Shown piece after piece: positions 1 through 45,354 of a stretch of DNA of 45,354 bases (positions are counted from its first letter, which is position 1; the number at the start of each line of letters is the position of its first letter). The position numbers and the translations under genes were made by a program. Source of the DNA: Bacteroidota bacterium (GTDB lineage: Bacteria; Bacteroidota; Bacteroidia; Flavobacteriales; Flavobacteriaceae). The notes beneath the pieces were generated by a model. The model was given only the letters and a program-made list of their open reading frames with translations, was not told where the DNA came from and searched no databases. The stretch is taken from positions 1 through 45,354 of the forward strand of contig CATAMV010000057.1 in NCBI GenBank assembly GCA_949487855.1, in the 5' to 3' direction.

Positions 1-53
1 CGTGAAGCACTAGATCCTAAGTCTAGCGTGTCTACCAATTTCACCACACCCGC
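1..53 (-). tRNA. tRNA-Leu (anticodon UAG), 5' part; gene runs off the left edge of the window
   Basis: Reverse complement reads GCGGGTGTGGTGAAATTGGTAGACACGCTAGACTTAGGATCTAGTGCTTCACG: acceptor 5' strand, D-arm and anticodon loop CTTAGGA (TAG). Confidence 0.9.
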
Positions 54-60
54 TTGTCTA

Positions 61-140
61 TTAGACGATGTGAACTTGCTTGTGTTTTATCAGCGTGCCT
101 GCCTGTCGGCAGACAGGTCAACCAATTTAACCACACCCGC
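61..140 (-). pseudogene. tRNA-Leu 5' relic interrupted by a short palindrome
   Basis: Reverse complement from 140: GCGGGTGTGGTTAAATTGGTTGAC + CTGTCTGCCGACAGGCAGGC + ACGCTG; outer parts match the adjacent tRNA-Leu (22/24 then ACGCT), no anticodon arm or 3' half follows. Confidence 0.75.
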
Positions 141-328
141 AAGTGGAGCGCAAATATAAGGATGTTTAACAAATTTGTAATGCCTTTGTAGGACATAAAA
201 AATACTGTTGCAATCCTTTAAGTGATGTATTTCTTTAAAAACTAATCCTTTTACTTATTGAATAAAACAACGCTATTAACATTCAATTAATAGTAAATCC
301 TTATTTATGTAAATAAAATTTAACTAAT

Positions 329-757
329 ATGAACGAAATAGAAGTTTTTAACGGCACCCAATTGGCGCTAATTGCCAACGGAATTTACCTAGTGACTTTC
401 ACAGCACTAGTCTTTATAACATTTAGATTGATTCGGTTTCAACGAGAGAATGAAGCCAATATTTTTGGTAAAATTCTTGTGACTATTTTTGGTCTATGCT
501 CAACTTTTTATGGATACTCCGTTTTTTCATACTTAAGGAATATCCAATTAGGGCAGTCTTATAGACTTTCGGCACTAAAAGAGAGCGGAGTTGAACTATC
601 GCCATGGGCACAAAGCATCGTGGATTTTACCCAATATACAGTACAGGATGGGTTACCACTACCCTTTTCGCCTGAACCTGCTGCAATTGTGTTTGTCGTA
701 ACCTTTGCCGTCATGGTTATTGCAGGTGTTTGGCTTAACCTTTCTAAATCAGAATAA
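329..757 (+). CDS. hypothetical membrane protein
   Basis: 142 aa ORF with hydrophobic segments; no family recognised. Confidence 0.6.
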   Translation: MNEIEVFNGTQLALIANGIYLVTFTALVFITFRLIRFQRENEANIFGKILVTIFGLCSTFYGYSVFSYLRNIQLGQSYRLSALKESGVELSPWAQSIVDFTQYTVQDGLPLPFSPEPAAIVFVVTFAVMVIAGVWLNLSKSE

Positions 758-774
758 TTTTAAAAATCAATCTC

Positions 775-1179
775 ATGAAAATTAAAGCAATAATTAAAAT
801 TTCAATTGCACTATTGTTTTTGCAATTAGTTCCGCTACTCATAAGCTTTTTTTCGCCAGAATTTAAATTGGCCTTAATTACAGAAAGTTTTGGCAACACC
901 CCTTCTCAGGATGCAGTAAAAATGTTTGAATTATTTTCTTTGGTAGTTGGACTAATGGGGATTGGCATCTGCTTGTTGATGTACGGTGTTCTAACCTTCA
1001 CCGACTTGATGGTTTTAAGACGCCTTTCATTTTTATTCTTTATGTTGATGGGCTTTTTTGCATTACCTGACTTAATTGGTGCCATTAAAGGAAATCCAAC
1101 GGCTCCATTGCCTGTCATTATTTTAAATTTAATAATGATTGTGCTATTGCTGTACGGATCTAAAAGAGGAACTGCTTAG
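775..1179 (+). CDS. hypothetical membrane protein
   Basis: 134 aa ORF with several hydrophobic stretches, 17 bp downstream of the previous ORF. Confidence 0.6.
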   Translation: MKIKAIIKISIALLFLQLVPLLISFFSPEFKLALITESFGNTPSQDAVKMFELFSLVVGLMGIGICLLMYGVLTFTDLMVLRRLSFLFFMLMGFFALPDLIGAIKGNPTAPLPVIILNLIMIVLLLYGSKRGTA

Positions 1180-1213
1180 AAAGGTTTGTTACTATCTAAC
1201 AATTATAGAAAAT

Positions 1214-1238
1214 AAAAGCTCCTTTATGGGGCTTTTTT
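1214..1238 (+). terminator. Rho-independent-like terminator
   Basis: AAAAGCTCC TTTAT GGGGCTTTT TT hairpin (one G-U pair) followed by T-run, after the 775-1179 ORF. Confidence 0.6.
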
Positions 1239-1281
1239 AATGAAGAAAAACAATTTTATACCTTCGTGTAAAATTTATTCC

Positions 1282-2679
1282 ATGCAAGCATTCAGCACAT
1301 ATATAACAAAACATAAAAATCGCTTTTTAGACGAATTGTTTTCACTTATTCGGATTCCATCCATAAGTGCTGATTCTGCCTATGCGCAACACATGGAAGC
1401 TGCTGCAAAAGCAGTACAAGTAGCATTAAAAAATGTGGGCTGCACCCACACCGAATTGTGCCCCACAAAAGGATATCCCATTGTGTATGGTGAAAAAATG
1501 ATTGATTCCAAACTACCTACCGTTTTGGTTTATGGGCATTATGACGTGCAGCCACCCGACCCCTTAGACCTTTGGGAAACTCCACCCTTTGAGCCTGAAA
1601 TTCGCAAAACAGATCTCCACCCTGAGGGAGCAATTTTTGCTCGTGGTGCATGTGACGACAAAGGGCAAATGTTTATGCACATCAAAGCCATGGAGGTAAT
1701 GGATCAAAACGGGGGTCTGCCCTGCAATATCAAATTTATGATTGAAGGCGAAGAAGAAGTGGGCAGTGACAACCTAGAAGATTTTGTTCGTACCAACACC
1801 AAAAAACTTGAGAATGATGTGATTCTTATTTCAGATACGGGCATGATCGCCAATGATATTCCGTCTATCACCACCGGATTGCGTGGACTTAGCTATGTGG
1901 AAGTTGAAGTGACAGGACCTAATCGGGATTTACACTCTGGATTGTATGGTGGAGCAGTTGCCAACCCGATTAACATCTTGACACAAATGATTGCTTCCCT
2001 CCATGATGAAAACAACCACATTACCATTCCCGGTTTTTACAACAATGTAGAAATCGTAAGCGCTGCTGAACGTGCTGAAATGTCGAAAATTCCATTCGCA
2101 TTAGACGCATACAAAAATGTACTTGACATTAAAGCGGTTCATGGAGAGGAAAGCTACACCACGCTGGAACGAAAATCTATTCGTCCAACTTTGGACGTAA
2201 ACGGTATTTGGGGAGGCTATACGGGTGAAGGTGCTAAAACCGTTATTGCGAGTAAGGCATATGCTAAAATATCGATGCGATTAGTTCCGAACCAAAAATC
2301 AGAAAAAATAACGAAGCTGTTTACCGAACATTTTATGTCACTTGCTCCAAAAGGAGTGACTGTAAAAGTAACGCCGCATCACGGAGGCGAAAGCTATGTC
2401 ATGCACCCCGATGGTTTGGAATTTCAGGCAGCGTCGAAAGCTTATTTGGAAACATTTGGAAAAAAACCCCTTCCTGTTCGTGATGGTGGAAGTATTCCCA
2501 TAGTGGCACTGTTTGAAGAAACTCTTAAAAGCAAAACCGTGCTTATGGGCTTTGGTCTAGACAGCGATGCCATCCACTCCCCCAACGAACATTTTGGGGT
2601 ATTTAATTTTTTAAAAGGAATTGAAACCATACCGCATTTTTATCATCATTTTACGGCTTTGCATCAAGCAAATCAATAA
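1282..2679 (+). CDS. M20 family dipeptidase
   Basis: VLVYGHYDVQPPDPLDLW, ARGACDDKGQ, EGEEEVGS, SGLYGG motifs; the ORF opens at 1240 but the ATG at 1282 (MQAFSTYITKHKNRF) is a better start, clear of the upstream terminator. Confidence 0.9.
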   Translation: MQAFSTYITKHKNRFLDELFSLIRIPSISADSAYAQHMEAAAKAVQVALKNVGCTHTELCPTKGYPIVYGEKMIDSKLPTVLVYGHYDVQPPDPLDLWETPPFEPEIRKTDLHPEGAIFARGACDDKGQMFMHIKAMEVMDQNGGLPCNIKFMIEGEEEVGSDNLEDFVRTNTKKLENDVILISDTGMIANDIPSITTGLRGLSYVEVEVTGPNRDLHSGLYGGAVANPINILTQMIASLHDENNHITIPGFYNNVEIVSAAERAEMSKIPFALDAYKNVLDIKAVHGEESYTTLERKSIRPTLDVNGIWGGYTGEGAKTVIASKAYAKISMRLVPNQKSEKITKLFTEHFMSLAPKGVTVKVTPHHGGESYVMHPDGLEFQAASKAYLETFGKKPLPVRDGGSIPIVALFEETLKSKTVLMGFGLDSDAIHSPNEHFGVFNFLKGIETIPHFYHHFTALHQANQ

Positions 2680-3793
2680 GAAATAAATCGGCTGAAATGC
2701 CGTCAGCTAAAAAAGCTCCTTTACGTGTGGTCTTTAATGAATTGGCTTCAATATGAAGTAATTTTTCATCGATAAAACGTTGCGCTTGTTGTTCCAAATG
2801 AATCCGATATTGCTTTCCTAAATCCTGTTCCATTAGACTTAATGAAACCCCCCAAGAAGCGCGTAGCCCTATCATGATGGCTTCATTAAATTTATCAACC
2901 ACACTCAATTTTTCTACTGTGTGTGGCAGTCTATCAGTTTCGATATTTTTCATGTACGCGGCATTGTTGCTCACATTCCAATATCGTTGTGCGCCATCGA
3001 AACCGTGCGCCGATGGGCCTATGCCCAAATAAGACTTTCCTCTCCAGTACGCCGTGTTATTTTTGGAATGGTATCCAGGCTTTCCAAAACTGGAAAGCTC
3101 GTAATGTTCATAGCCATTTGCTGTAAGCGTATCTACCAAGTACAAAAACTGTTCCTCAACATCATTTTCATCAAGCAAAGAGACAACCCCTTTTTTTACA
3201 AAATGTTCCAATGCTGTTTTTGGTTCTAAGGTTAAGGCATACGACGAAATATGCGGAACATCAAGCGTTAATGCAGTTTCAAGATTTCTTTTCCAATCGG
3301 AAAATGTGGTATGCGGTGTGCCAAAAAGCAAATCAATTGATACATTATCAAAAAGTTCCTGTGCCCAAATCACCGACTGAACAGCTTCTTTACCATTGTG
3401 CGCACGATTCATCAGCGTGAGCTCTGCATCTTGAAACGACTGCACGCCAATCGACAAGCGGTTAACACCTGTATTTTTTAGTGCTTTCAAGTAAGTTGGT
3501 GTTAAGTCATCAGGGTTTGCCTCCAGTGTAATTTCAGGGTATGCGATAACATCGAATTGCATTCTAATCTCAGCAATAAATTCCGAAATAACTGTTGCAG
3601 AAAGCATGGAAGGAGTGCCACCACCAAAATAGATAGTTTCCACTGGCAGTGCTGCTTCGTTTAAACGCAATCTTAATTCTTTTTTTAAGGCCTCAACCAT
3701 TTCATTTTTATAATCCCCTGATGTGGAAAAATGAAAATTACAGTAATGACATGCCTTTTTACAAAAAGGAATATGAAGATAAATACCCGACAT
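2651..3793 (-). CDS. hemW: radical SAM heme chaperone/coproporphyrinogen oxidase-like HemW
   Basis: GIYLHIPFCKKACHYCNFHFST (CxxxCxxC), ETIYFGGGTPSML, ANPDDLT, NRLSIGVQSF. Internal ATG at 3793 avoids the ruvC overlap. Confidence 0.93.
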   Translation of the reverse strand: MSGIYLHIPFCKKACHYCNFHFSTSGDYKNEMVEALKKELRLRLNEAALPVETIYFGGGTPSMLSATVISEFIAEIRMQFDVIAYPEITLEANPDDLTPTYLKALKNTGVNRLSIGVQSFQDAELTLMNRAHNGKEAVQSVIWAQELFDNVSIDLLFGTPHTTFSDWKRNLETALTLDVPHISSYALTLEPKTALEHFVKKGVVSLLDENDVEEQFLYLVDTLTANGYEHYELSSFGKPGYHSKNNTAYWRGKSYLGIGPSAHGFDGAQRYWNVSNNAAYMKNIETDRLPHTVEKLSVVDKFNEAIMIGLRASWGVSLSLMEQDLGKQYRIHLEQQAQRFIDEKLLHIEANSLKTTRKGAFLADGISADLFLIDLLDAKP

Positions 3794-3795
3794 CT

Positions 3796-4347
3796 CTATT
3801 TTTTTACACGATGCTCTTGTTGCTTCACAAATGAACTCCACCCCGAGTAGCTTTTTTCGGACTGTTGAGCCGGATTAAAATAATGGCAAACAGCAGCAGC
3901 GAGTCCATCTGTAGCGTCCAAATTTTTAGGAAGAGATTTTAATCCCGTTAATTGTTGTAACATTTTGGCTACCTGTTCTTTGGAGGCATTTCCACTACCC
4001 GTTATTGCCATTTTAATTTTTCGAGGAGAGTATTCGAAAATTTGTAAATCATGAGCAATACCCGCGGCTATTGCAACACCTTGAGCTCTTCCTAATTTTA
4101 ACATCGATTGCACATTTTTTCCAAAAAATGGCGCTTCAAGTGCCATTTCGTCTGGCTTATAGGTTTCAATTAGTTCAGCAGTACGTGAGTAAATATGTCC
4201 AAGACGCACGTAATGACTTTCGTACTTACTAAGTTTTAATTCATTTAGCTGAAGACAGCTGAGTTTAGTTCCTTTCACTTCAATAATTCCAAAACCCATT
4301 ATGGTGGTTCCGGGGTCAACTCCTAGAATAATTCGCGAATCGGACAT
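3796..4347 (-). CDS. ruvC: crossover junction endodeoxyribonuclease RuvC
   Basis: ILGVDPGTTIMGFGIIE N-terminus, ALEAPFFGKNVQSMLKLGRAQGVAIA, YSPRKIKMAITGSGNASKEQVAKML, DATDGLAAAVCH. Confidence 0.95.
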   Translation of the reverse strand: MSDSRIILGVDPGTTIMGFGIIEVKGTKLSCLQLNELKLSKYESHYVRLGHIYSRTAELIETYKPDEMALEAPFFGKNVQSMLKLGRAQGVAIAAGIAHDLQIFEYSPRKIKMAITGSGNASKEQVAKMLQQLTGLKSLPKNLDATDGLAAAVCHYFNPAQQSEKSYSGWSSFVKQQEHRVKK

Positions 4348-4362
4348 ATGTAAAAATAGGGA

Positions 4363-4809
4363 TTAATTGCTATTGTTGATTGTAACAGGCAATTCCCAGT
4401 AAACCTCCACAGGAACTTCCAAATTTGTTTTAAAAGCAGGTTGAAACTTAGGTAGTGAAGCCACTACTTCCTCAACAGATGAAAAAACTAAAGGGGGGAT
4501 CTTATTTTTATTTAAATAGTCAAATACTGTAATTTGACCAATCGTATCTACTTTCAGCCTAACAAAGAGTGTGTCTATTAGATCTAGACTTGATATACGG
4601 TTTGAACGTAATTTATTTTGAAGTTTACCTTGAAATATATCTGTAAAACAATTCAAATTCTGGTTGATATTTTCTTTGGGACAATCTGGATATAAAGGGG
4701 GCTCGTCCATTGCTGTCCAATTTATATTTGGCGCCTGAGGTTTCACTTTTGGGGAAGTACACCCAAACGCAAGGAGTAAACTCATCAAAAAAATTTGCCA
4801 AAATTTCAT
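4363..4809 (-). CDS. putative lipoprotein with diverged TonB C-terminal-like domain
   Basis: Lipobox-like LLLAFGCTS; PLYPDCP...NLNCF and LKVDTIGQITVFDYL...ASLPKFQPA...VPVEVYWELPV resemble Bacteroidota TonB-CTD proteins. Confidence 0.6.
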   Translation of the reverse strand: MKFWQIFLMSLLLAFGCTSPKVKPQAPNINWTAMDEPPLYPDCPKENINQNLNCFTDIFQGKLQNKLRSNRISSLDLIDTLFVRLKVDTIGQITVFDYLNKNKIPPLVFSSVEEVVASLPKFQPAFKTNLEVPVEVYWELPVTINNSN

Positions 4810-4876
4810 TTTATAAAAGTAAAAAATAAAGACTTGTTATTGATTGTACCGATGAATAATTTGTATTTTTATAGTT

Positions 4877-5371
4877 ATGGATATTGTACTTTTAATTTTA
4901 GGGGCTTTACTTATAATGTTGGGTATAGCGGGCAGTTTTTTACCTATAATCCCAGGGCCATTAACGAGTTGGTTAGGATTATTATCATTACAATACACAA
5001 GTAAAATAGAGCAAGATTGGGGGTTTTTGGGGTGGACATTGGCAATTGCGATACTCATTATGATATTAGATTATTTAATTCCCATTTGGGGCACCAAAGC
5101 CTTGGGTGGTACAAAAGCAGGTGCTATTGGATCAACCATAGGCTTAGTAGTGGGACTCTTTTTCCCTCCTTTTGGGATTATTTTTGGACCTTTTGTAGGA
5201 GCTTTTGCGGGTGAACTTAGTAAAAACCCTAACCGAAAACTTGCGCTTAAGGCGGCTTTTGGTTCTTTTTTGGGGTTTCTTTCTGGGGTATTTATTAAGT
5301 TTATTGTATCGTTTATATACCTGCTATTTTTTGTTACGGCAGCCTGGAAGGGGTTTGAAAGTTGGTTTTAG
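4877..5371 (+). CDS. DUF456 family membrane protein
   Basis: LGIAGSFLPIIPGPLTSWLGLL, LDYLIPIWGTKALGGTKAGAIGSTIGLVVGLFFPPFGIIFGPFVGAFAGEL. Confidence 0.85.
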   Translation: MDIVLLILGALLIMLGIAGSFLPIIPGPLTSWLGLLSLQYTSKIEQDWGFLGWTLAIAILIMILDYLIPIWGTKALGGTKAGAIGSTIGLVVGLFFPPFGIIFGPFVGAFAGELSKNPNRKLALKAAFGSFLGFLSGVFIKFIVSFIYLLFFVTAAWKGFESWF

Positions 5372-5505
5372 AACCAGAAGCAAAAAGGAAGGCGTTATTT
5401 TTTCAAATCACAATACTATACTTATTAAAATACGTGTACTGAAGTTGTTCTGTATCAAATCACAATAAATTTTAACTAAACAAAACAATAAAAACGGATT
5501 CTTCC

Positions 5506-5943
5506 TTAATGCATCTCTGGAACTTTTAAAAGTTTATAAAACGGGGTAATATCGCCAAGTATACTAATGGATACCTTAAACGGGTTGTGCGTAAGCCAAC
5601 CTGTTTTTTTATTACCAAAATTTAAAATTCTTATGTAATTGGGGTAGGTTTGGTCATAAACATTCAAGTCGTAAACATGCCTAAATTCGTAATACTTGCT
5701 AGAAATACGTTGTACACGGTACACATGCTCCCACAAGCTTACACCATTATTTAAGCGATGGTAAATTTCTTTATGACTCAAGCCTAAAATAAAACAGTCG
5801 TTAATATGTAGTGTGGACATAATCATACGTCCATCCAAGGGCAACTGATATGGTGACTCTTTCTTTCTTATACGCTGTACGGCCTCCCAAAATGTTACGA
5901 CATGCTCTTGAAGCTCGTTATCAATGGTTCGTCTTCCAATCAC
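5506..5943 (-). pseudogene. Cas9 C-terminal domain relic (type II-C-like)
   Basis: LQEHVVTFWEAVQRIRKKESPYQLPLDGRMIMSTLHINDCFILGL...YRVQRISSKYYEFRH...IRILNFGNKKTGWLTHNPFKVSISILGDI matches the remembered pattern of the C-terminal ~140 residues of Bacteroidota Cas9. No nuclease domains in the window; first codon is GTG inside an open frame. Confidence 0.75.
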
Positions 5944-6097
5944 TATTGTAAATATGGGAAAGTGAGGGTAGGCTGAGTGTGAAAAAATGAATTGGCAAGT
6001 GATATATCGGTTAAAACTACGTTTTCAACCTTTGTATAGCCAAAAAAAGACGATGCTATGTAATGTGATTAAATTCCTACAATGAGTAGGCTTTATG

Positions 6098-8206
6098 TTA
6101 GTAATACTGACTACGGTTGTCTGTTACCTCAAAATTATCTTTTAGCACCTCCGTAATATTCGTTTGAATGTTTTGCTTGGCAGCGTTTGAAATAGAAGCT
6201 TTGTAACCTGCATAGTTAGATAGGTCCTTTGCTGCTGTTTTGGCTTTAAGCTTTACAAGGAACACGCCTGAGTTACCTGTAATAGGCTTAGAAATAACGT
6301 CTTTTTGCATACCAAAACCAACGCCAACAACTTTAGGCTCGTTAGAAGCACCTGCTAGCATACTTGTAAAACGGTTTACCGCTTTTGCAGAACTTATCGT
6401 TTGTTCAAATTTATCCGCAATTTCTTCTAATGAATTATAATCGTCTATTTGATCGAGTAACATGGCTTGCTTTTTTTCTTTCATAGCAAGTGATGAAACC
6501 GTTGCTTTAAGCTCATCTGGGTCAGGGAGCCCAGCCGCTTTTACTTCTTTTATTTGAACAATAATATAGCCTCCTGAAGACAATGCGAATCGCTTTACAT
6601 CTGTTGCTTTACGTTCTTCTTCGAAAGCCCAACGCACTACTTGTCGCTGTGCACCCAAAATAGGTAATGATTCATCTAAAACTTTAACGTCATTAATGTT
6701 TTTGACACTATAGCTTTTCTGAGCTGCAATTTCATTGAACCCTGAAGCTTGCACATCCAATTCAAATTGTGTAGCGTCAGTAAAGACTTGGTTACTAGTG
6801 GCTTCTGAAGGAATCAATTTTTTGGATATAGTGGCTAGTTTAACCACATCTTTTTTGTCTTGCACTTCAATAATGTGAAAACCAAACTCTGTCTCTACAA
6901 CACCAAATACACCCGTGCGATTTCCAAAAACAAAATCACTGAAAGGTGCTAACATATCTTCTCTTACAAATTCTGGTAATTCTCCACCTCTTGAAGCAGA
7001 TGGCCCGTCAGAATTTTCAAGAGCTAACTGAGCAAAATCGCCACCTCTTCTAACTTTTCTTAGCAACGCGTATGCTTCCTTTTTTGCTGTTGCCTTGGAA
7101 CGAGTTACCGTTTCTGCGGCTCTTGATGCACCATTGTACGCAATTAAAATATGGCGCGCTTTGGCTTTCCCCTGTTTAAGGCGAGAAACTACACGTGATA
7201 TATTAGTAAAACCGTCATCTTCATATGGTCCAAAAACTTCTTCTAATGGCAAGTTAAATAGCGTGTTAGCGTAGTTACCTGAAAGTTCTGCCTCGGAAAC
7301 AAAAGCGTCTTGAAAAGGAACATCTGAATTTTCGTTCACAAAACTTGATATTTCGTCTGTAGCAACATCAGCAAAAGAAGGAAAAGTTTCTTCTTGTTTT
7401 GACACTTCGTTAAATTCGACACGAGTGGTAAGCAATTCTCTTAATTCGTTTTCGATAAGCACTTTATCTTCAGGGATAGCGACCTCAATAAATTGTACAT
7501 ACTGTAAGTCTCTAGATTCTTCACGCTCATAAGTGTCAGCGTTATCGGCAATGTAGCGTTCCATATCTTTATTAGAAACCGTAACTAAACTATCTGGAAT
7601 CACATTGTAAGGAATACGCACATATTCCAAATCGATTATATCATTTTGTAAGGCGTAGCTTTGCTGCCCTTCAAAGTTAGTGGTGTTTAAGCCAGCGGAA
7701 ACCATATCAACATAATTTTCAACGCGAATGTTATTTTTTATAGATGCCTCTTGAGCTTTCCACTGTTCAAACCCTTGAGGGTTGTTTTGGCTTAAGTCTA
7801 AAATAAAATCTGTGAAGCGGTTTGGGTCAAAAGATCCGTCTTCTCCCTGGAATTGTGGGTCAGCAGAAAAATTAGGGTCATTTTCAATAAACTGTTCAAT
7901 GTGGGCTTTTCCAACATATAAGCCTAATGCATCAAAAGTTTGTTCAAAAGCTTTCGCGTTGCTAGATTGATCGAATGCGAAATTTACAGCCTGCATGGTA
8001 GTCATGCGGTAGTTACGCTCAGCAAAATCCACCTGGCGGCTAAATTCATCAATCCCAACTTCTTCCTCTCCAACAATCAAAACAGGGTCTTGACTTGTGG
8101 AGGAGTTTCCGTCAAAAACTCCAGTGAAAACAAACGCCAATAGCGCCATTCCAATAATGAAGATTAAAAAAATAGAACGTTCTCTGATTTTACTTAAAAT
8201 AGCCAT
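6098..8206 (-). CDS. ppiD: SurA/PpiD-like peptidylprolyl isomerase, membrane anchored
   Basis: N-terminal MAILSKIRERSIFLIFIIGMALLAFVFTGVF anchor; parvulin motif ARHILI...ALLRKVRRGGDFAQLALENSDGPSASRGGELPEF...GVVETEFGFHIIEV. Confidence 0.88.
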   Translation of the reverse strand: MAILSKIRERSIFLIFIIGMALLAFVFTGVFDGNSSTSQDPVLIVGEEEVGIDEFSRQVDFAERNYRMTTMQAVNFAFDQSSNAKAFEQTFDALGLYVGKAHIEQFIENDPNFSADPQFQGEDGSFDPNRFTDFILDLSQNNPQGFEQWKAQEASIKNNIRVENYVDMVSAGLNTTNFEGQQSYALQNDIIDLEYVRIPYNVIPDSLVTVSNKDMERYIADNADTYEREESRDLQYVQFIEVAIPEDKVLIENELRELLTTRVEFNEVSKQEETFPSFADVATDEISSFVNENSDVPFQDAFVSEAELSGNYANTLFNLPLEEVFGPYEDDGFTNISRVVSRLKQGKAKARHILIAYNGASRAAETVTRSKATAKKEAYALLRKVRRGGDFAQLALENSDGPSASRGGELPEFVREDMLAPFSDFVFGNRTGVFGVVETEFGFHIIEVQDKKDVVKLATISKKLIPSEATSNQVFTDATQFELDVQASGFNEIAAQKSYSVKNINDVKVLDESLPILGAQRQVVRWAFEEERKATDVKRFALSSGGYIIVQIKEVKAAGLPDPDELKATVSSLAMKEKKQAMLLDQIDDYNSLEEIADKFEQTISSAKAVNRFTSMLAGASNEPKVVGVGFGMQKDVISKPITGNSGVFLVKLKAKTAAKDLSNYAGYKASISNAAKQNIQTNITEVLKDNFEVTDNRSQYY

Positions 8207-8262
8207 GTTGAAAAAATTTAGACTGCATGCGAAAATACAATTAAAAAGAAGAATTTAAAACG

Positions 8263-9525
8263 CTAATTAACATAGACTTTAACTAATTCTACTTTGGTGT
8301 TTGACACTTCCAACATTTCAAAGGTATAACCAGCTATGGCAACATGTTCTCCCTCTTGAGGAATGTCGGCATTATGATGAACAATGAGCCCTCCGAGAGT
8401 TTCATAGGAATCAGAATCGGGTAAGTTTAACCTAAAACTGGCGTTGATTTCATCAATTTCTAAACGTGCAGAAAAGGTAAATGAACCGTCATCATGTGCA
8501 ACTATTACATTTGAGACGGTGTCGTGCTCATCTTCAATTTCACCAAATAATTCTTCTATGATATCTTCAAGTGTCAGCATTCCTGCAGTACCACCATACT
8601 CGTCCAAAACTACAGCAATACTGCGTCTTTTTTTGACCAATAAATTAAACACATCTTGAATACGCATGGTTTCAGGTATCCACTCCACTGCTTTGACAAT
8701 GGCGTGTAATGATTTGGGGTTCTTAAACATGTCAAAGGCATGAACGTAACCAATGATATTATCCATGCCTTGCGCATATATCAAAATTTTTGAGAATCCT
8801 GTTGAGGAAAATACATGAACCAGCTCTGATGGTTTTTCATACCTATCTACTGCAACCATTTCTGCACGGGGCACCATAACCTCCCTAGCTTTAAGGTTTG
8901 TAAAGGACAGTGCATTATGGAAGAGTTTCAATTCGGCATCACGGTCATTTTGGTTTGCTGTTTCTATGTGTTCTAATACAAAATCACCCAATTCAACCTT
9001 ACTAAATGCAATAGATTCTTCTTGTTGTGGCACATTAAAAAAACGGGAAAGAACGTTATTGGAAAAGCGTAGTATTGCCCAGCTTATAGGTTTCATCAAC
9101 TGATAAAAAACAAAGGCAGGAAGCGCAAAAAAACTTAAAAATCGATTCGCGTAAATCTGAAAAAAAACCTTTGGTAAGAATTCTGCTGTAATTAGAATAA
9201 CAGCTGTAGAAATAAGGGTTTGATAAAAAATAATATGAAGTGGAAGCGATGAGGAAGCTCCATAAAGCGGGAAGAGACGGTTAACAATCAGGTCTCCTGC
9301 AAAAATACCATACACTACTAAGGAGATATTATTGCCTACTAACATGGAAACAATAAAATGTGATGGGCTTTTGGTAATGGATTTCAAAAGCGCACTATAC
9401 CCTTTATTTTGTGATTTTTGAATCTCAAGTCGGATTTTGTTAGACGACACAAAAGCGATTTCCATTCCAGAAAAAAATGCCGACAACAAAAGGCTAATAA
9501 GTAAAACCGTTACCTCAACAGACAT
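8263..9525 (-). CDS. CNNM/CorC-type hemolysin family protein (DUF21 + CBS domains)
   Basis: ISLLLSAFFSGMEIAFVSSNKIRLE, REVMVPRAEMVAVD, VVLDEYGGTAGMLTLEDIIEELFGEIEDEHD. Confidence 0.92.
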   Translation of the reverse strand: MSVEVTVLLISLLLSAFFSGMEIAFVSSNKIRLEIQKSQNKGYSALLKSITKSPSHFIVSMLVGNNISLVVYGIFAGDLIVNRLFPLYGASSSLPLHIIFYQTLISTAVILITAEFLPKVFFQIYANRFLSFFALPAFVFYQLMKPISWAILRFSNNVLSRFFNVPQQEESIAFSKVELGDFVLEHIETANQNDRDAELKLFHNALSFTNLKAREVMVPRAEMVAVDRYEKPSELVHVFSSTGFSKILIYAQGMDNIIGYVHAFDMFKNPKSLHAIVKAVEWIPETMRIQDVFNLLVKKRRSIAVVLDEYGGTAGMLTLEDIIEELFGEIEDEHDTVSNVIVAHDDGSFTFSARLEIDEINASFRLNLPDSDSYETLGGLIVHHNADIPQEGEHVAIAGYTFEMLEVSNTKVELVKVYVN

Positions 9526-9528
9526 GGT

Positions 9529-9723
9529 TTAGTTTTGCTTGCGCTTTTCTAATTTCTTCCGGTAACGCCTACGGATGTAAAACATCAAAAAAGCAACAGC
9601 TGCAATCGCAATGTCGAGTGAAGTTTGTGCATCTTCAGCTCCGAAATAATAAAATGCTCTAAACAAAAACAATCCACCAAACACCAGGTAAATTATTTCA
9701 GAAATTCGGTAAAATTTTATCAT
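9529..9723 (-). CDS. small hypothetical membrane protein
   Basis: 64 aa ORF between corC-like and lptC-like genes, same strand, tight spacing. Confidence 0.65.
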   Translation of the reverse strand: MIKFYRISEIIYLVFGGLFLFRAFYYFGAEDAQTSLDIAIAAVAFLMFYIRRRYRKKLEKRKQN

Positions 9724-10274
9724 AATTCTTCTTCTACGGCAACACTTCCAATAAGTGGCCCTGTGGTTATTTTATTAAACGACCTGCTGGCATCTAACAC
9801 TTTTGCAGCAATGTCATAATCTTTGTTTTTAAAGGTAAAGCTTTCTTCTGTAAAAACCCACTCTCGATTTACATCCCAATACAATTGAGAGGTTTGCAAA
9901 TCAGCACCTTCAGGGGTTGTAATTTGTACATTACCACGCAAATCCACCAAATTGGTACTGTTATACAAAATACCGTAATCAGCTTTTACAAAAGTCTCCA
10001 TGTTGTTTTCATCGAAAAAAACAACCTCCACGCCAACAGGAAATTCGGAATAAGGAAACGGCTGATTTGTATAATCGATATTTTTAGGTGCCTTTAGAAT
10101 AGCTACCGTTTGTGCTGAATCAGTATAAACAACTCTTATGGTATCTGCCTTACCTACAGGTAACGCATCAAATTGATTGATTAGCTTGATCTGTTCGTAA
10201 TTATTTTTACATGAAAAAACAGCTATCGCCAAAAGCGAAAAAATAAATTTTTTGAACAATGCTGACTGTTGCAT
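9720..10274 (-). CDS. lptC: LptC-like LPS export periplasmic protein
   Basis: Lipobox-like AVFSCKN; GVEVVFFDENNMETFVKADYGILYNSTNLVDLRGNVQITTPEGADLQTSQLYWD is LptC-like. Confidence 0.82.
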   Translation of the reverse strand: MQQSALFKKFIFSLLAIAVFSCKNNYEQIKLINQFDALPVGKADTIRVVYTDSAQTVAILKAPKNIDYTNQPFPYSEFPVGVEVVFFDENNMETFVKADYGILYNSTNLVDLRGNVQITTPEGADLQTSQLYWDVNREWVFTEESFTFKNKDYDIAAKVLDASRSFNKITTGPLIGSVAVEEEL

Positions 10275-10275
10275 T

Positions 10276-11652
10276 TTACAGTTCAGGTACAGTTACACTA
10301 TCGTTAATCCAGCAAGAAAAACGAACGGTTTGGCCGGCATTGCCCTCTGTAAAAATATCTGTTTTACTCGGTGCTCTACCTTCGTAACTGGCAGCCATTT
10401 TAAGTGCTGTTTTCTTTACTCCTCGGTCAACAGAGGCTGCACGACGAGCAGATTTAGCTGCCAACCAATAAACTGCACGTTTTTCAAACTGTGTTGTACC
10501 ACAGCTATTTGCACTAGAAGCATAAAGGTTCGCAATTAGCATGTAGGCTTTGCCCATTGAAGGTTGATTTTTCAACGCTCTTTTAGCATACGATCGCGCT
10601 TTACTTTTCAAACCTCTAGTCTTAAATTTAACCGCAATTTTATATAAAATTGCTGCTTTGCGATACTGATCTTGCTCCAATGTTAAAGACTCTTCGTAGT
10701 ATGCCAACGCACCTTTACTATCGCCAGCTTTGTCTTTTAATAATCCTAAATAATACGCAGAGTTTGCAGAAGGATTAATTCCGTGAAGGGCTTCAACGAG
10801 CTCCACAAAAAGCGGATCGTCAGAACATTCTTTGGCATCCATTCTGCTTGCAGCACGATTTAGCCAAACGCTATTGGTTTTGTTTGCTTCGAAATTTTTA
10901 CGGTATAGCGGGATTAAGTTCTCACAGCTCGATTCTTTAGAAATCATCGCATCCAAATTACCTGCATATGTAGAAAATGCCAACACATTGGTTTCGTACA
11001 CGCGCTTATTGCGTTGCTCTCTGGATGTTACAGGCTGGCCTGCGTCTTGCTTTTTTAAAATGACATCTAGTTTTCGCGCTAAATTTGTTTGCTCTAACTC
11101 AAATTTTTCAGACACCTCTTCGTATTTAGTAAATAAATCTTCAGTAGTTAAATTGCCTTCTTTGTACAAATTATACGATGTCTTAAAAAATGTGTATAAA
11201 CGCTTTGGGCTAGTGAAACTTGCTGCATCTTGTGTAAATGCTTGATTGAAAATATCAAATGCTTCTTGAGTAGTTCCCATCTTATAATCAAAAATGGCCT
11301 GTGCTTTTGAAGAGAGAATTTTTCCAACTTCACTTGTACCTCTTTTCGTAGTGGGGAAATAGGTAATCCAGTCGTCATAAAGCGAAATGAGTTCTTGCTG
11401 ATAAACAGCCTTATCATCAGTTGCATTTTTAATTTTATGGATTAAGATGCGTTCACCATATTTGAAGGTTGCCACATTTAGTTCAGGACAAATAGTTCGA
11501 ACTTCTTTCCACGGCTGATATGCCGAATCGTAGTTTTTTACTTTTGCAAACTCTGCAAAAATGGATAGGTTTCCGGGGCATGAATTTTTATCCCCTTGTG
11601 CTATGACAGTAGTGCCAAAGCATAACATCAATAAAAATAACGTATTTCTCAT
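10276..11652 (-). CDS. TPR-containing protein
   Basis: Signal peptide MRNTLFLLMLCFGTTVIAQ; helical repeat region GALAYYEESLTLEQDQYRKAAILYKIA...SKARSYAKRALKNQPSMGKAYMLIANLY. Confidence 0.78.
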   Translation of the reverse strand: MRNTLFLLMLCFGTTVIAQGDKNSCPGNLSIFAEFAKVKNYDSAYQPWKEVRTICPELNVATFKYGERILIHKIKNATDDKAVYQQELISLYDDWITYFPTTKRGTSEVGKILSSKAQAIFDYKMGTTQEAFDIFNQAFTQDAASFTSPKRLYTFFKTSYNLYKEGNLTTEDLFTKYEEVSEKFELEQTNLARKLDVILKKQDAGQPVTSREQRNKRVYETNVLAFSTYAGNLDAMISKESSCENLIPLYRKNFEANKTNSVWLNRAASRMDAKECSDDPLFVELVEALHGINPSANSAYYLGLLKDKAGDSKGALAYYEESLTLEQDQYRKAAILYKIAVKFKTRGLKSKARSYAKRALKNQPSMGKAYMLIANLYASSANSCGTTQFEKRAVYWLAAKSARRAASVDRGVKKTALKMAASYEGRAPSKTDIFTEGNAGQTVRFSCWINDSVTVPEL

Positions 11653-11660
11653 AACTTTAA

Positions 11661-12905
11661 TTAATCGTATTTTCTTTTAATAAACCAGATATCACTGAGT
11701 GAAAAGCCCAACATGATATTTGTGTAATTTTCTTTAATCAGGCCAGCATTATTTGTTCCCATTTGACCAAGTTCTACGCCAATGTTAATTTTAGATAACA
11801 CATTTACTGGCAATCCTAATCCAAAGGTTATGCCAAAGTCTTTTACGTCTTGATTATTTAATTTCAAGCCTGTGTGTTCCCAGCGTACTCCGGCTCGATA
11901 TACCACACGGCTCAAAAAGCTTGTAAAAGAATCGTATTTTGGGATGAAGAATCCGCCAGCAGAAAAACGTGAAGATGCAACAAAATTTGCATTTGTGTTT
12001 GTTTCTAACGGATTAATTAATCCTTTTGAGGTGCTTACATAAGTCAGTCCTGCAAACCAATGCTGTGGCTTTCCTATGCCAAGGCCAAGCGTAGTTTCGG
12101 CTACAAGTCTGTTTGTAGTTGTTGCCAAATTTCCCAAATCAATTTCTTTTACTATACCAATAGTCCCATTCGTGGTAATACTAGAAATGGTTCTTGTGTT
12201 ATTGCTCTGCAATGTGGCATTGGGTGCATATGTAGCTGAAAATTGGAATGCATATTTAGAAAAAATATCTTTATTGTAATGTAATCCTAAAGTATATTGA
12301 ATTCCGCTAAGCTCGGCATACGTAAATATTTGTGTGCTATTTTGAATAACCGAGGAAGTTTGCGTGTATGTCTTTTCGTTGTAACCAAAATTATAGGCAA
12401 CACTAGCACCCAAACTCAACCCTTTGTAAGGATTAAAAGCAAGGCTTAAAAAAGTACTGTTTACCCCGCCTGTTCCGCTCAGCAGATTTCTGTATTCCAA
12501 ATCGTTATTTTCTGTAGTTGTGTTAACCCTGTATCCAAGAGCAGATTTAGGCTTAAGACCAAAACTAAATGCAACGTGTTTTGTGGGCACAGTTAGCGAT
12601 AAATAATTTAAGGCAGCGGTTGATACAGCTGCGTTTGCTTGAGAAGTCTCTTGAATTGAAGATTTATAATTTGCACCCACGCGGTATTGTACATATCGAA
12701 GCTTTCCAATAGTAGCTGGATTATCGAGACTAAATTGTGTACTGTCGGCATATGTTGTTACACCACCAATAGTATTATTTTCTGCAGTTCTAGTGGAAAC
12801 AAGCTGACCTATTCCGTAATATGAATAGGGTGAGAGGGTGGCATTTTGTGCGTTTGCGTACATACCAAAAAGCACCAATAAAATAGTAAGAAAACTAACT
12901 TTCAT
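11661..12905 (-). CDS. putative outer-membrane beta-barrel protein
   Basis: Signal peptide (MYANAQN) and alternating strand-like segments; LSPYSYYGIGQLVSTRTAENNTIGGVTTY is typical of Flavobacteriaceae OM proteins near coaX. Confidence 0.72.
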   Translation of the reverse strand: MKVSFLTILLVLFGMYANAQNATLSPYSYYGIGQLVSTRTAENNTIGGVTTYADSTQFSLDNPATIGKLRYVQYRVGANYKSSIQETSQANAAVSTAALNYLSLTVPTKHVAFSFGLKPKSALGYRVNTTTENNDLEYRNLLSGTGGVNSTFLSLAFNPYKGLSLGASVAYNFGYNEKTYTQTSSVIQNSTQIFTYAELSGIQYTLGLHYNKDIFSKYAFQFSATYAPNATLQSNNTRTISSITTNGTIGIVKEIDLGNLATTTNRLVAETTLGLGIGKPQHWFAGLTYVSTSKGLINPLETNTNANFVASSRFSAGGFFIPKYDSFTSFLSRVVYRAGVRWEHTGLKLNNQDVKDFGITFGLGLPVNVLSKINIGVELGQMGTNNAGLIKENYTNIMLGFSLSDIWFIKRKYD

Positions 12906-13638
12906 GTAATGAATTAAACATCAGTAGGCGATATAGACCTATAAGGGTTAAATCTGTGTCGGCAAATATGGTGTTTTTTATCTTTTTATTCAAAAATTTA
13001 GCGTCCCCGCCTGTTAAAATTATGGTAAAGTTGCTGCATAAATGTGAAAAAATCTCTATTTGTGCCTTTATTTCTGCAACAACTCCAGACTCTACCCCCA
13101 ATTCCATACTTGTTGAAGTGGAAATTCCAATAGGAGGTATTTTATCTGGTGGATTTAAATGCGGTAATTTATCAGTAAACAAGTGCATTGCGTGATAACG
13201 CATTGCTCTTCCGGGCGAAATGGCACCACCTATATGATGCGCATTTTCGTCCATAAAATCATAGGTAATACAACTTCCAGCATCAATTATTAAAACCGGA
13301 GTATTAGGGAATTTTGATAACGCTCCAGCCAAAGCCGCCTTGCGGTCAATACCCAAGGAGTCCAGATTTTTATAGTCTGTTGTAAAAGGGTATTTAAATG
13401 TACTGTCTATGAAAATAATTTTGGCGTAATTAGGAAGTTTGGTAACCAACCGCCTTGATTCAGATCCATCACCACCAACCAAAATCAATTCAAAAGGATT
13501 TTCGGAGCAGAACAAGCTCCATTGATCTGCTGTCCAATGCGTACAGTTGCCCGATCTTTGCAATTCATCTGACACAAAATATCCATACTTGACATGAGTA
13601 TTGCCAACATCCAATACCAAGCATCCATTTTTTTTCAT
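12895..13638 (-). CDS. coaX: type III pantothenate kinase
   Basis: LVLDVGNTHVKYGYF, LGIDRKAALAGA, LIIDAGSCITYDFMD, GGAISPGRAMRYHAMH, ILTGGDAKFL. Confidence 0.93.
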   Translation of the reverse strand: MKKNGCLVLDVGNTHVKYGYFVSDELQRSGNCTHWTADQWSLFCSENPFELILVGGDGSESRRLVTKLPNYAKIIFIDSTFKYPFTTDYKNLDSLGIDRKAALAGALSKFPNTPVLIIDAGSCITYDFMDENAHHIGGAISPGRAMRYHAMHLFTDKLPHLNPPDKIPPIGISTSTSMELGVESGVVAEIKAQIEIFSHLCSNFTIILTGGDAKFLNKKIKNTIFADTDLTLIGLYRLLMFNSLHES

Positions 13639-13672
13639 AGAGTGCTAAAGTAGAAGTTTTTTTTCAAGCTAC

Positions 13673-13702
13673 TTGCCAATTGTGGGAAAGGGGCTATATT
13701 TG
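13673..13702 (+). promoter_or_regulatory. Bacteroidota-type promoter for tRNA-Phe
   Basis: TTG (13673-13675) - N19 - TATATTTG (13695-13702), matching the TTG/TAnnTTTG consensus, ~20 bp upstream of the tRNA. Confidence 0.6.
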
Positions 13703-13721
13703 TGCCTGCAATTTTTTGCAT

Positions 13722-13794
13722 GGTACCTTAGCTCAGTTGGTAGAGCAAAGGACTGAAAATCCTTGTGTCCCTGGTTCGATTCCTGGAGGTACCA
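13722..13794 (+). tRNA. tRNA-Phe (anticodon GAA)
   Basis: GGTACCTTAGCTCAGTTGGTAGAGCAAAGGACTGAAAATCCTTGTGTCCCTGGTTCGATTCCTGGAGGTACCA: complete cloverleaf, GGTACCT/AGGTACC acceptor stem, loop CTGAAAA. Confidence 0.97.
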
Positions 13795-13795
13795 C

Positions 13796-13833
13796 AAAAA
13801 ACCCTTTCGTTTCTACGAGAGGGTTTTTTTATA
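13796..13833 (+). terminator. terminator after tRNA-Phe
   Basis: AACCCTTTCG TTTCTA CGAGAGGGTT hairpin followed by T-run. Confidence 0.75.
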
Positions 13834-14155
13834 TTTTTACGTAAATAGAGTGCCTATTTTTCTGAGTGTTCATATGGTATAACACAAGTTTCCCGTTTCA
13901 TAACGGCATACATCGTCGGCTAGTTTTGTGAGCACGCTGAAAACACAAAACCACGGCTTAAGGTGGGCTACTAAAAAAATACATGCCAAAGGAACAACAT
14001 CGCTACAAATTACAAATAATGCAATAGCGAATCAAACCTGAAAAGTGAAGACTTAACGCATTATTAAAACCTTTATACCAATAGGGTTTTTTATTCCCCT
14101 ATTTTAGACGTTATATTTGCACGAGCCAATTTGCTTACACATAAAATGCGTCTCT

Positions 14156-15670
14156 ATGTCTTTTGACTGGATAACCGTCTTAGTACCAATTTCCATATTT
14201 CTTATGGTAGTGTATGCGATATGCCTTATTCTTGTTTTTTTGTATGCGCTTAGTCAGTTGAGCTTGCTGATGAATTACATCCGTCAAAAAAGCAAGAAGA
14301 AAGCAGATGCTGTTTTTAATCTAAACAATCCCGAAGAAGTTCCTTTTGTTACCATTCAATTGCCCGTTTATAACGAGCTATATGTAATTGAGCGCTTGTT
14401 GGATTTTGTTTCTAAAATAACATATCCAAAAGAAAAATTGGAAGTTCAAGTTTTAGATGACTCTACAGATGAATCTGTAGAAATAACATCAAAAAAAATT
14501 GCATCTCTTTGCGGCGATGGCCACAACATTATTCACATACGACGCGCATCGCGGGAAGGGTTTAAAGCAGGTGCATTAAAAGAAGGATTGAAAACAGCTA
14601 AAGGCGAATTTATTGCCATTTTTGACGCAGATTTCACCCCTAAAAAAGATTGGTTGCTACAAACAATTCCTTATTTTAAAAGTGATAAAATTGGCGTAGT
14701 TCAAACACGCTGGGGGCACATTAATCGAAATTACTCTATACTTACCAAAGTGCAAGCATTTGCTCTTGATATGCACTTTACTCTAGAACAAGTAGGCCGA
14801 AATTACGGAGGGCATTTTATGAACTTTAACGGTACTGCAGGGGTTTGGCGTAAAACCTGTATCGAAGATGCTGGGAACTGGGAAGGCGATACACTAACCG
14901 AAGACTTGGACTTAAGCTATCGGGCACAACTTAAAGGTTGGAAGTTTAAGTATTTAGAAGATGTTGAAACTCCTGCAGAGCTTCCTGTGGTAATGAGTGC
15001 AATTCGATCGCAGCAATTTCGTTGGAACAAGGGTGGAGCTGAAAATTTCCAAAAAATGATTCATAAAGTGTTCCGCACACCAGATCTAGCCCTAAAAACG
15101 CGTCTTCACGCAATTATGCACTTGTTAAATAGTACCATGTTTTTGTCGGTGCTTACGCTGGCCATACTAAGTATTCCAATGCTGTATATCAAAAATGAAT
15201 ATGGACATTTTAGCTGGTTCTTTAATATCACCAGCTTGTTTATTGTAAGTACTGTAATCTTCTTTGTTTGCTATTGGTTTACCTACAAACGCCTCCATGG
15301 AGGTGGTTTTGTCAACTTTATAGAATTTAGTAAAAGCTTTGTGACGTTTTACGCTGTTGCCATGGGATTTTCGGTGCATAATTCTAAAGCTGTTTTAGAA
15401 GGACATCGTGGAAAGCGCAGCGATTTTGTGCGAACACCAAAATTTAATCTTGCTAACTTCAAAGACAACTTTAAGTCAAACAAATACATTCAAAAGAACA
15501 TCTCTAAAAACACATTGTTAGAAGCGTTTATGATGTTGTATTTTCTTTTTGGCATGACAAGTGCATTCTTTGTTGGGAATGATGGAGATTTTGGACTATT
15601 CCCTTTTCACTTATTGCTGTTTATAGGATTTGGTTTTATGGCATACAGTTCAATAAAAAACCGCATTTGA
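14156..15670 (+). CDS. family 2 glycosyltransferase, membrane bound
   Basis: VPFVTIQLPVYNELYVIERLLD, LEVQVLDDSTDES, GEFIAIFDADFTP, TLTEDLDLSYRAQLKGW, QQFRWNKGG; C-terminal TM segments. Start MSFDWITVLVP chosen over the 14117 ORF start. Confidence 0.9.
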   Translation: MSFDWITVLVPISIFLMVVYAICLILVFLYALSQLSLLMNYIRQKSKKKADAVFNLNNPEEVPFVTIQLPVYNELYVIERLLDFVSKITYPKEKLEVQVLDDSTDESVEITSKKIASLCGDGHNIIHIRRASREGFKAGALKEGLKTAKGEFIAIFDADFTPKKDWLLQTIPYFKSDKIGVVQTRWGHINRNYSILTKVQAFALDMHFTLEQVGRNYGGHFMNFNGTAGVWRKTCIEDAGNWEGDTLTEDLDLSYRAQLKGWKFKYLEDVETPAELPVVMSAIRSQQFRWNKGGAENFQKMIHKVFRTPDLALKTRLHAIMHLLNSTMFLSVLTLAILSIPMLYIKNEYGHFSWFFNITSLFIVSTVIFFVCYWFTYKRLHGGGFVNFIEFSKSFVTFYAVAMGFSVHNSKAVLEGHRGKRSDFVRTPKFNLANFKDNFKSNKYIQKNISKNTLLEAFMMLYFLFGMTSAFFVGNDGDFGLFPFHLLLFIGFGFMAYSSIKNRI

Positions 15671-15671
15671 A

Positions 15672-16412
15672 CTACAATATTTTTAGTTGCTGTACTTCGC
15701 TTTGCGATAAATGACGCCAATGTCCACGAGGTAAATCTTTCTTGGTCAGTCCAGCAAATAAAACCCTGTCAAGCGTTATAACTTCATAACCCAAGTGTTC
15801 AAAAATACGGCGTACAATACGGTTCTTTCCCGAATGAAGCGCAATGCCAACTTCTCTTTTTGAAGCTCCATGTACAAAACTCACTTCATCGGCTTTTATA
15901 GCACCATCATCTAAAGTGATACCACTTTTAATTTGTTGTAAATGTTGCCCGCTAACTGTTTTATCAAGTACAACGTGGTACAATTTTTTGACCCCAGTAC
16001 TTGGGTGTGTAAGCTTTTTTGCTAAGTCGCCATCGTTAGTAAAAAGTAACAATCCCGTAGTTGGACGATCAAGTCTTCCCACTGGCACTATGCGTGATTT
16101 TGTTGCATTTGAAATCAGATCCATGACTGTTTTGCGGGCTTTTTCGTCACGGGTGGTGGTAATAAAACCTTTAGGCTTGTTCAACAAAACGTATTCTGGT
16201 TTTTCAGCTTGGAGTCGCTGACCATCAAAATGTACTACGTCTGTGGGCTTTACTTTATAGCCAAGTTCAGTCATAACCTTATTATTAACCTTTACAGATC
16301 CCAACGTAATGTGCATATCCGCTTCGCGTCTAGAACATATCCCCGCATGGGCGATAAATTTATTTAACCGAATCCCTACTTGAGTATTTTTTGAATTTTC
16401 TTTTTTCATCAA
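15672..16412 (-). CDS. rluB: RluB/RsuA family pseudouridine synthase
   Basis: S4 domain RLNKFIAHAGICSRREADMHI; VPVGRLDRPTTGLLLFTNDGDLAKKLTHPSTGVKKLYHVVL; GKNRIVRRIFEHLGYEVITLDRV. Confidence 0.9.
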   Translation of the reverse strand: MMKKENSKNTQVGIRLNKFIAHAGICSRREADMHITLGSVKVNNKVMTELGYKVKPTDVVHFDGQRLQAEKPEYVLLNKPKGFITTTRDEKARKTVMDLISNATKSRIVPVGRLDRPTTGLLLFTNDGDLAKKLTHPSTGVKKLYHVVLDKTVSGQHLQQIKSGITLDDGAIKADEVSFVHGASKREVGIALHSGKNRIVRRIFEHLGYEVITLDRVLFAGLTKKDLPRGHWRHLSQSEVQQLKIL

Positions 16413-16468
16413 TTTTATATTTCTCCGCTAATTGAAGACGTCCAAACGGATGTGCAAAAGTAAGAAGC

Positions 16469-17356
16469 CTAAGCGGTTAAGCGCAATAAAGGTAAACTTA
16501 TTATGCCCAACAAAATAATAAGCCGTACGAATTGAAGTAATAATCCCATATGACGCGTAGTTCGAACACGCCAAAGCAATACCCAGAGAAACAAAAGCGA
16601 AATGGCTGCAAGAATAAAATAATATCCCATGGCGTTTAGGTCAAAAAAGGCACGTAGTAATGCAACAACCAAAAGGGCACAAAAAATAAGGACACTGATC
16701 AGTTGTTTTGTCTTACGCTCCCCCCAAACTACTGGAAATGTTTTGTAATTCTGTACCATATCCCCTTTAATATTGTAAAGGTCTTTTACGAATTCTCGAA
16801 TACTTACAAGAGTGTATAAATAAGCTGCGTGTGTCAAAATTTCTATAGAAAAATTATTGAAGTAAACCGTAATAGCAAAGAATGGCAAGACCGTAAGCAA
16901 CGTGCTGGTAAGCGTTCCAAACCAAAGATCGCGCTTTAATAATGACGAATACAAAAACATGGCAACCATGTAAGATGTAAAAAACAACACCGCACGAAAG
17001 GATACATAACTCGCTACCAAAAGGGCTAAAATGGAACACGCAAAATACACTCCAAGTTTTGTTTTGGCAGAGATGTGACGCTCCAATAGTGTTTTTTCTG
17101 GGCGGTTAATAAGGTCCTTTTCTTCGTCAAAAAAGGCGTTAAAAATATAGCCGCCAGAAACACTAAATCCTGTTGCAAATACAATGAGCCAAAGATTTAA
17201 ATCCAATAGCGTAGGAACGATTTCTTTAGATGAAAAAATAAAAACAGAAGTGAGCAACTGTGCCAGCATCAAAACCGAGACATTAATGCCACGAACCAAT
17301 GAAAACAAACCTATTACTTGCAAAAATAATTTGGTAGATGATGACGCAGCGCTCAT
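16469..17356 (-). CDS. UbiA family prenyltransferase (possibly geranylgeranylglycerol-phosphate type)
   Basis: SGGYIFNAFFDEEKDLINRPEKTLLERHIS (N..D.E.D..N.P), SIREFVKDLYNIKGDMVQNYKTFPVVWGERKTKQ. Confidence 0.85.
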   Translation of the reverse strand: MSAASSSTKLFLQVIGLFSLVRGINVSVLMLAQLLTSVFIFSSKEIVPTLLDLNLWLIVFATGFSVSGGYIFNAFFDEEKDLINRPEKTLLERHISAKTKLGVYFACSILALLVASYVSFRAVLFFTSYMVAMFLYSSLLKRDLWFGTLTSTLLTVLPFFAITVYFNNFSIEILTHAAYLYTLVSIREFVKDLYNIKGDMVQNYKTFPVVWGERKTKQLISVLIFCALLVVALLRAFFDLNAMGYYFILAAISLLFLWVLLWRVRTTRHMGLLLQFVRLIILLGIISLPLLRLTA

Positions 17357-17357
17357 C

Positions 17358-18287
17358 TTAAAACGTATATACGACCTCTAATTTGTGGTCCGAAAGAAGT
17401 GCTTTTGCTTTTGGTAAGTCTTGAGTAAAACCAAGAATATAGCCACCTCCGCCAGAACCGCAAAGTTTTAGGTAGTACGCGTTTGTGTCTAAGCCCGTTT
17501 TCCAAAGTTTAAGAAAACGCTTTGGAATCATGGGACCAAAGTGGTCTAAAACCACAGATGATAATTTTTTTACATCTGAAAAAAGAGCCGAAATATTACC
17601 CTTTAAAAAATGTTCAATGCAACGATCGGATATGGTAATAAATTCATCTTTCATCATTTTACGAAAAGCCGGTGCTTCAAAATTGTCTAAGAAAATAGAA
17701 ACCAATGGAGCTGTTTCGCTTGTCATCCCGCTGTCTAACAAAAATACCGCTGCTTTTCCATGTTGTGATTGAGATGGAATTCCTGTGGGTTCAATATCTG
17801 ATTTGGAATGAATTAAAATCGGAAGGCTCAAAAAACTATTCAAAGGATCAAGGCCTGAGGATTTGCCGTGGAAAAAAGACTCCATTGCAGCAAAAACAGT
17901 TTTAAGCTTGATTAGTTTAGAACGCGTTAAATTTTCTAAAACTGTTATTTTTTCAATGGCATAGCGATCATAAATTGCAGCCACTAATGCACCACTACTT
18001 CCCACGCCATACCCTTGAGGGATACTACTGTCAAAATACATACCCCGATCCAAATCAGAGTTAAGTCTGTCCAATTCAAATTGCACTAAGTCCGTTTCTA
18101 AAGTTGCAAGATGTTTTGCAAATTCTATAAGTTTTTCATTGGAAGAAATAGCCTTTTCAGATGCACGATCGTCCATACGAAGTGCACCTTTAAAGTAATT
18201 GAAAGGAATGGAAAGGCCTTTAGAGTTTTTAATGATACCATACTCTCCAAAAAGCAAAATTTTAGCGTAAAAAAGTGGTCCTTTCAC
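17358..18287 (-). CDS. mvk: GHMP kinase, probable mevalonate kinase
   Basis: YAKILLFGEYGIIKNSKGLSIPF, SSIPQGYGVGSSGALVAAIYDRY, FHGKSSGLDPLNS, LKLCGSGGGGYILGF; adjacent to mvaD. Confidence 0.85.
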   Translation of the reverse strand: MKGPLFYAKILLFGEYGIIKNSKGLSIPFNYFKGALRMDDRASEKAISSNEKLIEFAKHLATLETDLVQFELDRLNSDLDRGMYFDSSIPQGYGVGSSGALVAAIYDRYAIEKITVLENLTRSKLIKLKTVFAAMESFFHGKSSGLDPLNSFLSLPILIHSKSDIEPTGIPSQSQHGKAAVFLLDSGMTSETAPLVSIFLDNFEAPAFRKMMKDEFITISDRCIEHFLKGNISALFSDVKKLSSVVLDHFGPMIPKRFLKLWKTGLDTNAYYLKLCGSGGGGYILGFTQDLPKAKALLSDHKLEVVYTF

Positions 18288-18297
18288 AGCAACAAAC

Positions 18298-19380
18298 TTA
18301 GTACTTTTTTATTCCTGAGCCAACCCTATCGTGTACGCATTGTCTATTTTGACAAAATTGAAGCAACTCTACTTCGATAAAATGATTTACTTCCTCTGCC
18401 ACATTATTTGGGTATAACACATGAACGTTGGCGCCGGCATCAAGAGTGAAACAAACCGGGATACCTGTTTCTTTTCTGAACGACCATATTTTATTAATCA
18501 CACTAAGCGTATTTGGTTGCATCAGAATAAAATAAGGGTCTGAAGTCATCATCATCGCGTGAAGGTGCAAAGCTTCTTTTTCAACTATGGAAATAAAACC
18601 GTCTAAATCTCCTTGTTGTAAAATTGGTAAGAGTTCAGCTAGATGCGTATTCGCTTGTGCAAATCGTTGATCAGCGTATGGATGCTGATGCATCAATTTG
18701 TGCCCAAGGGTGCTACTTACTTGTTTTTGTCCTTTGTCAATTAACAATATAGCATCACAAAAATCTTTAAAAACAGAGTGAATATCATTTACAGCAACTG
18801 CGAGTAAATCCGAGGCGTCAGCTAATTTAGGATGAGATCCCCATGCCATCACAGGGCCTTGTGCACTGCGACAGGCACTTCCAGAACCCAAGCGTGCTAA
18901 AAACGATATTTTATTTATTTTTTCATTTTCGGAAAGTATGGTGAGTTGTGATTCTAAATCAACCAAACAAGCCGCTAAAGCAGCCATTGAAGAAGCAGAT
19001 GATGCAATGCCACTACTATGCGGAAATGTATTTTGGGAAGTTATCTTCAGTTGGTAGTATGCTAAAAAAGGCTGATACAATAAGATATTCGCGAAAAAAG
19101 CTTCCAGTTTTGGACGGAAACTCGGCTTTTCTTCACCTTCAAAAACTATGGAAAAAAATACTTTATTAGTAGGTTTATCAAGTGGCATAAACACCACTTC
19201 GGTTAGGGTAACAGCATTGGAAAGTGTAAAACTTAGTGAGGCATTTTTTGGCAGCTGAGGTGCTGTTTTACCCCAATATTTTATCAGTGCAATGTTACTA
19301 GGTGCTTGCCATCGGGAGGTGAAAATTTCTTTTGTGGGTTGTGCATTAATTGCAACAAAACTCTCTTCCATATCTAGCAA
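18298..19380 (-). CDS. mvaD: diphosphomevalonate decarboxylase
   Basis: RWQAPSNIALIKYWGK, NTFPHSSGIASSASSMAALAACL, ARLGSGSACRSAQGPVMAWG, MMMTSDPYFILMQPNT, CFTLDAGANVHVLYP. Confidence 0.92.
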   Translation of the reverse strand: MLDMEESFVAINAQPTKEIFTSRWQAPSNIALIKYWGKTAPQLPKNASLSFTLSNAVTLTEVVFMPLDKPTNKVFFSIVFEGEEKPSFRPKLEAFFANILLYQPFLAYYQLKITSQNTFPHSSGIASSASSMAALAACLVDLESQLTILSENEKINKISFLARLGSGSACRSAQGPVMAWGSHPKLADASDLLAVAVNDIHSVFKDFCDAILLIDKGQKQVSSTLGHKLMHQHPYADQRFAQANTHLAELLPILQQGDLDGFISIVEKEALHLHAMMMTSDPYFILMQPNTLSVINKIWSFRKETGIPVCFTLDAGANVHVLYPNNVAEEVNHFIEVELLQFCQNRQCVHDRVGSGIKKY

Positions 19381-19425
19381 ATATACAACCTATAGTTTTC
19401 TGATGCTGATGTTAGCAGCAGTTGA

Positions 19426-19650
19426 AACATTATTGCTGTTTTTTTGAAATCCTCAACCTATAAAATTTATTTTCAAAAATCTGGTGCATTTGAAATCGCA
19501 ATATTTAACATGCTAGGTAGTCAAATTAAAAGAATTGATAGCAATTTTAACAAAAACCAGATACTTTATTTAAACTTGGAAAGAGGAGTTTATTTAATAA
19601 ATATAAAAGAAAGTCAGCATTCTACAACTTACAAAATGCCTGAATATTAA
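19426..19650 (+). pseudogene. orphan T9SS type-A-like C-terminal sorting domain fragment
   Basis: YKIYFQKSGAFEIAIFNMLGSQIKRIDSNFNKNQILYLNLERGVYLINIKESQHSTTYKM fits the IYN.LG...L..GVYLI.I....T.K pattern; no ATG start and in-frame TGA at 19423. Confidence 0.55.
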
Positions 19651-19688
19651 CCACTGCTTATTATTGGAGAAAGGCTACAGCTTAACTT

Positions 19689-19922
19689 TTAAGCCTCGAC
19701 ATTCACCACTTCCTGAATTTCGGGAGCGTATTTTTTAATGGTAAGTTCGACCCCTTGCTTTAAGGTCATTTGGTTTACGGAGCAGCCTACACAAGCACCT
19801 AACAATTGTACTTTTACCGTTTGTTCTTCAACACCCAAAAGTGCAATATCGCCACCGTCAGATTTTAAGAAAGGTCTGATTTCCTCAAGGGCTTGCTCTA
19901 TTCGTTGATTTAGGTCACTCAT
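19689..19922 (-). CDS. NifU-like C-terminal domain protein (Fe-S scaffold)
   Basis: IRPFLKSDGGDIALLGVEEQTVKVQLLGACVGCSVNQMTLKQGVE with CxxC. Confidence 0.92.
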   Translation of the reverse strand: MSDLNQRIEQALEEIRPFLKSDGGDIALLGVEEQTVKVQLLGACVGCSVNQMTLKQGVELTIKKYAPEIQEVVNVEA

Positions 19923-19925
19923 AGC

Positions 19926-21068
19926 TTACTTTTTAGTAACGGCAGCACAACCCGCCATTGTTGTTATTTTAATTGCCTCAGTGGGTGGCAAATGTTCGTT
20001 ACGGGATACAACTTCTTGAACCACTTCTCTGGTCACTTTGGTTAAGGCATCGGCAACAGCTGTGTTTTCCTGCATTGACGCTGGACGCCCAATGTCCCCC
20101 GCCTCACGAATACTTTGTACCAAAGGGAGCTCACCCAAAAATGGCACATCCAAATCGGCAGCCAAATAGCGGGCACCCGCTTTTCCAAATATATAATATT
20201 TGTTATTCGGAAGCTCCTCAGGAGTAAAATACGCCATATTTTCTATAACACCCAATACAGGTACTTGAATATTTTCTTGCTGGAACATCGCAACTCCTTT
20301 TTTAGCATCTGAAAGCGCAACCGTTTGAGGTGTGCTTACCACAACCGCTCCAGTTATGGGTAACGACTGCATAATACTCAAATGTATATCCCCCGTTCCA
20401 GGTGGCAAGTCAATTAGCAAAAAGTCAAGTTCGCCCCAAGCGGCATCAAAAATCATTTGATTCAAGGCCTTTGCAGCCATAGGGCCACGCCAAATTACAG
20501 CTTGATCTGGTTTTGTGAAAAATCCAATGGATAACAATTTGACACCGAAATTTTCTACAGGAACCATCTTAGACACTCCATCGATATTTTTTGCTAACGG
20601 TTTTTCGTTTGCCACATCAAACATCAGTGGCATGGATGGCCCGTAAATATCTGCATCCAAAACGCCAACTTTAAAACCCATGTTGGCTAATGAAACAGCC
20701 AAGTTTGCCGTAACAGTAGATTTTCCAACACCACCCTTTCCAGATGCAACTGCAACAATGTTTTGAATTCCTGGAATAGGTTTTCCTTTAATGAGATTGG
20801 CATTTTGTTTTTTCGCTGGTGCGTTTACCGTAATATTTACCTTAATTTTTGCCTTTTCATATACCTCGTCATGAATGGCTTTCATTATGGAAACCTCTAC
20901 TTTTTTCTTGGCTTGTAGGGCTGGATTGGTCATGACAATATCCACCACAACCTCATCACCAAAAATATGGATGTTTTTTACCGCATTGGCTTCCATCAAA
21001 TTTTTACCCTCACCGGGCAAACTAATGGATGTCAATGCCTTTTCGATTGCGGAACGTGTAATTTTCAT
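19926..21068 (-). CDS. Mrp/NBP35-family iron-sulfur carrier ATPase
   Basis: IVAVASGKGGVGKSTVTANLAVSLA deviant Walker A, LLIDLPPGTGDIHLS, N-terminal DUF59-like region. Confidence 0.93.
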   Translation of the reverse strand: MKITRSAIEKALTSISLPGEGKNLMEANAVKNIHIFGDEVVVDIVMTNPALQAKKKVEVSIMKAIHDEVYEKAKIKVNITVNAPAKKQNANLIKGKPIPGIQNIVAVASGKGGVGKSTVTANLAVSLANMGFKVGVLDADIYGPSMPLMFDVANEKPLAKNIDGVSKMVPVENFGVKLLSIGFFTKPDQAVIWRGPMAAKALNQMIFDAAWGELDFLLIDLPPGTGDIHLSIMQSLPITGAVVVSTPQTVALSDAKKGVAMFQQENIQVPVLGVIENMAYFTPEELPNNKYYIFGKAGARYLAADLDVPFLGELPLVQSIREAGDIGRPASMQENTAVADALTKVTREVVQEVVSRNEHLPPTEAIKITTMAGCAAVTKK

Positions 21069-21116
21069 TTAATCTAAATAAGGATACAAATATAGGGCTT
21101 AGGACTTATATACCAC

Positions 21117-21440
21117 CTATTCGTTTGGAAGCCAGAGTGCTGTTTCAAAATCTTGAATTTGGTCATCAATAACAATATGCCCTTCAGACTCTAAAAGCTG
21201 CTGCATGGTGTTCATCCCACCAAAATGATGCTTCCCCGTGAGCACACCATTTCGGTTTACAACACGGTGGGCAGGAACGTCGCCCAAAGCATGAGCCCTG
21301 TTCATGGCATAGCCTACCGTTCTTGCACTACGCGCAGCACCCAAAAAACGAGCAATAGCTCCGTAGGTTGTTACTTTTCCGTAAGGCACTTGCCGTACCA
21401 CTTCATATACACGTTCAAAAAAATCATGCTGTTGGGACAT
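21117..21440 (-). CDS. alkyltransferase-like (ATL/MGMT-family) protein lacking the catalytic Cys
   Basis: VRQVPYGKVTTYGAIARFLGAARSARTVGYAMN...VPAHRVVNRNGVLTGK; PAHR in place of PCHR. Confidence 0.88.
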   Translation of the reverse strand: MSQQHDFFERVYEVVRQVPYGKVTTYGAIARFLGAARSARTVGYAMNRAHALGDVPAHRVVNRNGVLTGKHHFGGMNTMQQLLESEGHIVIDDQIQDFETALWLPNE

Positions 21441-22113
21441 CTGTAGGAAATGAGAATTTTAGATACGTTATGGGGATTTCTTGGTCCCGGTATTGCTGCT
21501 CATAAAACGTTTGAATGTCAATGACATCTTTCGGCGCGTGAACATATTGATATACATCGTGGTGTGCCATTATGGGAGTAATGCCCAAACCGTCTAAAAC
21601 ACCAAGCGTGTAGCCATGTAAAAATGCAGAATCGGTTTTTAAGTGTACAATACCTTTAGGTTTTAGTACTTGTTGGTAACGATGTAAAAAAGCAAGGTTA
21701 GTCAATCGATGATGAGTGCGTTTAAACTTATATTGCGGATCGGGGAACGTAATCCAAATTTCTGAAACTTCATTTTTAGTAAAAACGTATTCTAAAAGTT
21801 CAATTTGAGTACGGATAAAAGCTACGTTTTGTAAGCCTTCTTCCAGTGCTGTTTTTGCGCCACGCCAAAATCTTGCCCCCTTTATGTCAATGCCAATATA
21901 ATTCAAATTCGGATTTCTACGCGCAAGTCCAACGGTATATTCGCCTTTGCCGCAACCAAGCTCCAACACAATAGGGTTATTGTTATCAAAATAGGAGTTC
22001 CAGTTGCCTAAATGAGAAAATTTTGCAGAAAACAAGTCCTCGCGAGTAGGCTGAATAACATTCGCAAACGACTCGTTTTCTTTAAAGCGTTTTAATTTGT
22101 TTTTACTTCCCAA
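21424..22113 (-). CDS. trmB: tRNA (guanine-N7-)-methyltransferase
   Basis: VLELGCGKGEYTVGLARRNPNLNYIGIDIKGARFWRGAK, EIWITFPDPQYKFKRTHHRLTN, HLKTDSAFLHGYT. Confidence 0.92.
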   Translation of the reverse strand: MGSKNKLKRFKENESFANVIQPTREDLFSAKFSHLGNWNSYFDNNNPIVLELGCGKGEYTVGLARRNPNLNYIGIDIKGARFWRGAKTALEEGLQNVAFIRTQIELLEYVFTKNEVSEIWITFPDPQYKFKRTHHRLTNLAFLHRYQQVLKPKGIVHLKTDSAFLHGYTLGVLDGLGITPIMAHHDVYQYVHAPKDVIDIQTFYEQQYRDQEIPITYLKFSFPTDVPTA

Positions 22114-22122
22114 AACATCTAA

Positions 22123-23199
22123 TTAAGCGGTAGCTATAACTTCACCTTTATCTAGCGTAAAGGAAAATTCGGATCCTATTTCAGCTTGACTTTCTACAAA
22201 AATTTGTTCGCCATGTGCTTCAATAATGTGTTTCACAATTGCAAGCCCTAATCCAGACCCCCCCATCCTGCGGTTTCCACTTTTATCTACACGATAAAAT
22301 CGTTCGAATAGTCGAGGTAAGTGTTCTTCTTCAATTCCTTCTCCGTTATCACGGATGCGAATTATAATTTTATTCTCAAAAATTGGCTGAACACTTACCT
22401 CGGTTGTACCCTTTATTTTCCCGTACTTTATTGAATTCATAATCAAGTTTGTCAACACTTGTTGTACCCGCTCCCTATCGGCATAAACCGAAATAGGATC
22501 ATGGTATTTTCTATCAAACTCTAAATTAATACTCGATTTTGAAGCTTGCATTTCAAGCATATCAAATACACTTTGTATTAAATCAATAACGTCGAAATGA
22601 AACATTTCCAGCTCGGTATTACCTTTTTCCAAATTGGTTAATAAGTCCAAGTCTTTTACGATATAAATCAACCTTTCTACTCCTTTGCTCGCACGAGTCA
22701 AATACTTTTTATTTACATTTTTATCCTTTAAGGCCCCGTCCAGCAATGTTAGAATGTATCCTTGAACAGTGAAAAGTGGCGTTTTTAGCTCGTGTGCTAC
22801 ATTGCCCAAAAATTCACGCCTAAAAGCAGCTTGATCCTTAAGGCTGTCTATCTCGTTGTTCCGTTTGAGCGCAACCTCTTTTACATTTTTTAAAAGGGAA
22901 TCCATGTCATTGGTAATGCGAATGTCATTTAGGTCGCCTTTGAAGTTTGGCTCCAAGTCATGATACAAGTACTTTATTTTTTGATAAATATACCGTTCAA
23001 TGCGGTAGTTGAAAATTATAAAACAAACCGAAAAAATAGCTGTTACAGAAAAAATTAAGGGTACAATGTTTTCTTTGCTAAAGGGGTTCTTATCTGTATA
23101 AAAGAACAACAATAGGGCATTAAGGCATATAACAAAAACAGTTATCGAAAGAGATAAAATTAGTGAAAAGCGGTATATTTTACGTGGAGTTCTAGCCAT
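22123..23199 (-). CDS. sensor histidine kinase (PhoR-like)
   Basis: EFLGNVAHELKTPLFTVQGYI, VLTNLIMNSIKYG, IRDNGEGIEEEHLPRLFERFYRVD, GGSGLGLAIVKHI. Confidence 0.95.
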   Translation of the reverse strand: MARTPRKIYRFSLILSLSITVFVICLNALLLFFYTDKNPFSKENIVPLIFSVTAIFSVCFIIFNYRIERYIYQKIKYLYHDLEPNFKGDLNDIRITNDMDSLLKNVKEVALKRNNEIDSLKDQAAFRREFLGNVAHELKTPLFTVQGYILTLLDGALKDKNVNKKYLTRASKGVERLIYIVKDLDLLTNLEKGNTELEMFHFDVIDLIQSVFDMLEMQASKSSINLEFDRKYHDPISVYADRERVQQVLTNLIMNSIKYGKIKGTTEVSVQPIFENKIIIRIRDNGEGIEEEHLPRLFERFYRVDKSGNRRMGGSGLGLAIVKHIIEAHGEQIFVESQAEIGSEFSFTLDKGEVIATA

Positions 23200-23200
23200 G

Positions 23201-23884
23201 CTATACCACGTATTTGTAACCTACTCCTTTAACTGTTTTAAAGTGTTTATCACCAATTTTTTCGCGTAATTTTCTAATGTGAACATCAATAGTCCTGCCG
23301 CCTACAACAACCTCGTTACCCCAAACACGGTTTAAAATTTCTTCTCGTTCAAAAACTTTATGTGGTCTTGACGCCAACAAGAAAAGCAATTCGAACTCCT
23401 TGCGAGGCAAAACAAGCGTTTCACCTTTATAAATAATTTTATATTCTTCTCTATTGATGATTAAATCACCCGCTTCAACAATTTCATTTTTGGGATTAGC
23501 GGAACTAAATCGACGTAAAATAGCTTTGATTTTGCTGACCAAAACCTTGGGTTTAATGGGCTTGGTGATATAATCATCGGCTCCCGCTTCAAGTCCTGCT
23601 ACCTGCGAATAGTCTTCGCTTCGGGCTGTTAAAAAAACAATAGCCAAATTCGGTAAATTTGATTTTTTTCTTAACAGTTCACAGGTTTCGATTCCATCCA
23701 TTTCAGGCATCATGACATCTAGCAATACCAAATGAGGTTTCCAATCTTCAACTTTTTCTAAAGCCTCAAGACCATTTTTTGCTTTCTCAACTTGATATCC
23801 CTCAGAAGTTAAATTATAGTCTAAAATTTCTAGTATATCTGGTTCATCATCAACCAATAAAATGCGTGTGTGCTTTTTTTTCAT
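23201..23884 (-). CDS. OmpR/PhoB-family response regulator
   Basis: MKKKHTRILLVDDEPDILEIL, LVLLDVMMPEMDGIE, ADDYITKPIKPKVLV, winged helix VVVGGRTIDVHIRKLREKIGDKHFKTVKGVGYKYV; internal ATG at 23884 chosen. Confidence 0.95.
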   Translation of the reverse strand: MKKKHTRILLVDDEPDILEILDYNLTSEGYQVEKAKNGLEALEKVEDWKPHLVLLDVMMPEMDGIETCELLRKKSNLPNLAIVFLTARSEDYSQVAGLEAGADDYITKPIKPKVLVSKIKAILRRFSSANPKNEIVEAGDLIINREEYKIIYKGETLVLPRKEFELLFLLASRPHKVFEREEILNRVWGNEVVVGGRTIDVHIRKLREKIGDKHFKTVKGVGYKYVV

Positions 23885-23971
23885 GTTTTGGTGTTCTTCC
23901 TCCAAAAATAAAAAAATACAAGTATGTTTTATGTTCTTATTTAAAAAAATCCTCAATACATTTGAACAGAG

Positions 23972-24907
23972 ATGATTTCTTTCGAAAAACAAGCGATTGC
24001 GCTTTTTGCTTATCAGTATCGTAATAACGGTGTATATCGTTCTTATTGCGACTTACTAAACCTCTGTCCATCTGATGTAAAAAAACTTTCAGATGTTCCT
24101 TTTCTACCTATTGAATTGTTCAAATCACACCGCATTAGCAGTTCAAAAAGTACTGAAATGATTTTTGAAAGTTCTGGAACAGGTGGCCCGGTTAGTCAAC
24201 ATCATGTGGCATCATTAGCAACTTATAAAAAAAGCTTCAACACGGGATTTTCGCATTTTTATGGTCCGCCTTCCGAATATCACATTTTAGCGCTATTACC
24301 AGGTTATCTTGAGCGTCCAAACGCTTCTTTAGTCTATATGTGTGATGATTTGATTCGGCAAGCAAAACACCCGCATAGTGGGTTTTATTTGGACCAATTT
24401 GAAACATTACATAAAACCCTTACTACGCTGAATCGAAACAAGCAGAAAACACTGCTTATAGGGGTTAGCTTTGCACTTTTAGACTATTGTGAGGCATATC
24501 CAAGTTCGCTGCAACACACTATTGTAATGGAAACTGGTGGCATGAAAGGAAGGCGGAAAGAACTCATTCGAGAAGAATTACACAAGCGACTCAAAAAAGG
24601 ATTTGGCGTAAACACTATCCACAGCGAATACGGCATGACCGAATTGCTGTCGCAGGCCTATTCCAAAGGAAACGGCATTTTTCAAACATCGCCAAGTATG
24701 AAGGTGTTTGTTAGAGATGTTCACGATCCAAAAAAAGTGTCTTCAACAGGCTCAGGCGGTTTGAATATCATTGATTTATCCAATAAAGATTCTTGCGCTT
24801 TTATTGCCACGCAAGATTTAGGAAGGTGCTACGAAAATGGTACGTTTGAAGTACTTGGTCGTTTTGAAGCAGCAGATGTTCGAGGCTGCTCGCTTATGAC
24901 GGCGTAA
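23972..24907 (+). CDS. LuxE/PaaK-like acyl-protein synthetase family protein
   Basis: [69 protein letters not shown]. Confidence 0.82.
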
Positions 24908-26195
24908 CCACCAACAAAAAATAGTTTTTCTTACCGCGTTGTAGCAATACATAACCGTCACAAATCATATCAGTTGGAGTGATTTTTTTAGCTTCAGTTA
25001 CTTTTTCTTTGTTTACAGAAATTGAATTTTCTTTGAGTGCTCTTCTCGCCTCACCATTTGATTTTAAAAAGCCTGTAGTTTCTGAAAGTGCCTCCACTAT
25101 AGAAAGCCCTTCGCCTGCAAGTAAATCCGCTGACACTTGAGCTTGCGGTACACCATCAAATACGTCCAAAAGGGTTTGAACATCTAAGGCTTTCAGTGTT
25201 TTGGCAGTGGCTTTTCCAAATAAAATTTGGGCTGCTTGTTCTGCACGAGTTACATCGGCTGCACTGTGTACCATAGTCGTTAATTCTTGCGCTAATTTAC
25301 GCTGTAACTGGCGTTGATGTGGTACTTCACGATGCGTTTCAATTAAGTTCTGGATTTCTTCTTTAGTCAAAAATGTAAATATCTTAATGTATTTCTCGGC
25401 ATCTTCATCTGAAGCATTTAACCAATACTGATAAAACTTGTAGGGTGATGTTTTTTCACGGTCTAACCAAACATTTCCGCTTTCTGTTTTTCCAAATTTG
25501 GTACCGTCAGCTTTGGTAATCAACGGGCATGTTAACGCATACGCTTTCCCTGCTAGTTTTCTTCTAATCAATTCTGTTCCGGTGGTTATATTTCCCCACT
25601 GGTCACTTCCACCCATTTGCAGCAAACAATTGTGGTGTTGGTATAAATACAGAAAATCATATCCTTGAATAAGTTGATACGTAAATTCGGTAAACGACAT
25701 GCCTTCTTTTGCATCTGCTCCAAGACGTTTTTTAACAGAATCTTTGGCCATCATGTAGTTCACGGTAAGGTGTTTTCCAATATCACGAGTAAAATCAATC
25801 AAACTAAAGGACTTCATCCAATCGTAATTATTCACCAACACAGCACCATTTTTTTTGGTGCTATCAAAATCCAAAAATTTGGCAAGTTGATTTTCCAAGC
25901 CTGCACAATTGCGTTCTAGTGTTCTGTTGTCTAATAAGTTGCGTTCTACAGATTTTCCAGACGGATCTCCAATCATACCGGTAGCCCCACCCACAAGCGC
26001 ATATGGCTTGTGTCCATAACGTTGAAAATGCATCAAAATCATGATTTGAACCAAACTCCCAATATGTAACGAATCTGCAGTGGGATCAAATCCAATATAT
26101 CCCGCAGTCATACCCTTGGATAGCGTTTCGGAAGTTTCGGGCATAATGTCATGCACCATACCGCGCCATGTTAATTCTTCAACAAATGATACCAT
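24894..26195 (-). CDS. tyrS: tyrosyl-tRNA synthetase
   Basis: [69 protein letters not shown] (KFGKT), S4-like C-terminus. Confidence 0.96.
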
Positions 26196-26252
26196 ACATA
26201 ATGTTTTAGCAAATATAAACCTCTACAAATGAACCCAAAAGTGTATATAACA

Positions 26253-26600
26253 TTATTCTTTGATTGATGGGTTTTTCAATACATACGTAGTGTCTTGTTC
26301 TTCTAGTTTTGTCAGTTTTGCTTTAACTGATTCAAAAATCTTTGAATATAATTTAGGCTTGGATGCGTAATAGACATTGCTTTGCGCAAAGGTTATACTG
26401 TCAATTTTGTGAAAAGCATATAGCGAGTCTGTTGACACAAAATTATCCTTGGCGTAGGTTGATGATGCACTAATTAATGCCAAATCAACATGAAAGTTAA
26501 TCATTTGCTCTGAAGTCATTAGCGTGTCCGGCTTGGCAATACGATTCTGGGCACATGCTGCAAAGATCAAAAAAACAAACGTTAAAAAAACCTGTCTCAT
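26253..26600 (-). CDS. DUF4296-like lipoprotein
   Basis: Lipobox-like FAACAQN; TSEQMINFHVDLALISASSTYAKDNFVSTDSLYAFHKIDSITFAQSNVYYASKPKLYSKIFESVKAKL. Confidence 0.75.
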   Translation of the reverse strand: MRQVFLTFVFLIFAACAQNRIAKPDTLMTSEQMINFHVDLALISASSTYAKDNFVSTDSLYAFHKIDSITFAQSNVYYASKPKLYSKIFESVKAKLTKLEEQDTTYVLKNPSIKE

Positions 26601-27934
26601 CTTACAAAAGTAAGTTGTTTTGCCTTTGCTGTTGACGCAAAAACACCCTGATTATACAAGATCTCACCATTTATGATAGTGTGGGTAACCGTACCCTTTA
26701 ATGTGGTACCTTCTAATGGAGACCAACCGCACTTATACAATACATTATCGCGAGTAACCGTTTGAGATTGATTCGTATCAACCAACACCAAATCGGCAAA
26801 ATATCCTTCACGAATATAACCGCGGTGTTCTATATCAAACAAGATAGCAGGGTTGTGACACATTTTTTCAACTACTTTTTCTAATGTTATTTTTCCTTGC
26901 TGCACACAATCCAACATTACAGGTAATGCATGTTGAACCATCGGACCTCCAGATGGGGCTTTGGTGTACACTTGTGATTTCTCCTCGATTGTATGTGGTG
27001 CATGATCGGTAGCTATAATATCGATACGATCATCGTTTAAAGCATTCCACAATTCGTCACGGTCATGCGCTGTTTTCACGGCAGGATTCCACTTGATATG
27101 TGTTCCTTTTTGAGCATAATCTTCATCAGAAAACCATAAATGATGAATGCAAACCTCAGCGGTAATTTGCTTTTGTGATAAGGGTAATTCGTTTGAAAAA
27201 AGAGCGGTTTCTTTAGCAGTGGATAAGTGAAACACATGAAGGCGCGCACCTGTTTCTTTGGCTAACGCTATTGCTTTTGAAGACGACAAATAACACGCTT
27301 CTTCAGAACGAATATCTGGATGGTACTCAATGGGAATATCATCACCATATTTTAATTTATATGTAGCCAAATTGTTTTTTACAGTTTGCTCATCTTCACA
27401 ATGCACAGCAATAGGTAGCTTGAATGCGGTAAATATTTCCTTTAATGTTTTGGGGTCATCTACAAGCATATTTCCTGTAGAGGAGCCCAAAAAAAGCTTT
27501 AGTGCAGGTGTTTTTTTTGGGTCAATAGCTTTGATTTGTTCTAAATTATCGTTTGTTCCACCAAACATAAATCCATAATTCACCCATGAAGTTTCTGCAG
27601 CAATGGCCAGTTTTTTGGCATAGGCATCGGCGTTAGTGGTTTGCGGATTTGTGTTTGGCATTTCAAAATAGGACGTAATACCTCCAGCAATACAAGCTTT
27701 TGATTCGGTTTCAATAGTTGCTTTGTGCGTAAGTCCGGGCTCGCGAAAATGAACTTGATCATCAATACATCCAGGCAACAAATGTTTCCCATGCGCATCT
27801 ATAACTTCCATGTCATTTGATACTGTTATCGCAGGAGCTATTGTGGATATACGTTCTCCTTCAATCAGCACGTCTAATGGTACTATATTACCTTCATTAA
27901 CAACCGCTGCACCGCGTATTAATAATTTATTCAT
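26597..27934 (-). CDS. pyrC: dihydroorotase
   Basis: HLLPGCIDDQVHFREPGLTHKATIETES, GGITSYFEMPNTNPQTT, AVHCEDE, IIATDHAPHT. Confidence 0.93.
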   Translation of the reverse strand: MNKLLIRGAAVVNEGNIVPLDVLIEGERISTIAPAITVSNDMEVIDAHGKHLLPGCIDDQVHFREPGLTHKATIETESKACIAGGITSYFEMPNTNPQTTNADAYAKKLAIAAETSWVNYGFMFGGTNDNLEQIKAIDPKKTPALKLFLGSSTGNMLVDDPKTLKEIFTAFKLPIAVHCEDEQTVKNNLATYKLKYGDDIPIEYHPDIRSEEACYLSSSKAIALAKETGARLHVFHLSTAKETALFSNELPLSQKQITAEVCIHHLWFSDEDYAQKGTHIKWNPAVKTAHDRDELWNALNDDRIDIIATDHAPHTIEEKSQVYTKAPSGGPMVQHALPVMLDCVQQGKITLEKVVEKMCHNPAILFDIEHRGYIREGYFADLVLVDTNQSQTVTRDNVLYKCGWSPLEGTTLKGTVTHTIINGEILYNQGVFASTAKAKQLTFVR

Positions 27935-28656
27935 TTTTTATTATTTAAAATACTCCGCCATTTCATGGCTAAAATCCCAAAAACAGCTTCAGAGATTATG
28001 GAACTATTCATCTTTGAATCTCCTTTTTTCCGGTCGGTAAAAATAATAGGGAATTCGGCAATACGAAAACCTTTTTTCCATGCCCAAAATTTAAGTGCAA
28101 TTTGAAAGGCATATCCTTTAAATCGAATATCTTCCAAATCCAATGAACGTAATACATCTGTTTGATACCCCACAAATCCTGCAGTGGGATCTGTCACAGG
28201 TAGCCCCGTAATTATTCGCACATAAAGTGAGGCGCCAACTGATAGTATGATACGTCCAAAGGGCCAATGGCGCACTCGAATTCCTTTTTTGTAGCGAGAA
28301 CCAACTACAAGATCTGCTTTATTTTGTTTCAGGGTTTCCAACATAGGCACAAGTGCCTCTGGAGGATGTGAAAAATCGGCATCCATTTCAAAAATATAGG
28401 AATACCCTTTGTCAAGCACCCATTTAAACCCATGAACATAGGCTGGGCCAAGACCTTCCTTTTTGTCGCGTATGGTAAGTTGTACTTCAGAATAACGGTT
28501 ACTCAAATCTTGTACCAGTGGGCCTGTTCCATCTGGTGAACTATCATCCACAACTAAAATATCAGTAGGTATAGGCAACGCCAAAACTGCCTCAATAATA
28601 GATTGAATATTTTGTACCTCGTTGTAGGTAGGAATAACAATTACAACTGGATTCAT
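27931..28656 (-). CDS. polyprenol monophosphomannose synthase-like GT2
   Basis: VVIVIPTYNEVQNIQSII, DILVVDDSSPDGTGPLV, FEMDADFSHPPEALVPM, VVGSRYKKGIRV, FPIIFTDRKKGDSKM. Confidence 0.93.
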   Translation of the reverse strand: MNPVVIVIPTYNEVQNIQSIIEAVLALPIPTDILVVDDSSPDGTGPLVQDLSNRYSEVQLTIRDKKEGLGPAYVHGFKWVLDKGYSYIFEMDADFSHPPEALVPMLETLKQNKADLVVGSRYKKGIRVRHWPFGRIILSVGASLYVRIITGLPVTDPTAGFVGYQTDVLRSLDLEDIRFKGYAFQIALKFWAWKKGFRIAEFPIIFTDRKKGDSKMNSSIISEAVFGILAMKWRSILNNKK

Positions 28657-28718
28657 GAACAGCTAAAATACGTATTTAAATGTGTGAGCGCACCGCTAAA
28701 AATAGATACTTTTGTTTC

Positions 28719-29360
28719 ATGTATACACTAAGAGATTTAGATTTATCGTTTTTGGGGCTCTACTTGCTTGTTACCTTAACGATGTTTGTGTTTTTAAAAT
28801 TTTTAAATCCTTCGCGCTATCAATCCATGGTGTTTTTTTGGCAACGGGCAAGTAGTCGTTCAGAATTTTATAAGCCTTTCAATGAAACCAAAGCGCTTTC
28901 TTGGGTTGGTTTTATTTTCAGAGCACTCATTTTTGGATTAATTGCAGAGATATTACGCACTAAAAACCTCAGTGCTGCAACTTTTAATACAACAACTTTG
29001 ACTTGGGCCGGAATATTTATGCTGTTTTGGATGACAAGGACTTTAGTTGAAGGGGGCTTAATGTCCACGCTTGGAATGCGAGAAGGACTCCTAAAAATCT
29101 TTTATATACGGACTATTTTTAAAGAAAAATGGGCTTTTGCTTTTGGATGTCTTATTTTGTCTCTTGTTTACGTGTCGATGTCTTCTAACATTGCACGCAT
29201 ATTGGCAATGTGCTATCTACTTGGCATAATTATAATACACTTACTATTTTTGAAATTATATTTTAGACGTAACCTTACCAAAAAAGTGTACATTATTTTG
29301 TATATTTGCGCCTCAGAAATTGGCCCCATATGGCTCTTGGTACAAACACTCAAACTTTAA
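28719..29360 (+). CDS. DUF4271-like membrane protein
   Basis: Polytopic 210-aa ORF; FGLIAEILRTKNLSAATFNTTT...; YLLGIIIIHLLFLKLYFRRNLTKKVYIILYICASEIGPIWLLVQTL; next to hemD-like gene. ATG at 28719 preferred. Confidence 0.75.
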   Translation: MYTLRDLDLSFLGLYLLVTLTMFVFLKFLNPSRYQSMVFFWQRASSRSEFYKPFNETKALSWVGFIFRALIFGLIAEILRTKNLSAATFNTTTLTWAGIFMLFWMTRTLVEGGLMSTLGMREGLLKIFYIRTIFKEKWAFAFGCLILSLVYVSMSSNIARILAMCYLLGIIIIHLLFLKLYFRRNLTKKVYIILYICASEIGPIWLLVQTLKL

Positions 29361-30115
29361 CGAAAATTGCAAAAGTGAAAACCATCTTGGTTTCTCAACC
29401 TGCGCCATCAGCTGAAAATTCTCCATATAATCAACTTATTGAAAGAAGAAAAGTTACCATAGATTTTCGCCCTTTCATCCATGTTGAAGGCGTTTCTTCA
29501 AGAGAAGTGCGCTTGCATAAAATTGATATTACAAAATATTCGGCTATCATATTTACGAGCCGAAATGCAGTAGATCATTTTTTCCGTATTGCAGAGGAGC
29601 TTCGATACTCGGTGCCAAGTACTTTGCGCTATTTTTGTCAATCTGAAGCTGTTGCTTACTACCTTCAAAAATATATTGTGTACCGCAAACGCAAAGTTTA
29701 TGTAGGAGCACGCACCTTAGATGAAGTACTCAAAGAGGTAATCAAATACAAAGACGAAAAATTTCTATTACCCTGTTCTGATGTTTTAAAACCAAGTATC
29801 ACCAATGCCATTGATGCTACTGGGATCACATGGACAAAAGCCGTATTTTACAAAACAGTTATTAGTGATTTATCAGATTTACGTGATGTATATTATGATA
29901 TTTTAGTGTTTTTCAGCCCCTCTGGGATTGAGTCTTTATTCCACAATTTTCCTGATTTTGAACAAAATGATACGCGAATAGCGGTGTTTGGCCCCACTAC
30001 AAAAAAGGCTGCTGAGGATAAAGGCTTACGAATAGATATTTTGGCGCCTACCCCAGAAAATCCTTCTATGACCAAAGCCCTTAGTGATTACATTGCACTA
30101 GCCAATAAGCGCTAA
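29330..30115 (+). CDS. hemD: uroporphyrinogen-III synthase-like
   Basis: KTILVSQPAPSAENSPYNQLIE, YSAIIFTSRNAVDHFF, VFFSPSGIESLFHNFP, RIAVFGPTTKKAAEDKGLRIDILAPTPENPSMTKAL. Confidence 0.87.
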   Translation: MALGTNTQTLTKIAKVKTILVSQPAPSAENSPYNQLIERRKVTIDFRPFIHVEGVSSREVRLHKIDITKYSAIIFTSRNAVDHFFRIAEELRYSVPSTLRYFCQSEAVAYYLQKYIVYRKRKVYVGARTLDEVLKEVIKYKDEKFLLPCSDVLKPSITNAIDATGITWTKAVFYKTVISDLSDLRDVYYDILVFFSPSGIESLFHNFPDFEQNDTRIAVFGPTTKKAAEDKGLRIDILAPTPENPSMTKALSDYIALANKR

Positions 30116-30493
30116 TTAGCTTCGCAAATAGCCGATTAATAGGTTTACCCAACCCAAAATCAAGAGTAACCCACCTATGGGTGTTATAGGCCCAAGTAGT
30201 TTCGACAGCCATTCAATTGACGAATAATTAAGAGACAATCCATAAATAGAGCTAGAAAACAATAGGGTTCCAATAACAAATAAAAAGGCCGTACGTTTTG
30301 CAAATGGATTTTTTTCTAGACTCAAAAAAAGCAATGCTAATCCATGAAAAAACTGGTACCGAACCCCTACTTCATACGATTGAAGTGCTTTCGCGCTTAT
30401 ATAGGCCTCCAGTAAATGGGTACCAAAGGCACCCAAAATAACGGCTGTTCCGCAAAATAATGCGCCCCAAATGCTACGTTGCTTATATCTCAT
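30116..30493 (-). CDS. DUF423 family membrane protein
   Basis: GTAVILGAFGTHLLEAYISAKALQSYEVGVRYQFFHGLALLFL; PITPIGGLLLILGW. Confidence 0.9.
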   Translation of the reverse strand: MRYKQRSIWGALFCGTAVILGAFGTHLLEAYISAKALQSYEVGVRYQFFHGLALLFLSLEKNPFAKRTAFLFVIGTLLFSSSIYGLSLNYSSIEWLSKLLGPITPIGGLLLILGWVNLLIGYLRS

Positions 30494-30547
30494 TATCTAT
30501 TTTTTTTCTAAAATAGTTTACTATGTTTATACACCAAAACAAAAAGG

Positions 30548-31018
30548 TTGAAAAAAATAGAAGAACAAATTTCCCTCGATGGAATTGACAAGGCCATTTT
30601 ACGTGTACTTATGGACAACGCTAGAACTCCTGTACAAGAAATTGCACGCCAACTAGATCTTTCAGGGTCAGCAGTACATCAACGCATAAAAAAACTGGAA
30701 GATGCCAATCTTATACAAGGAAGTTATCTCAAGCTTAATCCATCTTCGCTGGGATATACCACCACTGCCTATATTGGGGTGTACTTGGATAAAGCCATGC
30801 GTAATCCAGAAGCGGTATCGCAATTGAAAAAAATTCCTGAGGTAGTAGAATGCCATTACACCACAGGTAATTGGAGTATTTTGATTAAAATTTTATGTAA
30901 AAACAATGAGCACTTAATGCAACTGCTCAATCATCAAATACAATCCATTGAAGGGGTTTCCAGGACCGAAACATTTATTTCACTGCACCAACAAATCAAC
31001 CGTCAAATTAAAATTTAG
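30548..31018 (+). CDS. Lrp/AsnC family transcriptional regulator
   Basis: IDKAILRVLMDNARTPVQEIARQLDLSGSAVHQRIKKLEDANLIQGS plus RAM-like C-terminal domain; TTG start. Confidence 0.93.
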   Translation: MKKIEEQISLDGIDKAILRVLMDNARTPVQEIARQLDLSGSAVHQRIKKLEDANLIQGSYLKLNPSSLGYTTTAYIGVYLDKAMRNPEAVSQLKKIPEVVECHYTTGNWSILIKILCKNNEHLMQLLNHQIQSIEGVSRTETFISLHQQINRQIKI

Positions 31019-31707
31019 CGTCTAGAGCTTGCCACCCGAAGGGCAAAATAAATTAAGGTTGCCAAAGAGCCTATGGCAGCAACAACATAAGTGCGAGCAG
31101 CCCATTTAAGTGCATCTTTTGACATCGCAAATTCTTTTTGGCTAACCATGTTTTTTCGTTGTAGCCACGCCAAAGCACGGTTACTAGCATCGTATTCTAC
31201 CGGTAACGTAATGAAACTAAATAATGTTCCGAGTCCAAAAAGCACCACACCTGCCACTGCTAAGTTATACCCCATTGCAGAGCCAATCCCAAGCATAAAA
31301 CCTCCAAAAATAACATACATGGAAAACTGCGAGGCAACACTCACAACAGGAACTAATAGTGAACGAAACTGGAGCCATTCATAGCTTTGTGCGTGTTGTA
31401 CCGCATGGCCACATTCGTGAGCAGCTACAGCTGCAGCCGCTGCATTACGTTCGTGATAAACGCTTTCGCTAAGATTAACGGTTTTGTTTTTAGGATTGTA
31501 ATGATCCGTAAGTTTTCCGCGGACAGCTGTTACCTTTACGTCTCGAATACCGTGGTCAGAAAGCATTTTATCGGCAATTTCTTTCCCAGACATTTGATTA
31601 CGCAATTGCACTTTTGAGTACTGCTTAAACTTAGATTTAAGTTTATACTGAACCCACATACTGGCACCAGCAAAAACAGCAATTAGCAAATAATATTCTA
31701 CGTACAT
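31015..31707 (-). CDS. YugP-like zinc metallopeptidase
   Basis: NLSESVYHERNAAAAAVAAHECGHAVQHAQSYEWLQFRSLLVPVVS (HECGH), TM segments. Confidence 0.92.
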   Translation of the reverse strand: MYVEYYLLIAVFAGASMWVQYKLKSKFKQYSKVQLRNQMSGKEIADKMLSDHGIRDVKVTAVRGKLTDHYNPKNKTVNLSESVYHERNAAAAAVAAHECGHAVQHAQSYEWLQFRSLLVPVVSVASQFSMYVIFGGFMLGIGSAMGYNLAVAGVVLFGLGTLFSFITLPVEYDASNRALAWLQRKNMVSQKEFAMSKDALKWAARTYVVAAIGSLATLIYFALRVASSRR

Positions 31708-31743
31708 AACTTTTCTTTTAATTTAAGCAAACAACATACCACG

Positions 31744-32001
31744 CTACTTTTTTGAGCGAACTATAAAGGTAATAATAAATATGATAATGGAAATAGAAAC
31801 GCTATTTGCCACAATTATCGATGGGCTTTGAATTAATACGCCATAAATAAGCCAACACAACGTACCTGTTCCCATCACAAGATACATGGTCATTGACAAA
31901 CCGTCAGCTGATTGGGTTTTCCAAATTTTAAATGCCTGCGGCAAAAAAGCAGAAGTGGTTAAGATGGCGGCTAAAAAACCGATGTACTCAGGGTTTGGCA
32001 T
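31744..32001 (-). CDS. SemiSWEET-type sugar transporter
   Basis: GFLAAILTTSAFLPQAFKIWKTQSADGLSMTMYLVMGTGTLCWLIYGVL PQ-loop repeat, 85 aa. Confidence 0.88.
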   Translation of the reverse strand: MPNPEYIGFLAAILTTSAFLPQAFKIWKTQSADGLSMTMYLVMGTGTLCWLIYGVLIQSPSIIVANSVSISIIIFIITFIVRSKK

Positions 32002-32013
32002 ATTTATGGGTTC

Positions 32014-32316
32014 TTAAATGTTATTCTCGAAAAATGTTTCGTAATGTTCAACTGTTGGAAAAGGAACATAATATTTATGCAATAATGCTTTCCATTTTTC
32101 ATTCTCTGTAGATTTTCGAAATCCAACTTCGTGACTTTCCAAATTTTCCCAGTTGACAAGGAGAATATATAGACTAGAACGTTCCATGCACTTTTGCAAC
32201 GAATGCCTTTTGTAACCAATTGCAGCACTAATGTATTGACTTGCTAGTGTAAAATCTTTTTCAAAGTCAATTTCTAATCCGTTTTTAACATCCAAAACAG
32301 CTACTTCAAGTATCAT
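32014..32316 (-). CDS. antibiotic biosynthesis monooxygenase (ABM)-like protein
   Basis: MILEVAVLDVKNGLEIDFEKDF...YILLVNWENLESHEVGFRKSTENEKWKALLHKYYVPFPTVEHYETF. Confidence 0.8.
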   Translation of the reverse strand: MILEVAVLDVKNGLEIDFEKDFTLASQYISAAIGYKRHSLQKCMERSSLYILLVNWENLESHEVGFRKSTENEKWKALLHKYYVPFPTVEHYETFFENNI

Positions 32317-32355
32317 ATAAATTGTAGGTTACTATTTGTTTACCAAAAATAGCTA

Positions 32356-32751
32356 TTATACTGTTTGCAAAAGTTTAATATCGGATAACTCCTGACCAAT
32401 TTGGTGAATGCCAATCAAAATTTTCTCAGTTTGCTTTTTTGATGGCTTTTTGTGACCTTGAACATACTGTGATAATAATGATGGATTCATGTCAATTTTT
32501 TTGGCAAGAAATTTTGCGTTTAATACCTTATAATATTTAAAAAACTGCTCAAAGTCTATTTCAAAGGTAATATCATTTGGTGTTACAACTATATTCTCTG
32601 CTTCAAAATAAAAGCCAACTGCTTCGTAGGTATGATTAATCAATTCTGGAACGTTTTGCCCTGTTGTGAAAATAGGGTATTGCTCCGAAAAAGCAGAGAA
32701 TCCCGTATCGGTTTTTTCAACAGTCATGATGATTTTTTTCTTTTTAGCCAT
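32356..32751 (-). CDS. hicB: HicB-like antitoxin with HTH
   Basis: KIIMTVEKTDTGFSAFSEQYPIFTTGQNVPELINHTYEAVGFYFE plus HTH KKIDMNPSLLSQYVQGHKKPSKKQTEKIL; directly downstream of hicA. Confidence 0.82.
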   Translation of the reverse strand: MAKKKKIIMTVEKTDTGFSAFSEQYPIFTTGQNVPELINHTYEAVGFYFEAENIVVTPNDITFEIDFEQFFKYYKVLNAKFLAKKIDMNPSLLSQYVQGHKKPSKKQTEKILIGIHQIGQELSDIKLLQTV

Positions 32752-32754
32752 ATC

Positions 32755-32943
32755 TCATTTTTTAAATCCAGCAGCTTTTAAAATTTTCTTTTCAAGTCCT
32801 TTTCCCAATTCCTGACTCCCATGGTTTGGAAAAATAATAGTTCCCTTTTTTGTTTTGTGTCTCATTTTTATATGCGATCCACGCTGCGAAATAGGATACC
32901 AACCATCTTTGGTTAAGCGTCGATACATTTGGGAACATTTCAT
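32755..32943 (-). CDS. hicA: HicA-like toxin
   Basis: MKCSQMYRRLTKDGWYPISQRGSHIKMRHKTKKGTIIFPNHGSQELGKGLEKKILKAAG; GSHIKM and NHG..EL..GL motifs. Confidence 0.88.
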   Translation of the reverse strand: MKCSQMYRRLTKDGWYPISQRGSHIKMRHKTKKGTIIFPNHGSQELGKGLEKKILKAAGFKK

Positions 32944-33032
32944 TTGAGGCAACAACTAAATGTTGCTTCAAAAGTAAACAATTATTTACTTTTTAGACAA
33001 TAAAAAATTGAAAAATCCTTGGCTACAAGTGA

Positions 33033-35846
33033 CTATACCACAATATTTACAATTTTATTTGGTACAACAATCACCTTTTTTGGGGCTTTCCCAGCCAAAT
33101 AGGTTTGTGTACGTTCCTCTTGCATCACAGCAGCCTCAATTTCGTCTTTACTAAGCGAAGTGGACAACGCTAACGTAAAGCGCATCTTCCCATTAAAACT
33201 AATGGGGTACGCTTTGGTGTCATCTTGCAAAAAGTCGGGGTTTGCAACAGGATAAGCAGCATTCGTTATCGAATCTTGATGCCCTAACAATGCCCAAAGT
33301 TCTTCGGAAATATGTGGTGCAAAAGGAGCTAGAAGTACCGTGAGCGGTTCTAAAATTTCTCGATTGTTGCACTTCTGACTGTTGAGCTCATTGGTGGCAA
33401 TCATAAACGCACTAACCGATGTGTTGAGTGAAAACTGTTCGATGTCTTGGGTTACTTTTTGAATCGTTTTATGCAGTGTTTTAAGCGATTCTTTTGTGGG
33501 TTTATCGTCACTTATATCAAAATCATCACCGTTGTAAAACAAGCGCCAAAACTTATTTAAAAAGTTACTCACTCCCGAAATCCCTGCTGTATTCCAAGGC
33601 TTTGCTTGCTCAATGGGGCCTAAAAACATTTCATACATACGAAGTGTATCTGCGCCATACTGCGCGCAAATGGAGTCGGGGTTTACTACGTTGTATTTGG
33701 ACTTGGACATTTTTTCAACTTCGCGGCCAACGATATATTTCCCTTCCTCCAACTCAAATGTGGCATCTGAAAAATGAGGTTGCCACTTTTTTAGCCCTTC
33801 TATATCCAATTCATTTTGAGTGGAAACTAACGATACATCTACGTGCACAGGAATCACTTTTTTGCCTCTACACAAGCCTTTGGAAAGATAGGTTTGCGTA
33901 TCGGTAATGCGATATACAAATGCACTTTCACCCAAAATCATCCCTTGATTAATTAGTTTTTTGGCAAAATTTTCCACGGGTACAAGTCCAAAATCATATA
34001 AAAAATACTGCCAAAACCTAGAATAAAGCAAATGTCCTGTGGCGTGTTCGCTTCCACCTAAATATAGATCTACTTCTTTCCAATACGCCATAGCTTCTTT
34101 GCTTGCAAAAGCATTGGTGTTATGCGCATCCATATAGCGGTTAAAATACCAAGAGCTTCCCGCCCAACCTGGCATGGTGTTCTTCTCCAAAGGAAAAACA
34201 GATTTATTATCTATTTTATCGTTGGAAACTACCTTATTTTGAACCCTGTCCCACGCCCAATCAGTAGCGTTACCAAGTGGCGGAGCGCCGTCGGCAGTAG
34301 GGAGGTATTTTGATACTTCGGGCAATTTCAACGGCAAGCTTTCGTCTGGAACAAGTTGTGGCTGACCATTTACATAATATACAGGGATCGGCTCACCCCA
34401 GTAGCGTTGACGGCTAAAAACAGCATCGCGGAGGCGGTAAGTAGTTGCACCCTCGCCCATGCCTCTTTTTCCAAGTTCTGCAATCACTTTTTGAGTAGCT
34501 TCGGGAATGGATAAGCCGTCTACAAAATCTGAATTGGCAATAATGGTATTCTCTTTTGCTGTATGCGCCGCAGCTGAAATATCGATATCTTTAAAAATAT
34601 TTTTTATGGGAAGATTAAAGTGAGAAGCAAAATCAAAATCCCGCTGATCTCCACAAGGAACTGCCATCACGGCACCCGTTCCATATCCTGCTAATACATA
34701 ATCGCCAATCCAAATAGGAATTTTTTTGTTGGTAATGGGATGAAGTGCAAAAGCCCCTGTAAACACGCCGCTGATTCGATCAACTTCACTCATACGCTCG
34801 CGTTCACTACGTTGTGCCGCTTGAGCAACATAAGCGTCAACTTCCGCTTTTTGTTCAGCAGTTGTAATTTCACTTACCCACTCATGTTCTGGAGCTAAAG
34901 TCAAAAAGGTAACACCAAAAAGTGTGTCGGGTCTTGTAGTAAATACCTCTATTTGGTGTTGACTATTTTCGATGTAAAAACGCACACTTGCACCCACAGA
35001 TTTTCCAATCCAGTTGCGCTGCATTTCTTTTAATGGCTCGGGCCAGTCGATGGATTCTAGGCCTTTGAGCAATCTATCGGCAAAAGCAGAAATACGCATG
35101 CTCCATTGCTTCATTTTTTTACGCTCCACAGGGTGTCCACCGCGCTCCGAAACGCCTTGCACTACTTCATCGTTTGCAAGCACCGTTCCCAAAGCAGGAC
35201 ACCAATTTACCTCAATTTCTGCCAAATAAGTTAAACGAAAACGAAGTAAAAATGTTTGTTTTTCTGCTTCAGTCATGTTTTGCCAATCTTCGGCCGTGCA
35301 TGTAGGTGTATCATCATCACAAACGGCTTCCAAAGCTTGCGTCCCAAAGCGTTCCAAATGTTGAATAAGTGTGTCAATAGAACGTGCTTTGTCTTGTTTG
35401 GTGTCGTACCAAGCATCAAATAAAAGGGAAAAAATCCATTGTGTCCAGCGGTAATAAGAAGGGTCTGAAGTGCGTACTTCTCTTGACCAATCAAATGAAA
35501 AACCCATTTTGTCAAGTTGTTCGCGGTAGCGTTTGATGTTGGTTTCCGTTGTTACAGCAGGATGCTGTCCTGTTTGAATGGCATATTGTTCGGCAGGAAG
35601 TCCAAACGAATCATACCCTTGAGGGTGTAATACATTAAATCCTTTGTGGCGTTTGTAGCGTGCCACAATATCACTTGCAATGTAGCCAAGTGGGTGCCCC
35701 ACGTGAAGTCCTGCTCCTGATGGATAGGGAAACATATCCAACACATAAAATTTGGGTTTATCAGACGGCTGGTCCACTTTATAGGTTTGCTGCGATGCCC
35801 AAATCGCTTGCCACTTTTCCTCAATATCTTGAAACGGATATCCCAT
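33033..35846 (-). CDS. leuS: leucyl-tRNA synthetase
   Basis: YVLDMFPYPSGAGLHVGHPLGYIASDI (HxGH), EVEKMSKSKYNVVNPD (KMSKS), FTTRPDTLFGVTF editing motif, LGGSEHATGHLLYSRFW. Confidence 0.97.
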   Translation of the reverse strand: MGYPFQDIEEKWQAIWASQQTYKVDQPSDKPKFYVLDMFPYPSGAGLHVGHPLGYIASDIVARYKRHKGFNVLHPQGYDSFGLPAEQYAIQTGQHPAVTTETNIKRYREQLDKMGFSFDWSREVRTSDPSYYRWTQWIFSLLFDAWYDTKQDKARSIDTLIQHLERFGTQALEAVCDDDTPTCTAEDWQNMTEAEKQTFLLRFRLTYLAEIEVNWCPALGTVLANDEVVQGVSERGGHPVERKKMKQWSMRISAFADRLLKGLESIDWPEPLKEMQRNWIGKSVGASVRFYIENSQHQIEVFTTRPDTLFGVTFLTLAPEHEWVSEITTAEQKAEVDAYVAQAAQRSERERMSEVDRISGVFTGAFALHPITNKKIPIWIGDYVLAGYGTGAVMAVPCGDQRDFDFASHFNLPIKNIFKDIDISAAAHTAKENTIIANSDFVDGLSIPEATQKVIAELGKRGMGEGATTYRLRDAVFSRQRYWGEPIPVYYVNGQPQLVPDESLPLKLPEVSKYLPTADGAPPLGNATDWAWDRVQNKVVSNDKIDNKSVFPLEKNTMPGWAGSSWYFNRYMDAHNTNAFASKEAMAYWKEVDLYLGGSEHATGHLLYSRFWQYFLYDFGLVPVENFAKKLINQGMILGESAFVYRITDTQTYLSKGLCRGKKVIPVHVDVSLVSTQNELDIEGLKKWQPHFSDATFELEEGKYIVGREVEKMSKSKYNVVNPDSICAQYGADTLRMYEMFLGPIEQAKPWNTAGISGVSNFLNKFWRLFYNGDDFDISDDKPTKESLKTLHKTIQKVTQDIEQFSLNTSVSAFMIATNELNSQKCNNREILEPLTVLLAPFAPHISEELWALLGHQDSITNAAYPVANPDFLQDDTKAYPISFNGKMRFTLALSTSLSKDEIEAAVMQEERTQTYLAGKAPKKVIVVPNKIVNIVV

Positions 35847-35947
35847 ACAAACAATTAAGCCACAAAAATAACATTTTAAGTACGGTCTTTGAGAAAACTA
35901 GCAAGATTGTTCCGTCATATTTTCTATTTTTATGGCTTAGAACAACT

Positions 35948-36817
35948 ATGTCTGCAACCCGCATATACAAACGACGCCTTTTTGCTTCCTACTTTTCTGT
36001 TGTTAGCAGCACCACTTTGGTGTTATTTGTATTAAGCATACTGGGTTTTGTTTTGCTAAACAGTCAATCCATTGCCAACTATTTTAAAGAACAAGTAACC
36101 ATGACTGTTTTTTTGGAAGATGAAACCAAAGAAATGGAGCGAGAGCAATTGATTACTACCATACAATTAGCCCCTTATACAAAAGCGGTGCGATTTATAT
36201 CTAAGGAAACGGCAGCCAGTGAACACAGTGCTACAATTGGTGAAGATTTTATGGATTTTTTAGGATATAATCCGCTGCAAGATGCGCTTGATATTGGACT
36301 CAAAGCTGATTTTGTTAACACTGAAGTCTTGGACAGTTTGAGCGATATAATCGAGCAAAAGCCTTTTATTTCTGAAGTGCTTTACGATCGTCCACTAATT
36401 GTGTTACTCAATCAAAACATTCAACGATTTGGATTTTGGTTTCTTGTATGCAGTGGCGTTTTTATTGGCATTGCATTACTACTTATAAATCACTCCATTA
36501 AATTATCTATTTACAGCAAGCGCCTTATCATACAAACAATGCTGTTGGTTGGCGCAAAAAAGCGTTTTATTCGACGCCCTTTCCTATGGCGTTATATGGG
36601 TATTGGCATCTTAAGTGCCCTATTTGCCTTGATAGGCTTTGCAGCAGTTCTGCGCTTTTTAGCGCAGTTGATTCCGCAAATAAACTGGTGGGAAAATCAA
36701 CTCTCTCTATTGCTTTTGACCACTGCTATTTTGGGCGGATCGATGGTTATTTGTGGTATCAGTGCCTGGTTTGCAACGCGCAAGCACCTACGTTTAACTT
36801 ATGATATTATCTACTGA
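35948..36817 (+). CDS. ftsX: FtsX-like permease protein
   Basis: FKEQVTMTVFLEDETKEMEREQL, VRFISKETAASEHSATIGEDFMDFLGYNPL; four TM pattern; start MSATRIYKRRLFASYFSV chosen, since the 35660 ORF start overlaps leuS. Confidence 0.9.
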   Translation: MSATRIYKRRLFASYFSVVSSTTLVLFVLSILGFVLLNSQSIANYFKEQVTMTVFLEDETKEMEREQLITTIQLAPYTKAVRFISKETAASEHSATIGEDFMDFLGYNPLQDALDIGLKADFVNTEVLDSLSDIIEQKPFISEVLYDRPLIVLLNQNIQRFGFWFLVCSGVFIGIALLLINHSIKLSIYSKRLIIQTMLLVGAKKRFIRRPFLWRYMGIGILSALFALIGFAAVLRFLAQLIPQINWWENQLSLLLLTTAILGGSMVICGISAWFATRKHLRLTYDIIY

Positions 36818-36819
36818 TT

Positions 36820-37050
36820 ATGAAAAATGAAAAAGAATTTTTATTTGGGAAAAGATCCTATCAAATCATGGGTGTTGGACTTGCGCTTATTGTTTTGGGT
36901 TTTGTGCTTATGACAGGCGGCGGTAGTGATGATCCCAATGTTTTTAATCCCGCAATTTTCAGCCCATTGCGCATAAGAGTAGCACCAACGCTTGTATTGA
37001 CTGGCTTTGCCGTCCTAATCGTTGCTATTTTAGCCACCAAGAAAAAATAA
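36820..37050 (+). CDS. DUF3098-like small membrane protein
   Basis: FGKRSYQIMGVGLALIVLGFVLMTGGGSDDPNVFNPAIFSPLRIRVAPTLVLTGFAVLIVAILAT between ftsX and uppP. Confidence 0.88.
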   Translation: MKNEKEFLFGKRSYQIMGVGLALIVLGFVLMTGGGSDDPNVFNPAIFSPLRIRVAPTLVLTGFAVLIVAILATKKK

Positions 37051-37844
37051 TGAGTTTTTGGGAAGCACTAGTATTGGGGATTGTTCAAGGATTAACTGAA
37101 TTTTTACCTGTTTCCTCAAGTGGACATTTGGCACTTTTTACAGCACTTCTAGGTGGAGAAACACTACCAAAAGAAAACCTCCTCTTTACTGTTTTGGTGC
37201 ATGCTGCAACAGCGATAGCCACGATTGTTGTGTTTCGAAAAGATATTACGGAACTCATTCAGGGATTTTTTCAAAAGGATAATCCAAATGCACGACATTT
37301 TATTGGGAAAATTGTACTTTCTATGCTCCCCGCAGTCGCAGTTGGGTTGTTTTATGAAGAAGAAATTACAGCGCTTTTTGGGACTAATTTGGCACTCGTT
37401 GGTGCAATGCTATGTATTACCGCTCTACTTCTTTTTTTAACTGACCTAGCCAAAACAAAAGAATGTTCTATTTCCTATACATTCGCACTACTCATTGGTT
37501 TGGCACAAGCCATAGCCATACTGCCCGGAATTTCGAGAAGTGGAGCTACCATTGCCACAGCGTTACTTATTGGGGCAACACGACCTGAAGCAGCTCGTTT
37601 TTCGTTTTTAATGGTGATTCCGCTCATATTAGGAAGTATGGCAAAAACCCTACTTGACAACGGGACATCCGTTTTTGGAACTGTTGATGCATTGCCGTTG
37701 CTCACAGGTTTTATAGCGGCTTTGATAGCTGGAATTTTGGCGTGTACATGGATGATTCGTATTGTAAAAAAAAGTAAGCTGAGCTATTTTGCAGCCTATT
37801 GTTTGGTTGTTGGAATTATCGCTTCGATTCTTGCATGGACATAA
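37050..37844 (+). CDS. uppP: undecaprenyl-diphosphatase
   Basis: ALVLGIVQGLTEFLPVSSSGHLAL, ILPGISRSGATIATALLIGATRPEAARFSFLMVIPLILG. Confidence 0.96.
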   Translation: MSFWEALVLGIVQGLTEFLPVSSSGHLALFTALLGGETLPKENLLFTVLVHAATAIATIVVFRKDITELIQGFFQKDNPNARHFIGKIVLSMLPAVAVGLFYEEEITALFGTNLALVGAMLCITALLLFLTDLAKTKECSISYTFALLIGLAQAIAILPGISRSGATIATALLIGATRPEAARFSFLMVIPLILGSMAKTLLDNGTSVFGTVDALPLLTGFIAALIAGILACTWMIRIVKKSKLSYFAAYCLVVGIIASILAWT

Positions 37845-38542
37845 ATTTTTCTAAAGACACATTCCTAGAAGGACAACTTCTACTCATTGACAAACCCATT
37901 GAGTGGACATCTTTTCAATTGGTAAATAAAATTAGATGGGCAATTCGTAAAACCTACGGAATCAAAAAAATAAAAGTAGGTCATGCTGGTACTTTAGATC
38001 CGCTTGCTACAGGGTTGATGCTTATTTGTACAGGAAAAATGACCAAACAAATTGATCAATTCATGGGGATGGATAAATCCTACTCAGGAACCTTTCGCTT
38101 AGGCGCAACAACACCTTCCTACGATTTGGAAACCGCAGTGAGTAACCCAAAGCCTTTTGATCATATTTCGCATGATTTATTAGTCAAAACAAGAGATACT
38201 TTTTTGGGGAAAATTCAACAAAAACCTCCGCTGCACTCCGCAATAAAAAAAGATGGAAAACGTCTTTATACCATCGCGAGAGCAGGTGAAACCACAGAAA
38301 TACCAACGCGAGAAGTTACGATTACATCTTTTAAATTAGCACACATCAACCTTCCAGATATAGATTTTTTGGTATCCTGTAGCAAAGGAACTTATATTCG
38401 TTCTTTAGCGCACGATTTTGGACAATCGCTTAAGTGCGGAGCACACTTGGTGTCGTTACGAAGAACTGCCATTGGAAGCTACACACTCGAAGATAGCTTG
38501 ACACTTGACGCATTTTTACATAATTTAGAGGGAAAATCATAA
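37835..38542 (+). CDS. truB: tRNA pseudouridine(55) synthase
   Basis: LLIDKPIEWTSFQLVNKIRW, KVGHAGTLDPLATGLMLICTGKMTK, QKPPLHSAIKKDGKRLYTIARAGE, VSCSKGTYIRSLAHDFG; start ATG 37835 overlaps the uppP end. Confidence 0.95.
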   Translation: MDINFSKDTFLEGQLLLIDKPIEWTSFQLVNKIRWAIRKTYGIKKIKVGHAGTLDPLATGLMLICTGKMTKQIDQFMGMDKSYSGTFRLGATTPSYDLETAVSNPKPFDHISHDLLVKTRDTFLGKIQQKPPLHSAIKKDGKRLYTIARAGETTEIPTREVTITSFKLAHINLPDIDFLVSCSKGTYIRSLAHDFGQSLKCGAHLVSLRRTAIGSYTLEDSLTLDAFLHNLEGKS

Positions 38543-38544
38543 GC

Positions 38545-39129
38545 ATTGAACCTTTTCGCTGCGATTGGTGTTTGGCAAATCCTACCTATATCGCTTATCA
38601 CGATGATGAGTGGGGCGTTCCCATTTTTGACGATCACAAGCTCTTTGAAGCACTTTTACTTGAAACCTTTCAAGCGGGTTTATCCTGGTGGGCTATACTA
38701 AAAAAGCGTGAACATTTTCGGGAAGCCTTTCACGATTTTGACACATACCGTGTGGCACAATTAACAGATTATGACGTTGAAAAACTTCTTCTAAATAAAG
38801 GAATCATCCGAAATAGAGGTAAAATTACAGGGGCGATTGCAAACGCCCGTGCTTTTATTGAAATTCAAAAAGAAGTAGGCAGTTTTAGCGATTATATGTG
38901 GTCATTTACCAACGGGGCACCCATCCAAAATAGGTTTGAGCAAACCCATCAAATTCCACAAACTAATGCCTTGGCAACTCAAATGAGCAACGACCTAAAA
39001 AAAAGAGGGTTTAAATACATTGGAAAAATTACGATGTACGCCCATATGCAGGCTGTGGGTATGGTAAACGATCATGTTATCGATTGTTTTAGACACAATA
39101 AGGTAGCTGCGCTTAGTCCAAATAACTAA
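38545..39129 (+). CDS. tag: DNA-3-methyladenine glycosylase I; start codon uncertain (non-canonical)
   Basis: RCDWCLANPTYIAYHDDEWGVPIFDDHKLFEALLLETFQAGLSWWAILKKREHFREAF...MQAVGMVNDHVIDCF. Frame is open upstream of the TTG at 38572 to a stop at 38521-38523; homology needs the upstream RCDWC. Confidence 0.92.
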   Translation: MEPFRCDWCLANPTYIAYHDDEWGVPIFDDHKLFEALLLETFQAGLSWWAILKKREHFREAFHDFDTYRVAQLTDYDVEKLLLNKGIIRNRGKITGAIANARAFIEIQKEVGSFSDYMWSFTNGAPIQNRFEQTHQIPQTNALATQMSNDLKKRGFKYIGKITMYAHMQAVGMVNDHVIDCFRHNKVAALSPNN

Positions 39130-39745
39130 GAAATTCTTTTCTGGAAATAGGAGCAGCACCCATACTTGCCAAATGCGCCGTAGGTACTTGACAATCAATG
39201 AGTTTATACTTATTTTTTTTTAATTCTCGCGTAAGATAAATTAGGGCGAGTTTACTGGAATTACTAGCCTTTGAAAACATACTTTCGCCACAAAATACTT
39301 CCCCAACGTCAATGCCATAAAGTCCGCCGACAAGTTCTGAACCATCCCAGACTTCAACCGAATGTGCGTGTCCTTGTTCGTGTAAAACCTCATATACTTC
39401 CATAAGTCCAGGCGTAATCCATGTACCCGTTTGTCCAAATCGTTTTACCCCTGCACACGATTTTACGACTTGATTAAAAGCTTTATTGAACGTGATTTCA
39501 TAGGGGTGTTTCCTGAGAAAACTGCGCATGCTTTTAGAAATACGCAATTGATCTGGAAAAAGTACCATTCTAGGGTCTGGACTCCACCAAATCAAAAACT
39601 CATCTTGTTCAAACCAAGGAAAAATTCCTTTTCGATAGGCAAGTAGGACACGCTCTGGGCGTAAATCACCACCCACAGCAACAATCCCCTCTTTTGTGGC
39701 CAAGTGAGGCGAAGGAAAACGTAATTCTTCCGATAAATGATACAT
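39113..39745 (-). CDS. aat: leucyl/phenylalanyl-tRNA-protein transferase
   Basis: EGIVAVGGDLRPERVLLAYRKGIFPWFEQDEFLIWWSPDPRMVLFPDQLRISKSMR, TWITPGLMEVYEVLHEQGHAHSVEVWDGSELVGGLYGIDVGEVFCGESMFS. Confidence 0.96.
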   Translation of the reverse strand: MYHLSEELRFPSPHLATKEGIVAVGGDLRPERVLLAYRKGIFPWFEQDEFLIWWSPDPRMVLFPDQLRISKSMRSFLRKHPYEITFNKAFNQVVKSCAGVKRFGQTGTWITPGLMEVYEVLHEQGHAHSVEVWDGSELVGGLYGIDVGEVFCGESMFSKASNSSKLALIYLTRELKKNKYKLIDCQVPTAHLASMGAAPISRKEFLSYLD

Positions 39746-39753
39746 ACGATTAG

Positions 39754-40116
39754 TTAGAAAGGCAGGTCATCTGGTGCTTCTTTTTCGGGAGCATCAGGCA
39801 TCGTTTCAAAGGGTGCAGCCGGCGGTGGTGGTGGTGTAGCGTCTGCTGCATCTATGCGCCATCCTTGAATAGAATTGAAGTATTTGATTTCACCTTGTGG
39901 GCTTTGCCACTCACGTCCACGAAGGTTTATACCTACTTTGACTCGTTGACCTACTGCATATGCATCAAGAAGGGAACACTTGTCTTGAACAAATTCCACA
40001 AGCAAATGTTGTTGATATTGCTCTTCAGTTGTAAGTACAACTTCACGTTTTTGAAACCCGTTTGATCCGTATTCTTTAGTTTGGTCTATTTGTTTGATTT
40101 TTCCTGTAATTTCCAT
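39754..40116 (-). CDS. DUF3127-like (OB-fold-like) protein
   Basis: MEITGKIKQIDQTKEYGSNGFQKREVVLTTEEQYQQHLLVEFVQDKC...NLRGREWQSPQGEIKYFNSIQGWRI. Confidence 0.88.
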   Translation of the reverse strand: MEITGKIKQIDQTKEYGSNGFQKREVVLTTEEQYQQHLLVEFVQDKCSLLDAYAVGQRVKVGINLRGREWQSPQGEIKYFNSIQGWRIDAADATPPPPPAAPFETMPDAPEKEAPDDLPF

Positions 40117-40195
40117 GCGCTGGTTAATGATGTTCCTACAAATTTACTCAATTTACAGCGAACACAAAGAACGAAAATACACTATATTCGTAAGC

Positions 40196-41371
40196 ATGAG
40201 TTTAAACTTCTCCTATAGAAACCAACGCAATTTCAAGATTGCGGGGTTTGCGCTCGTATTGTGTTTTGTTGGATTTACCCTTTGGAACACCAATAAACTT
40301 ATTCAACGTATTCAAGAAGATGAGCGTCTTGAGATGGAGCTTTGGGGTTTGGCACAACAAGAACTCGCATCCAGTAAAGATCTCAACAAACCTGTTAACC
40401 CATTAACATTCCAAATACTTACAGAAAAAAACACCATTCCCATGATCGTGGTTGATGGTGAAAGTAAACTCCTTTTTTCCAATAACATTAATGAACGAAA
40501 ATTGGCTCAAGATTCTGTAAATTATGTGAGGGAACTAATTAAAGAATTTAGTGCTGCTAATACACCTGTTGAAATCAGTTACAGCGACAGCTTGTACCAA
40601 AAAATGTATTACGGCAATTCTGCTCTGATTCAACAGCTACGTTATTATCCCATTGCTTTTTTTGTGATTTTAACATTATTGGGAGGTCTTTTGATTGCGT
40701 ATTATAAAAGTACGCAACAGTTGGTGGCTAACAAACTTTGGACAGGGATGGCAAAAGAAACCGCGCATCAGCTGGGAACGCCTATTTCTTCGCTTTTGGG
40801 GTGGTTAACAATTTTAGATCAGCACAAAGTAGATGAGAAGTTACTATCGCAAATTAAGAGTGATATCAAACGCTTGGAAACCATCAGTGCGCGCTTTTCA
40901 AAAATTGGCTCATTGCCTAATAAAAAGCACACAAAACTTAGTACTGTAGTGCAAGAGTTGGTTCCGTACATGCAAATTCGAATCCCCAAAGGCATTAGCC
41001 TTTGTGTAAATGAAAGTGGAGACGAATCTTTGGTTGAAATCAATTCGGAGCTAATAACTTGGGTGTTGGAAAATTTAATCAAGAATAGCATAGATGCAAT
41101 TCGTGGAGAGGGGTCAATTACTATCGATTTGGACTGGGAAAACGCTGCAAAAATCAGCATTATTGACACAGGAAATGGGATTCCAAAAAAACTTCAGAAA
41201 GTAATTTTCAATCCTGGAGTTACGACCAAAAAAAGAGGCTGGGGCCTTGGGTTATCATTGGCAAAACGCATTATTGAACAATACCACGGAGGGAAGATTA
41301 AGCTTTTAGAAAGTTCAGAAAAGGGAAGTGTTTTTATGATTCAACTGCCGCTTACACAAAAGCAGCATTGA
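40196..41371 (+). CDS. sensor histidine kinase (GHKL ATPase)
   Basis: GMAKETAHQLGTPISSLLGWL H-box-like, LENLIKNSIDAIRG, ISIIDTGNGIPKKLQKVIFNPGVTTKKRGWGLGLSLAKRIIEQYHGG; start ATG 40196. Confidence 0.92.
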   Translation: MSLNFSYRNQRNFKIAGFALVLCFVGFTLWNTNKLIQRIQEDERLEMELWGLAQQELASSKDLNKPVNPLTFQILTEKNTIPMIVVDGESKLLFSNNINERKLAQDSVNYVRELIKEFSAANTPVEISYSDSLYQKMYYGNSALIQQLRYYPIAFFVILTLLGGLLIAYYKSTQQLVANKLWTGMAKETAHQLGTPISSLLGWLTILDQHKVDEKLLSQIKSDIKRLETISARFSKIGSLPNKKHTKLSTVVQELVPYMQIRIPKGISLCVNESGDESLVEINSELITWVLENLIKNSIDAIRGEGSITIDLDWENAAKISIIDTGNGIPKKLQKVIFNPGVTTKKRGWGLGLSLAKRIIEQYHGGKIKLLESSEKGSVFMIQLPLTQKQH

Positions 41372-41744
41372 TTTTTGCGGCAAGCGTTTTCATTTCTTCT
41401 TTTGACAAAGACGTCTTTTTTTGAAAGGTGGCTTCTGCCATTTCATTCAATGGAATTAAATGTACGTGAACATGCGGCACTTCAAGCCCAATAACCGATA
41501 GCCCAATACGCTTACACGAAACAACTTGCCTAAGCGCAGTAGCCACACGGCGACTAAACCGCATCAGATTTATGTAGGCTTCTTCATCTAAATCAAAAAG
41601 CTTGTCCGTTTCCTTTTTTGGTACACAAAGGGTGTGTCCAACTGCATTTGGATTAATGTCCAAAAAAGCAATGTGGTTCTCGTCTTCTGCAGCAATAAAG
41701 GCAGGAAGTTCACCTGAAATAATGCTACTAAAAATAGACGCCAT
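41352..41744 (-). CDS. HIT family protein
   Basis: IFSSIISGELPAFIAAEDENHIAFLDINPNAVGHTLCVPKKE; VPHVHVHLIPL (HVHVH). Confidence 0.95.
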   Translation of the reverse strand: MASIFSSIISGELPAFIAAEDENHIAFLDINPNAVGHTLCVPKKETDKLFDLDEEAYINLMRFSRRVATALRQVVSCKRIGLSVIGLEVPHVHVHLIPLNEMAEATFQKKTSLSKEEMKTLAAKINAAFV

Positions 41745-42217
41745 TAGCGTTCAATGGATAAAATTTCAAACTTAAGCGTGCCGTTTGGAACGGTCACTTC
41801 AGCAATATCTCCTACGGTTTTACCTAAAAGTCCTTTACCAATGGGGGAATTAACCGAAATTTTTCCGGTTTTTAAATCGGCTTCACTTTCAGCAACCAGG
41901 TTATAATTCATTTCCATATTATTGTTCAGGTTTTTGATGCGCACTTTTGAAAGTACTAACACCTTGGAAACATCCAATTGCGACTCGTCAATCACGCGAG
42001 CACCCGACAGGGTTTCTTCAAGTTTTGAAATTTTCATTTCAAGCATGCCCTGCGCTTCTTTTGCAGCGTCGTACTCAGCATTTTCGCTCAAATCGCCTTT
42101 GTCGCGAGCCTCTGCAATAGCCTGCGAAGCACGTGGTCGTTCTACATCTTTTAGATGATTGAGTTCTTCCCGTAATTTTTTTAGCCCTTCGGCTGTGTAA
42201 TATGATACTGTACTCAT
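41744..42217 (-). CDS. greA: transcription elongation factor GreA
   Basis: YTAEGLKKLREELNHLKDVERPRASQAIAEARDKGDLSENAEYDAAKEAQGMLE; VNSPIGKGLLGKTVGDIAEVTVPNGTLKFEIL. Confidence 0.97.
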   Translation of the reverse strand: MSTVSYYTAEGLKKLREELNHLKDVERPRASQAIAEARDKGDLSENAEYDAAKEAQGMLEMKISKLEETLSGARVIDESQLDVSKVLVLSKVRIKNLNNNMEMNYNLVAESEADLKTGKISVNSPIGKGLLGKTVGDIAEVTVPNGTLKFEILSIER

Positions 42218-42251
42218 GGGGTATTATTAAAAAATCCCTTATGTTTAAGGG

Positions 42252-42710
42252 ATGAATGCAAATATACAATTTTCCTTTTTCTTGCGTTTTAAACACTTGA
42301 AATATGTTGTTTTCGTTAGTTTTTTTCTTTTGTTAAGTTGTGCCGAAAACAGCGTAGAGCGCAATCCGTATTTATTTGAAACACGATTTGACCAAAGCAT
42401 TAATTTAGCACTTCCTGCTTTTGATAACCTAAACTATCAAGGAGGGAGTTTGTATTGGGCAAATGGCGGTATCAAAGGATTGTTGTTATTTAATCTTTCT
42501 GGAACCATTATGGCGTGGGAAGCAAGTTGTCCGAACCATGCGCCAAGTAGTTGCTCTACGGTTCAAATTTCTGGAGTTACAGGCTCATGCCCATGTGAAG
42601 ACTTTCAGTACAGTTTGGCTACAGGTCAACCCCTTACGGAAGGAGCAACCTACAGCCTATTGTTTTATAAGGTGCAGCAAAATGGAACTGCGGTGCGGAT
42701 TTATAATTAA
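42252..42710 (+). CDS. Rieske-like lipoprotein with degenerate cluster motif
   Basis: Lipobox-like LLLSCAEN; CPNHAPSSCSTVQISGVTGSCPCEDFQYSLATGQPL resembles a Rieske fold but lacks canonical CxH/CxxH ligands. Confidence 0.65.
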   Translation: MNANIQFSFFLRFKHLKYVVFVSFFLLLSCAENSVERNPYLFETRFDQSINLALPAFDNLNYQGGSLYWANGGIKGLLLFNLSGTIMAWEASCPNHAPSSCSTVQISGVTGSCPCEDFQYSLATGQPLTEGATYSLLFYKVQQNGTAVRIYN

Positions 42711-42755
42711 AAGTTCTGCTAACCCTTTGTGCGTTTTAAAGTAAAATTAAATATG

Positions 42756-43018
42756 CATGTCAGTTCGAGTGATTTGGAGTGTCGAAAATCGTACCGAGAA
42801 TTAATATAAATACCTGAGACCTATTTTTAGTTTGCCTGTTCATTTTGTCTTGAAACAAAACGAACCAAAAATTCAAGAGGATTTCAAGGAAATTTTTGCG
42901 CCTTTGTCGCAAAATCGCTGATAAATCTGTCGTTTCATGCTTTGTTTTGCCAGGCAAAACGCACTTTCACTTGATTTACAGCTATTTCTATAAAATCCTC
43001 AACGCTACAATTTTCAGA
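42756..43018. repeat. intergenic repeat-like region with inverted repeats
   Basis: Imperfect palindrome at 42756-42802; GTTCATTTTGT CTTGA AACAAAACGAAC (42838-42865); perfect GTTTTGCC A GGCAAAAC (42944-42960). No supported ORF. Confidence 0.5.
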
Positions 43019-45226
43019 TTAAAAACGAAGGGTAAGTCCTGCCATTACGTGGCGTCCTGCTTGCGGATAATAACCCACACCTTCTATGGTTGTAATTGCC
43101 GTTGGCGAACTCCAATCATCGTCATAAGTATAGAAATATCCATTTGAACTAAATACTTCATCTAAAACGTTGTAAACATGAACGTTTACATCTAATCGAG
43201 GTGGATTTTCGTTGTTTAAGATAACTGCCTGAAATTGTATGTCTTGTATGGTATAGCTATCCAGTTTAGAGAGTTCAGCATCTATATTCCCCATGTATTG
43301 CTCCCCAACATATTTACTCACAAGAGAAATAGACCATGTATCGCGTGAATAGGTTAACTGATCAGAAGCAATTAAAGAAGGAGAGTACGACAAATGGGTG
43401 TCACCTAAGGCTTGTAAAGCGCCATCGCGTTCAAAATATTTATCCTTATTTCGGTTTTTACTCCAAGACACATTGGCTTGCCAATTCCAATGGGGCGCAA
43501 ATGCCCAACCAGCATCTATCTCAATACCCCTTCGGAAGCTATCTCCTGAATTTTGACGAATTGGAGCCCCAACGTCGTCAAGAGCACCCGTTAGTACCAA
43601 CTGGTTTTTGTAGTCCATATAATAGAAGTTTGCATTTACATATGCCGCTTCTGTTTTCCAACGCCATCCCAATTCAAAATCATTTAATTCCTCTGGAACG
43701 GGATTGCCATTTTCGTAGTCTGTACGGTTGGGCTCTTTGTGTGCCTTGGCATAAGACGCATAAAGTTGATGTGCGGGATTGGGTTGATACACGACCCCTG
43801 CTTTAGGATTAAAAAAAGTGTGTGCATCATTAACAGAAAACGTTTCAGGTCCGGCCACTTCCCCTGCTACCGAATAATCAATCCAGCGAACTTGTGCATC
43901 GGCATAAAGATTCCAGTTGTCGTCCAAAGAAAGATCCCATTTAGTGAAAATATTGCCATCCTTTTTCTTTCCTCGGTTTTCATAAAAACGATGTTTTGGG
44001 TTTATGTTGGCAGTAGATGCCCATAATAATTCACCAAAATGTGCTCCGTTGTAGGCACTGTAATAGGCGCCTGCGCTGATTTCATGATTTTCATTAGTGA
44101 AATGATACATCAGGTTAGCCACATAAAAATCGTTATCCAACCACTTACGAACGGCATTCTCTGTTTCCGTAATCGCTTGTCCGTTAATGCTTAATGGAGG
44201 TAATTTTAGGTAGCTGTAGGAAGTGTCGCCGCTAAAGCTAACATTTTGGTCATACCATAAATCATAATATTCCTCGTAATAACCGTAACCATGGGTATAG
44301 TTTAAGCCCAAAGAGAGTCTAGCGTTATTGGACAATCGCTGTTCGATATGCAATTGTGTATGATCTTGCTTATAGTTATCTACTTGATTATCGTAATAAC
44401 CTTGCACGTTTCCTTCCTCGTCGTATTGTTCCCCAGCAGGATTATATGTTCTGTTGGATGCCAATGTGGCTGGATCAACGCCATACCACGCTTGGTAGGT
44501 GCGCTCGTGCCCCCCAAAAGTTAGTGCCTTAAATTTGGTGTTGTTTGTATTGTATGTTCCTTGAAGAAAATATCCTTTTAAGAGTGAAGAAGCACGATCA
44601 ATATAGCCGTCAGAGGTTATATTAGATAGGCGTCCACTAAACTCAAAACCACTTTCTGAAATTCCCGTGGAGAATTTTATCGTGTTTTTGAGTGTATTAA
44701 AACTACCTATGCTAGAAGCAAGTTGCGCATATGATTTTTCGGATGCTTTATCTGTTTCAAGGTTGATGCTTGCCCCAAAAGCGGCTGCGCCGTTTGTAGA
44801 TGTTCCTACACCCCGCTGCACTTGAAGGTTATCGGTAGATGAAGCAAAGTCAGATAAATTTACCCAAAAGGTTCCATGTGATTCGGCGTCGTTGTATGCA
44901 ATACCGTTTATGGTCACATTGACTCTGGTGGCATCGCTACCACGAACACGAATTCCTGTATAGCCGACTCCTGCTCCAGCATCACTTGTGGTTACCACGT
45001 TGGGTAAAAACCGCAATAGTACTGGTAAATCTTTTCCTAAGTTTTGTTTTTCCAACTCCTCTTTGGAAATATTTGTAAACGCCATAGGCGTATTCTCTTT
45101 TGCCCTTAGGGCGCTTACCGTAACCGATTCAAGTGTTACCGTATTAACTTTCAATGTATCTATGTCAGATTTAGCTTGTTGCGCCATTAGGCTTCCAGCA
45201 AGCAATAATGCAATAATAGTTTTCAT
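43019..45226 (-). CDS. TonB-dependent outer-membrane receptor (likely thiamine-related, TPP riboswitch controlled)
   Basis: Signal peptide MKTIIALLLAGSLMAQQ; plug LPVLLRFLPNVVTTSDAGAGVGYTGIRVRGSDATRVNVTINGIAYNDAESHGTFWVNL; VQRGVGTSTNGAAAFGASINLET; barrel ending in aromatic F (LTLRF). Start 45226 chosen; the ORF-track start 45295 lies inside the riboswitch. Confidence 0.92.
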   Translation of the reverse strand: MKTIIALLLAGSLMAQQAKSDIDTLKVNTVTLESVTVSALRAKENTPMAFTNISKEELEKQNLGKDLPVLLRFLPNVVTTSDAGAGVGYTGIRVRGSDATRVNVTINGIAYNDAESHGTFWVNLSDFASSTDNLQVQRGVGTSTNGAAAFGASINLETDKASEKSYAQLASSIGSFNTLKNTIKFSTGISESGFEFSGRLSNITSDGYIDRASSLLKGYFLQGTYNTNNTKFKALTFGGHERTYQAWYGVDPATLASNRTYNPAGEQYDEEGNVQGYYDNQVDNYKQDHTQLHIEQRLSNNARLSLGLNYTHGYGYYEEYYDLWYDQNVSFSGDTSYSYLKLPPLSINGQAITETENAVRKWLDNDFYVANLMYHFTNENHEISAGAYYSAYNGAHFGELLWASTANINPKHRFYENRGKKKDGNIFTKWDLSLDDNWNLYADAQVRWIDYSVAGEVAGPETFSVNDAHTFFNPKAGVVYQPNPAHQLYASYAKAHKEPNRTDYENGNPVPEELNDFELGWRWKTEAAYVNANFYYMDYKNQLVLTGALDDVGAPIRQNSGDSFRRGIEIDAGWAFAPHWNWQANVSWSKNRNKDKYFERDGALQALGDTHLSYSPSLIASDQLTYSRDTWSISLVSKYVGEQYMGNIDAELSKLDSYTIQDIQFQAVILNNENPPRLDVNVHVYNVLDEVFSSNGYFYTYDDDWSSPTAITTIEGVGYYPQAGRHVMAGLTLRF

Positions 45227-45284
45227 TTGCGTATGGGCAAATAAAGGGGTATTATTTACAATGGTTTTTAGTGAAACAAAATTC

Positions 45285-45346
45285 CTTGGCAGCATTACCT
45301 GCCCAGGTTCGATGGGTATAATCTCAGCCGTAAGGCACCCCTAGAG
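45285..45346 (-). promoter_or_regulatory. TPP (THI element) riboswitch
   Basis: Reverse complement CTAGGGGTGCCTTACGGCTGAGATTATACCCATCGAACCTGGGCAGGTAATGCTGCCAAG contains hallmark GGGGTGCC, GGCTGAGA, ACCC, GAACCTG, GGTAATGC blocks. Confidence 0.95.
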
Positions 45347-45354
45347 ATGATGCA

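What the first reader, a model, noticed from the sequence alone, without database searches (positions are those of the whole stretch)
5506..5943. Orphan Cas9 C-terminal relic without any other cas gene
The 145-aa ORF (LQEHVVTFWEAVQR...YQLPLDGRMIMSTLHINDCFILGL...YRVQRISSKYYEFRH...IRILNFGNKKTGWLTHNPFKVSISILGDI) reads like the extreme C-terminal (PAM-interacting/CTD) part of a Bacteroidota type II-C Cas9. No HNH, RuvC-like Cas9 N-terminus, cas1 or cas2 occurs in the window. The frame opens with GTG inside a region open to an in-frame TGA ~80-90 bp upstream. Most likely a deletion remnant of a lost CRISPR-Cas locus between ppiD and a DUF456 gene; less likely a retained stand-alone CTD protein (an RNA/DNA-binding or anti-Cas9 role would be new).
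Basis: partly seen in the sequence, partly recalled or inferred. Interest (0 to 1): 0.75.

Follow-up and report, generated by a model that had tools for sequence, protein, structure and literature searches.

The report
Remnant of a naturally dead Cas9
The short gene is the tail end of a Cas9 protein, left behind by a deletion, and its relatives show that this bacterial group has long carried a Cas9 that cannot cut DNA and has no CRISPR system around it, so Cas9 seems to have been put to another use here before being lost again and again.

Summary
ORF 5506-5943(-) is the last ~141 residues of a Cas9. Same-genus genomes carry full-length Cas9 (1122-1127 aa frames, TIGR01865 372 bits) at exactly the same place, ppiD-cas9-DUF456, ending in the same sequence. 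The window is a deletion derivative: tracrRNA and Cas9 residues 1-980 are gone.

The lost locus was not an ordinary CRISPR-Cas system. None of 18 genus genomes shows cas1 or an array with the matching repeat. The full-length Cas9s form one clade with orphans of other genera, and all have lost catalytic residues in both nuclease domains. Yet the genus pairs measured have dN/dS ~0.1, a homologous but shortened tracrRNA, and one or two crRNA-like units downstream that still pair with it. I read this as an exapted, nuclease-dead, RNA-guided DNA-binding Cas9; its target was not found.

In the genus it is repeatedly lost. The window and one other genome keep only the C-terminus, by independent deletions. 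A relic is more likely than a retained stand-alone protein, but dN/dS cannot separate a recent deletion from continued selection. The two crRNA-like units still lie at 5403-5486(-).

The parts
5506..5943 (-). 145-aa ORF; the part from 5934 down to 5509 derives from Cas9 residues 981-1122 (C-terminal, PAM-interacting end); the first few codons (VIGRR, GTG start) derive from former intergenic DNA
   Evidence: tblastn to full-length Cas9 of same-genus genomes; structure match to Cas9 chains
5935..6097 (-). remains of the ppiD-side intergenic region joined to Cas9 codon ~981 by the deletion; the tracrRNA gene and Cas9 residues 1-980 (present in relatives) are missing; no Bacteroidota -7 box TAnnTTTG in the scanned stretch 5944-6100
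   Evidence: interval comparison over the genus; promoter scan
5450..5486 (-). crRNA-like unit A: GTTTTGTTTAGTTAAAATT|TATTGTGATTTGATACAG; in relatives its repeat part pairs with the tracrRNA anti-repeat; also a hairpin
5403..5426 (-). crRNA-like unit B: AATAAGTATAG|TATTGTGATTTGA
6098..8206 (-). ppiD-like gene, conserved upstream neighbour of the Cas9 site
4877..5371 (+). DUF456 gene (PF04306, E 2.5e-37), conserved convergent neighbour on the Cas9 3' side

Best explanation
The ORF is what a deletion left of an orphan, nuclease-dead Cas9 that this lineage of small-genome Flavobacteriaceae inherited vertically at a fixed chromosomal place. Shown: the ancestral locus is ppiD - [tracrRNA, reverse strand] - cas9 - [crRNA-like units] - DUF456; no cas1 was found; both nuclease centres are lost; the protein stays under purifying selection where full length; the gene is lost repeatedly (window, L033, L052, L057-L061). 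Inferred: before loss the dead Cas9 used its short tracrRNA and the one or two fixed scaRNA-like guides (10-12 nt seed plus half a repeat, closed by a stem) to bind DNA and repress transcription rather than cut, as F. novicida Cas9-scaRNA and TldR proteins do. In the window the tracrRNA and 87% of Cas9 are gone, so the remaining CTD cannot form such a complex and is most likely a recent, non-functional remnant.
For: Same site, same ending, full-length in relatives. Full-length AlphaFold2 model of L030 matches Cas9 chains end to end (Nme1Cas9 E 8.5e-39; the 50 listed hits are Cas9 structures as far as their descriptions tell). Catalytic columns: active sisters keep them; all ten full-length orphans have HNH EH->VY, IY or LM and have lost the RuvC-III Asp; RuvC-I Asp lost in 9 of 10; RuvC-II Glu lost in 7 of 10. 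Orphans are one clade, SH-aLRT 100. Zero cas1 in 18 genus genomes, while the control rang in 9 of 14; a pattern search for tracr-compatible repeats finds only the 52-bp pair at this locus and scattered singletons. dN/dS of full-length orphans 0.10-0.14 overall, HNH 0.06-0.07, like active pairs at 0.087-0.147. tracrRNA core shared with active relatives, with the same kind of terminator; unit:tracr duplexes have the lower-stem/bulge/upper-stem form of the canonical repeat duplex. Window and L033 are separated on the flank-gene tree by full-length relatives and have different breakpoints. Remnants of other genera keep either or both ends: L131 keeps Cas9 1-41 plus the C-terminal end. The CTD-only ORF has no -7 box upstream and only a GTG start.
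Against: dN/dS on the terminal branches of the two CTD-only copies is as low as elsewhere (window 0.060, 95% bound ~0.15; L033 0.042, bound ~0.09). If the CTD is free of selection, both deletions must be recent (roughly under 10% and under 3% of those branches). No endogenous target of units A or B was found, so the regulatory step rests on analogy. The units also fold as hairpins near a terminator, so their conservation need not mean guide function. The genomes are draft assemblies, most of them MAGs.
Confidence: 0.8

Rival explanations
1. The CTD is kept as a stand-alone protein: a PAM-interacting domain that binds DNA or the remaining crRNA-like RNA by itself.
For: Two independent deletions in the genus left an intact CTD frame (window, L033); terminal-branch dN/dS 0.042-0.060 with full neutrality rejected (2dlnL 18 and 25); CTD-containing open frames also in L074, L075, L077.
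Against: Breakpoints, lengths and N-termini differ in every case; L075 and L077 are fusions to the upstream LuxR-type regulator, as expected of random joins; other remnants are decayed or keep the 5' end (L052, L131); no obvious promoter or ATG start. A recent deletion explains the low dN/dS equally well, and only recent ones would still be open.
Confidence: 0.13
2. Assembly artefact: the window contig joins ppiD-side DNA to the Cas9 3' end wrongly and the genome really has a full cas9.
For: The genome is a draft of 129 contigs, ~90% complete.
Against: No other Cas9 segment was found in the assembly; a second genome (L033) shows the same kind of deletion at other breakpoints with CAACC microhomology; L057-L061 show further, different deletions at the same place.
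Confidence: 0.04
3. The full-length orphan Cas9s are themselves only slowly dying pseudogenes without function.
For: Catalytic residues gone; two copies have a single frameshift in an A-run (L029, L049); the gene is absent or truncated in at least 8 of 18 genus genomes.
Against: Intact ~1120-1140-codon frames in ten orphans of several genera down to ~31% identity, dN/dS ~0.1 in the genus pairs, conserved tracrRNA with promoter box and terminator. Frames of this size do not survive such divergence without selection.
Confidence: 0.1
4. Units A and B are only terminator hairpins of the convergent cas9 and DUF456 genes, not guide RNAs.
For: They lie between convergent stops, fold into stems (z -7.2 and -6.2 in two genomes, -1.7 in two others, -0.4 in the window) with one UA/CG compensatory pair, and persist in some genomes without Cas9 (L060).
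Against: The conserved core is the 5' half of the CRISPR repeat, pairs with the tracrRNA in canonical form, follows a seed-like stretch conserved across genera while the closing stem differs, and is eroded in L058, which has lost Cas9.
Confidence: 0.3

Closest known systems
Type II-C Cas9 with cas1 and array of other Flavobacteriaceae (L065-L071 here; CbCas9 and NmeCas9 among solved structures)
   Same: Overall fold, bridge helix, PAM-interacting end, tracrRNA core and repeat 5' half
   Different: Orphans lack catalytic residues, cas1 and an array; in the genus the tracrRNA anti-repeat is shortened; chromosomal place fixed and vertically inherited
scaRNA-guided Cas9 repression in Francisella novicida (review PMC8730458)
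   Same: A small RNA with a diverged repeat pairs with tracrRNA and carries a short guide
   Different: FnCas9 is an active nuclease in a full CRISPR system; here the nuclease is dead and no CRISPR system was found; target unknown
Long-form tracrRNA (L-tracrRNA, tracr-L) autoregulation in Streptococcus (PMC8730458)
   Same: Short natural guide directing Cas9 to repress
   Different: There the guide is part of the tracrRNA and Cas9 is active; here the tracrRNA is short and guide-like units are separate
TldR, nuclease-dead TnpB repressors (PMC13418256)
   Same: RNA-guided nuclease family that lost catalysis and was domesticated; guides as short as 6 nt suffice there
   Different: Other protein family (TnpB) and guide RNA architecture; repression shown there, only inferred here

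Membership tests
Cas9 (TIGR01865, cas_Csn1), by descent | full-length sequence and fold match | tested here: met
   Relatives of the window ORF: 372 and 340 bits, cut-off 100; fold end to end with Nme1Cas9. The window ORF itself covers only residues ~981-1122.
Cas9 as RNA-guided endonuclease | HNH and RuvC catalytic residues | tested here: not met
   HNH His and RuvC-III Asp lost in all full-length orphans; RuvC-I Asp lost in all but L032. The window lacks both domains.
Type II-C CRISPR-Cas system | cas1 (and cas2) adaptation genes | tested here: not met
   Cas1 in 0 of 18 genus genomes, control rings in 9 of 14; cas2 was not searched separately
Type II-C CRISPR-Cas system | CRISPR array with tracr-compatible repeat | tested here: not met
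   No clusters of DTTGTGRTTTGA in 18 genomes except the pair at the locus; a strongly diverged repeat would be missed
Type II-C CRISPR-Cas system | tracrRNA | tested here: met
   Upstream of full-length orphans, core shared with active relatives; absent in the window interval
scaRNA-type guide | diverged repeat pairing with tracrRNA | tested here: met
   Duplexes -11.8 to -19.5 kcal/mol with canonical form; shuffled means -5.6 to -10.2, reached by 0-7 of 200 shuffles
scaRNA-type guide | complementarity to an endogenous target | tested here: inconclusive
   13-nt seed matches only at chance level and in unrelated contexts; shorter seeds not testable this way
Natural nuclease-dead RNA-guided repressor (TldR-like in manner of working) | guide-dependent DNA binding and repression | not testable with these tools
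   Needs biochemistry
Deletion remnant (window ORF) | truncation relative to intact orthologues at the same locus | tested here: met
Deletion remnant (window ORF) | relaxed selection | tested here: inconclusive
   Branch dN/dS 0.060, 95% bound ~0.15: recent deletion or continued constraint

The most novel reading that the evidence does not exclude
An anciently domesticated, nuclease-dead Cas9 with a shortened tracrRNA and fixed stem-closed guides acts as a chromosomal RNA-guided regulator in several genera of Flavobacteriaceae, a Cas9 counterpart of TldR; the window shows its loss.
Probability: 0.55. Interest if true: 0.9.

Novelty: new variant of a known kind. Interest (0 to 1): 0.78.

Why it matters
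Engineered dCas9 is a standard tool, but I found no held paper describing a natural lineage of catalytically dead Cas9 kept under selection without a CRISPR system (open-access PMC only). The lineage here gives orthologues from several genera with tracrRNA and candidate guides, so natural Cas9-based gene control independent of immunity becomes directly testable. The window itself documents the end stage: repeated loss by independent deletions, some between short words shared by the anti-repeat and the guide units.

Tried and rejected
Unrelated 145-aa family: rejected, no Pfam/NCBIfam/PDB sequence match and clear descent from Cas9. Pfam RuvC_III search of the own genome was uninformative because its controls did not ring. 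Anti-Cas9 role: no Cas9 found to inhibit. Autoregulation of the cas9/tracrRNA promoter by unit A: one genome (L049) has an 18/24 match, but others do not, so not supported. Endogenous targets by 13-nt seeds: only chance hits in unrelated genes; in the window's own genome gave, besides the locus itself, only 3-mismatch hits. Rfam: no known RNA at the locus. The apparent frameshift in L050 is an N gap, not a mutation.

Full report
Observation. The ORF at 5506-5943(-) is real, 145 aa, GTG start, in-frame TGA 82 bases upstream. Alone it is invisible to Pfam, NCBIfam and PDB sequence searches. In a search of 301 genomes of the family, 28 have a match, and many of the matching frames are 1100-1540 aa long; ten close or more distant loci came from named MAGs, several labelled Bacteroidetes or Flavobacteriaceae.

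What stands at this place in relatives. In L030 (= G169), L031 and L032 the interval ppiD-DUF456 holds a full cas9 of 1122-1123 codons whose end is the window ORF's homologue; L048 and L051 as well. The proteins match TIGR01865 over their whole length, and the AlphaFold2 model of L030 (pLDDT 73, pTM 0.40) matches Nme1Cas9 and other Cas9s from end to end. The model of the window's 145 aa itself matches Cas9 chains, best CbCas9.

State of the locus across the 18 genus genomes: 5 intact frames; 2 with one frameshift in an A-run (possibly assembly error); 1 split by contig ends and an N gap; 2 C-terminus only (window, L033); 1 decayed 3' fragment with a stop (L052); 5 without Cas9 although the site is seen (L057-L061; L061 begins near a contig end); 2 not resolved. 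On the flank-gene tree the window is sister to L029 (support 0.91) and L033 to L059 (1.00), with full-length L030/L031 near the window (the fork joining window, L029 and L057 is weak, 0.45). So the two C-terminus-only states most likely arose separately, and their breakpoints differ. L033 shows CAACC microhomology at its junction; L059 joins the anti-repeat DNA to a downstream unit across the word TTATTGTGAT (one mismatch), and L061 joins near ATAAG (read directly from the sequences).

The ancestor was an orphan, dead Cas9. cas1 was not found in any of 18 genomes while the control search rang in 9 of 14 reference genomes. No array of the tracr-compatible repeat was found. Active relatives in the same family (L065, L067, L071) have Cas1 near Cas9 (PF01867) and arrays with a 36+30 layout, repeat GTTGTGGTTTGATTAAAGATTAGAAAACACGATATT in L073. 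The orphans have HNH EH replaced by VY, IY or LM, RuvC-III HHAxDA destroyed, RuvC-I Asp replaced except in L032, RuvC-II Glu replaced except in L068, L124, L125. Residues invariant across dead and active proteins include arginines of the bridge helix and the C-terminal NHH and KTGW motifs. The ten full-length orphans form one clade with SH-aLRT 100 (L064 is a long branch) and sit in the same order before DUF456-lipoprotein-ruvC-hemN in other genera (L062, L064, L068, L124, L125), which argues for vertical inheritance.

Selection. Nei-Gojobori dN/dS for L030/L031 is 0.115 overall, 0.06 in HNH, 0.094 in the C-terminal part; the active pairs L067/L070 and L066/L071 give 0.087 and 0.147. A dead but constrained protein therefore does something that needs its fold. 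For the CTD-only copies a codon-model fit gives 0.060 (window branch; 95% bound about 0.15) and 0.042 (L033; about 0.09) against a background of 0.061-0.064; neutrality along the whole branch is rejected. This does not distinguish a deletion in the last few percent of the branch from continued constraint, and remnants that are still open are expected to be the recent ones.

RNA parts. On the reverse strand upstream of the full-length orphans lies a tracrRNA: ATCTTATCACAATAAGGC...GCCG.GGA...GTCCCGCTT.GGTGGGAC-TTTTTT in the genus, the same core as in active relatives (CACACTAAGG in L064); in the genus a TAnnTTTG box sits directly before it, and the anti-repeat is cut down to ~17 nt. Downstream of cas9 are one or two crRNA-like units, each a seed-like stretch followed by the 5' half of a repeat. 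Unit A of the genus, GTTTTGTTTAGTTAAAATTTATTGTGATTTGATA, is identical in all eight genomes with complete or nearly complete Cas9; in the genus of L062/L063 only AAGTTAAAATTTATTGTGATTTGAT is shared and the closing stem is different. Unit B in other genera reads AATAAATATAGT|GTTGTGGTTTGATTG. Duplexes with the genome's own tracrRNA mostly show about 9 bp, a 2-nt bulge, then 2-8 bp, the canonical shape. The units also lie in stems, so they could be scaRNA-like guides processed from the cas9 3' end, or terminators; I favour guides at about 2:1. The window keeps A and B (5450-5486, 5403-5426) but has no tracrRNA.

Mechanism. Shown by sequence: a dead, constrained Cas9; a conserved tracrRNA; pairing units. 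Inferred: a complex that binds DNA by a 10-12 nt seed and blocks transcription. Not found: the target. Exact 13-nt seed searches in 14 Cas9-bearing genomes gave the locus itself and single hits in unrelated places. TldR works with guides of 6 nt (PMC13418256), so short targets would have been missed.

Neighbour in other genera. In L064, L068, L124 and L125 a small LuxR-type HTH gene precedes the orphan cas9 (GerE E 1.9e-8 in L124). In L075 and L077 a deletion fused this regulator to the Cas9 C-terminus. These are further independent remnants; L131 keeps both Cas9 ends.

Verdict. The window feature is the C-terminal remnant of a vertically inherited dead orphan Cas9, probably recent and non-functional. 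The lineage behind it is the interesting part; I did not find it described in the open-access literature available here, which leaves out preprints and most subscription journals.

Noticed in passing
L077:6697-7290, L075:4370-4900: Open frames in which a LuxR-type HTH protein is fused to the last 50-85 residues of the dead Cas9, apparently by deletion in two genera
   Followed up: partly
L124:5772-6098, L125:2717-3028, L068:9293-9607, L064:11432-11821: Small LuxR-type HTH gene directly upstream of the orphan dead Cas9 in several genera: a possible functional partner or co-regulated gene
   Followed up: partly
L059 and L061, ppiD-DUF456 interval: Cas9 lost while the tracrRNA gene or part of it remains; junctions fall at short words shared by the anti-repeat and the downstream units
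   Followed up: partly
L032:5055-5090: The only full-length orphan with an Asp at the RuvC-I position although the other catalytic residues are gone: late loss elsewhere or reversion
   Followed up: no
L131:4026-4208: Internal deletion keeping Cas9 residues 1-41 and the C-terminal end, so remnants are not limited to the 3' end
   Followed up: partly
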